Positions 1 through 64,000 of a DNA stretch of 64,000 nucleotides are shown here, in pieces. This stretch comes from Oceanicaulis sp. HLUCCA04 (GTDB lineage Bacteria; Pseudomonadota; Alphaproteobacteria; Caulobacterales; Maricaulaceae). The stretch spans positions 236,039-300,038 of the forward strand of contig LJSH01000004.1 in the NCBI GenBank assembly GCA_001314625.1. Reading direction: 5' to 3'. How positions within the stretch are numbered: position 1 is the stretch's first letter; each line of letters starts with the position of its first letter. Below the pieces are notes generated by a model. It did not search any database, was not told where the DNA came from, and worked only from the letters and a program-made list of their open reading frames with translations. The position numbers and the translations under genes were made by a program.

Positions 1-624
1 CCATTCCTGCCCGCGCTGGATGCGAAAACGGCGCAGGCGCGCTGGATCGGCTATCTGTCCACCACGGGTGTCTATGGCGACCGGCGCGGCGGCTGGGCAT
101 TTGAATGGGACGCCGCCCATCCCACGCAAGCGCGTTCCGTGCGGCGCATGGAAGCGGAAGCGGGCTGGCAGGCGGCAGGCGCGCGCATTTTTCGTCTGGC
201 GGGCATTTATGGACCGGGCCGAAGCGCGCTTGACGCACTACGGCAGGGGCGTGCCCGGCGCATCATCAAGCCCGGCCATGTCTTCAGCCGTATCCATGCC
301 GATGACATCGCCTCGGCGCTGGTGCGGGCCATGGACCGGCCCGGCGCCAGCGGGATTTTCAATCTGGCTGATGATCTGCCCAGCCCCCAATCGGCAGTCG
401 TGGAAGAGGCGGCGCGCCTTCTGGGCGTGGAGCCCCCGCTGCCCGAAGCCTTCGATCCGGGCGCGATGAGCGCGATGCTGGCAAGCTTTTATGCCGACTG
501 CCGCCGGGTTTCCAATGCCCGCGCCAAGCAGGTGCTTGGCTGGCGGCCCGCCTACCCGTCATACCGCCAGGGGCTCGCCGCGATTTACGAGAGCGAAAAG
601 GCCTCCACCGCGCCTGCGCCATAA
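1..624 (+). CDS. NAD-dependent epimerase/dehydratase family protein (5' truncated)
   Basis: The reading frame is open from base 1 to the TAA at 622-624, so the N-terminus lies outside the window. About 207 residues are visible. The motif YLSTTGVYGD followed by RRMEAEAGW and RLAGIYGPGRS is typical of atypical extended SDR or NAD(P)-dependent epimerase proteins of the YeeZ type, where the region after the Rossmann fold carries the catalytic Tyr (here in TGVYGD). The later motif RIHADDIASALVRAM and the phrase GIFNLADD are also family hallmarks. The substrate is unknown. The nucleotide-binding GxxGxxG motif cannot be checked because it is upstream of the window. The last 40 bases overlap tail to tail with the thiamine phosphate synthase family gene on the other strand. 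Confidence 0.85.
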   Translation, partial: PFLPALDAKTAQARWIGYLSTTGVYGDRRGGWAFEWDAAHPTQARSVRRMEAEAGWQAAGARIFRLAGIYGPGRSALDALRQGRARRIIKPGHVFSRIHADDIASALVRAMDRPGASGIFNLADDLPSPQSAVVEEAARLLGVEPPLPEAFDPGAMSAMLASFYADCRRVSNARAKQVLGWRPAYPSYRQGLAAIYESEKASTAPAP

Positions 625-1184
625 AATCCGCGCGCCTGCAGGGCGGGCAGATCATCGATTGCCACGCCGCCCAGCGCCAGTACGGGGCCTGCCACCTGCC
701 GGGCCATGGACGATGCGCGCAGCAGCCCCAGCGGCGTGCCTGCGCTGGGGCTATTGGAGGCAAAGACGGGCGAGAGGAACACACCGTCTGCCAGAGTGCT
801 GGCGCGGCGCAGCGCGGCGGGACTGTGTGCGGCGGCCGTGACCAGAAGGTGCGGGGCGCGTCTACGCCAGCGGCGTATCTGCGCCATATCGCGCTCCGGC
901 CAGTGCACGCCATCGGCTTTCACCCGCAATGCCAGCACCGGGTCAGCGGCAATAAAAAGGAGAGAGCCCTGCCGCATGGCCATCTGTGCCAGAGGCGCGG
1001 CCAGCGCCTTGATGTCCGCCCGCCCGAAATGGCGCAGGATCATCCCGGTGCCCGGCCCCAGCCGCGCGGCGAGGGCCAGCAGATTGGGCGTGCGGTCCGG
1101 GTCAGTAAAGGCAAACAGGGCAGGCAATGCGTGTCCCCGTTCCCTTGCCAGCCCGCCCGTTCGCGCATAGGTGAAGCCCGTCAT
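585..1184 (-). CDS. Thiamine phosphate synthase / TenI family protein
   Basis: This 199-residue protein matches the TIM-barrel thiamine phosphate synthase/TenI family. It opens with LPALFAFTDPDRTPN, then has RLGPGTGMILRHFG, the ADGVHWPE segment, the phosphate-loop-like FLSPVFASNSPSAG and the C-terminal VLALGGVAIDDLPAL. In ThiE these regions bind HMP pyrophosphate and thiazole phosphate. The short alpha-type architecture makes it impossible to separate a true ThiE from a TenI-like relative by eye, so no symbol is given. The chosen ATG at 1184 gives the usual family length. The open frame continues upstream to 1550, but only as antisense to the next gene. It stands apart from thiC and thiD, which are elsewhere in the window. 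Confidence 0.75.
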   Translation of the reverse strand: MTGFTYARTGGLARERGHALPALFAFTDPDRTPNLLALAARLGPGTGMILRHFGRADIKALAAPLAQMAMRQGSLLFIAADPVLALRVKADGVHWPERDMAQIRRWRRRAPHLLVTAAAHSPAALRRASTLADGVFLSPVFASNSPSAGTPLGLLRASSMARQVAGPVLALGGVAIDDLPALQARGFYGAGAVEAFSLS

Positions 1185-1869
1185 GACACACACTCCTGAA
1201 AACCTCACCATCGCCGGGCGCCGCGCCGCCATCCTTGAGGAATTGGCCGAAGCTGCCAAGGCGGGCGGGCGCGAAGGCGCAGATGTGAGGCTGGTGGCTG
1301 TCTCCAAGGTGCAGCCAGAACCGCGCATCGAGGAAGCGCTCGCCGCCGGCCAGCGCGTGTTTGGTGAAAACCGGGTGCAGGAAGCGCAAACGCGCTGGAC
1401 CGCCCGGCGCGCGCAATACGCCGACCTCGAACTGCGCCTGATAGGCCCGCTGCAGACCAATAAGGCCGAGGATGCGGTGGCCCTGTTTGACGTGATCGAG
1501 ACGCTCGACCGTGAAAAGCTCGCCCGCGCGATTCTCAAGGCCATGGACAAGACCGGCCGCTCCCCGCGCCTTTATGTGCAGGTCAATACCGGCGAGGAGC
1601 CGCAAAAGGCCGGAGTTATCCCCAAGGACGTGCCGGCCTTTGTGGAGGAGATGCGCGCCCTCATGCCGCAAGGCATTGAGGGGCTGATGTGCATTCCTCC
1701 GGTGGAGGAACCGGCGAGCCTGCATTTTGCGCTGCTGGCCAAACTCGCGCGCGAAACGGGCCTCTCACACCTCTCCATGGGCATGAGCGCGGACTATGCC
1801 CTCGCCGCCCGCCTCGGCGCGACATCGGTGCGCGTCGGCTCGGGCCTGTTCGGGGAGCGCGAGGGGTAG
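1183..1869 (+). CDS. YggS/PLPBP family PLP homeostasis protein
   Basis: This 228-residue protein of the YggS (PROSC/PLPBP) family binds pyridoxal phosphate and takes part in PLP and amino-acid homeostasis without known catalysis. The PLP-lysine segment VRLVAVSKVQP, then FGENRVQEAQ, the motif LIGPLQTNK, VQVNTGEEPQKAG, GLMCIPP and the C-terminal LSMGMSADYALAARLGAT with VRVGSGLFG are all present, so the protein looks intact. The ATG at 1183 is preferred. An in-frame GTG at 1171 would add four residues. The ATG shares two bases with the start codon of the divergent thiamine phosphate synthase family gene. Each promoter must therefore lie inside the other coding region, or both genes use leaderless or downstream starts. 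Confidence 0.93.
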   Translation: MTHTPENLTIAGRRAAILEELAEAAKAGGREGADVRLVAVSKVQPEPRIEEALAAGQRVFGENRVQEAQTRWTARRAQYADLELRLIGPLQTNKAEDAVALFDVIETLDREKLARAILKAMDKTGRSPRLYVQVNTGEEPQKAGVIPKDVPAFVEEMRALMPQGIEGLMCIPPVEEPASLHFALLAKLARETGLSHLSMGMSADYALAARLGATSVRVGSGLFGEREG

Positions 1870-1893
1870 GGGTTGATCCCGTTCCTCTCACTC

Positions 1894-2206
1894 GTCATTC
1901 CGGAAAGCGCGGCAGCGCTTATCCGGAACCCAGTCGGCGCGCAGCGCCGCCAGGCCGAACGCCCGCCCGCGGCTTTTCGCGGAACACCGCAACGCGGATG
2001 CGTTGCGAAACTAAAACTCTCGACCCCGGCTTCCCCGTTTTCACGGGGACAGGCGGAGGCCGGGGCCCCGGCTGTGTTTCCGTTACGATAAACTCTGACG
2101 GTTTCAACACCGACCTCTCTACCGGGGTCCCGGCCCCCGAGCCGGGACCTAGAGGTCATCAAGAGGCTGGGTTCCGGATAGGCCCTGACGGGCCTTCCGG
2201 AATGAC
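1894..2206. repeat. Composite palindromic repeat element with 40 bp inverted ends
   Basis: The left arm at 1894-1933 begins GTCATTCCGGAAAGC and ends CCGGAACCCAG. The right arm at 2167-2206 is its near reverse complement, beginning CTGGGTTCCGGATAGG and ending CCTTCCGGAATGAC. Between them are further small palindromes, for example around 2020-2080 and 2125-2150 (CGGGGTCCCGGC with GAGCCGGGACC). No gene is supported inside. The arms have the same GTCAT...CCCAG shape as the shorter elements at 9225-9313 and 14061-14150, so this looks like one family of dispersed palindromic repeats, here with a 233 bp insert. Confidence 0.75.
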
Positions 2207-2339
2207 GAAGAGTATGAGGACACACCCCCACTTATCCCCCTGCCTTCATCCTCGCGCATAATGCCCCTTGTTCATCTCCGGCAAGACGGCGGTCCGGAAT
2301 GCGTCCCGGCCGGGAGATGAAGCGGTGACTTGAGACGAG

Positions 2340-2610
2340 GTGCGCCCTGGTGTCCGGCCAATCGCCGGGCATCGACGCAGGGCGCATCCTCAGGTTCAGG
2401 CGGCCGGCCGAGCGGAAAACCGTAGCGGGCGCGGCATGTCTCACCCTTGTGGAACGGCTTGATGGTCCCGGTGGGACCGGCTGACCCTTGGGAGGGCTTA
2501 TCGACGTCACGGATGCTACGGCTATGGAGCAGCGTAAGGTATCCGCCCCGGCTGAAGAAACACCTGCGTGCGTGCGGGCGGCCTTGAGAGGGCCCGTTTG
2601 AACGTTCGCG
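2340..2610 (+). mobile_element. Possible 5' remnant of a group II intron (no reverse transcriptase)
   Basis: The segment opens with GTGCG at 2340, the consensus 5' end of group II introns. The bases GCGCCCTG that follow can pair with CAGGGCGC about 35 bases later, as expected for the first helix of domain I. Further on are several GC-rich helices joined by purine-rich loops, such as GGTCCCGGTGGGACC, CCGTAGCGGGC and GCAGCGTAAGG. The stretch looks like structured RNA and not like coding sequence. No maturase or reverse transcriptase frame follows, and I see no domain V hairpin before the next gene, so it would be a dead 5' fragment. The identification rests on pattern recognition only. A structured RNA of another kind remains possible. 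Confidence 0.35.
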
Positions 2611-2699
2611 ATTGGCCATCCCATGGCCGCCCGCGCCATCCGTTGCTTTACCCTCGCCCGGAAAACCGGCGGGGATGGGGGTGCTGGTGATTCCCCACC

Positions 2700-2765
2700 T
2701 CTTTGCGCTTCCCCGGCGAAAGCCGGGGGCCAGAAAAAGTCTGGGCACCGGCGTGTCGCTGGAGC
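2700..2765. repeat. Short palindromic repeat
   Basis: A hairpin CCCCGGCGAAAGCCGGGG is followed by a stretch ending CTGGGCACCGGC. The CTGGGCACCGGC word recurs at about 14020-14032 after a similar CCCGACGGCAGCCGGGA hairpin, so the two are probably diverged copies of one intergenic repeat. The sequence from 2611 to 2700 and from 2766 to 2804 shows nothing I can assign. Confidence 0.5.
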
Positions 2766-2804
2766 AAGGGAGGGCAGTAGCGTTAAGGGTGACCCTCAAC
2801 GTAG

Positions 2805-3638
2805 TTAGTCGTGGTAAGCGTAGTTCTTCGCAATCAAAATAACCTGTTCACGTAACGCTTTAATCTTCCGATTTAAATCAGATGATTTATTGCCTAGGCG
2901 TTGCTCTAATTCAGCAAACTTGAGCCTCATTTGTACAAGATTTGAATGTGCCCTTAATGTCCAGTTTGGAAGAGCAAGGTCGGTTGTTTCAAAAACTCGA
3001 CCATGAAGTGTGTGCCCGTGATCGAAGAAATCTTTCCACCAGCTGTCTTCGGCGTTAGCGAAGCCATTCTCCCGCAGGAACGGAGCAACTGCAGCGTCGA
3101 GAGTTGCAATGTACTCTGAAAGAGACTCGCCAGCGGTCGCCAACCCGCTGATCGCATTTTCTAGTTCGCCCGCTAGTGCGTCAAAATCTACTTCCTCAGA
3201 TAGTGGCATAACCAGATCAAATTCGTGCCGAGCCGCTACATTCGCCGCCAGCGTCGCTGCCCAGAAATCAGCTTGCTCTTGGAGAATGCGATCGATCGCT
3301 TCTTTGGCGACATGATATGGAGCTTCTGCGAATTTTGCCTCATGCTCTCTTTTCATAGCGGTGATCTCTTCGACCGTGGTCGAAGTATTCATGTCTATTT
3401 CTCTATGATGCCGGTAGCAAAGGATAATCAAATTTTCAGCGGACCGTCTGAACTCATCATCTAGACTATTGTTATATCTGGGCCCGCCGGGTTCCGCCGA
3501 AGAGACATGAGCTATTTGCGCGACAAAGAGCCCATCATCATTGACCAAAATATGATCACACTCAGGATGCGCGCACCGATTTCCACTTAGAGCGAATAAG
3601 TGGCGCAGCGTCTTGGTTGTTATTGGTTTTCTGGCCAC
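2805..3638 (-). CDS. HNH-endonuclease-like protein with unknown C-terminal domain
   Basis: This is a 277-residue protein with a GTG start at 3638. An ATG two bases upstream is out of frame. Residues about 20-85 form a treble-clef HNH fold: RCAHPECDHIL gives a CxxxxC zinc pair, VAQIAHVSS carries the expected general-base His, and LCYRHHREID gives the closing CxxHH. The phrase TTVEEITAMKREHE just after it matches the helical linker that follows HNH modules in predicted defence nucleases such as the HNH part of HNH-SAVED effectors. The remaining 170 residues are predicted mostly helical and unrecognised, and SAVED motifs are not evident. Base composition is clearly less GC-rich than that of the neighbours, which suggests horizontal gain. 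It stands alone, next to repeat-rich DNA and the tail of thiC. A role in anti-phage defence is inference only. Confidence 0.7.
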   Translation of the reverse strand: MARKPITTKTLRHLFALSGNRCAHPECDHILVNDDGLFVAQIAHVSSAEPGGPRYNNSLDDEFRRSAENLIILCYRHHREIDMNTSTTVEEITAMKREHEAKFAEAPYHVAKEAIDRILQEQADFWAATLAANVAARHEFDLVMPLSEEVDFDALAGELENAISGLATAGESLSEYIATLDAAVAPFLRENGFANAEDSWWKDFFDHGHTLHGRVFETTDLALPNWTLRAHSNLVQMRLKFAELEQRLGNKSSDLNRKIKALREQVILIAKNYAYHD

Positions 3639-3659
3639 ATCAGTCGCCTTTCGCCCCCC

Positions 3660-5570
<1,911 letters not shown>

Positions 5571-5602
5571 TCAGTGGAAAAAGGGAGGGGGCTTGGCCGG
5601 GT

Positions 5603-6118
5603 TCAGCCAATGACGGCCCAGCGCACAGCAGGCGATAGCAGGGCAAATTCGCCATCGTCCTGCTCGCGCACATTGAAGCGGTAATGCGCGGTTGCCTCGC
5701 GGTACTCGTCCATATCAGCGCCCTCCAGCGGCCGCGATACGAAGGTCAGCGTGCAGTCATAGGCATTGGCCGGTTCGGGCAGGGGTGTGCACGCTGCGCT
5801 GCGGTCGGCGTCCACGTCGAGCGGGGGCAGGTGCCAGTAGGCGAGGGCGCTGTCAGGAGCCGGCTCGCCGCTATTCCAGACCGATGGCACCAGATCGTCC
5901 GCATTGGCAACCAGCAGGGCGTGCAGGGCGCCATCGTCCAGCGCGACAGGATTTGCCGTGTCCGTGGCGGCGGGCTGTGCAGGGTCAGCCTGCGCTGGCG
6001 TGTTGTCAGCGCCCTGTTCGGCCATGTCCGGTGCGGGCTGCGCCGGTTCGGGATCGGCGCCGCAGGCAGCGAGAAGCCCGGCGAGGGCGGTTAGGGCAAG
6101 CATGCGAATGGCGGTCAT
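5603..6118 (-). CDS. Small lipoprotein of unknown function in the thiC operon
   Basis: The 171-residue protein starts at the ATG at 6118 behind a strong AGGAGA site (about 6126-6131). It has a type II signal peptide ending LLAACG, so it should be lipidated and periplasmic. A linker rich in Pro, Ala, Asp and Glu follows (residues about 22-60). The C-terminal 110 residues contain four possible structural features: ALLVANADDLVPSVW, DRSAACTPL with CTLTFVSRP (two Cys that could form a disulfide), and a final AHYRFNVREQDDGEFAL. I do not recognise a family. It lies directly between the TPP riboswitch and thiC, which implies expression when thiamine is low. A role in thiamine or precursor handling is conceivable but unproven. 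Longer in-frame starts up to 6223 would run into the terminator and lack a ribosome site. Confidence 0.8.
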   Translation of the reverse strand: MTAIRMLALTALAGLLAACGADPEPAQPAPDMAEQGADNTPAQADPAQPAATDTANPVALDDGALHALLVANADDLVPSVWNSGEPAPDSALAYWHLPPLDVDADRSAACTPLPEPANAYDCTLTFVSRPLEGADMDEYREATAHYRFNVREQDDGEFALLSPAVRWAVIG

Positions 6119-6211
6119 CGGTCTGTCTCCTTTGCAAGTCCTGGCCGCACGGGCGCAGGGATGGCCTACAGGCGGGATGATGGGGGTCATCCCGATTCGA
6201 TGATGCAGGCA

Positions 6212-6245
6212 GGGAAAAGACAAAACGGGCGTGGCCGCCCCCGTT
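6212..6245 (-). terminator. Hairpin plus U-tract: riboswitch expression platform
   Basis: Read on the minus strand, AACGGGGGCG-GCCA-CGCCCGTT is followed by TTTTGTCTTTT. This is a classic intrinsic terminator with small asymmetry in the 5' arm. It starts just a few bases after the TPP aptamer and before the lipoprotein gene, so transcriptional attenuation of the lipoprotein-thiC unit is the likely control mechanism. Confidence 0.75.
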
Positions 6246-6249
6246 CTTG

Positions 6250-6332
6250 CTCCATCCCGACGCCGGCATGATCCGGATCCGGTCCTTAAGGGTAAGCTCT
6301 CAGCCCCGCAACAGCGTTCGGGACACCCCTTG
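6250..6332 (-). promoter_or_regulatory. TPP (thi-box) riboswitch
   Basis: The minus strand reads GGGGTGTCCCG, then GGGGCTGAGAGC, ACCCTT, GGACCGGATCCGGATCATG and CCGGCGTCGGGATGG in order. These are the conserved P1/P2 strand, the CUGAGA core, the P3/P4 side and the closing P1 strand of the TPP aptamer. It lies upstream of the lipoprotein-thiC unit, about 130 bases before the first start codon, with a terminator hairpin in between. High thiamine pyrophosphate should favour termination. Confidence 0.95.
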
Positions 6333-6406
6333 GAACGTCTGGCTCAAGCATGTGGCAAAGCGGTGGTTCACGCAAGGGGGCGCGAGGGGTGCGAACCTGC
6401 TCTGCG

Positions 6407-6435
6407 ACCGTCATCCCCGTCTCACGCGGGAACGA
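6407..6435. repeat. Single palindromic repeat unit
   Basis: CCGTCATCCCCGTCTCACG followed by GGGAACGACTAGG is one hairpin unit of the GTCATCCC/GGGAACGAC family seen in pairs at 9225 and 14061. It lies between the minus-strand riboswitch transcript and the acyltransferase gene. Confidence 0.55.
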
Positions 6436-6481
6436 CTAGGGGTGAGGGCAGTCCCATGGTTAAGGGTTGCTTTACCTTTCG

Positions 6482-6521
6482 GCACACGTTTTGCGTGTGC
6501 TCTCCTGAACACAATCAGGAG
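6482..6521 (+). promoter_or_regulatory. Two leader hairpins, the second hiding the Shine-Dalgarno
   Basis: GCACACG (6482-6488) pairs perfectly with CGTGTGC (6494-6500) around a five-base loop. Immediately after, CTCCTGA (6502-6508) pairs perfectly with TCAGGAG (6515-6521) around ACACAA. The AGGAG in the last arm is the ribosome-binding site of the acyltransferase gene, whose ATG is at 6530. In the folded leader the ribosome site would be closed. This looks like a translation-control structure, but no trigger can be read from sequence. Confidence 0.55.
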
Positions 6522-6529
6522 TCGTAATT

Positions 6530-7684
6530 ATGGACACTTGCACCAAAATACTCTTTGCCCCCGGCCATGGCCGGCTGGAGGATCAGGACAATCTGTTCAC
6601 GCCGATGCGCATGGCGTTCGCGGGCATCGTCCTCTACGCGCACGCGCTGATGATGGTGCTGCCTTGGCCGGTCACGGGGCCGTGGGCGCAAACGATAGAC
6701 TTTGCGGGCCAGCACGCGCTCAACGCCTTCTTCGTGCTGTCGGGCTACATGATCCTGGCGAGCCTGCGCGCCTCGCGCTCGGTGACGGCCTATGCCATCA
6801 ACCGGGCCTTCCGCGTGTTTCCGCTCCTGATCGTGGTCACCTTGCTGACGGTCATCATCGTGGGCCCGGCCCTTTCGGGCATCGCCCCCCTCGACTATCT
6901 CACCCGGACTGAAAGCTGGACCTATGCGGCGGGCGTGATCAGCCAGGCGCACCCGACCGCGCCCCTGCCCTTCGATGTCTCGGGGATTGAGGCCGCGCGG
7001 AGCGCCAATGCGCCTTTATGGACCGTGCGCTATGAGCTGATCGGCTATGCCGGGCTGGGCGCGCTGATGCTGATGGGTGCCTTGCGCAAGGGCTGGACCC
7101 TGCCGGTCCTGCTGGCGCTGGTGGTGGCGGGGAGCGCCCTGCACGCCAATACCGGCTATGCCGGGCCGCACCCGGAAGGGCTCGCTGCGGGCTTACGCTT
7201 TGCGACTGGCTTTCTTCTGGGCGCGGTGTTGTGGGACTGGCGCGACCGGGCGGGTTTAAGCTGGGCGCTGATCGCGGCCTCGGTCTTTGCCGCCATCGCC
7301 ACCCATGGCACGCCCTTCCACCAGACATTCGACATTCTGGCGACGGCCTTGCTGGCCCTGCGTATCGGCTATCTCACAGTGCCCGCCACGAAGGTGTGGC
7401 AGCGGATCAAGGGCGTGGAGGACCTCTCCTACGGCATCTACATCATCCACTGGCCGGTCGGCCTGATCATCATGGTGCTGGCTGGCGCTATCGGCTGGCA
7501 GCCGGGCACAGCCAGTGTGGCCGCCCTGATGGCGCTGATCTCCATCGCGCTCGCCTGGCCCTTGCGGGTGTGGGTGGAGCGGCCCTTCCAGCGCTGGGGC
7601 AGAGCTGTTGCGCGAGGGCGGTGGGCGGTACGCACGGTTCCTGCCCGCACGATCGAGCCGCCACCCTTTCCAAAGGAGGCGTGA
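6530..7684 (+). CDS. Acyltransferase 3 (OafA/YrhL-like) integral membrane protein
   Basis: This 384-residue polytopic membrane protein of the acyltransferase-3 family transfers acetyl or other acyl groups to cell-surface glycans or lipids. Family signs are the N-terminal NLFTPMRMAFAGIVLYAHA with the catalytic-type His in YAHA, the segment AFFVLSGYMILAS, RAFRVFPLLIVV, the ANAPLWTVRYE motif and the C-terminal LSYGIYIIHWPVGLI. About ten hydrophobic spans are visible. No fused SGNH domain is present. It stands alone on its strand, diverging from the thiC unit, and has an unusual double-hairpin leader. The acceptor molecule cannot be predicted. Confidence 0.9.
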   Translation: MDTCTKILFAPGHGRLEDQDNLFTPMRMAFAGIVLYAHALMMVLPWPVTGPWAQTIDFAGQHALNAFFVLSGYMILASLRASRSVTAYAINRAFRVFPLLIVVTLLTVIIVGPALSGIAPLDYLTRTESWTYAAGVISQAHPTAPLPFDVSGIEAARSANAPLWTVRYELIGYAGLGALMLMGALRKGWTLPVLLALVVAGSALHANTGYAGPHPEGLAAGLRFATGFLLGAVLWDWRDRAGLSWALIAASVFAAIATHGTPFHQTFDILATALLALRIGYLTVPATKVWQRIKGVEDLSYGIYIIHWPVGLIIMVLAGAIGWQPGTASVAALMALISIALAWPLRVWVERPFQRWGRAVARGRWAVRTVPARTIEPPPFPKEA

Positions 7685-7712
7685 GGGCCTAACGCCAGAA
7701 GGGGCCGTGCAG

Positions 7713-7834
7713 GGTGTCTCCCCCCGCTTGCGGGGGGAGTGCCGCGAAGCGGCGAGGGGGGCATTACCGAAACACCCCCCTCCGGTCCTTCGGACCACCT
7801 CCCCCGCAGGCGGGGGAGGACACCTGCTTCCCGG
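7713..7834. mobile_element. Gene-less 122 bp inverted-repeat element (MITE-like)
   Basis: The left half runs GTGTCTCCCCCCGCTTGCGG, then GGGGAGTGCCGCGAAGC and GGCGAGGGGGG. The right half, from about 7775 to 7834, is its imperfect reverse complement (CCCCCCTCCGGTCC, then CACCTCCCCCGCAGGCGGGG and GAGGACACC). The arms are about 50 bases and are separated by only about 20. Both arms resemble the ends of the DUF559 cassette at 41622-42070, with the same CTCCCCCCG-hairpin, GGGGAGTG and CCGAGGGGGG order. The element contains no gene. Confidence 0.75.
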
Positions 7835-7883
7835 CCATGGGCCGCCCGGGCCTCGCCTGCGCCCGTCGCCAGAGAGCCAGCGC

Positions 7884-9116
7884 CTACCTTGCTGCTGCTT
7901 CCACCGCGCGCATCACACGCAGCACATTGCCGCCCCAGAGTTTGGCGATGTCTTCCTCTGAATAGCCCCGGCGCAAGAGCTCTGCGGTTACGTTGGGCGT
8001 TTCGCTGGCATCGTCCCAGCCGCGCACACCGCCGCCGCCATCAAAGTCGGAGACGATGCCGACATGGTCTATCCCGGCAACCGAAACGGCATGGTCAATA
8101 TGATCGGCTACGTCCGAGACCGTGGCATCGGGATATTCGCTGCGCAGCTGCGCCATGCGCTCCTGATACTGCGCCCGGCTTTCCGGGGTCGATTGTTCCC
8201 AGCCGCCCGGCTGGTCGAGGCCGAACTCGGTGCGCAGCTCGGCAATGGCTTCGGTCAGGCCCGGATCAATCGGGCGAATATAGCCGCGAAAGGCCACCAT
8301 CTGCGCTACACCGCCATTATCGCGGATGGCTTCAAGAATCTCATCGGTCAGGTTGCGCGGATGGTCATAGACCGCGCGCGCGCCCGAATGGCTGGCAATC
8401 ACCGGCGCGCGCGACAGCTCTATCGCTTCCAGCGAGGTTTGCGGGCCGACATGGGAGATATCGACCATGATGCCGTGATCATTGAGAAGCTCGACAAGCC
8501 GGCGGCCGAGATCAGTGAGGCCGGGATCCTCCACCGGATCGCCGGCAGAGAGATTGGGATTGGACGAGCCGCCAAACTGGTTATTGCCAAAATGGGTGAG
8601 GGCCGCGTAGCGCGCGCCACGCGCGGCCCATAGCGGCACTTCCTCCTCGATATTCTCGGCCATGAAATAGCTGTTCTCGATGCCGATCAGCGCCACCAGA
8701 CGCCCGGATTCGTGAATGGCTTCCACTTCGTCGGCGGTGGTGGCCAGCGCAATGCGCTCCGGGTTGGCGCGCACCATGCGCGTGATCGCCTGATAGGTTT
8801 CCTCGGCGCGGGCGCGGGCGACGCCATAGCCTTCCTCATCGAGCGGCCCCTGGCCGACATAGACAATGAAAAATGCTGAATCGAGCCCGCCTGCGCGCAT
8901 TTTGGGCAGGTCGACCTGCAGGCGCGTCCAGGTATTGGGGTCCAGCGCGTGGGTTGCATAGCCCGACGGGATATCGACATGAGTGTCGAGCGTGAAGACG
9001 CGGTCATGAATCTCGCGCAACTCAAGCTCGCTGAGTTCCCCGGCGGGTTCCTGTGCGAAGCCGGCTCCGGCGATGAAGGGCGCGATGGCGGCCCCGCTGA
9101 TGAGTTTACGCAGCAT
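7884..9116 (-). CDS. Exported membrane dipeptidase, peptidase family M19
   Basis: This 410-residue protein of the renal dipeptidase family (M19) hydrolyses dipeptides with a binuclear zinc site. The start at 9116 follows GGGGGAGA and yields a clear signal peptide ending GAGFAQ, so the enzyme is periplasmic. Zinc and active-site motifs are present: DTHVDIP (HxD), the bridging Glu in LIGIENS, VDISHVG, IASHSGARAV and the C-terminal HVGIVSDFDGGGG. The frame is open upstream to 9260, but that part is repeat DNA. It sits between two repeat elements and next to a lipoprotein M20 peptidase on the same strand, with which it may share a peptide-scavenging role. Confidence 0.93.
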   Translation of the reverse strand: MLRKLISGAAIAPFIAGAGFAQEPAGELSELELREIHDRVFTLDTHVDIPSGYATHALDPNTWTRLQVDLPKMRAGGLDSAFFIVYVGQGPLDEEGYGVARARAEETYQAITRMVRANPERIALATTADEVEAIHESGRLVALIGIENSYFMAENIEEEVPLWAARGARYAALTHFGNNQFGGSSNPNLSAGDPVEDPGLTDLGRRLVELLNDHGIMVDISHVGPQTSLEAIELSRAPVIASHSGARAVYDHPRNLTDEILEAIRDNGGVAQMVAFRGYIRPIDPGLTEAIAELRTEFGLDQPGGWEQSTPESRAQYQERMAQLRSEYPDATVSDVADHIDHAVSVAGIDHVGIVSDFDGGGGVRGWDDASETPNVTAELLRRGYSEEDIAKLWGGNVLRVMRAVEAAAR

Positions 9117-9224
9117 GGAAAATCTCCCCCTTGAATGGTGTTGCTGCCAGCTAAGGCGCTGGCGCTGATAAGGGCAAGGCGTGGTGTGCGGTTGGGTCGT
9201 GAGTTTCCCTGCCCTTTTTTGTCC

Positions 9225-9313
9225 CGTCATCCCCGCGCAGGCGGGGATCCAGCAGGTCATAGCGCTCAGGCAGTGATCGTCATTCTGGGTTCCCGCCTCC
9301 CGCGGGAACGACG
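9225..9313. repeat. Paired palindromic repeat (two inverted hairpin units)
   Basis: Unit A at 9225-9252 begins CGTCATCCCCGCGCAGG and ends GGGGATCCAG. Unit B at 9282-9313 is CTGGGTTCCCGCC...GGGAACGACG, which is the reverse complement type of A. The pair therefore forms a larger inverted repeat. A flipped copy of the same arrangement is at 14061-14150. It lies between the M19 and M20 peptidase genes, downstream of one and upstream of the other. Confidence 0.75.
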
Positions 9314-9327
9314 AAATGGAAGGGCCG

Positions 9328-10779
9328 CTACCCCTCCATCCCGGCCTCTGAAATCACGGTGCGGAAATAACTGACCATGCCGGGCAGGGCATCGGTGCGG
9401 ATGCGCTCATCATCGCCGTGAATGCGCGACAGATCCTCCATCTCCATGCGCATGGGCACATAGCGATAGATATGATCGGCGACATTCTTGAAGGCGCGAG
9501 AGTCGGTTGCGCCAGCGAGCAGGTTGGGCACGACGGGCGCGCCCTCGGGCAAATGGCTAACGGCGGCCCCGGCAATGATCTCCCACGCTCTGCCGTTCGT
9601 GGGGCTGATCGCGGGCGCTTCGGAAATGCTGCCCGCCGGTTCGACGGTGACCCCGTCCAGATGAGCGACGTTGGCGCGCAAATGCGCCAGCGCGCTCGCC
9701 GAGCTGTCGCGTGGATGCAGGCGCAGATTGATGATGGCGCGCGCTTCCTGCGGCAGCACATTGTCTACCGAGCCGCCGGAAATAATGGTGGGCGCGATCG
9801 TGGTGCCGATCGTGGCCCGCGTCGCGTCATCTTCCATCAGCTGGCCGCGCAAGGTCGAGCCGAACAGGCCCGGCCGCGCCATCACAAAGCCCGCCATGCC
9901 GTCCATTTCCGGGGCCAGCGCGCGCATCATGTCCGGTATCGGGTGGTCGATGCTGTGCTCGAACGGATTGTCCACAATGGCATTGACCGCGCGCGAGAGC
10001 AGGCCAATGGCTGTCTCGGGCGGCGGGGTGGAGGAATGCCCGCCGCGCGCCCGCGCCGTCACCTCCACTGACAAAAAGCCCTTCTCGCCGACACCGATCA
10101 GCCCGGCCGGACCGCCCGTGATGGGAAAATTGTCAAACGAGCTGCCGCCTTCATCAAGGACAAACCAGGCCCGGCGGCCTTGCGCCTCCAGCTGCGCCGC
10201 CATGGCTTGCGCGCCGGTGCCGCCGACCTCCTCATCATGGCCAAGCCCGATATGGATGGTGCGTTCGGGCGCAAAGCCCTCTTCCAGCAATGTCTCCATC
10301 GCGGCCAGCACCGTGACGAGGAAGCCTTTCATGTCCAGCGCGCCGCGCCCCCAGACATAACCGTCCGCAATCGTGCCCGCGAAGGGCGGGTAGTCCCACT
10401 GGTCTTGCGTGCCGGGCTCCACCGGCACCACGTCCTGATGGGCGAGGATGACAATCGGGTCGAGCGCGGGGTTCGCCCCCTCCAGCGTGTACCAGAGCGA
10501 GCCGTGCAGAATATCCTGCGGGTTCATCTGCGCATGGACCAGCGGGAAGCTGGCGGCGAGCCATGCGCGGAAGGCGTCGAACTCGGCGCGGCTGGCTTGC
10601 GGGTTATCGGCTTCCGCGATGGTTTCAAACCGGATCGCTTCGCTTAAAGTGCGCGCCAGCGCGTCAGCGGAGAAGCTGGACGGGTTGGGCTCGATGGCTT
10701 CAGGTGTGGCCGGGGGCTGCGAACAGGCGGTGAGCGCCAGCAGGCCAGAGCCGATAATCCCGGCAAGATACTGTTTCAT
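9328..10779 (-). CDS. Exported lipoprotein peptidase, family M20
   Basis: This 483-residue M20 metallopeptidase resembles carboxypeptidase S and the Xaa-His or aminoacylase group. The start at 10779 gives a lipoprotein signal peptide (GSGLLALTACS), so the enzyme is membrane-anchored in the periplasm. The metal-binding sequence is intact: ILAHQDVVPVEPG (first His), GRGALDMKG (bridging Asp), GHDEEVGGTGA (Glu general base and ligand), LDEGGS, and the late IYRYVPMRMEMEDLSRIHGDDER, where the final His ligand is expected. The dimerisation lid is present at about residues 240-350. Its neighbour is another exported peptidase, and thiD diverges from it. Confidence 0.92.
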   Translation of the reverse strand: MKQYLAGIIGSGLLALTACSQPPATPEAIEPNPSSFSADALARTLSEAIRFETIAEADNPQASRAEFDAFRAWLAASFPLVHAQMNPQDILHGSLWYTLEGANPALDPIVILAHQDVVPVEPGTQDQWDYPPFAGTIADGYVWGRGALDMKGFLVTVLAAMETLLEEGFAPERTIHIGLGHDEEVGGTGAQAMAAQLEAQGRRAWFVLDEGGSSFDNFPITGGPAGLIGVGEKGFLSVEVTARARGGHSSTPPPETAIGLLSRAVNAIVDNPFEHSIDHPIPDMMRALAPEMDGMAGFVMARPGLFGSTLRGQLMEDDATRATIGTTIAPTIISGGSVDNVLPQEARAIINLRLHPRDSSASALAHLRANVAHLDGVTVEPAGSISEAPAISPTNGRAWEIIAGAAVSHLPEGAPVVPNLLAGATDSRAFKNVADHIYRYVPMRMEMEDLSRIHGDDERIRTDALPGMVSYFRTVISEAGMEG

Positions 10780-10861
10780 CTGTCTGCCCTCCCCGGCGGT
10801 TCTCATGGGTCGCGCCAAAGGCTAGAACGCGTACGAAGAAACGCCAAGCGATGAGGATGCC

Positions 10862-11782
10862 ATGACCGCGACCGAGACAGATTTGCCGCCAGAGCCGAAG
10901 GGCCGGGTATTGATCATTGCCGGATCGGATTCATCGGGAGGGGCGGGCATTCAGGCCGATATCAAGGCGGTGACCGTGCTGGGCGGTTATGCGGCCACCG
11001 CCATCACCGCGCTGACCGTGCAGAACACGAAGGGCGTTATGGCGGTGCATGGCGCGCCGATGGACATCGTGTCGGGCCAGATTGCGGCGGTGCTTGATGA
11101 TATCGGCGCGGACGCGATCAAGACCGGCATGCTGGCAAGCGCAGAGGTCATTGATGCGGTCATCGCCGCGCTGGACGAGGCGGGGGCCGAATTGATCCCG
11201 CTGATTGTCGATCCGGTGATGGTGGCAAGCTCCGGCGCGCGCCTGATCGGCGAGGATGCCGTCGAGGCCTTGAAAAAAAAGCTGGTCCGCCGGGCCATGC
11301 TGGTCACGCCCAACGTGCCCGAGGCCGAGGCGCTGACGGGCGTGAAGGTTGAAGATGTGGACGGCCAGCGGGAGGCGGGCGAGGCCTTGCTGAAGCTTGG
11401 CGCGCGCGCCGCGCTAATCAAGGGCGGGCATCTGGACGGGCCCCAGGTGATCGACGTGCTGGTGACGCGCAATGGCATGCGCATCTTCTCGCGCCCGCGC
11501 ATCAAGACCCGCCATACCCATGGCACGGGCTGTACGCTGGCGAGCGCCATTGCGGCGCTGGTGGCGCAAGGTGCGCCGCTGGACCGGGCGGTCGAAGAGG
11601 CCGGTGATTATCTGCACGAGGCGATAAGGCGTGCGCCCGGCTTTGGCTCAGGCGCGGGGCCGGTCCATCATGGCTGGCCGCTGGATATGGAAGCGGAGGC
11701 CGAGGCGCCCTCCGGCCCACTGGCTGCCGGGCTGGCCGGGCTCGCCGGACTGGCCGGGAGTGTTCCGGACAAAGACGCGTAG
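10862..11782 (+). CDS. thiD: Hydroxymethylpyrimidine/phosphomethylpyrimidine kinase
   Basis: ThiD phosphorylates HMP to HMP-P and HMP-PP, providing the pyrimidine substrate for thiamine phosphate synthase. The protein has the expected ribokinase-like sequence VLIIAGSDSSGGAGIQADIK at the N-terminus, ALTVQNTKGV, DAIKTGMLAS, VDPVMVASSG, the PNVPEAEALTG segment, LIKGGH and the anion-hole motif THGTGCTLASAIAA. The family usually ends soon after HHGWPL (about residue 273). Here about 30 further Ala/Gly/Leu-rich residues follow (LAAGLAGLAGLAG), and these are read from DNA that also encodes the end of the opposite-strand PDZ gene. No TPP riboswitch was seen before this gene. Confidence 0.95.
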   Translation: MTATETDLPPEPKGRVLIIAGSDSSGGAGIQADIKAVTVLGGYAATAITALTVQNTKGVMAVHGAPMDIVSGQIAAVLDDIGADAIKTGMLASAEVIDAVIAALDEAGAELIPLIVDPVMVASSGARLIGEDAVEALKKKLVRRAMLVTPNVPEAEALTGVKVEDVDGQREAGEALLKLGARAALIKGGHLDGPQVIDVLVTRNGMRIFSRPRIKTRHTHGTGCTLASAIAALVAQGAPLDRAVEEAGDYLHEAIRRAPGFGSGAGPVHHGWPLDMEAEAEAPSGPLAAGLAGLAGLAGSVPDKDA

Positions 11783-12672
11783 ACCATTTCCTGCGCCCCC
11801 TGTGCCTGCAGCAATAGCAGCGCGGCGAGCCGGATTTCGCTGTCCGATGGACGGTGCTGACGCGGCGGGGAGTGCTCCGGTGCGCGTCCTGCCAGCCAGT
11901 CCATCGCGTCAAAGCCGAGCGAAAAGCGGACAAAGGCGTCGAGCTGCCGGCTGCGCGCGATCAGCGCCGGTACAGGGCGGTGGCGCGCGATATGCCGGGC
12001 CAGCGCCAATGCCATGTATTGCTGAAGGGTCTCGCTGTTCGCAGCCAGCGCAAAGTCGCGGGCAACAAACAGCGTATCACTGGCGATCCAGACCGCCTGA
12101 CGGCGCCCGTCTGCCAGACTGACCGGCACCAGCCGCACCCGCGCAGCGCAGGCAGGCTGCGGGGTAAGCACCAGATCCATTCCTTCTCCGCCGCGCATGA
12201 TCCGCAGCCGCGTTTCGCCCTGGCGCAGGGCGGCGGGGAAGGTGCGGGCGAGAAAATCATCATGCCAGCGCGCGCTCGGCGCGCTCCACCGGCCATTGAG
12301 ACTGATCAGGACATCGCCCGGCATCAGACCGGCGCGTGCCGCCGGGCCGTCCTGCGCCACGATCCACACGCTGGCGCGATGGCCGGTGCCCAGATGGCGG
12401 GCCGCGCTGTCACGCCGTGATGGCGGCCAGTCGCCGATCGTGGTCGTCACCAGCCCGGCGAAGGGATGGGTTTGCGGACAATAAGGCGCGTTTTGGGTGA
12501 TGACAGGCGTTGCCAGCGCCAGAATTTCTGCCTGCAGCCGGGTCTCCGCCACGGCCTCCAGACGAGGCTCCACGCCGGGATTGAAGCTGGCGCAGGCAGA
12601 CAGGCACAGGCTTGCCAGCCCGGCCAGAATGCCGCCGGTCAAATGCCTGCCAGGAGAGTTCCAGCCACCCAT
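11668..12672 (-). CDS. PDZ-domain lipoprotein, degenerate M48-like
   Basis: About 334 residues. The start at 12672 (MGGWNSPGRH) follows an AAGG site and gives a lipoprotein signal ending LASLCLSACA. Residues about 80-170 hold a PDZ-like domain (ASVWIVAQDGPAARAGLMPGDVLISLNG). The middle part (LFVARDFALAANSETLQQYMALALARHIARH) resembles the family M48-like region that often follows such domains in alphaproteobacterial proteins, but the catalytic HExxH is replaced by LARHIARH, so it is probably not an active protease. The last about 35 residues are Ala/Ser/Pro repeats read antisense to the thiD tail, giving a 115-base convergent overlap. An alternative upstream start lies at 12732. The function is unknown. 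Confidence 0.65.
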   Translation of the reverse strand: MGGWNSPGRHLTGGILAGLASLCLSACASFNPGVEPRLEAVAETRLQAEILALATPVITQNAPYCPQTHPFAGLVTTTIGDWPPSRRDSAARHLGTGHRASVWIVAQDGPAARAGLMPGDVLISLNGRWSAPSARWHDDFLARTFPAALRQGETRLRIMRGGEGMDLVLTPQPACAARVRLVPVSLADGRRQAVWIASDTLFVARDFALAANSETLQQYMALALARHIARHRPVPALIARSRQLDAFVRFSLGFDAMDWLAGRAPEHSPPRQHRPSDSEIRLAALLLLQAQGAQEMVYASLSGTLPASPASPASPAASGPEGASASASISSGQP

Positions 12673-12809
12673 TAACCTTATGGTGGAATCGCTGAACCGC
12701 GCTTTCAACCGGAATCTGGTCTCGTCCGCCAACAGAGTATTTGACGTCTGCGTGCCTGCGGCCTAGGCCAGCAGCCAGTTTGCCGCCGCTTGCCCGAGGG
12801 ACGCGCCCC

Positions 12810-13961
12810 ATGCCGAACCCGCCTTCCATCCGCCCGTCCGATCCGCGCTTTTCCTGTGGCCCGACGCGCAAGCGGCCAGGCTGGGAAGCTGCCGCGCTCG
12901 GCACCAGCTCGCTGGGGCGCAGCCATAGGGCCAGCCTGCCCAAGCAGAAGCTGGGCGAGGCGATTGAACGGGCCGGGGCAATCCTCGAAATTCCCGCTGA
13001 TTACCGCATCATTATTGTGCCGGCATCTGACACGGGCGCGTTTGAGGCGGCGATGTGGTCCATGCTGGGCCAGCGCGGCGTGGATGTGTTCAGCTGGGAT
13101 GCGTTCGGTGATCGCTGGCTGAAAGATGCGCAGAACGAGCTGAAACTGCCCGATCTGCGGGTGTTTCACGCGTCTTATGGCGAACTGCCGGACCTGTCCA
13201 AAGCCGATCCGGCGCGCGACATACTGTTCACATGGAATGCCACCGCGGCGGGCCTGAAAGTGCCGCACGCGGACTGGATTTCAGATACCCGCGAAGGGCT
13301 GACCTTCTGTGATGCCACCTCGGCGGCCTTTGCCATGGAGATGCCATGGGACAAGCTCGATGTGACGACTTTCTCCTGGCAGAAATGCCTCGGAGGAGAA
13401 GCCCAGCACGGCATGGTGGTGCTCTCGCCGCGCGCACGGCAGCGCCTGTCGGACTGGCGCCCCGCCTGGCCGGTGCCCAGCGTTCTGGCGCTGTTTGGAG
13501 CGGGCGATGAGCAGTCGGTGATGTTTGAAGGCTCCACCATCAACACGCCCTCATTGCTGGCGACTGAGGATTTCCTTGATGCGCTGCGCTGGGCGGCCAA
13601 AGAAGGCGGGCTTTCAGGCCTGATTGCGCGCAGTCATGCCAATCTGGCCGTGCTTTCCCAATGGGTGGAGCGCACACCCTGGATCGACTTTATGGCCGCG
13701 GACGAAGCCTCGCGCTCGAACACCTCGGTAACACTGAAATTTGCCGGGACAGACACGGCCGATATGGATGACGAGGCCCAGCGTGCGCTGGTCAAACGCA
13801 TGACACAGATGCTGGAGCGCGAAGGCGCGGCGCTGGACATTCTGCCCTATCCCAAGGCCCCGCCGGGCCTGCGCATCTGGTGCGGGCCGACCATCGATAC
13901 CGATGATCTCGCCGCGCTCTGCCCCTGGCTGGACTGGGCCTATGAAGAGGCGCGGGGGTAG
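12810..13961 (+). CDS. serC: Phosphoserine aminotransferase
   Basis: This 383-residue class V PLP enzyme converts 3-phosphohydroxypyruvate to phosphoserine in serine synthesis. The DPRFSCGPTRKRPGW opening, SHRASLPKQKL, IIIVPASDTGAFEAAMW, LFTWNATAAGLKVPHADW, the core CDATSAAFAMEMPW and the PLP-lysine segment TFSWQKCLGGEAQHG identify the SerC type found in alphaproteobacteria. The last pages of the protein (GLRIWCGPTI) are also typical. The start at 12810 was chosen because the longer in-frame extension to 12741 is not conserved in character. No serA or serB partner is adjacent. The gene converges on hslV across a 300-base repeat region. Confidence 0.92.
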   Translation: MPNPPSIRPSDPRFSCGPTRKRPGWEAAALGTSSLGRSHRASLPKQKLGEAIERAGAILEIPADYRIIIVPASDTGAFEAAMWSMLGQRGVDVFSWDAFGDRWLKDAQNELKLPDLRVFHASYGELPDLSKADPARDILFTWNATAAGLKVPHADWISDTREGLTFCDATSAAFAMEMPWDKLDVTTFSWQKCLGGEAQHGMVVLSPRARQRLSDWRPAWPVPSVLALFGAGDEQSVMFEGSTINTPSLLATEDFLDALRWAAKEGGLSGLIARSHANLAVLSQWVERTPWIDFMAADEASRSNTSVTLKFAGTDTADMDDEAQRALVKRMTQMLEREGAALDILPYPKAPPGLRIWCGPTIDTDDLAALCPWLDWAYEEARG

Positions 13962-13974
13962 GGGTTCCACTGCT

Positions 13975-14250
13975 CTTCCTCTGGTTCTCCCGACGGCAGC
14001 CGGGACCCGGAATTTGACTGGGCACCGGCTTGCGCCGGTGAAACGCCATATCTGCAGCTGCGTCGTTCCCGCGGCGGCGGGAACCCAGAGCCAGTTGGCT
14101 CAGCTTTCGCCCTATGATCTCTGGATCCCCGCCTGCACGGGGATGACGACGGGAGGGGCCGGGCACTGCCTGTCCCCGGCCACGACCGGGGATTGCCCGC
14201 AGCGACGCACGGCCTGCCCCCGCGGAGGCGGGGGATGTGCGGAGCATGAG
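13975..14250. repeat. Cluster of intergenic palindromic repeats
   Basis: This 299-base gap between two convergent genes holds only hairpin repeats. At 13987-14042 there is a CCCGACGGCAGCCGGGA hairpin followed by ACTGGGCACCGGC and CACCGGCTTGCGCCGGTG. At 14061-14150 there is a paired element with CGTTCCCGCGGCGGCGGGAA and CCAG at the left and CTGGATCCCCGCC to GGGATGACGAC at the right, the flipped form of the 9225 element. At 14173-14200 and 14212-14232 are two more GC hairpins (CCCCGGCCACGACCGGGG and CCCCCGCGGAGGCGGGGG). No gene is present. Confidence 0.75.
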
Positions 14251-14260
14251 GAAAAGCCCC

Positions 14261-14833
14261 CTACCCCAATCGCTCCACCGTCAGATTGCCATTGGAGAAG
14301 ACGCAGATTTCTGACGCTATCTCCATCGCCTTGCGGGCGATCACTTCCGGGTCGTCTTCATAAGAGAGCAGGGCGCGCGCGGCCGACAGCGCGAAATTGC
14401 CGCCAGAGCCGATGGCCGCAATGCCGTGTTCAGGTTCCAGCACATCACCCGCCCCGGTGATCAGATAGGTCTCCGTCTCGTCGGCCACGATCAGCATGGC
14501 TTCCAGACGGCGCAAATAGCGGTCGGTGCGCCAGTCCTTGGCGAGCTCGACGCAGGCCCGGGCGAGCTGGCCGGAATGGGCTTCCAGCTTGCCTTCCAGG
14601 CGTTCAAACAGGGCAAAGGCGTCGGCGGTAGCGCCGGCAAACCCTGCGATCACCTTGCCGCCGCCGATACGGCGCACCTTGCGGGCGGATGATTTGACCA
14701 CCGTATTGCCGATGGAGACCTGTCCATCACCTGCCATGACGACCGCGCCGCCCTTCCTGACGCATAAAATGGTGGTGCCCCGCCAGCCGGGAAAGGCGCG
14801 TTCTTCGCTCATCGGTGACATGTCCTTCATCAT
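14261..14833 (-). CDS. hslV: ATP-dependent protease subunit HslV
   Basis: HslV is the threonine peptidase subunit of the HslUV (ClpYQ) cytoplasmic protease. The mature N-terminal Thr lies in [46 protein letters not shown], the segment [14 protein letters not shown] and [17 protein letters not shown] are all family signatures. The frame starts at 14833. Initiation at 14812 ([10 protein letters not shown]) fits better the usual length before processing, and an AAGGA site lies between the two. The ATPase partner hslU is normally next to hslV but is not adjacent here, since serC lies downstream on the other strand. It must be elsewhere in the genome if the complex works. Confidence 0.95.
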
Positions 14834-14972
14834 TGTGTGGCCACAGACATGGCTGCTGGGCAGGGTCAGCGCAAGCCTCGGCTATGGTGTGTGCCGGTTT
14901 GACGGAGGTTGAAAATCGTCTAGGAGAAGCGTCTCTCCATTGCCCGCCCCGCATAAAGATGAAGGCCGTCCC

Positions 14973-17552
14973 ATGAAGCCGTTTCCTGACCGCTACAAGC
15001 CGCAAGAGGCTGAAAATCAGTGCAATGCGCGCTGGCTGAAGGATGAGGCGTTCAAATGGGACCCGTCCCTGCCGGCAGACACCGATTATGTGATCGATAC
15101 GCCGCCGCCGACCGTGTCGGGCACGCTGCATGTAGGCCATGTGTACAGCTATACGCAGGCCGACATCATGGCACGCTATTTCCGGATGGCCGGCAGGAAC
15201 GTGCTCTATCCCATTGGGTGGGATGATAACGGGCTGCCTACCGAGCGGCTGGTGGAAAAGAAGAAGAAAGTGCGCGGCGGCACCATGGCGCGCGAGGAAT
15301 TTGTTGCGCTGTGCCGCGAGGTGATCCCTGAGTACGAGCAGCAATTCCGTGACCTGTTCACCCGGCTTGCCCTGTCAGTGGACTGGAGCCGCGAATACCA
15401 GACGATTTCGGATGAAAGCCGCACCGTCTCGCAAATGTCCTTCCTGGACCTGTACCGCAAGGGCCTGCTGGAGCGCCGTCTTGAGCCCACCTTGTGGGAC
15501 CCGGCAGACCGCACCGCGATTGCGCAGGCGGAAGTCGAAGAGACCGAGCGCGAAGGCAAGCTGAACTATGTCGCATTCGAGATTGAGGGCGGCGGCGAAC
15601 CTGCGGTCATCGCGACGACGCGCCCCGAACTTATTGCGGCCTGCGGCGCGCTGATCATTCACCCGGAGCATAAGCGCGCCAAGGAGCTGATCGGCAAACG
15701 CGCCATCACGCCGCTTTACGGCGTGCTGGTGCCGATTGTCGCCGACGACACGGTGGACCCGGAAAAGGGCACCGGCATGGTGATGTGCTGCACATTCGGT
15801 GATGTCACCGATATCCAGTGGTACCGCACGCATAAACTGCCCTTGCGTATCGTCATCGGGCCGGACGGCAAGATGATCGAGCATCTCGATATCGGCTCTG
15901 ATGACTGGCCGAGCGTGGATGCCGAGGGCGCCAGGGCCACTGTCGCGGCGCTGGCTGGCCAGAAGGCCGAAGCGGCCAAGGCCGCGATCATCGAGATGCT
16001 CAGTGAAAAAGGCGTCCTCCTGAAACAGGAGGTGACCCATCAGGTGATCCCGGTCGCCGAGCGTTCACGCGCGCCGCTGGAGATCATCGTCACGCCGCAA
16101 TGGTTCATCCGCACGCTGGACTTCAAGGACGAGATTCTGGCCAAGGGCCGGGAAATTGCGTGGAAGCCCGAATATATGCGCCAGCGCTTTGAAAGCTGGG
16201 TGGAGGGCCTCAAATGGGACTGGGCGATCTCGCGCCAGCGCCATTTCGGTGTGGCCCTGCCGGTGTGGTATTCGCGCCGTCCCGGCGAGGAGGGCAAGGT
16301 GATTGTGCCTGATCCCGCCGATCTGCCCGTCGATCCGACGGTTGATCTGCCGCGCGGCTATACGCGTGACGAGATTGAGGGCGAGCGCGATGTGATGGAC
16401 ACGTGGGCGACCAGCTCGGTCAGCCCGCAGCTAGTGACCCGCTCGATCAATGAGGAGCTGGCGCTGGACATTGATGTCCACAAACGCCTTTTCCCGATGA
16501 GCGTGCGCCCGCAAGCCCATGAGATCATCCGCACCTGGGCTTTCTACACCATCGTGAAAGCGCTCCACCACCAGAACACGGTGCCGTGGAACACGATTGC
16601 CATCTCCGGCTGGTGCCTGGCGAGTGACGGCTCGAAGATGAGCAAGTCCAAAGGCAATGTGATCGATCCGGTGAAGTTGCTGGATGATTATGGCGCGGAC
16701 GCGGTGCGCTACTGGACGGGCACGTCGCGCCTTGGCCATGATACGGCGCTGGCACCCAACGTGCTCAATCAGGGCAAGCGCCTTGTCACCAAGCTGTGGA
16801 ACGCGGTGAAACTGGCGCATATGGCGCTCGAGCAGGCCGGTATAGAGCCAGTCTCACCCAAGGCCGATATCGAGGCCGGCCTGATCACTCACCCGATGGA
16901 CAAATGGCTTCTGGGCGAGCTGTCCGAGACGGTGGAGAAAGCCACCAAAGCCTTTGAATCCTACGAGTACGCGCAGGCCCTTCGGGTGACTGACGATTTC
17001 TTCTGGCGCACCTATTGCGACAATTATCTGGAGATCGTCAAAAGCCGCACCCGCTTTGAAGGCAAACCCGATGCGGGCCAGCTCTCGGCCCTGCACACGC
17101 TGTGGCATGCCAGCGTCATTCAACTGAAACTGTTCGCGCCGTTCATCCCCTACGTCACCGACACGCTGCACGATGTGCTGACCGGCAAGGACGATGCCGA
17201 CACCCGCACGCTCCATGCGCGCGGCCACTGGCCAAAGCTGGACGAGCAGGCTGACAAGGACGGCTTCCGCGCTGAAGGCGATGCGTTCGTGTCCATCCTG
17301 GCCGGTGTGCGCAAGGTGAAGAGCGAGCTTCAGGTCTCCATGAAGGCACCGATTCAGGTGCTGACCGTGGCAGCAGACGCTGATCAGGACATTGCCGATC
17401 TGATTGGTCCGGTTGAGGAGGACCTCAAGGCCGTTGCCAATGCGCTCGAAGTGCGCATGGGGCTGGTTCCCTCCGGCGCGCGCACTTCGCGCTCGCCCGA
17501 TGACCGCTTCGAGATCGCGCTGGAAATGGCACCGGTCGAAGACGGAGCGTAA
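14973..17552 (+). CDS. valS: Valine--tRNA ligase, archaeal-like form
   Basis: This is a class I aminoacyl-tRNA synthetase of about 859 residues from the ATG at 14973. The open frame begins at 14940. It has the HIGH-type motif GTLHVGHVYSYTQ and KMSKS in DGSKMSKSKGN, an editing domain with TTRPEL and the anticodon-binding domain after residue 600. The phrases PPPTVSG and YPIGWDDNGLPTERLVE match the ValRS group seen in archaea, rickettsias and some other alphaproteobacteria, not the longer E. coli type. The long C-terminal coiled-coil tail typical of the bacterial type looks short or absent. It is a single gene, transcribed away from hslV. Confidence 0.93.
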   Translation: MKPFPDRYKPQEAENQCNARWLKDEAFKWDPSLPADTDYVIDTPPPTVSGTLHVGHVYSYTQADIMARYFRMAGRNVLYPIGWDDNGLPTERLVEKKKKVRGGTMAREEFVALCREVIPEYEQQFRDLFTRLALSVDWSREYQTISDESRTVSQMSFLDLYRKGLLERRLEPTLWDPADRTAIAQAEVEETEREGKLNYVAFEIEGGGEPAVIATTRPELIAACGALIIHPEHKRAKELIGKRAITPLYGVLVPIVADDTVDPEKGTGMVMCCTFGDVTDIQWYRTHKLPLRIVIGPDGKMIEHLDIGSDDWPSVDAEGARATVAALAGQKAEAAKAAIIEMLSEKGVLLKQEVTHQVIPVAERSRAPLEIIVTPQWFIRTLDFKDEILAKGREIAWKPEYMRQRFESWVEGLKWDWAISRQRHFGVALPVWYSRRPGEEGKVIVPDPADLPVDPTVDLPRGYTRDEIEGERDVMDTWATSSVSPQLVTRSINEELALDIDVHKRLFPMSVRPQAHEIIRTWAFYTIVKALHHQNTVPWNTIAISGWCLASDGSKMSKSKGNVIDPVKLLDDYGADAVRYWTGTSRLGHDTALAPNVLNQGKRLVTKLWNAVKLAHMALEQAGIEPVSPKADIEAGLITHPMDKWLLGELSETVEKATKAFESYEYAQALRVTDDFFWRTYCDNYLEIVKSRTRFEGKPDAGQLSALHTLWHASVIQLKLFAPFIPYVTDTLHDVLTGKDDADTRTLHARGHWPKLDEQADKDGFRAEGDAFVSILAGVRKVKSELQVSMKAPIQVLTVAADADQDIADLIGPVEEDLKAVANALEVRMGLVPSGARTSRSPDDRFEIALEMAPVEDGA

Positions 17553-17760
17553 AGCGGCGGCGGCAAGCCTGGATATCGGTTCACGGTTTTGTGTCCGAAG
17601 CGATTATCGCTGAAAACACGCACTGGGGCAGCGCTCTGCACATGACGGCCCGTCCGGCGGGCACCCGATCGGGCGTGCAAGGTGCCGTTGCAACTTGCCG
17701 GTTTCGCTGCCGCATTCCATCCTCTGACGCACAAAAACAAGTGTCGGGGGATCAACCATC

Positions 17761-20700
17761 ATGTTTCAACGTGTTCTCGTTTCCGTCTGCGCGGCGGGCA
17801 TCGCTCTGTTTGCATGCGCTGGGTCAGAAGCCCGGCAAGCCGGGGAGCAGACCCTCATGGTCGGCGAACCGTCGCTGCACGGCGAAAGGCTGGCCTTCAC
17901 CTATGCGGGCGATATCTGGCTGGCAGGGCGCGACGGTTCGGCTGCGCGCCGGCTGACCACGGATCCGGCCAACGAGCACAGCCCGCACTTTTCTCCTGAC
18001 GGCCGCTGGATTGCCTTCAGCGCAGCCTATGACGGCAATGACGACGTTTACGTGATCCCCGCCGGGGGCGGGCAGCCGCAGCGCCTGACCTGGCATCCCG
18101 GCCGCGATGCGGTCCAGGGCTGGAGCCCGGATGGCCGCGTCCTGTTCTCTTCCGGCCGCGAAGTAAATCATGGCCGGTCGGCCCAGCTCTGGTCGATCGC
18201 GCCAGGTGAAGGCTATCCCCGCAGGGAAATGCTGGCGCGCTATTTTGCCGGTGATCTTCACGCTGACGGCAACCGGCTTGCCTATATCAGTTTTGGCCCG
18301 GCCTATAACGCGCTCTATGGCGGCTCGTCCGGCTGGCGTCAGCACCGTGGCGGTACCACGCCCAGCATCACGGTGCTGGATATGGCCGCGGAGACCTACA
18401 CCACAATTCCAGGCGAACGGGTCAATGACATCAATCCGATCTGGGTGGGCGATGATCTCTATTTCCTGTCTGACCGCGATGATACATCGCTCGCGCTCTA
18501 TCGCTCGGCAGGTGGCACAGGTGCTCCCGAACTGGTCCACACCGAAGCCCCGTGGGACATCGTCCGCGCGCAGGCCCATGAGGGCACCATCGTCTTTGCG
18601 GCGGGCGGACGTATCAAGGCGCTCGATATAGCGTCAGGCGCGGTGGAGGAGATTGTCCTCTCACTGCGCGCCGACCTGCCCCAGCTTGCCGAACGCTGGG
18701 TAGATGCTTCAAGCACGATCCAGTCTTCTGCCATCTCGCCCACTGGCGTGCGGGCCCTGTTCACGGCGCGCGGCGAGGTATTCACGGTGCCCGTCGAAGA
18801 CGGCTCGGTGCGTAACATCTCCGGCACGCCGGCAGAACGCGAATACACCGCGCTATGGTCGCCCCAGGGTGACGAGATTGCCTATATCTCCGATGCGGGC
18901 GGGCGGCAGCATCTGCACATCACCGACCAGCGGGGATTTTCCGCGCCGCGCGAGCGGCCGCTTGGCGGTGACGAGGACGCTTTCTACTTCCTGCAGGCCT
19001 GGTCGCCAGACGGCCAGCACATCGCCTATACGGATAATCACCTCAATCTCTATGTGATGAATCTGGAGACCGGGCGGAGCCGCGTTGTCGGCACCCAGCT
19101 GCGGCGCACCGACGTGTCACTCGATTTCAGCCCGGACAGCCGCTGGCTCGCATGGACGCTGCAGCAGCGTAATCACCTGCAGGATGTCGTCATCTTCGAC
19201 ATGCAAAGCGGTGAGAACCAAACGATTACGGACGGCATGGCCGACGCCGGAGCCGTGGCCTTCTCGCGCGATGGAAACTACCTTTACTTTACCGCCTCGA
19301 CCAATACCGGCCCACGTCAGGTAGGCCTTAACATGTCCACCCAGGAGCGGCCGGCGCGGTTTGGCATCTATGCCGCTGTTCTGGCCAGCGATGGCAGCTC
19401 ACCCCTGTTGCCCGAGACGGGTGACGAGTCTGCGGACGGCGAGGATGACGACACCTCCGGCAGCGAGGCTGATGCCACCGGTGATGAACGCCCGGCAGCC
19501 CGGCGCGGGCGCAACGTCGCGCCGGTACGGATTGATTTTGCCGGACTTAACCGCCGCATTGTTGCGCTGCCGCTGGCCGAACGCGCTTATGACAGCCTGA
19601 TGGTTGCCGATAATGGCGATCTCTACTTCATCGAGCGGCCCCAGCCTGGCGCGAGTAATGAGCCGCCTGGCAGCACGCTGGCCGATCAGAACCGGCTGTT
19701 GCGCTTCAGTTTCTCCGACAAAGAGGTGTCCACGGCGCTTGAGGGCGTGGTGGCGGCAAGCGTCGCTCAGGACGGGCGCACCTTGCTTTTGAACCTGACG
19801 GGTGGCTGGGCGACGGCACCGGTGCAGAGCGAGAGGCTGGAACCGTCCGACCTCACCCTGACGGGCCTGCGTCTGCGCGTCAGCCCGCGTGCCGAATGGG
19901 CCCATATTTTTGACGAAGCCTGGCGGATGCAGTCTCAGTACTTCTACGATCCGGACCTGCAAGGGCTCGACTGGCAGGCTGTACGCGAGCGCTATGAGCC
20001 TCTGCTGGAACATGTTGTACGCCGTGAGGATCTCAACAGCCTCATCGCGGAAATGATCGGCGAGCTTCAAGCCGGCCATAACCGGATCGGCGGCGGCGAT
20101 ATCTACCGTCCTGCAAGCACGTTCCGTCCCGGATTCCTCGGAGCGGACTTTGAAATCTCTGGCGGATATTACCAGATCGCCCGCATCTATTCAGGCGAGA
20201 GCTGGAACCCGTATCTGGAAGGTCCGCTGGCCGCCCCCGGCCTGGGCATCGAGGCGGGGAACTTCATTATGGCCATCAATGGCCGCCCGATCACTGACCG
20301 CGACAATATCTTCGCGGCCCTTGAAGGCACGTCCGGCGAACAGGTCACGCTGCTGATCAACACGGTTCCGCGGACGTCGGGCGCCCGTGAGGTCATCGTT
20401 CGTCCCGTTGGCACCGAGAGCCAGCTTCGCCTGTGGGGGTGGGTCGAGCAGAACCGCCGCGCGGTAGCCGAGGCCACTGACGGCAGGGTGGGATATGTCT
20501 ACCTGCCCAATACCGGGTCAGGTGGCTACACCTTCTTCAACCGCATGTATTTTGCCCAGTTTGACCGCGACGCCATCATCTTCGATGAGCGCGCCAATGG
20601 CGGTGGTCAGGCTGCCAACTACATCACCGACGTATTGAGCCCGTTCCATCTGGGCGGATGGCTGGACTTTGCAGGCATGCCATACAATACACCCTCGGCC

Positions 20701-21093
20701 GGGCATTACGGCCCGAAACTGATGCTGATTGACCAGGATGCGGGCTCGGGTGGCGATTTCCTTCCCTATTCCTTCCGCGCCCAGGGTATTGGTCCCCTCA
20801 TGGGCACGCGCACTTGGGGAGGGCTGATCGGTATTTCCACCAATCCGCCGCTCATTGACGGCGGCACGATGACGGTGCCGTATTTCCGCTTCTACACACC
20901 TGATGGCCAATGGAGCATCGAGAATGAGGGGGTGGCGCCTGATATCGAGGTGCATCTCGATCCGGTGCTGACCAATCAGGGCCGCGACAGCCAGCTTACC
21001 CGTGCCATAGCAGAGATGCTCGACAGGCTTGAAGGTGCGGGACCCTCGGTGCCATGGGTGGCGCCAAGCCTCCCTTCGCGGCCAGGCGAATAG
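17761..21093 (+). CDS. Exported tricorn-type S41 family protease
   Basis: This 1110-residue protein has the tricorn protease architecture. A signal peptide (about 1-25) is followed by WD40-like beta-propeller repeats that guide peptides (HSPHFSPDGRWIAFSA, DINPIWVGDDLYFLSDRDD, LDFSPDSRWLAWT) up to about residue 590, with an acidic linker at about 555-580. The C-terminal half has a C1-type domain, a PDZ segment and the S41 catalytic core. Candidate catalytic residues are His773 in LQAGHNRIGG, Ser996 in DAGSGGD and Glu1056 in ENEGVAPDIEV. Tricorn enzymes trim peptides from other proteases. The signal peptide places this one outside the cytoplasm. It is a single-gene unit, convergent with the PAS kinase gene 11 bases away. 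Confidence 0.93.
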   Translation: MFQRVLVSVCAAGIALFACAGSEARQAGEQTLMVGEPSLHGERLAFTYAGDIWLAGRDGSAARRLTTDPANEHSPHFSPDGRWIAFSAAYDGNDDVYVIPAGGGQPQRLTWHPGRDAVQGWSPDGRVLFSSGREVNHGRSAQLWSIAPGEGYPRREMLARYFAGDLHADGNRLAYISFGPAYNALYGGSSGWRQHRGGTTPSITVLDMAAETYTTIPGERVNDINPIWVGDDLYFLSDRDDTSLALYRSAGGTGAPELVHTEAPWDIVRAQAHEGTIVFAAGGRIKALDIASGAVEEIVLSLRADLPQLAERWVDASSTIQSSAISPTGVRALFTARGEVFTVPVEDGSVRNISGTPAEREYTALWSPQGDEIAYISDAGGRQHLHITDQRGFSAPRERPLGGDEDAFYFLQAWSPDGQHIAYTDNHLNLYVMNLETGRSRVVGTQLRRTDVSLDFSPDSRWLAWTLQQRNHLQDVVIFDMQSGENQTITDGMADAGAVAFSRDGNYLYFTASTNTGPRQVGLNMSTQERPARFGIYAAVLASDGSSPLLPETGDESADGEDDDTSGSEADATGDERPAARRGRNVAPVRIDFAGLNRRIVALPLAERAYDSLMVADNGDLYFIERPQPGASNEPPGSTLADQNRLLRFSFSDKEVSTALEGVVAASVAQDGRTLLLNLTGGWATAPVQSERLEPSDLTLTGLRLRVSPRAEWAHIFDEAWRMQSQYFYDPDLQGLDWQAVRERYEPLLEHVVRREDLNSLIAEMIGELQAGHNRIGGGDIYRPASTFRPGFLGADFEISGGYYQIARIYSGESWNPYLEGPLAAPGLGIEAGNFIMAINGRPITDRDNIFAALEGTSGEQVTLLINTVPRTSGAREVIVRPVGTESQLRLWGWVEQNRRAVAEATDGRVGYVYLPNTGSGGYTFFNRMYFAQFDRDAIIFDERANGGGQAANYITDVLSPFHLGGWLDFAGMPYNTPSAGHYGPKLMLIDQDAGSGGDFLPYSFRAQGIGPLMGTRTWGGLIGISTNPPLIDGGTMTVPYFRFYTPDGQWSIENEGVAPDIEVHLDPVLTNQGRDSQLTRAIAEMLDRLEGAGPSVPWVAPSLPSRPGE

Positions 21094-21104
21094 AATACAA
21101 CTGA

Positions 21105-24100
21105 TCAGGCTACGCTGGCACTGCTTGTTGCGGTGCCAGCGGGCAGGGTGAAGTGAAAGCGCGATCCCTTGCCGGGCGCGGTATCAACCCAGATGGTGCC
21201 GCCATGGCGCTCCACGGCCTGCTGGCAGATCGCCAGCCCGATACCTGTGCCTTCATATTCCTCACGCCCGTGCAGGCGCTGGAACGGGGCGAACACCTTT
21301 TCTGAAAACCGCGGATCAAAGCCGATCCCGTTATCGCTCACGGTAAACTGCCACTCCTCGCCATCCGGCACTGCCGAGATCGAAATCACTACATCGTCGC
21401 CCTTGCGGTATTTCAGCGCGTTGGAAACGAGGTTCTGGACCAGCAGTCTCAGCAAGGTGGCGTCGCCCGTCACGGTGGGAAGTTCGCTCGCGTCAATGCG
21501 CGCATTGGCATCCAGGGCCAGAAGTTCCAGCTCGGACAGGGTTTCGGCGAGGAGCTGGTTCATATCAACCTCGCCGACTTCCAGTGCCCGTTTGGAGGCG
21601 CGCGAATAGCTCAGAAGATCGTCGATCAGGCGGCGCATCCGCCCCGCCGCGTCGACCAGAAACTCCAGGCTCCGGTCCGTTTCGGCATCCAGCACGCCCT
21701 GATGGCGGCGCTTGATAAGGCTGGCAAAGGCCGAAATCTTGCGCAACGGCTCCTGCAAATCGTGCGAGGCGACGGCGGCAAACCTGTCCAGCTCCCGGTT
21801 CGTGCGCTCCAGCTCTGCGGCGTAACGCTTGAGTTCCCTGTCCTTGGCGAGCTTCTCGGTAACATCAATGCTGATGCCGTGAATCGCGACAGGCTTGCCG
21901 TCCGGGCCGTGCTCGACCGTGGCCGACGATATGATGTCGATGATGTCGCCATCGGCCGTCACCATCTGCGCGTAAATGTCTTCCATGCCGCCCGCCGCGA
22001 TCAGGGCGTCCATGCCGCCGAGGCGTTCCATCGTGTCTCTCGACCCGGCGGTGAGGAAGTTGTTGTAGAGCTGGCCGATGACGGCGCCGCGTTCATAGCC
22101 GGTAGAGCTCAGCCAGTACTCGCTCACATCCAGGATCGTGCCCGAAGGATGTATGGAGGCCAGCATGACGGGCGTGGTCGCATAAATCTGGCGCAGACGT
22201 TCGCGTTCGATGTCCAGCGCCTCGGCGAACTGTTTCTCGGCGGTGATGTCGATAACCACCCCGCCCGAGCGGATGGCCTTGCCGTTTTCGTCCCAGGCGG
22301 TGGGTTGACCCTTCGCGCGCACCCAGCGCCATGTGTCTCCGTCGCGCAGGCGGTAGTCGATAGGGCCTGCACTTTCGCCTTGCATCAGCTTGCCAAGCGC
22401 GGTGCGGGCGAGCATCCGGTCATCGGGGTGAATGATGGGCTGCCAGTCGGCGGCCTCGATGTCTCCGTCGCTGATCTTGCGGCCCATCCATTCGAGCAGG
22501 CGGCCGCGTACCGACTGGGTGCCGCTTCGCAGATCAACGCTCCATATGGCGGAAAGACCCGCATCCATGGATTCGTTCAGGCGCAGTTCGCGCTCGGCCA
22601 GTTCAATTTCCAGCAGACGCCGTGAGGTGATGTCGACCAGTGTGCCGATGGCCTCGACGGGCACACCGGCGCAATCACGCGCGCTTAACGCGCCCCGGTC
22701 TTCCACCCAGCGCCAGCCGCCTTGTCCGTCGCCTACCCGGTAAATGGCTTCCATGGCTTCGCCGCCGAGCATCGTGGTAACGCCCGCTTCGCACAGATGC
22801 CGGTCGTCGGGGTGGATCAACTTGCGCCATTGCTGGACGTCCAGCCGGCCGTCATGGCCTTGCGGCAGGCACATGACGATCCGTGCGAACTCGGACAGTT
22901 CGACCTGACCAGCCTGAATATCGAAGCGCCATGTGCCTTGACGGGCGCTCTCAAGGGCGCGGCCAAGGCGTTCCTCACTCCTTGCCAGACTGACTTCAAG
23001 CGCCTTGCGGTGGGAGATGTCGAGCACAATACCGGCGCAGTCGGCGCGATGGCTTTCCGGGCCAAGGCGGCTGCCGCGCGCTTCCACCCAGAGATACTCA
23101 CCGGTGCGGTGGTCCATGATGCGGTATTCGGCAGTCCGGCTGGAGCCGGGCGCGCTCTTCATGATGCCGCCAATCGAGCGGTCAAGCATGGTGCGGTCGT
23201 CAGGATGCACCAGTTCGCGCCAGCGCGTCACAGGAATCCATTTATTTGAATCGTCCAGGCCCAGCAGGGTGCGTATCTCGCCTCTGGGCAGAAATTCGCC
23301 AGCCTTGTAGTCCACTTCCCATGCGCCCAGCGTGGCGGCCGACACGGCGTGGGAGAGGAGACGTTCACTGTCAGAGAGGCGGCGCTCCTGCTCCTTGCGC
23401 CGTGTCGCTTCGGCAAACACGCCCGAGGCGCGCAAGGGTTCGCCGGTGCTTGACTGGGCGCTCAGCCCGCCGCGCAGGCTTAGCCAGATCCAGTGACCGC
23501 CTTCGGTGATAACGCGGAACTCGACATGGGCATTGCCCGTCAGGGCCATGGCTGCGAGTGCCTCCGCGACAAGGGGTTGGTCGGCCCGGTGGATACGGTC
23601 CCTGAAAGCGTCGGTAGTCAGGGTGGCGTCCTCGGCAGAAAGGCCCAACGCCGCCAGCACCTGGCCGGACAATGTCACCTCCCGGGCGCTGTAATCATAC
23701 GACCAGCTGCTCAGGCCTGCGCGGTCCAGCACACCGGCAATATCGCCGCCGAGTGCCTCCAGCACGTCGTCCTCGCGGTGCGGCAGGGCAAACCAGTAGC
23801 CGAACGCCTTCATCGACCGCCGTTCGCCATCGGGAGCCGCCTCCAGTTCTCCCCAGCTGCGATACCAGAGCCAGTGACCGCTCTGCGACCGCAGGCGGAA
23901 GGTCTCGTCATACTGGCCGCCGAACTGCAGGCTCATGAAGGCGGCGTAGATGCGTTCAGCATCGTCCGGGTGGAGGCGGTGACGCAGCACTTCCTCGGTG
24001 ATGGGATGAGGACCAGCCCCCAAGCCCAGCGCGGTGTTGACCGGGCCGGACATCGTGCCCTTGAGCGTTTCGAAATCAAACGTCCAGCGGCTTACATCCA

Positions 24101-24887
24101 GCTTTTCGAGCAAGACTTCCGCCTTGCGGCGTTCGGCGCGGGCGAGACTGTCCGCCTGGTGATCGGCCGACAGGTCATGAACCAGCCCGGTGATACGCAG
24201 CGGACTGCCAGCGCCGTCATGCTCCACAACGCGCACATCGTGACGCGTAGGCGTCCATTGGCCATCTTGTGCGCGCATCCGGCAGTTGAAGCTGATCACG
24301 GTGTCTGCGCCGGACGGATTTCCTGTCAGCACGGCGCGGGCCCGGGCGAGATCGTCCGGATGAAGCCGCGACAGCCAGCGTGACAGGCGCACGGGATTGT
24401 CGGCAGCACCGTCTCCGACAAACCGCTCCAGCAGACCGGAGACCACTACCTCGCGGCGGCGGAAGTCCACGCTATAGGCGCCCGAACTGTGTTCTTCAAA
24501 AGCCATGGCCACGCGCTGGCGCGCAGCGCGTAACTGCATTTCGCGCTGGGAGGCGTCAACCACCGGTTCGATCGTCACCACACGAACACCGGGTTCCGCG
24601 CGCCGTATAATCAGCCTGACCGGCAAGGGATCGCCGCTGGCGGTTCGCAGCAGGGCCATGTCGGCAAGTTCGGCCGCTTTTGCCGTGCGCGGCCGCTTCC
24701 AGCGCGCCGTCAGGCCGTCCAGCGGGTCGCAATACAGCTGGGCAAGGCTGGACCCCGGTACAATACGGTCGGAAAACAGTGCCTTGAAGCGGGCATTGAG
24801 CGCGATGATGCGGCCATCATCGTCCAGCAGCACGCACGCACCGGGCAACGCGTCAAACGCGTGTTCAAACATGTGCGCACTGTTCAT
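21105..24887 (-). CDS. Large multi-PAS sensor histidine kinase, soluble
   Basis: About 1260 residues from the ATG at 24887, which follows an AAGGA site. No membrane spans are seen, so it should be cytoplasmic. About eight PAS/PAC units follow each other. The first has DDDGRIIALNARFKALF, and later PAC ends read GHWLWYRSWG, GHWIWLSLRG, GEYLWVEARG, GGWRWVEDRG and DTWRWVRAKG. A HisKA domain follows with the phospho-accepting His1042 in ASHDLQEPLRK, then a HATPase with NALKYRKGDD, DNGIGFDPRF, the motif GTGIGLAICQQAVERHGG and GKGSRFHFTLP. No response regulator is next to it, so the partner is unknown. Aromatic PAC motifs of this WxW type are common in light or redox sensors, but no ligand-binding Cys motif was found. 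Confidence 0.92.
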   Translation of the reverse strand: MNSAHMFEHAFDALPGACVLLDDDGRIIALNARFKALFSDRIVPGSSLAQLYCDPLDGLTARWKRPRTAKAAELADMALLRTASGDPLPVRLIIRRAEPGVRVVTIEPVVDASQREMQLRAARQRVAMAFEEHSSGAYSVDFRRREVVVSGLLERFVGDGAADNPVRLSRWLSRLHPDDLARARAVLTGNPSGADTVISFNCRMRAQDGQWTPTRHDVRVVEHDGAGSPLRITGLVHDLSADHQADSLARAERRKAEVLLEKLDVSRWTFDFETLKGTMSGPVNTALGLGAGPHPITEEVLRHRLHPDDAERIYAAFMSLQFGGQYDETFRLRSQSGHWLWYRSWGELEAAPDGERRSMKAFGYWFALPHREDDVLEALGGDIAGVLDRAGLSSWSYDYSAREVTLSGQVLAALGLSAEDATLTTDAFRDRIHRADQPLVAEALAAMALTGNAHVEFRVITEGGHWIWLSLRGGLSAQSSTGEPLRASGVFAEATRRKEQERRLSDSERLLSHAVSAATLGAWEVDYKAGEFLPRGEIRTLLGLDDSNKWIPVTRWRELVHPDDRTMLDRSIGGIMKSAPGSSRTAEYRIMDHRTGEYLWVEARGSRLGPESHRADCAGIVLDISHRKALEVSLARSEERLGRALESARQGTWRFDIQAGQVELSEFARIVMCLPQGHDGRLDVQQWRKLIHPDDRHLCEAGVTTMLGGEAMEAIYRVGDGQGGWRWVEDRGALSARDCAGVPVEAIGTLVDITSRRLLEIELAERELRLNESMDAGLSAIWSVDLRSGTQSVRGRLLEWMGRKISDGDIEAADWQPIIHPDDRMLARTALGKLMQGESAGPIDYRLRDGDTWRWVRAKGQPTAWDENGKAIRSGGVVIDITAEKQFAEALDIERERLRQIYATTPVMLASIHPSGTILDVSEYWLSSTGYERGAVIGQLYNNFLTAGSRDTMERLGGMDALIAAGGMEDIYAQMVTADGDIIDIISSATVEHGPDGKPVAIHGISIDVTEKLAKDRELKRYAAELERTNRELDRFAAVASHDLQEPLRKISAFASLIKRRHQGVLDAETDRSLEFLVDAAGRMRRLIDDLLSYSRASKRALEVGEVDMNQLLAETLSELELLALDANARIDASELPTVTGDATLLRLLVQNLVSNALKYRKGDDVVISISAVPDGEEWQFTVSDNGIGFDPRFSEKVFAPFQRLHGREEYEGTGIGLAICQQAVERHGGTIWVDTAPGKGSRFHFTLPAGTATSSASVA

Positions 24888-25033
24888 GCCATTCCTTGTG
24901 CGTTGCCACGCGGGCCGATGCGAATCAGCCCTTTGTGCGCATAGTATTGGAAGGAAGATTAAGCAGGGGCTATCGTTTTCGCCCATCCAGTGATTTGGGC
25001 CGTGCGCCCGGCAGATTTTGAAGTGAGGACGGA

Positions 25034-26878
25034 TTGACCGACGCTTCTGCGCCGATCCTTGAAGTTCGCGGCCTGAACGTGCGCTTTGCCACTCCTGATG
25101 GCGAGGTTCACGCTGTTCGCGGCATTGATCTGGAAATCAGTGCCGGAGAGTGCCTGGCGGTTGTGGGCGAGTCGGGGTCGGGCAAAAGCCAGACCTTTCT
25201 GGCTGCTATGGGTCTTTTGGCATCCAATGGCCGGGCCGAGGGCTCTATCCGCTATCGTGGCAAGGAAATTCTGGGCCTGCCTGCGCGCCGCCTCAACAAG
25301 GTGCGCGGCAAATCCATGACGATGATCTTTCAGGATCCGCTGACCTCGCTGACGCCGCATATGCGTGTAGGGGATCAGATGACCGAAGTGCTGGCGGCCC
25401 ACCTTTCTTTGAGGGGCGAGGCGGCCAACAAGCGCTGCGTGGAGTGGCTGGACCGCGTCCGCATTCCCGAGGCGGCCCGGCGGCTGCGCCAGTACCCGCA
25501 TGAACTTTCAGGCGGTATGCGCCAGCGCGTGATGATCGCCATGTCCATGCTGTGCGAGCCGGATCTGCTGATCGCCGACGAGCCGACGACTGCGCTGGAT
25601 GTGACCGTCCAGGCGCAGGTGCTCGACATCATGGACGAGCTGAAGGCCGAAACCGGAGCCGCGATTGCGCTGATCACCCATGATATGGGTGTCGTCGCGC
25701 GCATGGCAGACCGCGTTCAGGTCATGCAGAACGGTGCCTATGTCGAGACAGGCGGCGTTGACCAGGTGTTTGCCGAGCCGGCCCACCCTTATACGCGCAT
25801 GCTGCTGGATGCGATGCCGCGCCTTGACCGGCCAGACCGGATCACCGGGCCCATCACCCAAAACCGCGCTGTGGTTGAAGGGGAAAAGCCGGTACTGGAA
25901 GTTGATGATCTCAAGGTCTGGTTCCCGGTGAAGACCGGAACGGGGCTATTTCCCAAGACCACACCGCTCAAGGCCGTCGACGGCATCAGCTTTGATTTGT
26001 TCCCCGGCGAGACGATCGGGATCGTGGGCGAATCCGGCTGCGGCAAGTCAACGCTGGCACGCGCCATATTGCGCCTGGTCAAGGCCGAACATGGCGTGGT
26101 CAGCTGGATCGGCAAGAACCTGCTGGAGAAGAACGCGAAAGCCATGCGTCAGGCGCGCAAGGACATGCAGATCGTGTTCCAGGATCCGCTGGCCTCGCTC
26201 AATCCGCGCATGACGATCGGCGCGTCGATTGCCGAGCCGCTGGTAACTTTCCGGCCGGGCATCAAGGCGCGTGAGCGCGAGGAGCAAGTGCGCGCGATGA
26301 TGAAACGGGTCGGTCTCGACCCCGACATGATCAACCGCTATCCGCACGAGCTCTCTGGCGGCCAGAACCAGCGCGTCGGCATTGCCCGCGCCATGATACT
26401 GGGTCCCAAGCTGGTTATCTGCGACGAGGCTGTGTCCGCGCTGGATGTCTCGATACAGGCCCAGATCATCGATCTGCTGGCCGATCTCCAGCGGGAAATG
26501 GGCCTGTCCATGCTGTTTATCTCGCACGATCTGTCAGTGGTGCGCGAGGTGTCACACCGCGTCATGGTGCTGTATCTGGGCCGCATGGTCGAGTTTGCAT
26601 CGCGCGATGCCATTTATGAGGATGCGCGCCATCCCTACACCAAGGCCCTGATTTCGGCGGTGCCGATCCCTGACCCGCAGATTGAGCGCAACCGGGAACG
26701 TGTCAAGCTGGTGGGCGATTTGCCCAGCCCGCTGGACAGCCGCGCCCAGCTTCGCTTCCTGAAGTCGAAACTGGTCGATGATCCTGATGCCGAGCAATAC
26801 AGGCCGGTTCTGATCGAGGTGTCGCCCGGTCACTGGGTCGCCGAGCATGATCCGGTTGAGGATGTGAGCGCCGACTGA
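25034..26878 (+). CDS. Dual ATPase of a peptide/oligopeptide ABC transporter (DppDF-like fusion)
   Basis: This 614-residue protein has two complete ABC ATPase domains in one chain. The first (residues about 8-270) has Walker A GESGSGKS, signature LSGGMRQRV and Walker B LLIADEPTTALD. The second (about 290-560) has GESGCGKST, LSGGQNQRV and LVICDEAVSALD, with DLSVVREVSHRVMVLYLG. This fusion pattern is typical of the Dpp/Opp/glutathione peptide-uptake family, usually with two permeases and a binding protein. None of these genes is in this window, so the complex is split or the ATPase works with distant permeases. The start is a TTG at 25034 after a GAGG site. Strongly peptidase-rich surroundings agree with peptide import. 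Confidence 0.92.
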   Translation: MTDASAPILEVRGLNVRFATPDGEVHAVRGIDLEISAGECLAVVGESGSGKSQTFLAAMGLLASNGRAEGSIRYRGKEILGLPARRLNKVRGKSMTMIFQDPLTSLTPHMRVGDQMTEVLAAHLSLRGEAANKRCVEWLDRVRIPEAARRLRQYPHELSGGMRQRVMIAMSMLCEPDLLIADEPTTALDVTVQAQVLDIMDELKAETGAAIALITHDMGVVARMADRVQVMQNGAYVETGGVDQVFAEPAHPYTRMLLDAMPRLDRPDRITGPITQNRAVVEGEKPVLEVDDLKVWFPVKTGTGLFPKTTPLKAVDGISFDLFPGETIGIVGESGCGKSTLARAILRLVKAEHGVVSWIGKNLLEKNAKAMRQARKDMQIVFQDPLASLNPRMTIGASIAEPLVTFRPGIKAREREEQVRAMMKRVGLDPDMINRYPHELSGGQNQRVGIARAMILGPKLVICDEAVSALDVSIQAQIIDLLADLQREMGLSMLFISHDLSVVREVSHRVMVLYLGRMVEFASRDAIYEDARHPYTKALISAVPIPDPQIERNRERVKLVGDLPSPLDSRAQLRFLKSKLVDDPDAEQYRPVLIEVSPGHWVAEHDPVEDVSAD

Positions 26879-27023
26879 GCCGGGCCGGGAGCCTGACATC
26901 TACTGTCAGCGGGCAGGGCAACTGCGCGCCAAACGCCGTGTGACGGCTTTTTCATTTGAAGCCCCGTCAGTGTGCCTTAGTTTCGCCAGAATGATGAACG
27001 CGGCAGCCTATCGGGGAAACGCC

Positions 27024-29957
27024 ATGAAATTCGACATTGCAGGCAAGGGCCTGCTGGCCAGCCTTATATTGTTTGTACTTGCGGCCTGCGCTGATGATCC
27101 GGCCCAGACTGCCAACGTGCCGCCAGAGGACGAAGAACAGGCTGGCATCCAGACCGAATTTGCCCACCTTTCCAGCGGCATACCGGCCGATCCGGGCATG
27201 CGCTTCGGGCAGTTCGATAATGGCCTGCGCTATGTCATCATGCCGAACTCCACCCCGACAGGTACCGCGGCCCTGCGGCTCGTGTTCAATATGGGCTCGC
27301 TGGCGGAGGCCGAACACCAGCGCGGCCTGGCGCACTTTATCGAGCACATGGCGTTCAACGGCACGACGAATGTGCCCGAAGGCGAGATGATCCCGCTTCT
27401 GGAGCGCTATGGCCTCGCCTTTGGTCCCGATACCAATGCATTCACGGGCCAGCAGGTTGTCGGCTATCAGCTCGACCTGCCCTCTGTCGAAGACCAGATC
27501 GTCAAGACGGGGCTTTTCCTGATGCGCGAGACGGCGTCGGAAATGGTCTTCGATACGGCCGCGATTGATGCCGAGCGCGGCGTGATCCGCGGCGAGATGC
27601 GTTTCCGCGATACGCCCATTCAGCGCTTCCTGATGAGCTATTACGGCTTCCTCTACCCGGATGCCATCGTGGACGAGCGCAGCCCTATCGGCACGGTCGA
27701 GGTTATCGACAACGCGCCGCGCGAAGCGTTCGTGGAGTATTACGAGGACTTCTACGTGCCTCAGCGCGCGCTTCTGGTGGTCACGGGCGATATTGATGCC
27801 GACGCGGTCGAGGCGATGATCCGTGACGGATTTGACATTGAAATCCCCGGCCTTGAGGTCAGCAGCGTTGAAGGCTTTGCCAGCTGGCAGGCGCGCGAGG
27901 ATGCGCCCGAGCTTCCCGAAATCGGTACCGCCTCTACGGTCGGGGAATCCCGTTTTGGATATTTCCACGATCCTGATGTTTTCACCCTCGTGTCCTACGA
28001 TGTCGTTGTTCCCGGTGAGCCGCGCGCGGACAGCGCGCAGGCGCGTGTAGATTCAGCCTTGCGCCGGCTCGGCAACGCGATCGTGCAGCGCCGCCTGCAA
28101 TCGCAGATCAATTCCGGCCTGTCACCGCTGGTTCAGGTGAGCCTGTCCTATTCCAATGATTTTGATCTGGCCAACCGGGCAGGTGTGTTCGCCGTGTCCT
28201 CGCCCGAGCGCTGGCGCGAGGGTCTCGCTGTGATTGAGCAGGAAGTGCGCCGCGCGATGGAGCACGGGTTCAGCCAGGCCGAGCTGGACGAGCAGATGTC
28301 CAATCTGCGCACGAGCATCCGTAATGCGGTCAATGAGGCGCGTACCCGGACCACCCCGCAGCTGGCTGACAGTATCTGGCAGGACTGGCTGGGCGAGAGC
28401 ACGATCAATCATCCGCAATGGGATGCCGAGTGGCTTGAAGCCAGTGAAGGGCAGCTGACGCTTGAGAATGTCGAAGCCGCCTTCCGCGCGATATGGGCCG
28501 CGGCACCGCCACAGGTCTATGTCGCGGTCAACGAGCCGCTCGAAGATGGCGAGGCCGCGGTGCGCGATGCCTTCGAGGCGTCGCGCGACACGCCCGTCGA
28601 TCCGCTCGACGATAGCGGTGCGACCGAGTTCGCCTACACCGATTTTGGTCCGGCCGGGGAGGTCGTCTCCAGCGAGCACGTGGAAGATCTCGACTTCCAT
28701 CAGATCGTCTTTGCCAACGGCGTGCGCCTGAACGTCAAGCAGACCGATTTTGAGGACAATATCATCCGCGTCCGGGCAGAATTCGGCGCCGGCGACCTCA
28801 CTCCACAACCTACCCCCGCTGCCGGAACCATTCTGGGAGCGGTGTTCGGCGGCGGCGGGCTGGAAGCCCATGACCGTGACGAGCTGCAGCGTCTTTTTGC
28901 CGGCCGCTCGGTCGGCTACGGGCTGGGTGTCGGTGCCGACAGCTTCTCGTTCACATCGGCCACCACGCCGGAGGATTTCGAGCTGCAAATGCAGGTTCTC
29001 ACGGCGTTCATGGTGGCTCCGGGCTGGCGTGATGACGGGCTGAACCAGTTCCGTTCGATTGCCGAGGAAGTGCGCCGCGGACAGAACGCGCAGGCCGTTC
29101 AGGTAGCGGTCAACCGTGTCAGCCGGATGCTGCGTAATGGTGATCCGCGCTGGGGCTTTCCCGAGCGCAGCGAGATCGAGGCCTTCACCATGGACGATGC
29201 CCGCGCCATGGTCGCCGAGGCGCTCAGCTCTGCGCCGCTAGAGGTGACCATTGTCGGTGACGTCACACTGGACGATGCGATAGCCGCGACGGCCAGCACG
29301 TTCGGCGCATTGCCGCAGCGCGCTCAGAACTGGCCCGACTATGACGACGCCCGCCAGCTCAGCTTCCCCGATCCGCGTCAGGATCCGGCGATCGTCGAGT
29401 TCAACGGACAGCCCGATAGCGGCATGGCCAATATCTACTGGCCGGTCGGCGATGCCTTCGACGCCCGGCGTGGCCGGGCACTCGATCTGATGGCGGAGGT
29501 TTACAATCTCAAGGCCACCGACCGTTTCCGCGAGCGCGAAGGCGCGACCTACTCGCCCATCGTCTCCAGTCAGGCCTCGATCATTTTCCCCGATTACGGA
29601 TTCCTGTGGGTCGGGCTTGATGTGGATCGCAGCGAGGTCGAGCGGATGTACGCCATTGCCGACGAGCTGGCGGCCGACATGGCTGGCGGCAATATCACCG
29701 AGGACGAGCTGCAGCGGGCGCGCCAGCCTGTGCTGGAGCGTCTCAGCCAGAGCATGGAGAGCAATCAGATGTGGCTGGGCCAGATCAGCCGGACACAGAC
29801 CTATCCCGAACGGCTCGACCGCCTGCGCACCGCGATGGACGACTATAATGCGGTGACGGTGGAGGAGATCACCGCGCTGGCGGCAGAGTATTTGCAGCCA
29901 GATCGGGCCTACCGCGTGTCCATCCTGCCACGCGACGCCGCTCCTGCCGGCGAATAG
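27024..29957 (+). CDS. Exported lipoprotein zinc protease, family M16 (insulinase/pitrilysin)
   Basis: About 977 residues from the ATG at 27024. A lipoprotein signal ends LFVLAACA. The M16 zinc motif HxxEH is intact at His104, Glu107 and His108 (AHFIEHMAFNG), with the third ligand Glu in the downstream helix EMVFDTAAIDAERG. Four M16 domains cover the length, so the protein is a full clam-shell type like the PqqL or insulinase-like proteins of Gram-negative bacteria. The C-terminal half (RFREREGATYSPIV) keeps the R/Y pair used for substrate binding. A terminator-like hairpin follows, then a separate S9 peptidase gene. Confidence 0.93.
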   Translation: MKFDIAGKGLLASLILFVLAACADDPAQTANVPPEDEEQAGIQTEFAHLSSGIPADPGMRFGQFDNGLRYVIMPNSTPTGTAALRLVFNMGSLAEAEHQRGLAHFIEHMAFNGTTNVPEGEMIPLLERYGLAFGPDTNAFTGQQVVGYQLDLPSVEDQIVKTGLFLMRETASEMVFDTAAIDAERGVIRGEMRFRDTPIQRFLMSYYGFLYPDAIVDERSPIGTVEVIDNAPREAFVEYYEDFYVPQRALLVVTGDIDADAVEAMIRDGFDIEIPGLEVSSVEGFASWQAREDAPELPEIGTASTVGESRFGYFHDPDVFTLVSYDVVVPGEPRADSAQARVDSALRRLGNAIVQRRLQSQINSGLSPLVQVSLSYSNDFDLANRAGVFAVSSPERWREGLAVIEQEVRRAMEHGFSQAELDEQMSNLRTSIRNAVNEARTRTTPQLADSIWQDWLGESTINHPQWDAEWLEASEGQLTLENVEAAFRAIWAAAPPQVYVAVNEPLEDGEAAVRDAFEASRDTPVDPLDDSGATEFAYTDFGPAGEVVSSEHVEDLDFHQIVFANGVRLNVKQTDFEDNIIRVRAEFGAGDLTPQPTPAAGTILGAVFGGGGLEAHDRDELQRLFAGRSVGYGLGVGADSFSFTSATTPEDFELQMQVLTAFMVAPGWRDDGLNQFRSIAEEVRRGQNAQAVQVAVNRVSRMLRNGDPRWGFPERSEIEAFTMDDARAMVAEALSSAPLEVTIVGDVTLDDAIAATASTFGALPQRAQNWPDYDDARQLSFPDPRQDPAIVEFNGQPDSGMANIYWPVGDAFDARRGRALDLMAEVYNLKATDRFREREGATYSPIVSSQASIIFPDYGFLWVGLDVDRSEVERMYAIADELAADMAGGNITEDELQRARQPVLERLSQSMESNQMWLGQISRTQTYPERLDRLRTAMDDYNAVTVEEITALAAEYLQPDRAYRVSILPRDAAPAGE

Positions 29958-29975
29958 ACAAGGACAAGAAAGCAT

Positions 29976-30012
29976 GGCCCGGCATCGTGAAAGCGCTGCC
30001 GGGCCTCTTTCC
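29976..30012 (+). terminator. Hairpin terminator after the M16 gene
   Basis: GGCCCGGCA (29976-29984) pairs perfectly with TGCCGGGCC (29997-30005) and is followed by a pyrimidine run TCTTTCCTTT. It lies between the M16 and S9 genes. The T-run is interrupted, so termination may be partial. Confidence 0.6.
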
Positions 30013-30029
30013 TTTACGGAGACAAGCAC

Positions 30030-31952
30030 ATGAAGACACTCATTCTGGGCGCTTGCGCCGCCATTGCTCTGGCCGTCCCGGCGCTGGGTCAAACCGCCCC
30101 CGAGCGCGTCACGCGCGGCAATCTGGTGATGGAAAACATCCCCGAAATTCCCGGCGAGGTCCGCGAGCGTCTTCGTCAGTATCAGAATGTGCGCGGCGCG
30201 GGTTTCTCCGATTTCGCGCCCGATGGCGGCATCTACATCACCACCCGGTTTGGTGAGACGAACCAGATTCACTCTGTTGCCCAGCCTATGGGCGCGCGCC
30301 GGCAGATCACCTTCTATGACGAGCGCACGAGCGGCGCGAATGTGCGCCCCGACGGGTCCGGACAGTTCCTTTTCACGCGCGATGTCGGCGGTGATGAGTT
30401 CTTTCAGGGCTTCCTGTTTGATCCGGAACGCTCGCGGTCGATCCAGTTCACCACCGACCAGATCCGCAATCAGGGCTTTTCGTGGTCACGGGATGGCGGA
30501 ATGATCGCCTGGGCGGCGGCTGGCTGGGGCGATGCGGACTACACGGTCTACATGGCCGATCCCGCCGATCCGACCAGCGCGCAGGAGATCCTGCAGGGCG
30601 AAGGCGCGATGAGCCCGGTCGACTGGTCACCGGACGGTTCGCGCCTGCTGATCGGGCGCTATTTCTCGATCAATGAGGCGCGCCTTTACGTGCTCGATAT
30701 CGAGGAGGGTACGCTCACCCAGATTAATCCTGACGAGACCAATGCCTATGGGGCTGCCAGTTTCTCGGCCAGCGGTGACAGCGTTTTCGTGGTCACCGAC
30801 GAAGGCTCTGAGTTCCGCCGGATCATGGAAATTCCTGTCAATGGCGGCGAAAAGCGTGTGGTCGCCGAACATGACTGGGACGTACAGGCCATGGCCCTGT
30901 CACCGGATGGATCAACGATCGCCTATACCACCAATGAAGGCGGCATCTCAGAGATCTACATCATTGATGCCGCGACCGGCGAACGTCTGCCGGGCCCGGA
31001 TCTGCCTGTCGGCCTGATTGGCGGCATCCGTTTCAGCCCTGATGGCGAACGCATCGGCTTCACGCACAGTTCGGCGGCGTCACCTGGCGATGCCTGGACC
31101 TATGAGCTGGCGTCACGCGAACTGGTGCGGTGGACGGAATCGGAAGTCGGCGGGCTGGATACCAGCAGTTTCTCGCCGCCCGAACTCGTCCGCTTTGAGA
31201 GCTTTGACGGTCTGGAAGTGCCCGCCTTTGTGCACCGTCCCGAAGGCGAGGGGCCGCATCCGGTCATCATTTCCATTCATGGCGGCCCGGAAAGCCAGGC
31301 CCGTCCCGGTTTCAGCTCCACCTATCAGTACTGGGTGCGCGAGCTGGGCGCGGCGGTGATCGTTCCCAATGTGCGCGGCTCTGCCGGGTACGGGAATGAT
31401 TACGTCAATCTGGACAATGTGCGCCTGCGCGAGAACTCCGTGCGCGATATCGGTGCACTGCTCGACTGGATCGCAGAGCAACCTGATCTCGATGCAGACC
31501 GGGTGGTTGTCTATGGCGGGTCGTATGGCGGCTATATGGTGCTGGCTTCGATGGTTCACTATTCGGACCGGCTGGCGGGCGGCATCAATATTGTCGGCAT
31601 CTCCAACTTCGTGACCTTCCTGGAAAACACTGCTGGCTACCGGCAGGATTTGCGCCGTGCCGAGTATGGTGATGAACGTGACCCGGAGGTGCGCGAGTTC
31701 CTCGAAAGCATTTCCCCGGCCAATCACGCCCATCGCATTACCGCGCCGCTCTTCATCATTCAGGGCGCCAATGATCCGCGTGTGCCGCTTTCCGAAGCCG
31801 AGCAGATCCTGGCCGCCGTGCGTGAGGCGGGCGGTGATCCCTGGTATCTGGTGGCCATGGACGAGGGGCATGGTTTTGCCCGCCAGTCCAACCGGGACTT
31901 CCAGCGCGAGGCCGAAACCCTGTTCCTGACCGATGTGCTGGGGCTGGAATGA
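30030..31952 (+). CDS. Exported prolyl oligopeptidase family peptidase (S9)
   Basis: This 640-residue protein has a signal peptide ending ALGQTA, a WD40-like beta-propeller (residues about 60-370) and a C-terminal alpha/beta hydrolase domain. The catalytic triad is visible: Ser498 in YGGSYGGYM, Asp582 in QGANDPRVP and His614 in DEGHGFAR. Such enzymes (S9C acyl-aminoacyl peptidases) cut short peptides, often after Pro or acylated residues. The gene shares four bases (ATGA) with the next one, so the two are co-translated. Confidence 0.94.
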   Translation: MKTLILGACAAIALAVPALGQTAPERVTRGNLVMENIPEIPGEVRERLRQYQNVRGAGFSDFAPDGGIYITTRFGETNQIHSVAQPMGARRQITFYDERTSGANVRPDGSGQFLFTRDVGGDEFFQGFLFDPERSRSIQFTTDQIRNQGFSWSRDGGMIAWAAAGWGDADYTVYMADPADPTSAQEILQGEGAMSPVDWSPDGSRLLIGRYFSINEARLYVLDIEEGTLTQINPDETNAYGAASFSASGDSVFVVTDEGSEFRRIMEIPVNGGEKRVVAEHDWDVQAMALSPDGSTIAYTTNEGGISEIYIIDAATGERLPGPDLPVGLIGGIRFSPDGERIGFTHSSAASPGDAWTYELASRELVRWTESEVGGLDTSSFSPPELVRFESFDGLEVPAFVHRPEGEGPHPVIISIHGGPESQARPGFSSTYQYWVRELGAAVIVPNVRGSAGYGNDYVNLDNVRLRENSVRDIGALLDWIAEQPDLDADRVVVYGGSYGGYMVLASMVHYSDRLAGGINIVGISNFVTFLENTAGYRQDLRRAEYGDERDPEVREFLESISPANHAHRITAPLFIIQGANDPRVPLSEAEQILAAVREAGGDPWYLVAMDEGHGFARQSNRDFQREAETLFLTDVLGLE

Positions 31953-32491
31953 TGCGCGCTCTCCTGATCGTCTGTCTGGCGCTGGCCGCTTCATCGGCGG
32001 CGGCTCAGGACCGCCCGCCTGCTGAACGTGTGGTGACCGCGAGCGTTGTTGCCGATGTGCCGGTCTCGGAAGCGTGGCGGCTCTGGACAACGAATGAGGG
32101 GGTCACGAGCTTCTTCGCACCCGCGGCCAATATCGAACTGCGTCCGCAAGGCCCGTTCGAGCTTTTCTTCGCGCCGGATGCCGAACCCGGACAACGTGGC
32201 TCTGACGGCACTATCATCCTGGGCTACCAGGAGGAGCGCATGTTGTCGGCCAGTTGGGCCTTGCCGCCCTATATGGAAGAGGTGCGCCCGCACCATACCC
32301 ATTTGCTGATCCGGTTCGAGCCGCTGGACGAGGACCGCACGCGCGTCAGCCTGACCCATTCCGGCTGGGGCGAGGGCGAGGCCTGGGACACCGCCTATGC
32401 CTATTTCGAAAATGTCTGGCCCCGTGTGCTGGAGGCCATGCAGGCCAGCGACAGCGACAGCGACAGCGCCACTGAAGAGGCGGGTGACTGA
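31949..32491 (+). CDS. Exported SRPBCC (START/AHSA1-like) domain protein
   Basis: This 180-residue protein has a signal peptide ending SSAAAQ, so it is likely periplasmic. The rest fits the SRPBCC helix-grip fold: VTASVVADVPVSEAWRLWTTNEGV (N-terminal strand and helix), then the TSFFAPAANIELR strand, and ENVWPRVLEAM as the C-terminal helix. The last 15 residues are an acidic Asp/Ser repeat (DSDSDSATEEAGD). AHSA1-like domains bind hydrophobic ligands or chaperones. The ligand here is unknown. The start overlaps the stop of the S9 peptidase by ATGA, so the proteins may act together. Confidence 0.85.
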   Translation: MMRALLIVCLALAASSAAAQDRPPAERVVTASVVADVPVSEAWRLWTTNEGVTSFFAPAANIELRPQGPFELFFAPDAEPGQRGSDGTIILGYQEERMLSASWALPPYMEEVRPHHTHLLIRFEPLDEDRTRVSLTHSGWGEGEAWDTAYAYFENVWPRVLEAMQASDSDSDSATEEAGD

Positions 32492-32560
32492 CGCCCGCCA
32501 TCTGGTATGAATAGGCAAGGGCGCTGTGATCCGGCGCCTGCCAGCCCTTGGAGAGTGTTC

Positions 32561-33325
32561 ATGCCGTTCCGTCTTGCCGCCACTGTCTCGATTGCCGCGC
32601 TCGTGCTCGCCGCTTGCGGGGAACGCCCCGCGCCCGACGAAACCGCGCCAGCCGATGAAGCCCCGGCTGTGCAGCAGGAAGCGGACGTGCCGCAGGCGGC
32701 TGAACCCGAAGCTGAGGAGGAGGCAGTCACCCTGTCACCGCTGGAGCCCGAAGAAAGCGCTGAAGCTTTCCGCGCCCGCGTCGAAGGTATGAGCGAGGAC
32801 GATCAGGCCCGCGAAGTGTTTTTGCGCGAGTTGCGCACAGCGCGCGGATGTGAGCCGGGCGATGCGCCGCTTCACAGTTTCGAGCCGCGAGAGCGCGGCG
32901 AGGACGAGGACAGCGCCGATTACAATGCGGCCCTCGCCGAAGCATTTCTTCAGGAAAATGTCGAACAGCCTTGCGTCTATGAGACGCCCAGCGGGCTGCA
33001 ATACCGCATAGAGCGCGCCGCCGGGCCGGACAATCCCTCGCCGGTGCGCGGCGAGTATGTGCGCGTCCACTACGCCGGACAGCTTCTCGACGGCACCGAG
33101 TTCGACAGCTCCTATGCGCGCGGTGAACCGGCTGAATTTCCCTCTGACCGGCTGATCGCGGGCTGGGTCGAGGCCCTGCCGCTGATGCGGGCAGGCGAGA
33201 AATGGACGCTCTATATCGCGCCGGAGCTCGGCTATGGTGAGCGTGGCACGCCCGGCGGGCCGATCCCGCCGAACGCGGCGCTGATCTTCGAGCTAGAACT
33301 GCTTGGACTGCCGGAGCGCGAATGA
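32561..33325 (+). CDS. Lipoprotein FKBP-type peptidyl-prolyl isomerase
   Basis: This 254-residue protein starts at 32561 with a lipoprotein signal ending LVLAACG. A long acidic linker (residues about 25-65) leads to an N-terminal helical region and a C-terminal FKBP domain with the typical segments YVRVHYAGQLLDGTEFDSS, IAGWVEALPLMRAGEKW, YIAPELGYGERG and IPPNAALIFELELL. The active-site aromatic residues are present. It assists folding of exported proteins. The stop overlaps the start of argE by four bases (ATGA). Confidence 0.94.
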   Translation: MPFRLAATVSIAALVLAACGERPAPDETAPADEAPAVQQEADVPQAAEPEAEEEAVTLSPLEPEESAEAFRARVEGMSEDDQAREVFLRELRTARGCEPGDAPLHSFEPRERGEDEDSADYNAALAEAFLQENVEQPCVYETPSGLQYRIERAAGPDNPSPVRGEYVRVHYAGQLLDGTEFDSSYARGEPAEFPSDRLIAGWVEALPLMRAGEKWTLYIAPELGYGERGTPGGPIPPNAALIFELELLGLPERE

Positions 33326-34479
33326 GCCGTAGCATGCAAGCCATCGGGCTGCTTGAACGCCTGATCGCGTTCGATACGACCTCGCGCTATTCCAACCTCG
33401 CCCTCATCGGCTGGGTGGAGGACTATCTGACGGCTCATGGCGCGCGCTGCGAGCGTGTGATGAACGCTGATGGCACCAAGTCCAACCTGCATGCCTTTAT
33501 CGGGCCGGAAACCGATGGCGGGGTTGTGCTGTCGGGCCATACCGATGTTGTCCCGGTCGATGGCCAGAACTGGTCGACCGATCCCTTCGTCCTGACTGAA
33601 AAAGACGGCAAGCTTTACGGGCGCGGCACGTGCGACATGAAAGGGTTCGTCGCGTGCGCTCTGGCGGCGGTGCCGGATCTCGCCGCAGCGCCGCTGAAAC
33701 GGCCCGTCCATTTCGCCTTTTCCTACGATGAGGAAGTGGGCTGTCAGGGCGCGCCGTCCATGATCCGCGCGATTGCCGCCGGCCATCCAAAGCCCTCTGC
33801 CGTGCTGGTGGGTGAACCGACCGGCATGAAAGTGGTCACCGGACACAAGGGGCTCTACTCGGTCCGCGTCGAGATTACCGGGCATGAAGCTCATTCCAGC
33901 CTCGTCAATTCGGGAGCGTGCGCGGTGACAAATGCCGTGATCCTGATGGATTTTCTGCGCCGGGAAGCCGAGGCGCTTAGATTGGCCGCGCCCGAAGACA
34001 GCCCGTTTGATCCGCCTTTCGGCACGCTCACCATCGGGCGCATGGGCGGCGGGTCGGCGATGAATATTCTGGCGAAAGATGCCTGGTTCGAGGCGCTGAT
34101 GCGCCCGGCTCCGTGGGATGATGGGCCGGGTGTGGGCCGGCGCCTGCGTGAGCTGGCTGCGCAAGTCGAGGCGGATATGAAAAAGACCGCGCCGAACGCG
34201 TCCATCCGTATAGAGGAAGTCTCCAACGTGCCGCCCCTGCGCCCTGAGAATGACGGTGAGGCCGAGCAGATTGCCCGCGCCCTGACCGGAGACAACGCGC
34301 CGCGCGTGGTGTCCTACGGCACTGAGGGCGGCCAGTTTCAGGATGGCGGGATGTCGGCGGTCATCTGTGGTCCGGGCCACATCGACCAGGCCCACCAGAG
34401 CGACGAGTTTGTTGAAATCAGCCAGCTCGACGCCTGCATGGGCTTCTTGAAAAAGCTCGAGCAGCGCCTGAGCGCGTAA
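33322..34479 (+). CDS. argE: Acetylornithine deacetylase
   Basis: This 385-residue M20 family enzyme hydrolyses N-acetylornithine to ornithine in arginine synthesis. Metal-site motifs are SGHTDVVPVDG, GRGTCDMKG, SYDEEVGCQGA, VGEPTGMKVV and SYGTEGGQFQ. The lid domain motif GHEAHSS is present. Overall length and the phrase LIAFDTTSR at the N-terminus agree with ArgE, not with the longer DapE. The start codon overlaps the FKBP stop. The stop TAA lies in a small inverted repeat that also carries the stop of the convergent mscS-type gene. Confidence 0.93.
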   Translation: MSRSMQAIGLLERLIAFDTTSRYSNLALIGWVEDYLTAHGARCERVMNADGTKSNLHAFIGPETDGGVVLSGHTDVVPVDGQNWSTDPFVLTEKDGKLYGRGTCDMKGFVACALAAVPDLAAAPLKRPVHFAFSYDEEVGCQGAPSMIRAIAAGHPKPSAVLVGEPTGMKVVTGHKGLYSVRVEITGHEAHSSLVNSGACAVTNAVILMDFLRREAEALRLAAPEDSPFDPPFGTLTIGRMGGGSAMNILAKDAWFEALMRPAPWDDGPGVGRRLRELAAQVEADMKKTAPNASIRIEEVSNVPPLRPENDGEAEQIARALTGDNAPRVVSYGTEGGQFQDGGMSAVICGPGHIDQAHQSDEFVEISQLDACMGFLKKLEQRLSA

Positions 34480-34485
34480 GGCGCG

Positions 34486-35826
34486 TTACGCCTCGCCCTT
34501 TTCGATCTGCACGCGTAAAGGTCCGTGCGCATCCAGATGCACATCGCGCTGCGGGAAGGGGAACTGGATGCCTTCGGCCTGAAACGCCTTCCAGATCGCC
34601 AGCAGCACTTCAGATGAGACATTGTTGACGCCCTGTTGGGGGTCGGCGATCCAGAAGCGCACTTCCAGATCGATGGAATTATCGCCGAACCCGCGCAGCA
34701 GGCACCGCGTTTCCGGTTTGGCCAGCACGCGCTCCACCGAGCTGGCGGCCTCAACCACTACCTTCATGGCATGGGGCACATCGGTGCTGTAGGCGACGCC
34801 CACCGGCTTCTTGATGCGCACCGCTTCGTCGGAGAATGACCAGTTGATCACCTTGGTGGTGATGAACTCCTCATTGGGGATGAGGTGCTCCAGACCATCG
34901 CGCGTCACGACGCTGGCAAAGCGCATCCCCAGCGCATTCACCCGGCCATAGGTCTCTTCCAGCGTGATGACATCGCCCGGCTTGATCGAGCGGTCCATCA
35001 GCAGGATCAGGCCGGAAATGAGGTTGGAGAATATCTTCTGCAGGCCAAACCCGATGCCAAGCCCCACCGCGCCGGAAAAGATGGTCAGGGCGGCCAGATC
35101 CACGCCGGCGATCGAGAGCGCGGCCGCGACGACCACGACCAGAAGCGCTATCTGCACGCTCTTGGTGATCAGCAGGCGTGCAGATGGGGTGAGCGTCGGT
35201 ACCTGTTCCACCCGCGCGGCGAGCAATTTCGATAGACGGCTGGCCAGCCAGTAGAGCACGGCAAGCAGGATCGCGGCGCGCACCACGGTCAGCAGCGAAA
35301 TCCGGCTGTCTCCGACATCAAATCCCACCGAAGCCAGCAACGCCATCAACGGGCCCAGCAATCCGACAATATTGAGTGCAGCCACGATCCAGATCAGTGT
35401 CGCAGCGGTGCGTGACCAGAACGGCTCGGCAATGAAGGCCGTCAGGATGCGTATCAGCACCCAGGCGCCGGTCAGGCTGGCCGCCAGATTGATGGCAAAA
35501 CTGCCAAGCCCGGCCTCGTCAAACCCGACACGGGTCAGTGACAGGAGGGTGAAGGCGAGAACCGGCGTGACCAGCGACAGCACAAGGTCGCGTGCGCTTG
35601 TGTTGACCCGCGACATGAAGCGCCAGCCAAACGCCCTCTCAAACCCGGTGCGTACGGGCGCGCGCAACAGCCAGCTGATGCCAAAGGCGATGGCAATAGC
35701 GGCGGCCTGCAAGCCGATTTCCGGCGTGATGACGCCATCGCGCGCTTCGATCAACATGGCTTGCGCCTGTTCGATCAGCGAGCCTGTCCAATCGGTGGAG
35801 AAAAGCGCCGGTTCGTTTGCAGCCAT
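34486..35826 (-). CDS. Mechanosensitive ion channel, MscS family
   Basis: This 446-residue integral membrane protein has about five hydrophobic segments before the MscS core. The pore helix region LTIFSGAVGLGIGFGLQKIFSNLISGLILLMD and the following KPGDVITLEETYGRV strand are diagnostic of MscS channels, which release solutes during hypo-osmotic shock. The C-terminal soluble domain (VINWSFSDEAVRIKKPVGV, FPFPQRDVHLD) is complete. The N-terminal extra helices make it closer to the medium-length MscS relatives than to E. coli MscS itself (286 residues). Confidence 0.95.
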   Translation of the reverse strand: MAANEPALFSTDWTGSLIEQAQAMLIEARDGVITPEIGLQAAAIAIAFGISWLLRAPVRTGFERAFGWRFMSRVNTSARDLVLSLVTPVLAFTLLSLTRVGFDEAGLGSFAINLAASLTGAWVLIRILTAFIAEPFWSRTAATLIWIVAALNIVGLLGPLMALLASVGFDVGDSRISLLTVVRAAILLAVLYWLASRLSKLLAARVEQVPTLTPSARLLITKSVQIALLVVVVAAALSIAGVDLAALTIFSGAVGLGIGFGLQKIFSNLISGLILLMDRSIKPGDVITLEETYGRVNALGMRFASVVTRDGLEHLIPNEEFITTKVINWSFSDEAVRIKKPVGVAYSTDVPHAMKVVVEAASSVERVLAKPETRCLLRGFGDNSIDLEVRFWIADPQQGVNNVSSEVLLAIWKAFQAEGIQFPFPQRDVHLDAHGPLRVQIEKGEA

Positions 35827-35880
35827 ATCAGGACGTTAGGCGGGTGCGTCTTTGCGGGCAAGTGTGATCGGACGGGCGCC

Positions 35881-37935
35881 CTACTTGCCCTCGCGCCACC
35901 AGCCAGCCCCCATCAGCGCAAGAATGAGCGCGGCGAGAAGCAGCCCCGGTGCCAGCGGCGTGCGCCGTGATTCTGCGACCGTATAGGCACCATTGCGCTG
36001 CAACCCTGCCCAGCCGGGGCCTGCCTGCAATCCTTCGGGGCGGGTGCGGCGCAAGGATGGCATTTGCGGGGTCTCGCCCCCGCCGAGCAGGAAGCTGCCA
36101 CCGCCCGTTGCCTGTACCAGCGGCGCCAGAGCGGCACGTGTAACCCGCAAATCCAGATATTCGCGCGGATTGAGCGGACCAGCTGAAATGACGGTTGTCG
36201 CATCGCCTGAACGCAGGCGGATCAGCCCGGCCTCATTGCCGGTTTCGGTACTCGCGGTAAACCGGCCCGGCCCAGCTTCGCCCATTTCGATGGATTGTTC
36301 GCGTCCCGATGGCCAGGTGATGTCAAGGTCGGGGGCCGTATCATCCAGCGTGGTGCGGGTGGCGGTCAGCATGCCGTCTGCGAGGGTCGCCGTCAGACGC
36401 TCCTCGTCCAGTTCGGGCTCGTTCATCAGCCAGTGCGCCACCCGGCGGAATAGCTCGTCATGTGGCCCGCCGCCATCATGGCCGCGCGCCCACAGCCAGG
36501 ACTGGTCGGACAGCAATATCGCCGCGCGCCCCTCTCCCTGGCGCGACAGCACCAGCAGAGGATCACCGGAGGGTGTATCCAGCAGGGTCTCGCCGGACAG
36601 GGCCTGCCCGCCGACATAGCGGTACCAATGGCCCCACTCACCCTCCTGCCCGGCCATGGGTGCGGTCACCGGATGACGCTCCCCGGCTGTGGAGATACGC
36701 GGGCGGAAAGCGCCCTCGCGCACTTCTCCGGTGGGCCGCGCAGGCAGGACGGTGGTCAGAAGCGAGCGGGCAATGGATTCTGGTCCGGCATAGTCCGGCC
36801 CTGCCGTGATCAGAAGCGCGCCGCCCTCATCGACATAGCGCGCGATATTCTGGAAATAGTTGGCTGGCAATATGCCGCGCCGCCGGTAGCGGTCGAAAAT
36901 GACCAGGTCGAATTCGTGCAGGCGCAGCTCGAACAGCTCGAAGACCGGAAAGGCGATGAGAGCCAGCTCTTCGGGCAGGGCGCCATCGCCCCGGTCCAGC
37001 GGACGCAGGATCGTGAAATGCACCAGATCGACAGACGGGTCTGATTTGAGAAGGTTACGCCAAGCCCGCGCGCCATTATGCGGCTCGCCGGTAACCAGCA
37101 AAACCCGCAGCCGGTCACGCACGCCGGTCACGCTCACCGCCGCCCGATTATTGATCAGGGACAGCTCGCTCGCGCCGGGTTCGACCTCGATCTCGATCAC
37201 ATTCGCGCCGCGATTTTCCACCAGCGCTTCCACCGATACGGTTTCGCCAATCGCGGCGCGGGCCTGTATCGGGTCGCCGCCATCCAGGCGCAGGGTCAGC
37301 ATGGCTGTGCCTTCAGGCGCGCCCTCATCCTCGACACGAAGCTGGAAGCGCACCGGCTCGCCGACAATGCCAAAGCGCGGGGCTTCCTCCACGATCAGGC
37401 GCCGGTCGGTCGCGCGCGCATCGCCGGTGGCAAACTGGTGGACGGGTACATCAAGGCCGAGCGAGTCCGGGTCGGACGGCGCGTCATGGACCTGACCGTC
37501 AGTCAGCATGACAATGCCGGCCAGCCGGTTTCTCGGGATATCGCCGAGCCCCGCGCGCAGCGTGTCAAACAGGCGGGTGCCGTCAGGCGTTGCCCCGCCA
37601 TCCACTTCGACAATATCCAGGCTCTCATCGGCGTCTGCGTACCGGGCAAGGGCTGTGCTGGCGTTTTGCGCGCTGGCGCTTCGTTCGCCGATTTCCATGG
37701 ACGCGGAAGTGTCACGCACTACCAGCAAGATGTCGCTCAGCGGATCGCGTATCTCGCGCACGAGCGCCGGATTGGCGAGCGCGCCCAAGAGGGCCAGCCC
37801 GGCCAGGGCCCGCCATGTCCAGCCCTTCAGCCCGCGCCAGGCCGCGAAGGCGCTTGCTGCAAGGAGCACGATGGCCAGCGCGGCGAGTATCCACTGATCT
37901 GCGAGCGGGGCGAGTACCAGGCTGGAGGCGCTCAA
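35881..37935 (-). CDS. Membrane-anchored VWA-domain protein of the moxR/BatA-type operon
   Basis: About 684 residues with a TTG start at 37935. The upstream gene ends TTGA at the same place, a four-base overlap. Two N-terminal helices (LAALAIVLLAAS and ALAGLALLGALAN) are followed by a VWA-like region with the MIDAS motif DTSASM and LTDGQ. Later parts contain a glutamine-amidotransferase-like segment (GALLITAGPDYAG) and a final helix at the C-terminus. It is the last gene of the operon. Such proteins are thought to act with MoxR ATPases in envelope or cofactor maturation, but the substrate here is unknown. Confidence 0.82.
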   Translation of the reverse strand: MSASSLVLAPLADQWILAALAIVLLAASAFAAWRGLKGWTWRALAGLALLGALANPALVREIRDPLSDILLVVRDTSASMEIGERSASAQNASTALARYADADESLDIVEVDGGATPDGTRLFDTLRAGLGDIPRNRLAGIVMLTDGQVHDAPSDPDSLGLDVPVHQFATGDARATDRRLIVEEAPRFGIVGEPVRFQLRVEDEGAPEGTAMLTLRLDGGDPIQARAAIGETVSVEALVENRGANVIEIEVEPGASELSLINNRAAVSVTGVRDRLRVLLVTGEPHNGARAWRNLLKSDPSVDLVHFTILRPLDRGDGALPEELALIAFPVFELFELRLHEFDLVIFDRYRRRGILPANYFQNIARYVDEGGALLITAGPDYAGPESIARSLLTTVLPARPTGEVREGAFRPRISTAGERHPVTAPMAGQEGEWGHWYRYVGGQALSGETLLDTPSGDPLLVLSRQGEGRAAILLSDQSWLWARGHDGGGPHDELFRRVAHWLMNEPELDEERLTATLADGMLTATRTTLDDTAPDLDITWPSGREQSIEMGEAGPGRFTASTETGNEAGLIRLRSGDATTVISAGPLNPREYLDLRVTRAALAPLVQATGGGSFLLGGGETPQMPSLRRTRPEGLQAGPGWAGLQRNGAYTVAESRRTPLAPGLLLAALILALMGAGWWREGK

Positions 37936-40709
37936 CGGTCCAGCGGCTGCGGTTCGTCCCGCTGCCCTCCCTGTCCGAGGCGTTCGAGGATGGCCGGGAC
38001 ATGCACCTGATCGGTCTTGTAATTGCCGGTCAGGGCGTACATCGCCAGATTGACGCCGACCCGGTAGGCCATTTCACGCTGACGCTCCCCGCCCTCGACG
38101 GGTAGCAGCGCCGTGCCATTATCCCGGCGCGCCCACGCACCGGCCCAGTCGGCAGAGCCGATGACGATTCCCGACACGCCGTCGCGTGCCGTGCCGTCGG
38201 GGCTGGATTCAACCCAGACATCACTGCTGCCCATCCGGCCGGGCAATTCGCGCAGCAGATAGAAGGTCCGCCCCAGCACATGATCCTCGCCGACGCGGGC
38301 AAGAGCCGGGATTTCCAGCCCGTCCATGACCTGTTCAAGGCCGGGATGGGCTCCGCCGCGCATCCCGGCCCCGCCGTCGCGCGTATCGAAAATGATCATG
38401 CCGCCTGACCGCAGATAGGCGTTGATATTGCGCGCGGCGGCGTCGGTGACAGGCCGCGCATCCGCAGTTACTGGCCAGTAGATGAGCGGGAAGAAGATCA
38501 GTTCGTCACTGGCAGGATCAACGCCGCGCGGGGCTTGCGGTTCGATCGAGCTGCGCCGCGTGACCTCGGCGGAAAGTCCCGCCAGCCCTGCTTGGCTGAC
38601 GCGGTCGGTCTCCGGGTCGCCGGTCAGGATATAGCCGAACCGGACGGCGAGCGCCCGGTCCAGTGCCTCGGCAGTGTCGCTGGACACCGCTTCGCCGTCG
38701 TCTGCCGGTTGGGCCATAGCGGGAGGCGGCGCTGCCAGCGACAGGGCGGCGATCATGGCGGCTGCGCCAGCCGCAGCGGCGCGCGATGCCCTGACAGCGG
38801 GCAGACGCCCGGCAAATGCCAGCGCGATAATCATGTCAGCGGCCAGCAGGATCAGGGCCAGCGCAAGAAGCGGCCCGCCAAAGCGCTGCTCGCGCAACCC
38901 GTCGCGTATTTCGTAAAGCGCGCCGGGCAGGTTGCGGGCCATCGGCTCCAGTCTTGTGTTCTCCCGGACTGTGTTGAGGGCGGCGCTCGCCGCGCCCAGC
39001 CGCCAGATGCCCGGCGGTGTGCCCGGTGACGCCCCGGCCGATCCAAAATCCCCTGCCGGTATGGCGCGCGGTTGCCCGGTGGGTGCGCCCAGACGGCCAA
39101 ACCCGTCCAGCGCCCGCTCTATCTGCCAGGTCCCTTCGCTGTCTGCGCCACCAGCCCCGGCCCCCTCGGCCAGCGCAATGATGCGGCGCATCATGGCCGG
39201 GAATGTCCCGGTCAGCGGCAGGCTGGACCAGTCAGGGCCAGCTGTCACGTGGACGAGCACGATCCAGCCCTCCCCGCGCCGGTCAGCCGTGACAAGCGGT
39301 GTGCCGTCCTCAAGACGTGCCCAGACCCGCCGGTCAAGATCGGCCTCGGGCTCGGCCAGCACCTGACTGCGGATGGTCGCGTCTTCGCTCGCCGATAGCC
39401 CGGCGAACGGGCTGTCATCGGCGAACGGGGCCATGCGTTGGGGTTCATCCCAGTTCAGCGCCCCGCCCAGCAGGCGGCCGCCGGTTCTGAGCCGTACTGG
39501 CAGAAGGTCGTCGCTGCGGGCGGCAAGGCGCGGTCCGGCAAAGCGGACAAGCAGTCCGCCTGCCTCCACGAATGCGGCCAGAGCCGGGTCTTCGCTGCGT
39601 GCGGCATCGACCATGACGAGGCCGGACGGTTCATCTTCGAGCACCTGTTCGAGCGGTCCGCGCACCAGTTCGGCATGGGGTGCCAGCGCCTGCTCGGCGT
39701 AATGCAGGTCAGACAGTAGCGGCTGACGGTTCTCCCCGCCCTCCGGCTCGATCAGCGCCATGCGCGGGCGCTGCCAGCTATCGTCGAGCAGCTGGACAGC
39801 GCCTGCCGAGCTGACACCCTCCACGCGCACAGAGCGCACGCGGTTTCTCAGATCGAGCGGCAGGCGTGCGGAGGCTTCCGCCTCGCGCTCCCCGGCCTCG
39901 AAACGGGCAGGGGCACGTGCAATGACCTGACCGTCCTGCGCGATGGCCGTAATTTCCACATCGCGCGCCGCGCCGCTGCCCATCCGGCGCACGCGGGCGG
40001 TAAATCCGTCAGCGGCGGCGTCCACGCGGGCAAGGGCCAGAACGTCGTCCTCAACACCGGGCAGGCTGATCGTCAGGCGTCCGCGCTCGGAGAGAACGCG
40101 GGCGAGCGTGCTGTCGCCCCCACTCTCGACGCCGTCGCTCAACCAGCGTGTTTCAAAGCTTGCCGGCGCGGTGCCTGCCTCGATTGCGGCGAGAACGCTT
40201 TCGCGCGCCGCGCCCCGGTCCGGGGGCCAGCTTTGCGGTTCTGCCGCATTCAGACGCGAGATCACGGTTCCGGCGGCAGCAAATTCGACCGCGTCCGGGT
40301 TGGCGGTCAGCAGGAGTGCAACCTGCCTGCCATCCGCATTAGCGCCGTCCAGCCAGACACGCGCCTGTGCAATCGTGCGGGGCCACGCCGCAGCGCTTTG
40401 CCAGCCATTGTCGATAACCACGAGGAGCGGGGCGTCGCTGGCGCGGGTGTCAGCGGGACGCCAGACCGGCTGGGCCAGGGCGATGACGATGATGGCTGCC
40501 GTCAACAGGCGCAGGAATATCAGCCACCAGGGCGCGCTCTGCGGGGTTTGCGGGGTCTGGGCAAGGCGTTGCAAAAGCCGCAGCGGCGCGAACACCACAT
40601 GGCGCGGTGCAGGCGGTGTGGCGCGCAGCAGCAGCCAGAGCAGCGGCAGAGCCACCAGCGCGATCAGGGCCAGCGGCGCCGCGAAGCCTATCGGACCCAG
40701 CGACACCAT
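37932..40709 (-). CDS. BatA-like N-terminal / DUF4159 membrane protein
   Basis: About 925 residues. The N-terminus (GPIGFAAPLALIALVALPLL then RATPPAPRHVVFAPLRLLQ) is the aerotolerance-operon BatA N-terminal type with two membrane spans. A long VWA-like and glutamine amidotransferase-like middle part follows. Two more helices lie at about 635-690. The C-terminal part (RFGYILTGDPETDRVSQAGL, ELIFFPLIYWPVT, MIIFDTRDG, YALTGNYKTDQVHVPAILERLG) matches DUF4159. The gene overlaps its neighbours by a few bases on both sides (TGATG and TTGA), so the three downstream genes are translationally coupled. The function is not established. Confidence 0.85.
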   Translation of the reverse strand: MVSLGPIGFAAPLALIALVALPLLWLLLRATPPAPRHVVFAPLRLLQRLAQTPQTPQSAPWWLIFLRLLTAAIIVIALAQPVWRPADTRASDAPLLVVIDNGWQSAAAWPRTIAQARVWLDGANADGRQVALLLTANPDAVEFAAAGTVISRLNAAEPQSWPPDRGAARESVLAAIEAGTAPASFETRWLSDGVESGGDSTLARVLSERGRLTISLPGVEDDVLALARVDAAADGFTARVRRMGSGAARDVEITAIAQDGQVIARAPARFEAGEREAEASARLPLDLRNRVRSVRVEGVSSAGAVQLLDDSWQRPRMALIEPEGGENRQPLLSDLHYAEQALAPHAELVRGPLEQVLEDEPSGLVMVDAARSEDPALAAFVEAGGLLVRFAGPRLAARSDDLLPVRLRTGGRLLGGALNWDEPQRMAPFADDSPFAGLSASEDATIRSQVLAEPEADLDRRVWARLEDGTPLVTADRRGEGWIVLVHVTAGPDWSSLPLTGTFPAMMRRIIALAEGAGAGGADSEGTWQIERALDGFGRLGAPTGQPRAIPAGDFGSAGASPGTPPGIWRLGAASAALNTVRENTRLEPMARNLPGALYEIRDGLREQRFGGPLLALALILLAADMIIALAFAGRLPAVRASRAAAAGAAAMIAALSLAAPPPAMAQPADDGEAVSSDTAEALDRALAVRFGYILTGDPETDRVSQAGLAGLSAEVTRRSSIEPQAPRGVDPASDELIFFPLIYWPVTADARPVTDAAARNINAYLRSGGMIIFDTRDGGAGMRGGAHPGLEQVMDGLEIPALARVGEDHVLGRTFYLLRELPGRMGSSDVWVESSPDGTARDGVSGIVIGSADWAGAWARRDNGTALLPVEGGERQREMAYRVGVNLAMYALTGNYKTDQVHVPAILERLGQGGQRDEPQPLDR

Positions 40710-41596
40710 CAAACCCGCTCCATCGCGCCGGGCGCCAGCGCCTCGTAAAGGGCCAGAACCGCGGTGCCGGCCGGCCGGTCGGTACGGTGTGTGACAAGCG
40801 TCCAGCCTGCCTTGCGCGCGATCGCCGCAATCGCCGCGCCATGTTCGGCCCAGAGGCGGCGATAGCTCTCCCGGGCATCTTCAGCCCGGCCAAGCAGCAA
40901 GGGCGCACCTTTGCCGGAGGGTTCGGCAAACCTTGTACGCCCGCTAAAGGGAAAATCGTCTTCCGCCGGGTCGATGATGCGCAACAGGATGCCGCTGGCA
41001 TTGCTGGCATTCAGGCGCGCGAGACGCGCTGCCCAGGTTTCCGGGGGATCAAGAAAATCGCTCGCCAGCACGATGCGCGCATGGCGCACGATATCGGCCT
41101 TCTCAACCGACTGGACAGCGCCCGGACCTTCGGCCAGCGCGCGCGCGGTGATCTCCAGCCCGGTGCGTCCGGTGCGGGTGCGTCCCGTCTCGCCCAGTGC
41201 CGAGATGCGTTCGCCGCCGCGCGTCAGCAAGGATGCCAGCGCCATCAGGCAAACGGCTGCGCGGTCTTTCTTCAACGGCTGGCTTCTCGATGCCAATGCC
41301 ATGCCGGGCGAGCCATCGCGCCACAGATAGACGGCATTGGCCGCTTCCCACTCGGTCTCACGCACGAAGAGTTGCTGGCTTCGCGCCGAACGCCGCCAGT
41401 CGACCGCCTGCGCCCCGTCTTCGGTGCGGTGACGGCGGTATTCCCAGAAGGTTTCGCCATGCCCTGAACGGCGGCGGCCATGCGTGCCCAGCGATGCGCT
41501 GGCAGCAATCCGCTCTGCCTCTGCCAGCAAGGCGGGGAAGGGCGCAGCGGCCTGTTCTGCCGCGCGGCGCAGGGTGGGGGATTGAGGCTGGCTCAT
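40709..41596 (-). CDS. DUF58 domain protein of the moxR operon
   Basis: This 295-residue protein has the DUF58 core signature GRRRSGHGETFWEYRRH followed by AQAVDWRRSARSQQLFVRETE and the VWA-like tail (VLASDFLDPPETW, LRIIDPAEDDFPF). DUF58 proteins are the standard partner of MoxR AAA+ ATPases. The start codon is ATG at 41596, overlapping the stop of the inserted DUF559 gene by four bases (ATGA). Stop and next start overlap as TGATG. Its natural upstream partner moxR is now separated from it by the DUF559 cassette. Confidence 0.92.
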   Translation of the reverse strand: MSQPQSPTLRRAAEQAAAPFPALLAEAERIAASASLGTHGRRRSGHGETFWEYRRHRTEDGAQAVDWRRSARSQQLFVRETEWEAANAVYLWRDGSPGMALASRSQPLKKDRAAVCLMALASLLTRGGERISALGETGRTRTGRTGLEITARALAEGPGAVQSVEKADIVRHARIVLASDFLDPPETWAARLARLNASNASGILLRIIDPAEDDFPFSGRTRFAEPSGKGAPLLLGRAEDARESYRRLWAEHGAAIAAIARKAGWTLVTHRTDRPAGTAVLALYEALAPGAMERV

Positions 41597-42015
41597 AACG
41601 GACTTTCCAGTCCGCCGGTCCCTTTCTCCCCCCGTTCACGGGGGGAGTGGCCCGGCAGGGCCGAGGGGGGGAGAGCAGCAAGTAGCGCGTCCATGACGCC
41701 ATTCAGATTGTCGTAAATGTCGGTATTCCAAACGCGCAGCACCCGCCAGCCTTCGTTTTTCAGATAGGTGGTGCGTGCCGCGTCGTGCGCCCTTTGTTTG
41801 GGACTGGAATGGGTCGCTCCATCCACCTCAATTATCAGATGGGCTTTCACACAGGCAAAGTCGGCCACATAGTTGCCAACTGGGTGCTGTCTGCGAAACC
41901 GCCAGCCATTTAGGCCTCCCCCACGGAGCCGTGACCATAGAATGGTCTCTGCGTCGGTCAGTTTTCTGCGAAGAACGCGAGCCATGGAACGGGAGCGGGT
42001 TTCTTTTTCACGCAT
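41593..42015 (-). CDS. DUF559 (Vsr-like) endonuclease-domain protein, in an inverted-repeat cassette
   Basis: About 140 residues. The core reads RVLRRKLTDAETILWSRLR, FRRQHPVGNYVADFACVKAH, LIIEVDGATHS and YLKNEGWRVLRVWNTDIYDN. This is the DUF559 fold, related to very-short-patch-repair and other PD-(D/E)xK nucleases. The candidate metal residues are Asp in YVADFAC and Glu in IIEVDG. The start at 42015 sits just after GGAGGGGGGATAT, a ribosome site formed by the repeat arm itself. The C-terminal about 25 residues (ALPGHSPRERGEKG) are read out of the other repeat arm, so they are unlikely to be ancestral. The longer frame to 42108 also reads through the repeat. It splits moxR from DUF58, and its biological role is unknown. 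Confidence 0.85.
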   Translation of the reverse strand: MREKETRSRSMARVLRRKLTDAETILWSRLRGGGLNGWRFRRQHPVGNYVADFACVKAHLIIEVDGATHSSPKQRAHDAARTTYLKNEGWRVLRVWNTDIYDNLNGVMDALLAALPPSALPGHSPRERGEKGTGGLESPL

Positions 42016-42070
42016 ATATCCCCCCTCCGTCAGCTGCGCTGACACCTCCCCCGTAAACGGGGGAGGAAAG
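41622..42070. mobile_element. Putative DUF559 mobile cassette with about 50 bp inverted ends
   Basis: One end (41622-41671) reads CTTTCTCCCCCCGTTCACGG then GGGGAGTGGCCCGGCAGGG and CCGAGGGGGG. The other end (42020-42070) is an imperfect inverted copy: CCCCCTCCGTCAGC, GCTGACACCTCCCCCGT and AAACGGGGGAGGAAAG. Only the DUF559 gene lies between them. It is placed cleanly in the intergenic space between moxR (ends 42112) and DUF58 (starts 41596), leaving about 41 and 25 bases of flank. The gene-less element at 7713-7834 has the same end structure. Confidence 0.6.
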
Positions 42071-42111
42071 AGCGATGGCGAAGGCGAACCGAGAAATCCA
42101 CTGGCCAATTT

Positions 42112-43110
42112 TTACGCTGCCTCGGAGGCGAGCCGTGCAATCAGCCGGTCAACATTGAGCCCGTCTGCCCTGGCTGCAAAGGTCAGCGCCATGCGGTGCT
42201 TGAGAACCGGACCTGCCAGCGCGGCGACGTCCTCGGTTGACGGCGCAAGCCGCCCCTGAAGAAGCGCGCGGGCGCGGACGGCCAGCATCAGGGCCTGACC
42301 GCCTCTCGGGCCGGGACCCCATGCTACCGCTTCGGCGACCTCGCCATCGGCGGACCCGTCGGGTCTGGCGCGCGCCAGCAGGTCGAGAATGGCCTTGAGG
42401 GTCTGCTCGCCAACGGGCATGGCCCGAACCAGTGCCTGAAGATTGGTCAGCTCCTGCGCGTCGAGCACCGGCGCAGCGCTGTCTTCTTCCGTGCCGGTAG
42501 TGGCGATCAGGATCGCGCGCTCGGCTTCACGCGTGGGATAGGGCACGTCGATCTGCATCGTGAACCGGTCAAGCTGGGCTTCAGGCAGCGGATAGGTGCC
42601 TTCCTGCTCGATCGGGTTCTGGGTGGCGAGCACATGGAAGGGTTTTGGCAGATCATGACGCACGCCCGCGACCGTAACGAAACCCTCCTGCATGGCCTGC
42701 AGGAGCGCGGCTTGTGTGCGCGGGCTGGCCCGGTTGATCTCGTCGGCCATCAATAGCCGGGTAAAGACGGGGCCGGGAATGAAGCGGAAACTGCGCTTGC
42801 CGGCGGCGTCCTCTTCAAGAACTTCGGAGCCGACAATGTCAGCCGGCATCAGGTCGGGGGTGAACTGGACACGCTTGTCATCCAGGCCCGTGACGACCGC
42901 GAGCGTGTGTACCAGCCGCGTCTTGGCAAGGCCCGGCGCGCCGACCAGAAGGCCGTGGCCTCCTGACAGCAATACACACAAGGCTTGCTCGACCACCTCT
43001 TCAAGGCCGAAGATGGAGCGGGCGATCGAGGCACGCACCTCGGCGAGCCGCACGGTGGCGGCATCGGCGCGGGCTGCAAGCTGGCTGACATCTTCATTCG
43101 GCGCGGTCAT
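42112..43110 (-). CDS. MoxR family AAA+ ATPase
   Basis: This 332-residue AAA+ protein has Walker A GAPGLAKTR, the segment VQFTPDLMPADIVGSEV, Walker B LLMADEINRASPRTQAALLQAM, VLATQNPIEQEGTYPLPEAQLDRF and the sensor-2 region, all standard for MoxR. MoxR ATPases act as chaperones for metal insertion or envelope-protein maturation together with DUF58 and VWA proteins. It is the first gene of the minus-strand operon that continues with DUF58, the BatA-like and the VWA protein. The start at 43110 is the first Met after the divergent DUF1285 gene region and gives the usual MoxR length. Confidence 0.95.
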   Translation of the reverse strand: MTAPNEDVSQLAARADAATVRLAEVRASIARSIFGLEEVVEQALCVLLSGGHGLLVGAPGLAKTRLVHTLAVVTGLDDKRVQFTPDLMPADIVGSEVLEEDAAGKRSFRFIPGPVFTRLLMADEINRASPRTQAALLQAMQEGFVTVAGVRHDLPKPFHVLATQNPIEQEGTYPLPEAQLDRFTMQIDVPYPTREAERAILIATTGTEEDSAAPVLDAQELTNLQALVRAMPVGEQTLKAILDLLARARPDGSADGEVAEAVAWGPGPRGGQALMLAVRARALLQGRLAPSTEDVAALAGPVLKHRMALTFAARADGLNVDRLIARLASEAA

Positions 43111-43183
43111 GAGCCTATGTCCTTGGTTCGCATTGCTGTTGCCCCCATTTATGCAGCATGCCCCGCTGAAGCTTGAGGTGTCC

Positions 43184-43759
43184 ATGGGTTCACAGCGCTC
43201 AAAGACGGATGGAATGCAGTCCCTGCTCGAGGCTGCGCGCGATTCCGGCAAGGGATTGCCGCCGGTTGACCGCTGGCATCCTGAATATTGCGGCGAAATG
43301 GACATGGTCATCCGCCGTGACGGAAGCTGGTGGCATGAAGGCACGCGCATCGGCCGGACGGCGCTGGTGCGCCTGTTCGCCCGCATTCTGAGAAAAGATG
43401 AGGATGGCGAAACCTATCTTGTCACCCCGGCAGAGAAAATCCGCATCGTGGTCGAGGCCGGTCACTTTCTGGCGGTGCGCGTCGATGCCCTAGGCGAGGG
43501 CGAGGCGCAAAAGCTCGTGTTTACGACCGATCACGAAGAACAAGTTGTGGCCGGGCCGGATCACCCGTTGCGCATCGCCTTTGGCAAGGATGGCGAGCCG
43601 GAACCTTATGTCCATGTGCGCGGGCGGCTTGAGGCCTTGCTGACCCGGCCCGTCTATTACGAGCTGGCCAATCTGGCCGTCGAGGGACGCGCGCCCGATG
43701 GCCGCCAATGCCTGGGCGTCTGGTCGGACGGCATGTTCGTCCCGCTGGAGCGGGGTTGA
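43184..43759 (+). CDS. DUF1285 family protein
   Basis: About 191 residues from the ATG at 43184, which has a TTGAGGTG site. The family features are PPVDRWHPEYCGEMDMVIRRDGSWWHEG near the N-terminus, the segment RIGRTALVRLFARIL, YLVTPAEKIRIVVEAGHF and a C-terminal ELANLAVEG with GVWSDGMFVPL. DUF1285 proteins are small soluble proteins common in alphaproteobacteria without a settled function. Its stop TGA shares one base with the ATG of the NUDIX gene, so the pair is co-translated. An upstream Met at 43151 is less likely. Divergent from moxR. Confidence 0.9.
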   Translation: MGSQRSKTDGMQSLLEAARDSGKGLPPVDRWHPEYCGEMDMVIRRDGSWWHEGTRIGRTALVRLFARILRKDEDGETYLVTPAEKIRIVVEAGHFLAVRVDALGEGEAQKLVFTTDHEEQVVAGPDHPLRIAFGKDGEPEPYVHVRGRLEALLTRPVYYELANLAVEGRAPDGRQCLGVWSDGMFVPLERG

Positions 43760-44391
43760 TGCTGGACGATCCGTTTCATGTGAACAGCCTGGTCGAGCGC
43801 CTCAGCCGCGCGCTTGACCCTGTGGATGGGCGCCCCGGTGAGCCTTTGCGCGGCGATGGTGATCTCAATGGTGCGCCATCGCCCACGGGCCGGGCCTTGC
43901 GCCCTGCGGCTGTGCTGGCTCCGCTGGTGATGCGCAAGACGGGCCTTAGCGTGGTATTCACGCGCAGGGCTGACCATCTGAGCGCCCATGCCGGGCAGAT
44001 CAGCTTTCCCGGAGGCCGCCTCAATGTGGGCGAGAACCCGGTCGACGCGGCCTTGCGCGAAAGCGAGGAGGAGATCGGCCTGCTTCGCAGTCAGGTGCGC
44101 CTGATCGGGCAGTTTGACCCTTATGAAACCGTGACGGGGTTCCAGATCACGCCTTTTGTCGGGCTTGTCGATCCGGCTGCCGGGTTTCGTGCCGATCCCG
44201 GCGAAGTCGCGGAAATCTTTGAAACGCCGTTCGACTTTCTGATGAATCCTGCCAACCATGTGCTCGAAGAACGTATGTTCGCCGGGCAGCTGCGCCGTTA
44301 CTACGCCATGCCCCATGAAGGGCGCTATATCTGGGGTGCGACGGCGGGGCTTCTCAAGGCGCTGGCGGATCGTTTCAACGCCTCTCGCTGA
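43759..44391 (+). CDS. NUDIX hydrolase, CoA pyrophosphatase type
   Basis: About 210 residues. The Nudix box GGRLNVGENPVDAALRESEEEIGL is present, preceded by HLSAHAGQISFPGG, which is the UPF0035 signature of the CoA pyrophosphatase group (NudL/PCD1 type). Such enzymes hydrolyse CoA or acyl-CoA to phosphopantetheine and 3',5'-ADP. The GFQITPFVGL segment and the C-terminal helices are typical. The start overlaps the DUF1285 stop, and a small membrane-protein gene follows at 44408. Confidence 0.9.
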   Translation: MLDDPFHVNSLVERLSRALDPVDGRPGEPLRGDGDLNGAPSPTGRALRPAAVLAPLVMRKTGLSVVFTRRADHLSAHAGQISFPGGRLNVGENPVDAALRESEEEIGLLRSQVRLIGQFDPYETVTGFQITPFVGLVDPAAGFRADPGEVAEIFETPFDFLMNPANHVLEERMFAGQLRRYYAMPHEGRYIWGATAGLLKALADRFNASR

Positions 44392-44407
44392 AGGGTTTCA
44401 ACGACAT

Positions 44408-44728
44408 ATGCGCTTCCTCCTGACGATCATGGTCCTCTTTGTCCTGCCCTTTGCGGGGTATTACACTTGGCGGGGCATCAAGTCCGCCATGGCGGCGCGC
44501 CGTGCAGACGGGGATGCTGGCGGCGATGACGACGACGCAACCGGCTTGCCGCCTGCACCCCTGCAGGTGCTGGCGCTTGTCGGCGCCGGTCTGGCCATTA
44601 CCGGCATTCTGGCCCTGGCCCTTGGCGGCGTGTTAGGCGGTTCGGGCCAGACTGGCCAGTTCCATCCGCCGGCGCTGGAAGACGGGCGCCTGGTGCCTGG
44701 CCGCATTGATCCTCCAGACGATCAATAG
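44408..44728 (+). CDS. Small membrane protein (DUF6111-like)
   Basis: About 106 residues from the ATG at 44408. It has a hydrophobic N-terminal segment (FLLTIMVLFVLPFAGYYTW), a charged acidic loop (GDAGGDDDDATG) and a second hydrophobic segment (LALVGAGLAITGILALALGG), ending with a short Pro/Asp-rich tail. The shape and its place between a NUDIX gene and cca suggest the DUF6111 group of alphaproteobacterial membrane proteins, but this is from resemblance only. It ends eight bases before cca, so it is probably in the same operon. Confidence 0.7.
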   Translation: MRFLLTIMVLFVLPFAGYYTWRGIKSAMAARRADGDAGGDDDDATGLPPAPLQVLALVGAGLAITGILALALGGVLGGSGQTGQFHPPALEDGRLVPGRIDPPDDQ

Positions 44729-44736
44729 GAGGGTGT

Positions 44737-45978
44737 ATGGCGGTGCCTGCGCAGCTTGATCCGGCTCGCCATGACTGGCTGCGAGACCCCGCCGGACGCG
44801 CCGTGATGGACGCCTTGCTGGCCGCAGCGCCGGGCGGTGCACGCTATGTCGGTGGATGCGTGCGCAATGCGCTGCTGGGTGCCGCCGTCAGCGATACCGA
44901 CATTGCCACGGTGCTGACCCCTGCGCGGGCGGTTGCGGCGCTCGAAGCGGCAGGTATCCGCGCGGTGCCCACCGGGTTCGACCACGGCACCGTGACGGCT
45001 GTCGCTGGCAAGCGCGGGTTCGAGATCACGACGCTGCGCAAGGATGTCGCAACAGACGGGCGCCGCGCGGTGGTGGCTTTCTCGACCGACTGGGAGGAAG
45101 ATGCCAGCCGCCGCGATTTCCGCCTCAACGCCATCTATGCCGACACTGACGGGCGCCTTTTCGATCCGGTTGGCGGGATTGCAGACGCGCTTGAGGGCCG
45201 GGTTCGCTTTATCGGCGAGCCACAGGCGCGGATTGAAGAGGATTACTTGAGAATCCTGCGGTTTTACCGCTTTCACGCCTGGTATGGCCGCACGCCGCTT
45301 GACGCCGATGGACATGCCGCAAGCTCGCGCTTGCGGGCCGGATTGCGCCAGCTTTCGGCAGAACGGGTGTGGTCAGAGCTGAAGAAATTACTGTCCGCGC
45401 CGGACCCTCGGGCCGTGCTCGAAGCGATGCAGGAAGGCAACGTTCTTAACGAAGTATTACCGTCAGCTATCGACTTGAACGTTTTCTTAAGCCTAAACTC
45501 CCTACAGTTACAGGAATCCCGACCAGCCGAGCCGCTTGTGAGGGTGGCGGCGCTCCTGGCGGGGGGAGACGCTATGAGGGTAGACGCGCTCTGTGACACC
45601 ATGAAGGTGTCTAATGCGGAAAGGACGCGGCTTGGCGCCGCCGTCCGGCGCGCGGGCGTGTATCCGGGCATGGACCGCAAGGCCCTGCGTGCGGCGCTCT
45701 ACGAACAGGGTTTTCAGGCCGTCGAGGACCAGCTCATGCTGGCCGCTGCGCGCGGCGAAGGAAGCCGCGATGTCCTTTCACGCGACCTTGATGCCATCAG
45801 CCGCTGGCAGCGGCCGGCCTTTCCCGTCAAGGCGGCGGACCTTCTGGCTGCCGGTTTTGAACGCGGTCCCGCCCTCGGGCGGCTGATGAAGCGCCTCGAG
45901 GCGCGCTGGGTGGAAACCGATTTTGTGCTGAACCGCGCCGACCTCCTGGCTCTTGCACGCAAGGAAGGGGAGGGCTGA
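44737..45978 (+). CDS. cca: CCA tRNA nucleotidyltransferase
   Basis: This 413-residue class II nucleotidyltransferase adds or repairs the CCA end of tRNA. The motifs are YVGGCVRNALLG (usually GGxVRD; here Asn replaces the Asp), the catalytic DxD in SDTDIAT, FDHGTVTAVAG, the RRDFRLNAIY segment and EDYLRILRFYRFHAWYG. The enzyme follows the short alpha-type layout with a helical C-terminal half and no HD domain. The stop and the next ATG overlap (TGATG). Confidence 0.94.
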   Translation: MAVPAQLDPARHDWLRDPAGRAVMDALLAAAPGGARYVGGCVRNALLGAAVSDTDIATVLTPARAVAALEAAGIRAVPTGFDHGTVTAVAGKRGFEITTLRKDVATDGRRAVVAFSTDWEEDASRRDFRLNAIYADTDGRLFDPVGGIADALEGRVRFIGEPQARIEEDYLRILRFYRFHAWYGRTPLDADGHAASSRLRAGLRQLSAERVWSELKKLLSAPDPRAVLEAMQEGNVLNEVLPSAIDLNVFLSLNSLQLQESRPAEPLVRVAALLAGGDAMRVDALCDTMKVSNAERTRLGAAVRRAGVYPGMDRKALRAALYEQGFQAVEDQLMLAAARGEGSRDVLSRDLDAISRWQRPAFPVKAADLLAAGFERGPALGRLMKRLEARWVETDFVLNRADLLALARKEGEG

Positions 45979-47468
45979 TGGACGTCTTCTCCCGCCGCTT
46001 CCAGTACCGCATCGGCTCCGGGCTCTATGACAAGCAGCTTCAGCTTCATGATTTCGAGGCTGTCGGACGCTTTTTGAAACAGCGCCGCGGCGAGATCGGC
46101 AGCGTGACCGCCAATGAGCAGGTCACGCGCGAACTGGTGCTGCGCCATCAGGTGCGCGTGGCTGTCACCCAGAGCCTTGGCGGGCGGGGCGCCGGCACTT
46201 TGCCTGACGGTCCGCGGATGGCGCTGGCGGACCTCTATGAGCAGGTGGGCAATCCGCTTGCCAGCGTGATCAAGCGCCCGAGCCTTGACTGGCTGATGCC
46301 GCCGGCAACGCCGGACGCCACCCAGTCCATCCAGCCCCCGAATGGCGAGCCTGTCTGCGCGGACAGGTTCGCGATGTGGTCGTGCGTGCTGTTGATGGAC
46401 TATGTCGAAATGCACTATGCGGCGCTGGCCGACAGTGTGAAGACGGAGTTCGCGCGCGACCTCAATTCGCGCCTGGCCAATGGCCGTTCCCCGTGGATGC
46501 TGGTCATGGGCCGCTGGCGCCGCGAAGGCTGGCCGGCTGATCGCGACAGCCCGTTTGACGCGGTTCTCCACTCGCTCTGGTCGGAGACCGACGAGGCACT
46601 GCGCCGTCAACTCAATGCCCGCCTTGGCGAAGACTATGTGGTCGGCGATGAAAGCACGGCGCTCGCCCCCTTGCCGGCAGATGCCGAGGAGCGCCGCAAG
46701 GAAATACAGGACAAGCTGCGCCAGGCCGCACACGAGCTGGCCACGGCAGACCGGCTCCTGGATACCGATCCGGCGCTGACCGATGAAGGCTACCGCAAGG
46801 CGGTCAATGTCGCCCGCAAGGCGTTTGATATCTGTGCCGACACCTTCCGCGGCTCCATCCTCGGGCCGTTTGTCAAATACAAGCCCGGACGCGGTCCGGC
46901 ATCGGGACGTTCCCGGCAGGCCGGTGATGGCCCGCCTGCGCTGACCCCGGCCCAGGCCAGTCAGCTATCGCCCGAAGCGGCCGCGTGGCGGCTGCGCAAG
47001 CTGGGCGACTACATGCTGGGCCAGGGCGTGCTTGGACGCACACCATCGGCTGCGATTGACCGCAAGGACATGCTGGAGCGCGCGCCACTGGCGGAGTTTC
47101 TCGCGCGGCTGGTCCTGATGGGGCGCATTGACAGTGAAGCGGAGGAATATGCGCGCATCGTGGGCGCACCGCGCGGGGCCAGGTTCGAACTGCTGGTCGA
47201 GGACGAGGTGGTGGCGCGCATGGTCGTAGACCTGATGGCGCGCCTTGGCGTTTACGCTGCCGGCGCGGACAAGCCCGATTTGCGTGCCAGTGCCGCGCGC
47301 ACGCCCGCAGCGGCCGGCTTTGTCGATTTCCGGGTGCGTGAGGCCCAGCGCGCCGAGATGATGCGCCGGATCAGCCTGTGGGTGGTGCGCGGCCTCATCC
47401 TTGCCGGAGGGATGGCCGTTTCCTTCTATGCCGGTGTCATGGCGGCCCAGCGCGGCCTGATCGGCTAG
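45978..47468 (+). CDS. Uncharacterised tail-anchored protein
   Basis: This 496-residue protein is not recognised. It begins RRFQYRIGSGLYDKQLQLHD and is largely helical and soluble-looking. It contains a possible coiled-coil stretch around residues 235-290 (EERRKEIQDKLRQAAHELA) and a Gly/Pro/Ser-rich linker around 300-325. A single hydrophobic segment close to the C-terminus (VVRGLILAGGMAVSFYAGVM) would anchor the large N-terminal part on the cytoplasmic membrane. Translation is coupled to cca by an overlapping TGATG. The neighbours (cca, NUDIX, DUF1285) do not point to a pathway. Codon use looks like that of its neighbours, so it is probably resident. Confidence 0.75.
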   Translation: MDVFSRRFQYRIGSGLYDKQLQLHDFEAVGRFLKQRRGEIGSVTANEQVTRELVLRHQVRVAVTQSLGGRGAGTLPDGPRMALADLYEQVGNPLASVIKRPSLDWLMPPATPDATQSIQPPNGEPVCADRFAMWSCVLLMDYVEMHYAALADSVKTEFARDLNSRLANGRSPWMLVMGRWRREGWPADRDSPFDAVLHSLWSETDEALRRQLNARLGEDYVVGDESTALAPLPADAEERRKEIQDKLRQAAHELATADRLLDTDPALTDEGYRKAVNVARKAFDICADTFRGSILGPFVKYKPGRGPASGRSRQAGDGPPALTPAQASQLSPEAAAWRLRKLGDYMLGQGVLGRTPSAAIDRKDMLERAPLAEFLARLVLMGRIDSEAEEYARIVGAPRGARFELLVEDEVVARMVVDLMARLGVYAAGADKPDLRASAARTPAAAGFVDFRVREAQRAEMMRRISLWVVRGLILAGGMAVSFYAGVMAAQRGLIG

Positions 47469-47480
47469 CGCTATCCCGCC

Positions 47481-48389
47481 TCACGGCCATCTGGCCTCTG
47501 GTGGCATGGATGACAGGATAGACGTCACATTGCCGCCTGTCTCCAGCCCGAACTTCGTGCCCCGGTCATAGAGCAGGTTGAACTCTGCGTAGCGTCCGCG
47601 CCGGATGAGCTGCTCCTCGCGGTCGGCATCGCTCCACGGTGTGGCCATGCGCCGTGCGACGATTTCCGGATAAACCTCCAGAAACGCCTCGCCGACATCG
47701 CGTGTGAAGGCGAAATCGGCGTCATGATCGCCGGTGTTGAGATGATCATAGAAAATGCCGCCGGTCCCGCGCGGCTCCTGACGGTGCTTGAGCCAGAAAT
47801 ACTCATCGCACCATGTCTTGAATTTCGCGAAATAGGCCGGGTCGTGCGCATCGCAGGCCGCTTTTGCCGCCGCGTGGAAGTCCCTGGTATCCTGGAATGG
47901 GCTATCGCGCTGATAGTCCTGGGTCGGGTTGAGATCCATGCCGCCGCCGAACCAGCTCACACTGGTCGTGATGAAGCGTGTATTCATGTGCACGGCAGGC
48001 ACATGGGGATTGCGCATATGGGCAATCAGCGAAATGCCGGTGGCAAAGAAGCGCGGGTCATCGCCTGCGCCGCGCACATGCTTGGCAAATTCTGGCGAGA
48101 AGCTGCCATGGACGGTGGAGCAGTGAACACCGACCTTCTCAAACAGGCGGCCGCGCATCATGCCCATCACGCCGCCGCCCAGATCCTCGCTGCCATCCCC
48201 GCGCTTCCAAGGGGTCAGTTCGAAGCGTCCCGGTTCGCCGGGATACAGGCCCGATGGCGCCTCGTCTTCCAGCGCTTCGAACGCGGTGCAGATCCGGTCG
48301 CGCAAGCCTTCAAACCAGATGCGGGCATGTTCGCGGCGCTGATCGAGCATTTCGGGCGCAACCGGGGACGGGGCCGTTTGGCGGGACAT
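47481..48389 (-). CDS. hemF: Aerobic coproporphyrinogen III oxidase
   Basis: This 302-residue HemF uses oxygen to convert coproporphyrinogen III to protoporphyrinogen IX in haem synthesis. Signatures are [54 protein letters not shown] and [21 protein letters not shown], with the C-terminal [22 protein letters not shown]. Length and motifs are complete. No hemN copy is seen here. It is transcribed away from the TPR-sulfotransferase, with a small inverted repeat in the shared upstream region. Confidence 0.97.
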
Positions 48390-48445
48390 TGAAAACCCTT
48401 TTTCTGATTATGGTCTTTGCGCTGCACGAAAGACACTTAACACGG

Positions 48446-48459
48446 GTCACGCAAGTGAC
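48446..48459. promoter_or_regulatory. Possible operator between hemF and the sulfotransferase gene
   Basis: A perfect inverted repeat GTCAC-GCAA-GTGAC lies in the 178-base divergent intergenic region, 57 bases before the hemF start. It has the size of a dimeric regulator site. No regulator is named, and chance occurrence cannot be excluded. Confidence 0.3.
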
Positions 48460-48567
48460 GCAGTGCCGCAGGCTGGTCACTCCCGTCAAGCTTGGCTACG
48501 GTCGGCGCGCCGGGGCAGGGGCTTGCGGCATTTCAATGCCAGCACGGCACCACCAAACGGAGCTGAT

Positions 48568-50022
48568 ATGCTTCAGCCGCGTCAGGACGACCCGCTCGCC
48601 GCCCTTCAGCAGGCCGTGGCGCACGAGGATTTGCAAGCCATGTCGCAGGCGGGCAGGGCGCTGGTCATGTCACAGGCAAAGCTCGGCCCGCGCTGGAGTG
48701 AAGTGGCCGGTGTCATGAACGAGGCGGGCGATATCGCCTGCCTGCTGGGTGCCTGCCACAAGCTGGTCGAGCAGGTTCCCGACGACCCTCAGTCATATGT
48801 CTGGCTGGCGAGCGCCTATGCCAAAGGCGGCGATCACCGCTCTGCCCTGCAAACGCTTCAGCCCTTGCTGAAGGCCAGTCCGCGCGATCCGGGCCTGAAC
48901 CGCCGCGTCGGGCGCATCCTGCTGGATCTGGGCCTGAAGGAGGAAGCGGAGATTGTCTTTCGCACCGCGCTGGACGCCAACGGGCTTGATGCTCTCGCCT
49001 GGGAGGGCCTGTCACGGGCCGTGACGTTCCAGCCGGGCAGCGATGATCTGGCGGAGCTGGAGCAGGCGCGCATTTCGGCGAATGAGGATATCAGTTCGCG
49101 CGATCGCGGCATTCTGTCCTACGCGTTGGCGAAGGCGTATGAGGATATCGGCGAGTTCGACATCGCCTCGCGGCGCGTTGCAGAGGCTGCCGCCTTCTAC
49201 CGCGCCTCGGCGCCGTTCGACATGGACCAGCACCAGGAAGGTGTCCGGCGTATCCTGGAGGTTTATGATTCCAGCTTTACCGGCGCCAATCAGGAGGCGG
49301 GCCTGATCGATAGCCGCCCGGTATTCATTATGGCACCGCCCTCCTGCGGTGCGAGCTGGCTGGCATCTGTGCTGGCCGCAGCGCCCGCTGTCGGGGCGCT
49401 TCCGCGCAACAATTCGCTTTTCTGGATGAGCGGCTCGCCTCTGGGCGATCAGAGCCGCGAGCATATCCATGCCGTGCTTGAAGCGCCGCGTGAGGGCAAT
49501 GTGCTGACCGGGGTCGGCATGGACTATCTGACCTACACACAGGAAATTCTGGGCGATGTGCGCCGCTGGATTGATCCGTCTTCCCTCAACGAGATGTCGG
49601 GCGGCGCTATCGGTCTGTGCCTGCCGGCTGCGCGCTTTGTGCGCATCCGCCGTGATCCGCTGGATCAAGCCTGGTCCATTCTCAAGACGCGCTTCGTGCG
49701 GGCGCGGCACTGGACCTATCACCCGGACGATATTGCGCGCGTTCTTGCGCTCCACAACCGGCTGGTCGAGCGCTGGGAGCAGCTTTTCCCCGGCCGTTTC
49801 CTGACGGTGCGATACGAAGATCTGCTGGCCGATCCGGAAAATGAAGTGCGGCGCATCGCCTTCTTTGCCGGCATTGATGCAGACGCCGTGACGGCGGCGG
49901 CAGCGCAGCGCATGAAAGCGCTTGAAGGCGATCCTGCCGGAGTACACGAGCTGGCGGGCAAGCGGATCGAGCCGGTCCGCGAGGCGCTGATCCGCGCCGG
50001 CTTCACGCTGGGCGGAGCCTGA
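48568..50022 (+). CDS. TPR-repeat sulfotransferase family protein
   Basis: About 484 residues from the ATG at 48568. The first about 240 residues are helical TPR-like repeats (YVWLASAYAKGGDHRSALQ, NRRVGRILLDLGLKEEAEIV). The C-terminal half matches the sulfotransferase fold: the 5'-phosphate-binding loop region VFIMAPPSCGASWLASVLAA, the acidic DPLDQAW segment and a 3'-phosphate region ending FLTVRYEDLLADPENEVRRI. Two-part TPR-sulfotransferases are common in alphaproteobacteria and may modify proteins or surface glycans. The acceptor is unknown. Its end overlaps the TetR gene by 20 bases. Confidence 0.88.
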   Translation: MLQPRQDDPLAALQQAVAHEDLQAMSQAGRALVMSQAKLGPRWSEVAGVMNEAGDIACLLGACHKLVEQVPDDPQSYVWLASAYAKGGDHRSALQTLQPLLKASPRDPGLNRRVGRILLDLGLKEEAEIVFRTALDANGLDALAWEGLSRAVTFQPGSDDLAELEQARISANEDISSRDRGILSYALAKAYEDIGEFDIASRRVAEAAAFYRASAPFDMDQHQEGVRRILEVYDSSFTGANQEAGLIDSRPVFIMAPPSCGASWLASVLAAAPAVGALPRNNSLFWMSGSPLGDQSREHIHAVLEAPREGNVLTGVGMDYLTYTQEILGDVRRWIDPSSLNEMSGGAIGLCLPAARFVRIRRDPLDQAWSILKTRFVRARHWTYHPDDIARVLALHNRLVERWEQLFPGRFLTVRYEDLLADPENEVRRIAFFAGIDADAVTAAAAQRMKALEGDPAGVHELAGKRIEPVREALIRAGFTLGGA

Positions 50023-50593
50023 TTTCATCCGCGATGATGCCCGCAAGGGTCTCAGCCACCTGCCGGACCGGCGCGCTGGAGCGTCTGGCGCGGGCCAGTA
50101 TCAGCGCGCCCTCAATCGCGCACAGCGCCAGCCCGGCCAGCGCCCTGCTTCGCCGGGGATCCAGCCCGTCGGCGTCCAGCCGTGCGGCGAGGGCATCCTG
50201 CCAGCCGGCAAATATCTGTGTGAGTGTTTCGGCAAGACGGTCCGAAACGGCTGCCTGCTCCAGCGTCAGGGTTGCGAGCGGGCATCCCAGCCGGAACTGC
50301 GACTGCTCCAGCCAGCCTGCCAGCCGGCCGGCAAAACGCGCGATCATGTCTGCGCTGTCCCGGCTCAGCGCCGCATCCGCGCGGATAGTGTCGAGAAAGC
50401 GCGCACCGGCCTGTGCCGCTGCCGCGATGGCCAGCCCTTCCTTGCCGTCCGGGAAATGATGATAGAGCGAGCCCTTTGGAGCCTTGGCCAGAGCCAGAAT
50501 GTCGTTCAGTCCCGTGGCGGCATATCCACGCTCCTGAAACAGCCTGCCGGCTGCGCCTGCCAGTCTTTCGCGGGTGGGCCCGTCATCACTCAT
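50003..50593 (-). CDS. TetR family transcriptional regulator
   Basis: About 196 residues from the ATG at 50593. The N-terminal helix-turn-helix reads GRLFQERGYAATGLNDILALAKAPKGSLYHHFPDGKEGL, the TetR pattern in which the recognition helix ends YHHF. The C-terminal ligand domain (ARFAGRLAGWLEQSQFRLGC) resembles the NemR/YcdC-like group. It is divergently placed from a thioesterase gene, and a strong palindrome lies between them, so it should repress both itself and the thioesterase. The ligand is unknown. It ends in a 20-base convergent overlap with the sulfotransferase gene. Confidence 0.9.
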   Translation of the reverse strand: MSDDGPTRERLAGAAGRLFQERGYAATGLNDILALAKAPKGSLYHHFPDGKEGLAIAAAAQAGARFLDTIRADAALSRDSADMIARFAGRLAGWLEQSQFRLGCPLATLTLEQAAVSDRLAETLTQIFAGWQDALAARLDADGLDPRRSRALAGLALCAIEGALILARARRSSAPVRQVAETLAGIIADEIRLRPA

Positions 50594-50669
50594 GTCCGGC
50601 CATTCCTGATGATTCGCGTCATGTGTGTATCCAGACACCCTTTACACAGACCATCATCCCGTCAATATG

Positions 50670-50685
50670 TAGACCAGTCGGTCTA
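50670..50685. promoter_or_regulatory. TetR operator (perfect palindrome)
   Basis: TAGACC-AGTC-GGTCTA is a perfect inverted repeat, 14 bases before the thioesterase ATG and in the divergent region shared with the TetR gene. The TAGACC/GGTCTA half-sites match the class of operators bound by NemR-like TetR regulators. Binding here would block the promoter or start of the thioesterase gene. Confidence 0.75.
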
Positions 50686-50698
50686 ATTGGAGGGTGAA

Positions 50699-51232
50699 AT
50701 GCAGGACGGTGACAACAGGTCCAGTGCGGCGAATGAGCGCGAGGCACAATCAGATAAGGCGTCAGCTGGGCCGGAAACGCGCGCGCCACTGGTAGACGCC
50801 GCCACATTCCGCGAGATCGTGAAAATCCAACCCTTCACCCGCTGGACCGGGCTGGAAGTGCTGCGTGTTGAGTACGGATTTGTGGAAACCCGCATGGCCC
50901 TGCGCACCGGCGACATGGTTCAGCATCATGGCTTCCTGCATGGGGGGCTGATCGCCTTCATGGCTGATAATGTGAGTGCCTATGCGGCAGCCACCACGAT
51001 TGGCGATGTGCTGACGGCGCAGTTTTCGGTGAATTATCTGTCTCCCGGCGTGGGCGAGGCATTCGTCGCGCGCGGCCACGTGGTCAAGGCGGGCAAGCGG
51101 CAAGTGGTGACACGCGCCGACATCTTTGCGGTGCAGGGCGCCGGGGAGAAGCTGGTGGCTGTCGCCAGCGCCGTGATTTTGCCTGCGGGCGCGGCGGCTC
51201 TGACCCGTCTGCCTGCGTCATCGGCAGCCTGA
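50699..51232 (+). CDS. PaaI-type hotdog thioesterase
   Basis: About 177 residues from the ATG at 50699, behind a TTGGAGGG site. The first about 30 residues are a polar, low-complexity extension. The hotdog fold is recognisable from MVQHHGFLHGGLIAFMADN (catalytic-type motif with the HGG turn), then LTAQFSVNYLSPG and VTRADIFAVQG. Such enzymes hydrolyse acyl-CoA thioesters, often aromatic or medium chain. It is under the neighbouring TetR gene through the operator at 50670. Confidence 0.9.
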   Translation: MQDGDNRSSAANEREAQSDKASAGPETRAPLVDAATFREIVKIQPFTRWTGLEVLRVEYGFVETRMALRTGDMVQHHGFLHGGLIAFMADNVSAYAAATTIGDVLTAQFSVNYLSPGVGEAFVARGHVVKAGKRQVVTRADIFAVQGAGEKLVAVASAVILPAGAAALTRLPASSAA

Positions 51233-51376
51233 GACGCTTTCACGCAGATAATCTGGTTGAAAAAATGCACCCGGCATTCTAATCCCGCCGCACAAGAAAG
51301 CGTTGACGGGGCGGACGCTGCGGCGTTGCGACGCAAGAGCCATTCCGGTCTGTCACGCTAGATCGTGGGTCATAAC

Positions 51377-51411
51377 GTGTCTGCCGGGGCCTTGCGGCTT
51401 TGCGCAGACAC
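51377..51411 (+). promoter_or_regulatory. Inverted repeat upstream of petA
   Basis: GTGTCTGC (51377-51384) and GCAGACAC (51404-51411) form a perfect eight-base stem with a 19-base loop, 54 bases before the petA start. It could be a leader hairpin or a terminator-free regulatory stem in the bc1 operon leader. There is no T-run after it. The rest of 51233-51465 shows nothing certain. Confidence 0.35.
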
Positions 51412-51465
51412 ACGCCATAAGAGGCGTGAAACGGTCGTGCCTATTGCGGTGAGAGAGGTCTGAGC

Positions 51466-52083
51466 GTGACAGAAGCTACGGAAACCCCCGGCGCACACGG
51501 CGAAGAGCCAAGCCGCCGGGATTTCATTTTCATTGCCACAGGCGGCGCGCTTGCCGTCGGCGGTGCCTTTATTCTCTGGCCGTTCGTCGATCAGATGAAC
51601 CCGGCTGCCGACACGCTGGCGCTTGCCTCGACCGAGGTGAATATCGCCGAGCTGGAAGAGGGCCAGGAGATCACCGTTATCTACCGCGAACGCCCGCACT
51701 TCGTGCGCCGGCGCACGGCGGCAGAAGTGGAAGCGGCGCGTGAGGTGAATGTCGCAAACCTGCCTGACGGGGATGCGCGCAACTTCAACATTGCAGCCGG
51801 ATCACCGGCCACCGACGAGAACCGCTCGGCCATGACGGCGGTAGTCTCCGAGGGTGTGGAGATTGAGGACGCGGTGCGCGCCTCCCTTCTCGTTACCAGT
51901 GCCAATTGCACCCACCTTGGCTGCGTGCCCACAGAGGGCGCTGGCGATTACGGCGCATGGTTCTGCCCGTGCCACGGGTCTCACTATGATACTTCGGGGC
52001 GTATTCGCCGCGGCCCGGCACCGGAGAATCTCTCTGTGCCCGTCATGACCTTCACCTCAGCCTCCGTGCTGCGTCTCGGCTAG
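51466..52083 (+). CDS. petA: Ubiquinol-cytochrome c reductase iron-sulfur (Rieske) subunit
   Basis: The first subunit of the cytochrome bc1 complex, about 205 residues. A Tat-like signal anchor ([19 protein letters not shown]) holds it in the membrane. The 2Fe-2S cluster motifs are complete: NCTHLGC and CPCHGSHYD. It passes electrons from ubiquinol to cytochrome c1. The start is a GTG at 51466. petB begins 14 bases after its stop. Confidence 0.97.
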
Positions 52084-52097
52084 GGGAAAATCAAGCG

Positions 52098-53384
52098 ATG
52101 AGCGGACCTTCGACTTACGAACCGAAAACCGGCTTTACCCGCTGGCTGGATTCGCGCCTGCCAGTTGTGCGCCTTGGCTGGGATTCCTTTGTGGACTTTC
52201 CGACGCCGCGCAATCTCAACTACTGGTACACGTTCGGCGGCATTCTCACCGTGTGCCTGATGATCCAGATCATCACCGGCATCGTGCTGGCCATGCACTA
52301 TGTGCCGCACATTGATCACGCCTTTGCCAGCGTCCAGCGTATTGACCGCGATGTGAATTATGGCTGGCTGATCCGCTCGATCCACGCGGTCGGCGCGTCG
52401 ATGTTCTTCCTGGCCGTCTACATGCATATTTTCCGCGGGCTCTATTACGGATCGTACAAGGCGCCGCGCGAGCTCCTGTGGATACTCGGCGTGGTCATCT
52501 ACCTGTTGATGATGGCGGCAGCCTTCCTGGGATATGTGCTGCCGTGGGGCCAGATGTCCTACTGGGGCGCCATGGTGATCACCAACCTGCTCGGGGCGTT
52601 CCCGCTGATTGGCGGACCGATCACCGAATGGCTGTGGGGCGGTTTCTCGGTCGGCAATGCAACCCTGAACCGCTTCTTCTCCCTGCACTATCTGATTCCG
52701 TTCCTGATCGCGGGCGTTGTCGGCCTGCACGTCTGGGCGCTGCACGTGCCGGGCAATAACAACCCGACCGGGATCGATGTGAAATCCAATCGCGATACCT
52801 TGCCCTTCCACCCTTACTACACGTCGAAAGACGGGTTCGCGATTGTCCTGTTCATGGTGATTTTCGCCTTCTTCGTCTTCTACTGGCCGGACGCGCTGGG
52901 TCACTCCGACAACTTCATTCCGGCTGATCCGCTGGTCACACCGGCCCTGATCGTGCCGGAATGGTATCTCTTGCCCTTCTACGCGATCCTGCGGGCGGTG
53001 CCTGACAAGCTGGGCGGCGTGCTTTTGATGTTCGGCGCTATCGGCGTGCTGTTCATACTGCCCTGGCTGGACACGTCGAAAGTGCGCTCCATGCGCTATC
53101 GTCCGCTGGCGCGCTGGTTCTTCGGTTTCTTCGTGCTGGCCTGCCTGGGTCTTGGCTGGGCTGGCGCGGCACTGCCCGATGATCCGGTGCCCGGTCTTGG
53201 CGCTGTCGGCGTGGACTTCCTGATGATGGGCCGCGTCCTGACCGTCTACTATTTCGCCTATTTCCTCGTGATCCTGCCCATTCTGGGGTTTGTTGAGAAG
53301 CCAGCCTCACGGCCCGCCTCCATTGAGGAATCGGTGCTCGGAAACAGCTCACAATCCGCGCCTGCCGCGGTTCCGGCCGAATAG
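52098..53384 (+). CDS. petB: Cytochrome b subunit of the bc1 complex
   Basis: 428 residues with eight transmembrane helices. It carries the two b-haems; His ligands occur in [21 protein letters not shown] and [22 protein letters not shown]. The Qo site motif PEWY is present in [13 protein letters not shown]. The protein is of the mitochondrial/alphaproteobacterial full-length type and not the split b6f type. It is co-transcribed with petA and petC. Confidence 0.98.
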
Positions 53385-53398
53385 GAGTGAATGGAACA

Positions 53399-54202
53399 AT
53401 GCGTCTGATCCGCACCCTTTTCATTGCCGCAACCGGTGCACTGGCCGCTGTCGGCCTGGCAACTGCAGCGGGCGAGTACCGCACACCGGAAGATTATCGC
53501 TTCTCCTTCGACGGGCCCTTCAGCTCGTTTGACCGGGGCGCGGTGCAGCGTGGCTTCTACGTGTTCAACCAGGTCTGTGCCGCCTGTCACAGCCTAGAGC
53601 ACCTCTCGATCCGCCATCTGGGCCAGCCCGGCGGTCCCTTCCACGATCCCGAATACCCCAATCCGAACGACAACCCGGTCGTGCGCGCGATTGCGGCGGA
53701 ATATATTGTCGAGGACGGGCCGGACGATTATGGCGACATGTTCGAGCGTCCCGGCCGTCCGGCGGACGGTTTCCCGCAGCCCTATGCCAACGAGGCGCAG
53801 GGCCGTGCAGCCAATAACGGCGCTTACCCGCCCGATCTTTCGATCATTACGCGGGCCCGCCATTATGGTGCGCCCTATATCCGCTCGCTGATGATGGGGT
53901 ATGGCGAGGAGCCGCCTGAAGGCGTCACTGTCGGTGAGGGGCTCTACTACAACCCCTACTTCCCCGGCGGGCTGATTGCCATGCCGCCGCAGCTTCAGGA
54001 CGGTCTTCTGACCTATAATGACGGCACCGAGGCGACGGTCGAGCAAATGGCAACCGACGTCACCGAGTTTCTGGCCTGGGCGTCTGATCCGCACATGGAG
54101 CAGCGCAAGCAGCTTGGTCTGATGGTGCTGGCCTATCTGGTCATTCTGTGCGGCCTCCTGTTCTTCACCTACCGGCAGGTCTGGTCGAAAGTGAAGCATT
54201 AG
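53399..54202 (+). CDS. petC: Cytochrome c1 subunit of the bc1 complex
   Basis: About 267 residues from the ATG at 53399. A cleaved signal peptide (GLATAA) is followed by the haem c motif CAACH in VFNQVCAACHSLEH and the c1 segment RPADGFPQPYANEAQGRAANN. A C-terminal helix (LMVLAYLVILCGLLFFTYRQ) anchors it with the haem domain in the periplasm. It ends the bc1 operon, which is followed by a strong terminator. Confidence 0.97.
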   Translation: MRLIRTLFIAATGALAAVGLATAAGEYRTPEDYRFSFDGPFSSFDRGAVQRGFYVFNQVCAACHSLEHLSIRHLGQPGGPFHDPEYPNPNDNPVVRAIAAEYIVEDGPDDYGDMFERPGRPADGFPQPYANEAQGRAANNGAYPPDLSIITRARHYGAPYIRSLMMGYGEEPPEGVTVGEGLYYNPYFPGGLIAMPPQLQDGLLTYNDGTEATVEQMATDVTEFLAWASDPHMEQRKQLGLMVLAYLVILCGLLFFTYRQVWSKVKH

Positions 54203-54235
54203 GGGCTTTGCCGATAAGCGGTTTGCAACACGCTG

Positions 54236-54276
54236 AAACGGGCCGTTCCTGTATGGGAGCGGCCCGTTTTGTTTTT
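54236..54276 (+). terminator. Terminator of the bc1 operon
   Basis: AAACGGGCC pairs with GGCCCGTTT across a 17-base loop region, with extra pairing TTCC/GGGA inside, and is followed by TTTTGTTTTT. This is a strong intrinsic terminator. Confidence 0.9.
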
Positions 54277-54302
54277 CCCTCCAAGGCGGTATCAGGACAG
54301 GC

Positions 54303-54911
54303 ATGAAGAAGGATCCGATAGATGTTGTCGCCTATGACCCGCGCTGGGCGGAAGAGGGGCTGATCCATGCCGAGGCGGTAGCCGGGGCGCTGGGGCCGCT
54401 TGCCTTGCGTGTTGACCATATCGGCTCAACCGCCGTGCCGGGGCTGGCCGCCAAGGACGTGATCGATGTTCAGGCTCTGGTCTCGCGTCTGGAGGATGAC
54501 GGCATCGCAGCGGCCATGGCAACGGCAGGGTATCGTTTGCGTGACAGTAATCTGAGTGATCCGCCTCACCCGGAAAGCCCGGCGGCTCTGGGCCCTGATG
54601 ACTGGCGCAAGCTCTATTTCCGCGAAGCGGCCGGCACGCGCCGGCTGCATATCCATGTCCGCCGCAATGGCGCCGCAGCGGCGCGCAACGCGCTGCTCCT
54701 GCGCGATTTCCTGCGCGATGATGCGCCCGCGCGGCGCGATTACAGCGAATTCAAGATGGCGCTGGCGGCCAAAACCCGCAAAGATCGGGGTGCCTATCAG
54801 ACCATCAAGCGGCCGTTCATTTCCCTTGCATTGCGGGCGGCCGAGAGCTGGGCAGAGCTGTCTCGCTGGGTGCCCGGTGCGCCTGACGCCTATTGGAGGA
54901 GTGCCGAGTGA
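54303..54911 (+). CDS. GrpB-like nucleotidyltransferase superfamily protein
   Basis: 202 residues of the GrpB/UPF0157 family. The family motif RVDHIGSTAVPGLAAKDVIDVQ is clear, followed by the LHIHVRRNG segment and LRDFLRDDAPARRDYSEFK. These proteins are nucleotidyltransferase-fold and of uncertain substrate. The stop codon shares one base with the ATG of mtnP (TGATG), so the two are coupled in a purine/nucleoside context. Confidence 0.9.
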   Translation: MKKDPIDVVAYDPRWAEEGLIHAEAVAGALGPLALRVDHIGSTAVPGLAAKDVIDVQALVSRLEDDGIAAAMATAGYRLRDSNLSDPPHPESPAALGPDDWRKLYFREAAGTRRLHIHVRRNGAAAARNALLLRDFLRDDAPARRDYSEFKMALAAKTRKDRGAYQTIKRPFISLALRAAESWAELSRWVPGAPDAYWRSAE

Positions 54912-55795
54912 TGACAGGCTGGGTTCTGGGCATTGTCGGCGGTTCGGGCCTCTATCAGCTCGCGGGGCTGGAAGATGTGCGCCATCAGACGGTGGAAACT
55001 CCGTGGGGCTCACCATCCGGACAGCTGGTTCGTGGCCGCCTTAACGGCATTGATCTTGTCTTTCTGGCCCGTCACGGCAAAGGCCACAGCCTGTCGCCGA
55101 CCGCCATCAATTACCGGGCCAATATCCATGCGCTCAAACGCGCGGGCGTAACAGATATATTGTCTCTTTCGGCGTGTGGCTCCATGCGCGAGGAACTGAC
55201 GCCCGGCAGTTTTGTGGTCGTCGACCAGTATGTCGACCGGACGTTTGCGCGCGAGAAGAGCTTTTTCGGCCCTGGCTGTGTGGCGCATGTCCCGATGGCC
55301 GATCCGGTCTGCAAGCGCCTGTCGGCCATGGCTGCGAACGCGGCGCGCGCGGCCGGGGTCGATAATGTCGTCGAGGGCGGCACCTATCTGGCGATGGAAG
55401 GCCCGCAATTTTCCACCCGCGCGGAAAGCCGCCTCTACCGCGCCTGGGGCATGGATGTGATCGGCATGACCAACATGCCAGAAGCCAAGCTCGCCCGTGA
55501 AGCCGAGCTTCCCTATGCCAGCGTCTGCATGGTCACCGATTATGATTGCTGGCGTGAGGCGGATTCCGACGTGGATATCAACGATATCCTGAAAGTGATG
55601 GGCGAGAATAATGGCCATGCCCACGGCCTGATTTCGGCCCTGACACAGGCCATGGCCAGTGCCGAGCGCACCCCGGACCCCGCCGGCATAGGCAGTGTCC
55701 TCGACCATGCCATCATTACCGCGCCTGAACACCGCGACCCGGCGCTGGTCGCCCGCCTTTCAACGATTGCGGGCCGGGTATTGTCGCGCGCCTGA
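54911..55795 (+). CDS. mtnP: S-methyl-5'-thioadenosine phosphorylase
   Basis: About 294 residues from the ATG at 54911. It cleaves methylthioadenosine (from polyamine synthesis) to adenine and methylthioribose phosphate. The N-terminal GIVGGSGLYQLAGL, the segment HGKGHSLSPTAINYRANI, LSACGSMREELTPGSFVVVDQ, MEGPQFSTRAESRLYRAWG and VIGMTNMPEAKLAREAELPYA are MTAP signatures. The apt gene, which salvages the adenine product, lies about 760 bases downstream, so the two likely act in one salvage route. Confidence 0.93.
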   Translation: MTGWVLGIVGGSGLYQLAGLEDVRHQTVETPWGSPSGQLVRGRLNGIDLVFLARHGKGHSLSPTAINYRANIHALKRAGVTDILSLSACGSMREELTPGSFVVVDQYVDRTFAREKSFFGPGCVAHVPMADPVCKRLSAMAANAARAAGVDNVVEGGTYLAMEGPQFSTRAESRLYRAWGMDVIGMTNMPEAKLAREAELPYASVCMVTDYDCWREADSDVDINDILKVMGENNGHAHGLISALTQAMASAERTPDPAGIGSVLDHAIITAPEHRDPALVARLSTIAGRVLSRA

Positions 55796-56127
55796 GGCGC
55801 GATCACGACCGATTTGCCAAAAGTTATCCACAGGCTGTGGCAGCGCCATGGCCTGTCCGGCTGTAAAAAAGTCACCAATTCGTCACGCTTATTGCCCGCT
55901 TCAATGCGGGCGATGGGCATATTATCATTTAAAAACAACTATATAATTCAGATTTGGTGTATTTTTGGCGTCCTCTTTTCATCCGTATCCAGATATATTA
56001 CAGTGATATGACTTACTGACGACACTTATGTGTCATCCGCTCGACCAGGGCGGCAGTCTCAAAATGATGTTGCGCACAAGAAGGATAACCGGCCGGGCGC
56101 ACGGCCTAGCCCCAAGGGAGCAAGGAA
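55796..56127. other. AT-rich 332 bp intergenic region
   Basis: No gene is supported here. It contains a DnaA-box-like TTATCCACA at 55824-55832, an AT-rich stretch at 55920-56000, and an inverted repeat GACAC-TTAT-GTGTC at 56021-56034, within a seven-of-eight wider palindrome (GACGACAC/GTGTCATC). The base composition is strikingly lower in GC than the rest of the window. The last part is likely promoter and leader for the UrcA-like gene, with a GGGAGCAAGGA site before its ATG. Confidence 0.6.
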
Positions 56128-56481
56128 ATGAAAAAGTTCACAAGCATTGTCGTTCTCGCCGGAGCTGCCCTGTGTCTTGGCGCCCCGGCAACGCTGGCCC
56201 AGGAGATCGAGCCGACACCGGTCTTCGTGTTTGATGTCGAGCGTGTTGCCCTTCAGGACGAAGGCAATATCCGCTCCATTCACGACCGTCTTGTCGTGGA
56301 AGCGCGCGATTATTGCGGCGGCATTGTCGCGGCGGAATCGGTGGAATATCCGGTCTGTGTGGAGGCCATGGTTACCCATGTGGTCGACGAGCTGGACCAC
56401 CCGGCGCTGACCGAGGCCCATGAAGCGGCGATCCGCGCACAGTCTGGCCGCTGGCAGGCCGTCGCCTACAATGCGGGCTGA
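56128..56481 (+). CDS. Secreted UrcA-like small protein
   Basis: 117 residues. An N-terminal signal peptide ([18 protein letters not shown]) is followed by a short mature part with LHV-like repeats and two conserved-looking Cys residues ([10 protein letters not shown] and [10 protein letters not shown]). The pattern resembles the UrcA family of alphaproteobacterial exported proteins. That assignment is by shape. It has a strong ribosome site and an AT-rich upstream region. Its function is unknown. Confidence 0.65.
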
Positions 56482-56555
56482 GTGCATCGGTCTGCCTTGA
56501 CGTCTTCCCCGCCGGACCGGATTGTCGCGAAAACGGTCTGGCGGGAAAAAATACC

Positions 56556-57086
56556 ATGGATGCTCTGAAGGCGAAGATCCGGGCGATTGCCGACTACCCG
56601 AAGCCCGGCATTATCTTTCGCGACGTGACGACATTACTGGGCGATGCACGCGCCTTCCGGGCCGCCGTCGATGCGATGATTGCCCCGCACGCGGGCGCGA
56701 AGATCGACAAGATTGCCGGTATCGAGGCACGCGGGTTCATTCTCGGCGGTGCGATTGCCCACCAGCTCTCCATTGGTTTTGTGCCGATCCGCAAGAAGGG
56801 CAAGCTGCCCTTCGACACCTTGGCGCAGACCTATGAGCTGGAATACGGCACCGATGAGGTGGAGATGCACACCGATGCCATCAGCCCCGGAGAACGCGTC
56901 CTCATCATTGATGATCTTGTCGCCACCGGCGGAACGGCCGAGGCTGCGATAAAGCTGCTTCGCCGTGCAGGCGCGAAAGTGGAGGGCGCGTCGTTTGTCA
57001 TCGACCTGCCAGAGCTTGGCGGGGCAGAGCGGATCCGCGCCATGGATGTGCCGGTTACGGCGCTCGTAGCCTTTGAGGGCCATTAG
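56556..57086 (+). CDS. apt: Adenine phosphoribosyltransferase
   Basis: This 176-residue type I phosphoribosyltransferase converts adenine plus PRPP to AMP. Motifs include [25 protein letters not shown], the flexible loop region and the PRPP-binding [18 protein letters not shown]. Length and layout are normal. Together with mtnP it forms a likely adenine-salvage module. Confidence 0.97.
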
Positions 57087-57138
57087 GGCCTAATCTGCCC
57101 GCGATACGCCGCGACGGCGTGACGGGGAGGGCAAACGC

Positions 57139-57797
57139 ATGTTCATCGGTCATTATGGCCCGGCTCTGGCGGCGCCGCGTCTTGTGGGCAGCGTGCCGCT
57201 CTGGGCGCTGTTTGTGTCTGTTCAGTTCATTGATGTGGTGTGGGGCGTGCTGGTCCTGGCCGGTATCGAGCAGGTGCGCGTTGAGCCCGGCTTTACGCAG
57301 ATGAGTCCGCTCGATCTCCACCACATGCCCTACACCCACTCCCTGCCGGGCGCGCTCGCTCTCTCCCTACTGGCCGGGGGGCTCTACTGGCTCATCGCAG
57401 CCAGGGAGCGGTTGGCCGGCGCGGCTCTGATCGCGGCGGCGAGCTTTTCCCACTGGCTGGGCGATCTCCTCGTCCATGTGCCAGATCTTGCCCTGTGGCC
57501 GGGCGGGCCGATGGCGGGGTTGGGACTGGGAACAATCTGCCCGCCGCATTGGCGCTTGAAGTGACGCTGGTTCTGGCCGGGCTTGGTATCTATCTCTCGG
57601 CGGCGCGCGCGAAGGGCATGATTGGCCGGATCTGGCCTTTTGTGCTGGCCGCCATACTCCTCGCGCTGGAGGCGGTCCACCTCATGGGTGAACCGCCTGC
57701 CAGCGGCGAAGCGCTCGCGGTCACCAGTCTCGCGGCATTTGCGCTGCTGGGCGCACTGGCCGCGATTGCCGACCTGACGCGCACACCGGCACGCTAG
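57139..57797 (+). pseudogene. Integral membrane protein gene with a one-base frameshift
   Basis: Frame one runs from the ATG at 57139 (MFIGHYGPALAAPRLVGSVP) through LHHMPYTHSLPGALALSLLAG and FSHWLGDLLVHVPDLALWPG, and then turns to nonsense and stops at 57564. A second frame continues from about 57529 with NNLPAALALEVTLVLAGLGIYL and is read through to the TAG at 57795-57797. Inserting one T between 57528 and 57529 restores one continuous membrane protein of about 219 residues (expected GLGLWNNLPAALALE). This may be a real loss of function or an assembly error. The family is not recognised, but the HYGPA and HSLPGA motifs look like a membrane-bound metal-dependent hydrolase-type protein. Confidence 0.75.
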
Positions 57798-59293
57798 CGG
57801 TTTCCGGCCTCGACAAACTCGCGCACATCGCGGGCAAGCTCTTCGATCGAGGGGTGATGCAGATACATCATGTGCCCGGCTTCATAATAGGTCAGCGTAA
57901 CGCGTGACGGGTCGTATCCGCGCCGGTTGAACGTCATTTCGGTGCCAAAAAACGGTGTGGCCAGATCATACAGGCCATTTGTGGCCAGCACGCGCAGATC
58001 GGAGTTCTGGCGCATGGCCCGCTCCAGCCAGGTCGAGACGTTCAGGTAGGAATTTTCCCCGCCGGCCTCGCCCGCTTCCCAGTTCCAGTCACTTACCCCT
58101 CCCAGCGTGACATAGGTGTCGGCAATATCGACGCCGAGATTGCGGGTATAGTGATCGCGCATGGCAGCCGTGTAGCCTGCCGAGATGCCATAGCCAGACG
58201 GATCGCCTTCCGGGTTTTCGCGCAGCGAATCGGGTTCCTGTCCGGCAAAGCGGGAATCAAACCGGCCAACGCTCAGACCATCCTCGCGCAGGATTTCCGT
58301 GCGGAAGCGGTTCAGCGGCACGCGCAAGCCCGCAGACCGCAGATAGGTTTGCGACAGCCCGGTCAGTTCAGCCATGCGCACCGTGGCCGCATCGAAGCGG
58401 GCCTCATCAACATCATGTCCGCGCAGCAATACCGGCAGGTATTCATCGGTGGCAAAATCGCGCGCATCGCGCAGGAAGGCGTTGAAATCATTGTTCCACG
58501 CTTCACGGTCGACACGGTTGTGATACCAGGCGGTGGCCGCGTAGCCGGGAAGAAGGCCGGTCAGGCCCAGCGGATTGTCGGGCCGTATGTTGGCCATCTC
58601 CATGACGACCGAAATCAGCACCACGCCGTTGAAGGCCACATTGTTCCAGCCCAGCTCCAGCTCGTTCATCAGCGCGCCGATGCGCGTGGTGCCATAGCTC
58701 TCGCCGATCAGGTATTTGGGCGAGTTCCAGCGCTGGTTCTCGGTCAGCCAGGTGCGGATGAACTGGCCGATAGCGCGGGCATCCTCATTAACGCCCCAGA
58801 AGTCCGCCGGGTCTGTATCGCCCAGAGCACGGCTATAGCCCGTGCCGACCGGGTCGATGAAGACCAGATCAGCCTGGTCCAGAAGCGTGTGGGGATTGTC
58901 CTGCAGATCGTAGGGCGCCGCGCCGTCATCTTCGGCTTCGGACGGCAGCACCAGCTGCACCGGGCCGAACACGCCCATATGCAGCCAGAGCGAGGCTGAA
59001 CCCGGTCCGCCATTGAAGATGAAGGCTACGGGCCGGGTACGCGGATCGGATACGCCCTCGCGGATATAGCTGGTGGAGAAGATGGATGCTGTGGCGGTTC
59101 CTTCATCATCACGCAGGAAGGTTTCGCCGGCAATCGCGCGATAGCGCACGCGCTGGCCATTGGCGGTTACTTCGCCCCGGCTTTCGAACGCCCGCGGCTC
59201 GCGCGGATCGTTTTGCGTATCGGGCGCTTGCGCGCTTGCGCCGGAAACGCCCAGGACAAGGGCTGCAAGCCCTGCTGCGAGTATTCTGATCAT
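57794..59293 (-). CDS. Exported serine carboxypeptidase, family S10
   Basis: About 499 residues from the ATG at 59293. A signal peptide (GVSGASAQ) makes it periplasmic. The S10 signatures are FIFNGGPGSASLWLH (oxyanion region), DPVGTGYS, the nucleophile GESYGTTR, and, near the C-terminus, NGLYDLATP with the Asp and YYEAGHMMYLHH with the His of the triad. Such enzymes remove C-terminal amino acids. Its stop codon TAG overlaps the stop of the opposite-strand membrane protein gene (CTAG at 57794-57797). Confidence 0.94.
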   Translation of the reverse strand: MIRILAAGLAALVLGVSGASAQAPDTQNDPREPRAFESRGEVTANGQRVRYRAIAGETFLRDDEGTATASIFSTSYIREGVSDPRTRPVAFIFNGGPGSASLWLHMGVFGPVQLVLPSEAEDDGAAPYDLQDNPHTLLDQADLVFIDPVGTGYSRALGDTDPADFWGVNEDARAIGQFIRTWLTENQRWNSPKYLIGESYGTTRIGALMNELELGWNNVAFNGVVLISVVMEMANIRPDNPLGLTGLLPGYAATAWYHNRVDREAWNNDFNAFLRDARDFATDEYLPVLLRGHDVDEARFDAATVRMAELTGLSQTYLRSAGLRVPLNRFRTEILREDGLSVGRFDSRFAGQEPDSLRENPEGDPSGYGISAGYTAAMRDHYTRNLGVDIADTYVTLGGVSDWNWEAGEAGGENSYLNVSTWLERAMRQNSDLRVLATNGLYDLATPFFGTEMTFNRRGYDPSRVTLTYYEAGHMMYLHHPSIEELARDVREFVEAGNR

Positions 59294-59420
59294 GATGCCT
59301 CCCCGATCCGGCGTGATCGCCGTGTGATGTGGTCTGCAGGCTAGCCGCGATGGCCCGCGGGTCAATCAGCATGCGCCTTCACAATTGCGTGCCCGCGCGC
59401 GTCTGCCTAGAAACGCCGCC

Positions 59421-60317
59421 ATGAACTATCGTCACGCCTTTCACGCCGGGAATTTCGCCGATGTACTCAAGCATGTCGTGCTGGCGCTGTGCGTCGAGCA
59501 CCTCAAGCGCAAGGACAAACCGTTCGCCTTCATCGATACCCATGCCGGTATTGGTGTCTATGACCTGACCAGTGATGCTGCCCGGCGCAGCCCCGAATGG
59601 CGAGAAGGACTGGGACGGGTTCTGGGCGCGGTCATGCCGGATGATGCGGGCAGGGCGCTGAAACCCTGGCTGGACGTGGTTGCCGCCATGAATGCAGGCA
59701 AGGCCGAGCCGGAGCGCTATCCGGGATCGCCGGAAATGGCCGTCCGGCTGATGCGCCCTCAGGACCGCATCCATTTGTGCGAGCTGCACGAGGCCGACGC
59801 GAAGACACTCGACAAGCGCTATGCGCTCCATGCCCGCGTGAAGGTGGAACAACGCGATGGCTACAAGGCGCTCAAGGCCCTCCTGCCTCCGCGCGAGAAA
59901 CGCGGGCTGGTGCTGATAGACCCGCCCTATGAAGCCCGCGACGAGTTTGTGCGCCTTGCAGAAGCGGCGATGAGCGGGCTGGAACGCTGGCCCAGTGGCA
60001 CATTCGTCTTCTGGCGGCCGATGAAGGATCTCTGGTCGCTGGACAGGTTTGACGAGGGGCTGGCCGAGTGGCTGGTCACTGAACGCGATGTGGAGCCGTC
60101 CGCCATACTGCGCGCGGACATGTGGGTGCGCGATCTGCAAAGCGAGGGCAAGCTTGCTGGTGCAGGCATCGTTATCATCAACCCGCCGCACACGCTGGAA
60201 GCGGACCTGCTGGCGTTGATGCCGTGGCTGTGTGAGGTGCTCAAACAGGGTGATGGCGCGGGCTGGCGGCTGGACGGTATCGTTACCGAGGAAATGGCGG
60301 CCAGCTGGGCGGGGTAG
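59421..60317 (+). CDS. rlmJ: 23S rRNA (adenine(2030)-N(6))-methyltransferase
   Basis: 298 residues from the ATG at 59421. RlmJ methylates A2030 of 23S rRNA. The opening NYRHAFHAGNFADVLKHVVL is diagnostic. The SAM motif FAFIDTHAGIGVYD, the catalytic DPPYE in LVLIDPPYEARDEF and GAGIVIINPP follow. The frame extends a little upstream to 59385, but the conserved start is at 59421. A stem-loop follows the gene at 60337. Confidence 0.96.
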   Translation: MNYRHAFHAGNFADVLKHVVLALCVEHLKRKDKPFAFIDTHAGIGVYDLTSDAARRSPEWREGLGRVLGAVMPDDAGRALKPWLDVVAAMNAGKAEPERYPGSPEMAVRLMRPQDRIHLCELHEADAKTLDKRYALHARVKVEQRDGYKALKALLPPREKRGLVLIDPPYEARDEFVRLAEAAMSGLERWPSGTFVFWRPMKDLWSLDRFDEGLAEWLVTERDVEPSAILRADMWVRDLQSEGKLAGAGIVIINPPHTLEADLLALMPWLCEVLKQGDGAGWRLDGIVTEEMAASWAG

Positions 60318-60336
60318 GTATCTGCTCGCTCTGAAA

Positions 60337-60364
60337 CCCCGGAACCGCAAAGCGGTATCCGGGG
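60337..60364 (+). terminator. Stem-loop after rlmJ
   Basis: CCCCGG-A-ACCGC-AAA-GCGGT-AT-CCGGGG forms a long stem immediately downstream of rlmJ and before a convergent gene. No clean T-run follows (CCTCTTGCGG), so its terminator activity is uncertain. Confidence 0.45.
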
Positions 60365-60443
60365 CCTCTTGCGGCAGGTTCTGCTCCCGGTCCCGGCTCT
60401 GCGCTGCGCTTGGCCGGGAGTTCACGAGCGAAAAGCTGTGGCG

Positions 60444-61895
60444 CTAGACTCCCCTTACCGTAAACACGCTCTTATCGGGCCGCCTTGGCACGATGACTTC
60501 GATGAAGTGGGTGCAATAGCGTTTCAGGAAATGCTCGCCCCCGTCACCGGAAAGGCTGCGCAACGGGATCAGGCCCGACCCCATTGCATCCCCGCGATCA
60601 AAATAGCTGATAAGCTTGCCCGGTGCTGGCGCAGAGAGGCCGGCCGCCAGCAGAGGCAGGCGCGCGGGCGTCATTGCCGATTTCAGCCCGTCATGGCGCA
60701 TCAGCTCGCGCCGGTCGACGTGAAACACGCGCCGCGAGGCATCACGCCGGTTCACATGCACCTTTTTCAGTACGTGGCGCAGCGCATATTCTTCTGGACG
60801 CGATATTGAGGCGCCAAGCCCCGACGCCAGCTCGTTCTGCGTCGGCGTAGTCAGCCAGATGAAATAATCGTTGACCGGCAGGCCGGTATCATCGCGTACG
60901 GTAAATACCAGTTGATAGTGCTCGTTAAACGCGTCCGGGCCCAGATCCTCCTCGGAATCAAGGCTGGCCCGGCGGTCGCCGGCCCCTGGCTGGACCAGGG
61001 TGCGGGTTACAGCGTTGAGCTGGCTCCAATCCTCGCGCACCTGCCGGTAGCCAGCAGCATCGTCGGTACGCAGGGCCTGCAATACCATCCGCCCCAGCCG
61101 GCCCGCCCCAGTATCGCCGGTGTCTGACGGATTGGTGATATTAAGGTGATGGCGGTCGGGCAGCACCGCAAACGGCGTAGTATCCGGTCCGCGCCGGGTC
61201 CAGAGCGTACGCTCGGGCAGGCCGCCGGCATCTTTGGCTGTGAAATCCACCGTGACGCCCTGCGGGTCGATGTTTGCGCTGGCAGCGCGCACCGTGCCGT
61301 CCCACGCATTCTCGCCAAGAATGCGCATGGGCCGGAAGACATCGAGCCCGGTGATGACATAGGGGCGTGTACCTGCCTCGCTGAACACGCTGGTCCGCTC
61401 GCCATTGCGTGACAGCCGGTCTGCGAGCGCAAGATTTTCCTGCAAGGCCGAGCCGTGCTCCAGCGCATGCAGGAACTCGGTGCCGGTCTGGAAGCTGTTG
61501 CCGAACCCCTTGATCAGCCGTCCGAGCGCCGAGCGTCCCATCACCGCCAGCGGCGAGCCGAAATTGGCCGGGGCCAGCATCAGGAAATTGTCGACCGGCG
61601 CGCCGCCTTGCGGGTGCGCGAAGGCGAGCCACTGGCGCACGACCAGTGCGCCGGTAGAGTGGGTGACGACATGGAAGCGCTCGCCCAGCCGCCCGTCTGC
61701 CTGCAATTCAGCGATGACCTGGCCCAGCCTCCGGGCGCTATCGGCCAGATGCACCTCATCGGCCATGGACGGGTAACCGCCCAGCCAGACATTCTCGACG
61801 TCAAAGCCTTGCCCGGAGAGGAATCCCGCAAGCTTGCGCATGGATGTGTCGCGCGCACTCCAGCCATGAACAGTCAGGACGTGGCGGGTTGCCAT
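60444..61895 (-). CDS. Alpha/beta hydrolase (lipase/esterase-like)
   Basis: About 483 residues. The N-terminal third is an alpha/beta hydrolase: HVLTVHGWSARDTS (oxyanion side), VVTHSTGALVVRQW (nucleophile Ser in HSTGA) and FLMLAPANFGSPLA. This resembles the cutinase/lipase or PGAP1-like group that removes acyl chains. A second part of about 200 residues (VFTVRDDTGLPVNDYFIWLTTP, RRVFHVDRREL) is not recognised. No signal peptide is obvious. The gene is divergently convergent with rlmJ and stands alone. Confidence 0.8.
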   Translation of the reverse strand: MATRHVLTVHGWSARDTSMRKLAGFLSGQGFDVENVWLGGYPSMADEVHLADSARRLGQVIAELQADGRLGERFHVVTHSTGALVVRQWLAFAHPQGGAPVDNFLMLAPANFGSPLAVMGRSALGRLIKGFGNSFQTGTEFLHALEHGSALQENLALADRLSRNGERTSVFSEAGTRPYVITGLDVFRPMRILGENAWDGTVRAASANIDPQGVTVDFTAKDAGGLPERTLWTRRGPDTTPFAVLPDRHHLNITNPSDTGDTGAGRLGRMVLQALRTDDAAGYRQVREDWSQLNAVTRTLVQPGAGDRRASLDSEEDLGPDAFNEHYQLVFTVRDDTGLPVNDYFIWLTTPTQNELASGLGASISRPEEYALRHVLKKVHVNRRDASRRVFHVDRRELMRHDGLKSAMTPARLPLLAAGLSAPAPGKLISYFDRGDAMGSGLIPLRSLSGDGGEHFLKRYCTHFIEVIVPRRPDKSVFTVRGV

Positions 61896-61967
61896 GGGCA
61901 GGCCTCAATCGAGATGAACCCGCTTACAGTATGCCGTATCCCGCCCGCCGCGGATAGATTACGCCGG

Positions 61968-63215
61968 TCAGAGGGTGTCCGGATCGGCTTCGCCGACGCC
62001 AAAGAGGCGTCCGCGCTCGGTAATGGCAACTATCAGAAAGGCGGTCGCGCCCAGTGCTGCCATGCCTGCCAGCAGCGGGAAAACCGAGCCATTGAAGGAC
62101 TGGCCGATAGCCGAGCCAAGGATCGCGCCGCCAATGGCCGTGACCGAGCCATAGAGCGCGGAGGTCGTGCCGGCGCGCTTGCCCGCCGGTTCCAGCACGA
62201 GGGCGGAGAAGTTTGCCCCCATCATGCCGAACAGCATCATGCCCAGCGTCAGCAGGGTGTAGAATAGCCAGAAAGGCGGCTCGGCAGCGAAGGCGTAAAG
62301 GGCGTGGCCGCCATTGATCAGGGTGAAGGCGATAATGGCGCAATGGGAAATGCGCCGCATGCCAAAGCGCTGGACGATGCGGGCATTGATAATGTTGGCG
62401 ACCGCCAGTCCTGCCGCAATCCCGGCAAAGGCCAGTGCAAACCAGGCATCGAGGCCATAGAGCTCGCCCATCACCTGCTCGGCGGTGGCGATGAAGGCAA
62501 ACAGTCCGCCAAAGATGAACCCCGCCGCCAGCATGTATCCCAGCGTGATGCGGTTACTCGCCGCCAGCCAGTAGTTTCTTGCCGCTGATCCCAGACGCAC
62601 GGGGATACGGTTTTCAGCGGCAAGCGTTTCGGGCAGGCGTACCAGCATCCAGGCCCACAGACCTCCGCCGCCCGCCAGCAGGGCGGCAAATATCCATTCC
62701 CAGCTGGCGAAGATGAGGATGGCTTGCCCCAGCCCGGGTGCCAGAATCGGCGCGGCCATGAAAAAGGTCATGGCGATAGAGATGATCTGCGCCATGCGCC
62801 GCCCGGACACCAGATCACGCACAACGGCGGTGGCAATGACGCGAGTGCCTGCGGCCGCTGCGCCCTGCAGCGCGCGCGCGGCGAGCATCCAGCCAAAGTC
62901 AGGCGCGGCCAGACACAGCAATGTGGCCAGTGAGTAGGCCCCCAGCGAGACCAGCAGAACGGTGCGCCGTCCCAGTGCATCGGCCAGAGGCCCGTAGGCA
63001 ATCTGGGCAATGCCGAAACCGAACACATAGGCCGTGATGATGAGCTGGCGCTCATTGCCCAAGGCGCCAAATGCCTGCCCGATATCCGGCAGGGCGGGCA
63101 GCATGATGTCGATGGACAGCGCATTGAGCGCCATCAGCGCGCTCGTCATCGCGATGAGCTCGGTCATGCCCAGTGTCGGACGCTTCGGATCAGGGGAGGT
63201 GAGGGCCAAGGGCAA
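61968..63215 (-). CDS. Major facilitator drug exporter, Bcr/CflA type
   Basis: Twelve-helix MFS transporter of the drug:H+ antiporter-1 (Bcr/CflA) group. N-terminal MALNALSIDIMLPALPDIG, the motif-A-like GPLADALGRRTVLL, RALQGAAAAGTRVIATAVVRDL and the motif C-type MAAPILAPGLGQAIL are present. The second half is complete. The open frame starts at a TTG at 63215. The ATG at 63167 (MTELIAMTSAL) is the alternative and leaves TM1 intact. It could export drugs or purines/nucleosides, but the substrate cannot be read from sequence. Confidence 0.92.
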   Translation of the reverse strand: MPLALTSPDPKRPTLGMTELIAMTSALMALNALSIDIMLPALPDIGQAFGALGNERQLIITAYVFGFGIAQIAYGPLADALGRRTVLLVSLGAYSLATLLCLAAPDFGWMLAARALQGAAAAGTRVIATAVVRDLVSGRRMAQIISIAMTFFMAAPILAPGLGQAILIFASWEWIFAALLAGGGGLWAWMLVRLPETLAAENRIPVRLGSAARNYWLAASNRITLGYMLAAGFIFGGLFAFIATAEQVMGELYGLDAWFALAFAGIAAGLAVANIINARIVQRFGMRRISHCAIIAFTLINGGHALYAFAAEPPFWLFYTLLTLGMMLFGMMGANFSALVLEPAGKRAGTTSALYGSVTAIGGAILGSAIGQSFNGSVFPLLAGMAALGATAFLIVAITERGRLFGVGEADPDTL

Positions 63216-63297
63216 ACGTCCAGCACAATAAAGGGGGACGCAAACCTGCCACGCCCGGAGCCCCTAGTTAGGCAGTGCGCACTGCCGCGTCGAGTTG

Positions 63298-64000
63298 CTA
63301 GCTGCCAAGCGCGCCGAACACGTCGCGTGTCAGGCGCGGGTCGAAATGCTGGCCGCCATCGACGCACACGATCTGGCCTGAAACAGACGGTGTGGCCAGA
63401 AACCAGCGCAAGGTGCGCACCAGATCATCCGGTGTGGGCCCGCATTGCAGCGGGTTGTCATTGTGCAGGCGTTCGAACGTTGCCTCGTCGTGATAGGGGC
63501 TCGGCAAGGTCAGGCCCGGCGCAACAGCGTTGACGCGGATCTTCGGGGCGAGCGCGCGCGCCAGCATCTCGGTGACCGCTTTCAGGGCCGCCTTGGAAAT
63601 AGTGTAGGAATAGAAATCCGCATTGATATTGAAAAGCTTGTAGTCGAGCACGTTGAAGATCATGGAGCCTGCCGGTGCCTGCGCGGCAAAGGCTTTCGAC
63701 AGCAGGACCGGGGCCAGCGTATTGGCTTCCATGTGGCGGCGGAAACTATCGTCGCTGACGCTGTCCACGCCGTCATCTTCAAAAATCGAGGCGGAGTTGA
63801 TCAGAAGGCTCACCGGCCCCATCGCACGGCTGGCTTCGCCCATCAGCGCTTCAGCATTGGCGCCATCGCCAAAGTCGGCGCTGAAGACACCGGCCTTTGC
63901 GCCTTTGCCCTCCAGATTGCGCGCCAGCGCCTCGGCCTCATCCCGTGAACTATTGCAGTGAATGGCGATTGAATAGCCGTCGGCCGCCAGCGCCTCGCAG
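63298..64000 (-). CDS. Short-chain dehydrogenase/reductase (5' truncated)
   Basis: The frame is open to the end of the window, so the N-terminus including the TGxxxGxG motif is missing. About 233 residues are visible. The first part reads ADGYSIAIHCNSSRDEAEAL, then LLINSASIFEDDG, the catalytic YTISKAAL (YxxxK), LAPKIRVNAVAPGLTL and the C-terminal SGQIVCVDGGQHF. The HCNSSRDEAEAL part and the NSAS variant of NNAG resemble FolM/pteridine reductase-like SDRs of alphaproteobacteria. The true substrate is unknown. Confidence 0.88.
   Translation of the reverse strand, partial: CEALAADGYSIAIHCNSSRDEAEALARNLEGKGAKAGVFSADFGDGANAEALMGEASRAMGPVSLLINSASIFEDDGVDSVSDDSFRRHMEANTLAPVLLSKAFAAQAPAGSMIFNVLDYKLFNINADFYSYTISKAALKAVTEMLARALAPKIRVNAVAPGLTLPSPYHDEATFERLHNDNPLQCGPTPDDLVRTLRWFLATPSVSGQIVCVDGGQHFDPRLTRDVFGALGS

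Follow-up and report, generated by a model that had tools for sequence, protein, structure and literature searches.

DUF559 genes are solidly associated with triplex motifs (TM; BoxC or PIT in E. coli), each a C/T-rich hairpin with a third strand behind it that is the mirror image of the hairpin's purine strand, and from structure, orientation, matching and co-occurrence it is very likely that the two form a functional pair. In the stretch of 64,000 nucleotides from Oceanicaulis sp. HLUCCA04 that was analysed (hereafter the window), a DUF559 gene and its two ends make up a cassette which we think is probably the gene-bearing, autonomous form of a triplex-ended mobile repeat, with DUF559 as the cognate nuclease and the gene-less doublets of the host genome as its non-autonomous copies. 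DUF559 continues to be classed among the domains of unknown function, and we know of no agent of dispersal for the BoxC repeat family; joining DUF559 and BoxC gives each a testable function. In the open-access literature, a scope that leaves preprints outside, no published link between DUF559 and triplex motifs or BoxC was found, and no paper that mentions DUF559 refers in its title to mobility of this family or to repeats dispersed by it. BoxC is discussed along with transposases only in the work of Holder et al. and in a paper on pneumococcal BOX repeats, and papers that treat intrastrand triplexes and transposition do not, judged by title, concern DUF559.

Anatomy of the DUF559 cassette

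The open reading frame at window positions 41593-42108 (minus strand) matches PF04480 (DUF559) in a profile search with an E value of 8.9e-36 (122.5 bits against a curated cut-off of 20.6). On the basis of reading frame, profile and predicted fold, the gene, for a YcjD-like nuclease of Vsr fold, was placed at 41593..42015 on the minus strand, with an ATG at 42013-42015 adjoining arm A and a product of about 140 amino acids. Its TGA (41593-41595) overlaps the ATG (41594-41596) of its 3′ neighbour, the DUF58 gene (40709..41596, minus strand), while moxR (AAA_3; 42112..43386, minus strand) is the 5′ neighbour; both were assigned by reading frame and profile match, and both frames are open, in agreement with the original prediction that the cassette lies between these genes without damaging either. 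The DUF559 gene is placed between genes and not inside an intron, an intein or a coding sequence that is conserved as a target, and a genome-wide profile search found it to be the single DUF559 gene of the host genome. A known structured RNA as the identity of the cassette was rejected, as Rfam gave no match in 41400-42300 at E up to 1.

Arm A, on the 5′ side of the gene (42020..42066, minus strand), comprises a hairpin at 42045-42066 (CCTCCCCC/GGGGGAGG), TG, a stem-loop at 42030-42042 and a third strand at 42020-42028 (GGAGGGGGG), and read toward the gene it runs CCTCCCCC-G-loop-C-GGGGGAGG-TG-TCAGC..GCTGA-C-GGAGGGGGG. Arm B, on the 3′ side (41626..41671, plus strand) and pointing toward the gene, comprises a hairpin at 41626-41647 (CTCCCCCC/GGGGGGAG), TG, a stem-loop at 41650-41661 and a third strand at 41663-41671 (GAGGGGGGG), and runs CTCCCCCC-G-loop-C-GGGGGGAG-TG-GCCC..GGGC-C-GAGGGGGGG. 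Both are variants of one three-block motif, variant A being CCTCCCCC-loop-GGGGGAGG-TG-stemloop-GGAGGGGGG and variant B CTCCCCCC-loop-GGGGGGAG-TG-stemloop-GAGGGGGG, and in both arms the first block finds its parallel complement in the last (CCTCCCCC with GGAGGGGG; CTCCCCCC with GAGGGGGG). The arms follow the class II TM layout of Y-strand, loop, R-strand, link and mirror-polarity third strand, and their anatomy is, as far as sequence can tell, that of an intrastrand triplex of the purine motif, known from E. coli under the names BoxC, PIT or TM. The inverted ends of about 50 bp that had been predicted around one DUF559 gene are real (when one flank is aligned locally to the reverse-complemented other flank, the score is 14, which 0/100 shuffles reach), but their nature as a plain inverted repeat was rejected, the ends being two related three-block motifs of the BoxC/PIT kind and a repeat search at default settings listing no inverted pair at the cassette.

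Among arms from relatives, third strand and hairpin covary across families, the mean match being 0.937 against 0.830 in 200 permutations (sd 0.007, max 0.851). The commonest partners of first block and third strand are CCTTCTCCC with GGATGAGGG, CCCTCTCCC with GGGTGAGGG, CCCCTCCCC with GGGGTGGGG and CCTTCCCCC with GGATGGGGG, single arms deviating from these. Mirror polarity gives the better fit in 67 of 93 asymmetric arms, direct polarity in 4 and neither in the 22 where the two are equal, with perfect fits in 52 (mirror) and 9 (direct) of the 93.

The gene makes use of both arms. The third strand of arm A, GGAGGGGGG, lies directly upstream of the DUF559 ATG, so that this arm supplies a Shine-Dalgarno-like sequence, and the reading frame passes through arm B on its way to the TGA, taking its C-terminal codons from there, each of which had been foreseen in the original prediction. 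With a similar layout at loci L032 and L064, it might be supposed that the motifs are only a ribosome-binding site in front of the gene and a terminator behind it. This is highly improbable and is largely refuted by the existence of gene-less copies, of which the host genome holds 14 pairs; TM matches moreover far outnumber DUF559 genes (393 against 2 in genome G117), and PIT elements have neither promoter nor terminator activity according to PMC4666352.

The 14 gene-less pairs were counted by reading a genome-wide list of palindromes, in which the two palindromes of each pair lie 76-105 bp apart, while one further pair, 419 bp apart, holds DUF559. In these doublets short, variable spacers are enclosed by the A and B ends known from the cassette, and one of them, at 7718..7819, is the gene-less copy with matching ends that had been noticed near 7713; the count of such copies, likewise called for at the outset, therefore stands at 14 pairs to one DUF559 gene. 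In the host genome the palindrome pattern is matched 44 times on one strand and 42 times on the other, as compared to 12 + 11 for the same pattern read backwards, and a longer three-block pattern has 19 matches (13 distinct motifs) as compared to 0. Within the 64-kb window alone the palindrome pattern has 3 matches, a number reached by 17/100 shuffles and hence not above chance. TTTC is often seen outside one end of the gene-less doublets and GAAA outside the other.

The structure model of the DUF559 protein has a mean pLDDT of 83, with the domain core mostly above 88. Its closest fold match is 3hrl (Z 16.3), whose sequence places it in DUF559 as well. Next come I-Bth0305I, a homing endonuclease and the closest fold outside DUF559 (Z 13.0; rmsd 2.5 over 95 residues), and Vsr (Z 10.7), with TnsA ranking lower (Z 6.9). 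Residues D45, E56, D58 and H62 are invariant in 34 sequences including that of the window's protein, and by analogy they represent a putative active site of the PD-(D/E)XK/Vsr type. With 29.4 bits the protein stays below the cut-off of the Vsr family TIGR00632 (97.85). TnsA-like transposition was rejected owing to the weakness of that fold match, and an anti-phage role was rejected as PADLOC returned only partial matches of the window's protein to large proteins (best E 3e-07, PDC-S37) and none for YcjD.

Association of DUF559 genes with triplex motifs

The 218 DUF559 loci analysed comprise 90 from relatives, 48 further DUF559 rows, mostly best-scoring, from a phylum-wide sample, and 80 named loci, which are the best 80 of at least 546 confirmed. 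Twelve loci of relatives were dropped (genes at contig ends, fragments that were split or short, segments of long proteins, and a gene lying 1.4 kb from the end of its contig), the domain 3′ end was set at 330 bases for most named loci, L027 and L193 are one locus, and L059 and L061 are neighbours whose loci overlap. The TM finder requires 8 or more C/T, with at most one mismatch in all, and for this reason overlooks short cyanobacterial motifs (L327). Including the best 80 of at least 546 named loci, a TM was present within about 300 bp at 185/218 loci and on both sides at 125, the finder scoring none at 33. The proportions were 74/90 in relatives, 44/48 in the phylum-wide sample and 67/80 in the best 80 of at least 546 named loci, with TMs on both sides at 45, 29 and 51, respectively. 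For the same three sets, the last again the best 80 of at least 546, TM density near the gene was 2.52, 3.33 and 3.14 per kb as compared to 0.141, 0.115 and 0.064 per kb at more than 500 bp from it. At 28 ParE toxin loci of the same relatives, used as a control (2/30 having been dropped as cut), the same finder scored no TM near or far.

An inverted-flank test that is blind to triplexes gave a score of at least 15 at 60/90 DUF559 genes of relatives, as compared to 131/1941 mismatched flank pairs and 1/178 pseudo-genes placed in the same loci. Flanking repeats, named beforehand as the point on which the idea could fail, accompany most DUF559 genes in the 218 loci (with their best 80 of at least 546). 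Among the best 80 of at least 546 named loci, those bearing a TM include, going by the titles of their records, members of Pseudomonadota, Desulfobacterales, Chloroflexi, Planctomycetota, Spirochaetes, Nitrospirae, Verrucomicrobia, Gastranaerophilales and a cyanobacterium, and this recurrence of the pairing across many bacterial phyla makes DUF559 a good candidate for the spreader of the BoxC repeat family.

The motifs are also ordered with respect to the gene. At the 125 two-sided loci, a set that includes the best 80 of at least 546 named ones, the third strands face the gene at 98, face away at 10 and point in the same direction at 17, and the median distance between TM and gene is 41 bp (5′) and 16 bp (3′). 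In this same set, drawn in part from the best 80 of at least 546, left and right ends have a T-pattern class in common at 74/125 loci (permuted mean 24.9, max 39 of 2000 permutations) and agree in the state of the extra stem-loop at 103/125 (permuted mean 66.4, max 85). In 65/185 cases the end class is identical to that at the nearest protein from another genome (permuted 17.0, max 33), and a weaker signal persists for distant nearest neighbours (31/130; permuted 12.0, max 24), while end classes differ in 67/94 pairs of DUF559 genes within one genome, all three counts including the best 80 of at least 546 named loci. The agreement with nearest proteins, coupled with differing classes within genomes, indicates that the ends follow the protein and not only the host.

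These observations bear on the possibility that DUF559 is a repair or structure-processing nuclease which acts on TMs, or on unmethylated or mismatched sites, and limits their damage while moving nothing. TMs have been linked to genome instability in E. coli (PMC4666352), and VsrA of Caulobacter, a DUF559-domain protein, is a predicted mismatch-repair nuclease on which the DNA damage (SOS) response depends when a cytosine methyltransferase is missing (PMC12907096). The requirement for VsrA in this response implies that at least one DUF559 member appears to damage DNA in cells. Such a caretaker would, however, have no need of an inward-facing, class-matched substrate on both sides, nor would it account for the differing end classes of same-genome DUF559 pairs, and we regard it as quite unlikely.

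Co-occurrence was determined in whole genomes with a pattern which covers several TM classes, misses the B arms of the host genome and may count one motif repeatedly (as in the 19 matches that are 13 motifs). Among 160 Pseudomonadota genomes, 10 or more TM matches were present in 30/36 with DUF559 (E up to 1e-14) as compared to 9/124 others, 15 of the latter having a weak hit only, mostly inside long open frames; the repeats are commoner in genomes with DUF559, whereas equal frequency in genomes without it had been the second way in which the original prediction could fail. Among 61 relatives the figures were 24/39 with any DUF559 hit and 5/22 without, in a kind of test that kinship inflates. 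Within genera, the DUF559 bearers had more TM in 10 genera, fewer in 1 and the same number in 2, with contrasts such as 242 matches against 0 (G148/G152) and 125 against 0 (G102/G165). TM-rich genomes without a DUF559 hit exist, namely G197 (150 matches, 87% complete), G113 (61) and G004 (40; 2 contigs, 100% complete), and 5/36 DUF559-bearing genomes have zero matches by the pattern, which sees part of the classes. A RAYT as the true mobiliser was rejected, as the host genome has no Y1_Tnp (PF01797) hit and TM number shows no relation to Y1_Tnp presence among the 61 genomes, where such a hit is absent in 50 and present in 11.

Presence and absence of cassettes and motifs

Two cassettes of genome G030 are identical at 664/672 positions and sit between unrelated sequences; on either side the identity stops no more than a few bases from the outer edge of the motif. 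Less similar cassette pairs, with alignments that likewise end near the motifs, are found in G022, G014, G028 and G180. In the genus of the window the cassette occupies the same site in G001 and G002, with DUF559 75-80% identical, and since it is kept at one site in three species of the genus (80-86% identical) it is not a lively mover. Empty sites, the search for which had been suggested, were found in 6/8 relatives read, moxR and DUF58 lying without the cassette in G003, G004, G005, G009 and G015, as also in G006, where the flanks match less well. In a tree of the flanking genes G004 nests inside the bearers (support 68-89), a position which suggests loss, and G004 may have lost its cassette recently.

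The presence or absence of doublets differs between sister species, as is evident from three aligned gene-less doublets, the first having an almost seamless empty counterpart in G003 and G005, the second shared with G004 and absent in G005, and the third complete only in G000, a single B-type hairpin remaining in G002 and G004. Several other species have unrelated sequence at the same doublet spot. Flanks of the empty sites are about 70-90% identical, with edges not sharp enough to show any target-site duplication, and none is evident at L020/L046. The region studied on Azospirillum plasmids is carried by all seven records found, without an empty allele among them.

The simplest account is that DUF559 moves the motif, and its main rival is that DUF559, as a homing-type endonuclease, cuts gene-less doublets so that its own gene is copied in by recombination, while some other process spreads the doublets. 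The closest fold outside DUF559 is that of I-Bth0305I, the gene takes the position of the doublet spacer between the same A and B ends as in gene-less copies, and some genes lie between two complete doublets (L326, L020/L046), all of which would suit homing. It nevertheless leaves the dispersal of the doublets unexplained, yet TM number tracks the presence of DUF559, and a recent arrival in any doublet would blur the matching seen between left end, right end and protein. Homing is for these reasons considered unlikely, and movement of the motif by DUF559 is preferred.

The DUF559 gene of E. coli K-12, ycjD (PF04480, E 1.4e-49), has a BoxC copy at 1351204-1351239, 168 bp from its 3′ end (Table 1 of PMC4666352; 23 BoxC copies are listed for K-12 in that paper). 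Another motif extends over the 3′ end of ycjD itself, being by eye intact in strain S1-SRB-02-B and lacking 12 bp in K-12, which fits the ycjD of ST69/ST182 being 12 nt longer (PMC12817139). The strict TM finder scores neither K-12 copy at ycjD, and a 5′ motif was not seen there. The ycjD region is covered to at least 80% in 3362/5375 matching E. coli genomes, and in two other genomes an efflux operon takes its place, as in PMC12817139. At alx-sstT in CFT073 a deletion between CCCTCTCCC repeats represents the loss of one motif and not an insertion, and the ygfF-gcvP alleles read have regions replaced or deleted; with the efflux operon at ycjD, these findings led us to reject E. coli for the study of clean empty sites. 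Holder et al. 2015 (PMC4666352) described the E. coli motif as a stable triplex in vitro, intergenic, near variable loci and arranged in inverted A+B pairs, while in vivo footprinting gave no stable triplex. Its authors observed no connection of BoxC/PIT/TM with mobile elements, and the words DUF559 and endonuclease are absent from its main text.

Recombination between motif repeats, as at alx-sstT, and the existence of TM-rich genomes without a DUF559 hit would be in keeping with TMs spreading by replication slippage or recombination, DUF559 being a small gene that was caught between two of them and hitch-hikes. The association recurs, however, in many phyla, where proteins as well as end classes have diverged, and the ParE toxin loci of the same relatives are free of TMs, so that a mere passenger is improbable.

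Proposed mobilisation and comparison with known systems

Movement of the motif by DUF559 would proceed as follows. When the region is single-stranded, during replication or repair, each end would fold into a hairpin with the third strand laid back on it, and DUF559, as a putative PD-(D/E)XK hydrolase of Vsr/homing type, would bind the two facing ends and make its cuts at these ends or next to them; the unit so released, or a copy of it, would then be joined elsewhere by host repair. By this binding and cutting we infer that DUF559 spreads TM. Joining is left to host repair, as strand joining would not be expected from a nuclease with this fold; we know of no way in which a PD-(D/E)XK hydrolase could achieve it, and strand joining is the weak point of the mobilisation account. 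To a wider proposal we give an even chance: a new class of mobile element, in which a one-gene, Vsr-fold DUF559 recognises triplex hairpins and spreads them, together with its own gene, across many phyla, the BoxC/PIT elements of E. coli being non-autonomous descendants and ycjD the remaining nuclease gene. If this is true, the triplex fold would be a mark that is read by a nuclease, giving intrastrand DNA triplexes a natural role. E. coli K-12, with ycjD and its listed BoxC copies (PMC4666352), makes the pairing testable at once.

Among known systems, BoxC/PIT/TM as described in PMC4666352 are like the cassette ends in their three-block class II structure, mirror third strand, A/B variants, intergenic position and inverted pairs about 100 bp across, whereas no partner gene comparable to DUF559 is known to us from that paper, and arms at DUF559 loci, unlike BoxC/PIT/TM, often have a further, variable stem-loop that separates the third strand from the hairpin. 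YcjD of E. coli belongs to the same Pfam family and has a BoxC copy near the 3′ end of its gene, the K-12 3′-end motif being 12 bp short. I-Bth0305I and E. coli Vsr share their catalytic-domain fold with the cassette's protein (Z 13.0 and 10.7) at low identity (20-26%), and homing endonuclease genes share the homing-type fold through I-Bth0305I, whereas DUF559 is intergenic and not in an intron or conserved gene. TnsA of Tn7, a PD-(D/E)XK nuclease which serves transposition by working with a DDE transposase, is a weak fold match, and the cassette described here holds one gene only.

The best reading, made by analogy, is that DUF559 and TM would work like RAYT and REP, with unrelated parts. The REPtron (RAYT/TnpA-REP with REP/REPIN; in part PMC3733652) likewise has one repeat-flanked gene and many gene-less doublets, with ends matched to the protein and a gene that is vertically kept. 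It differs in possessing a Y1/HUH transposase as compared to the Vsr-fold hydrolase here, and REP repeats are tagged by GTAG (or CGTC) at one end (PMC3733652), whereas the last element of the arms here is, without such a tag, the third strand GGAGGGGGG / GAGGGGGG. The comparison to REP-associated transposases made in the original prediction fits in anatomy, with one flanked gene and 14 gene-less pairs, while movement of the repeat by the nuclease is its conjectural part, G004, G113 and G197 being TM-rich without DUF559. If true, a hydrolase of Vsr/homing fold would do for TMs what HUH transposases do for REP sequences.

Doublet sites and a possible second repeat family

At two sites (L005 and L006) the genome to which the window belongs carries a triplex doublet, an inverted pair of arms A and B without a gene, and the sister species G001, G002 and G004 hold differing insert-like sequences there (e.g. 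TTTCACCGGCGAAAGCCGGTGCCCAG), a pattern that would fit uptake of different repeat families at the same intergenic positions. One hairpin of the arm B type was also retained at L005 by G002 and G004. Runs of N, perhaps assembly gaps at hairpins, lie within the spacers of two other doublets of the window's genome (L004 and L009). A palindrome search of the window returned palindromes of the ATCCCCGC..GCGGGGAT type at positions 9229, 14125, 14172 and 14214; as judged by eye, these are devoid of the third block, which in the intrastrand triplex motif (TM) mirrors the purine strand of the hairpin, and they look like a second intergenic repeat family, unrelated to the TM.

TMs without DUF559 and loss of a BoxC motif

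Three genomes (G197, G113 and the sister species G004) contain many TMs and no DUF559 match of any kind; the gene may have been lost recently or fall in an assembly gap, or the motifs may have a different mobiliser. In the alx-sstT region of E. coli (L258), one motif of a BoxC pair is missing in CFT073, through deletion between CCCTCTCCC direct repeats.

Other arrangements around DUF559

On the Picosynechococcus plasmid pAQ6 (L327), short TTCCCCC..GGGGG-link-GGGGG motifs, which are below the length needed by the TM finder, stand on either side of the DUF559 gene and are likely to represent a cyanobacterial form of the triplex end. Two complete doublets, near-direct copies of one another, enclose the DUF559 gene on a plasmid of Sinorhizobium sp. 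K101 (L326) and in G030 (L020/L046), a composite layout that differs from the cassette of the window, where the gene lies between single arms A and B.
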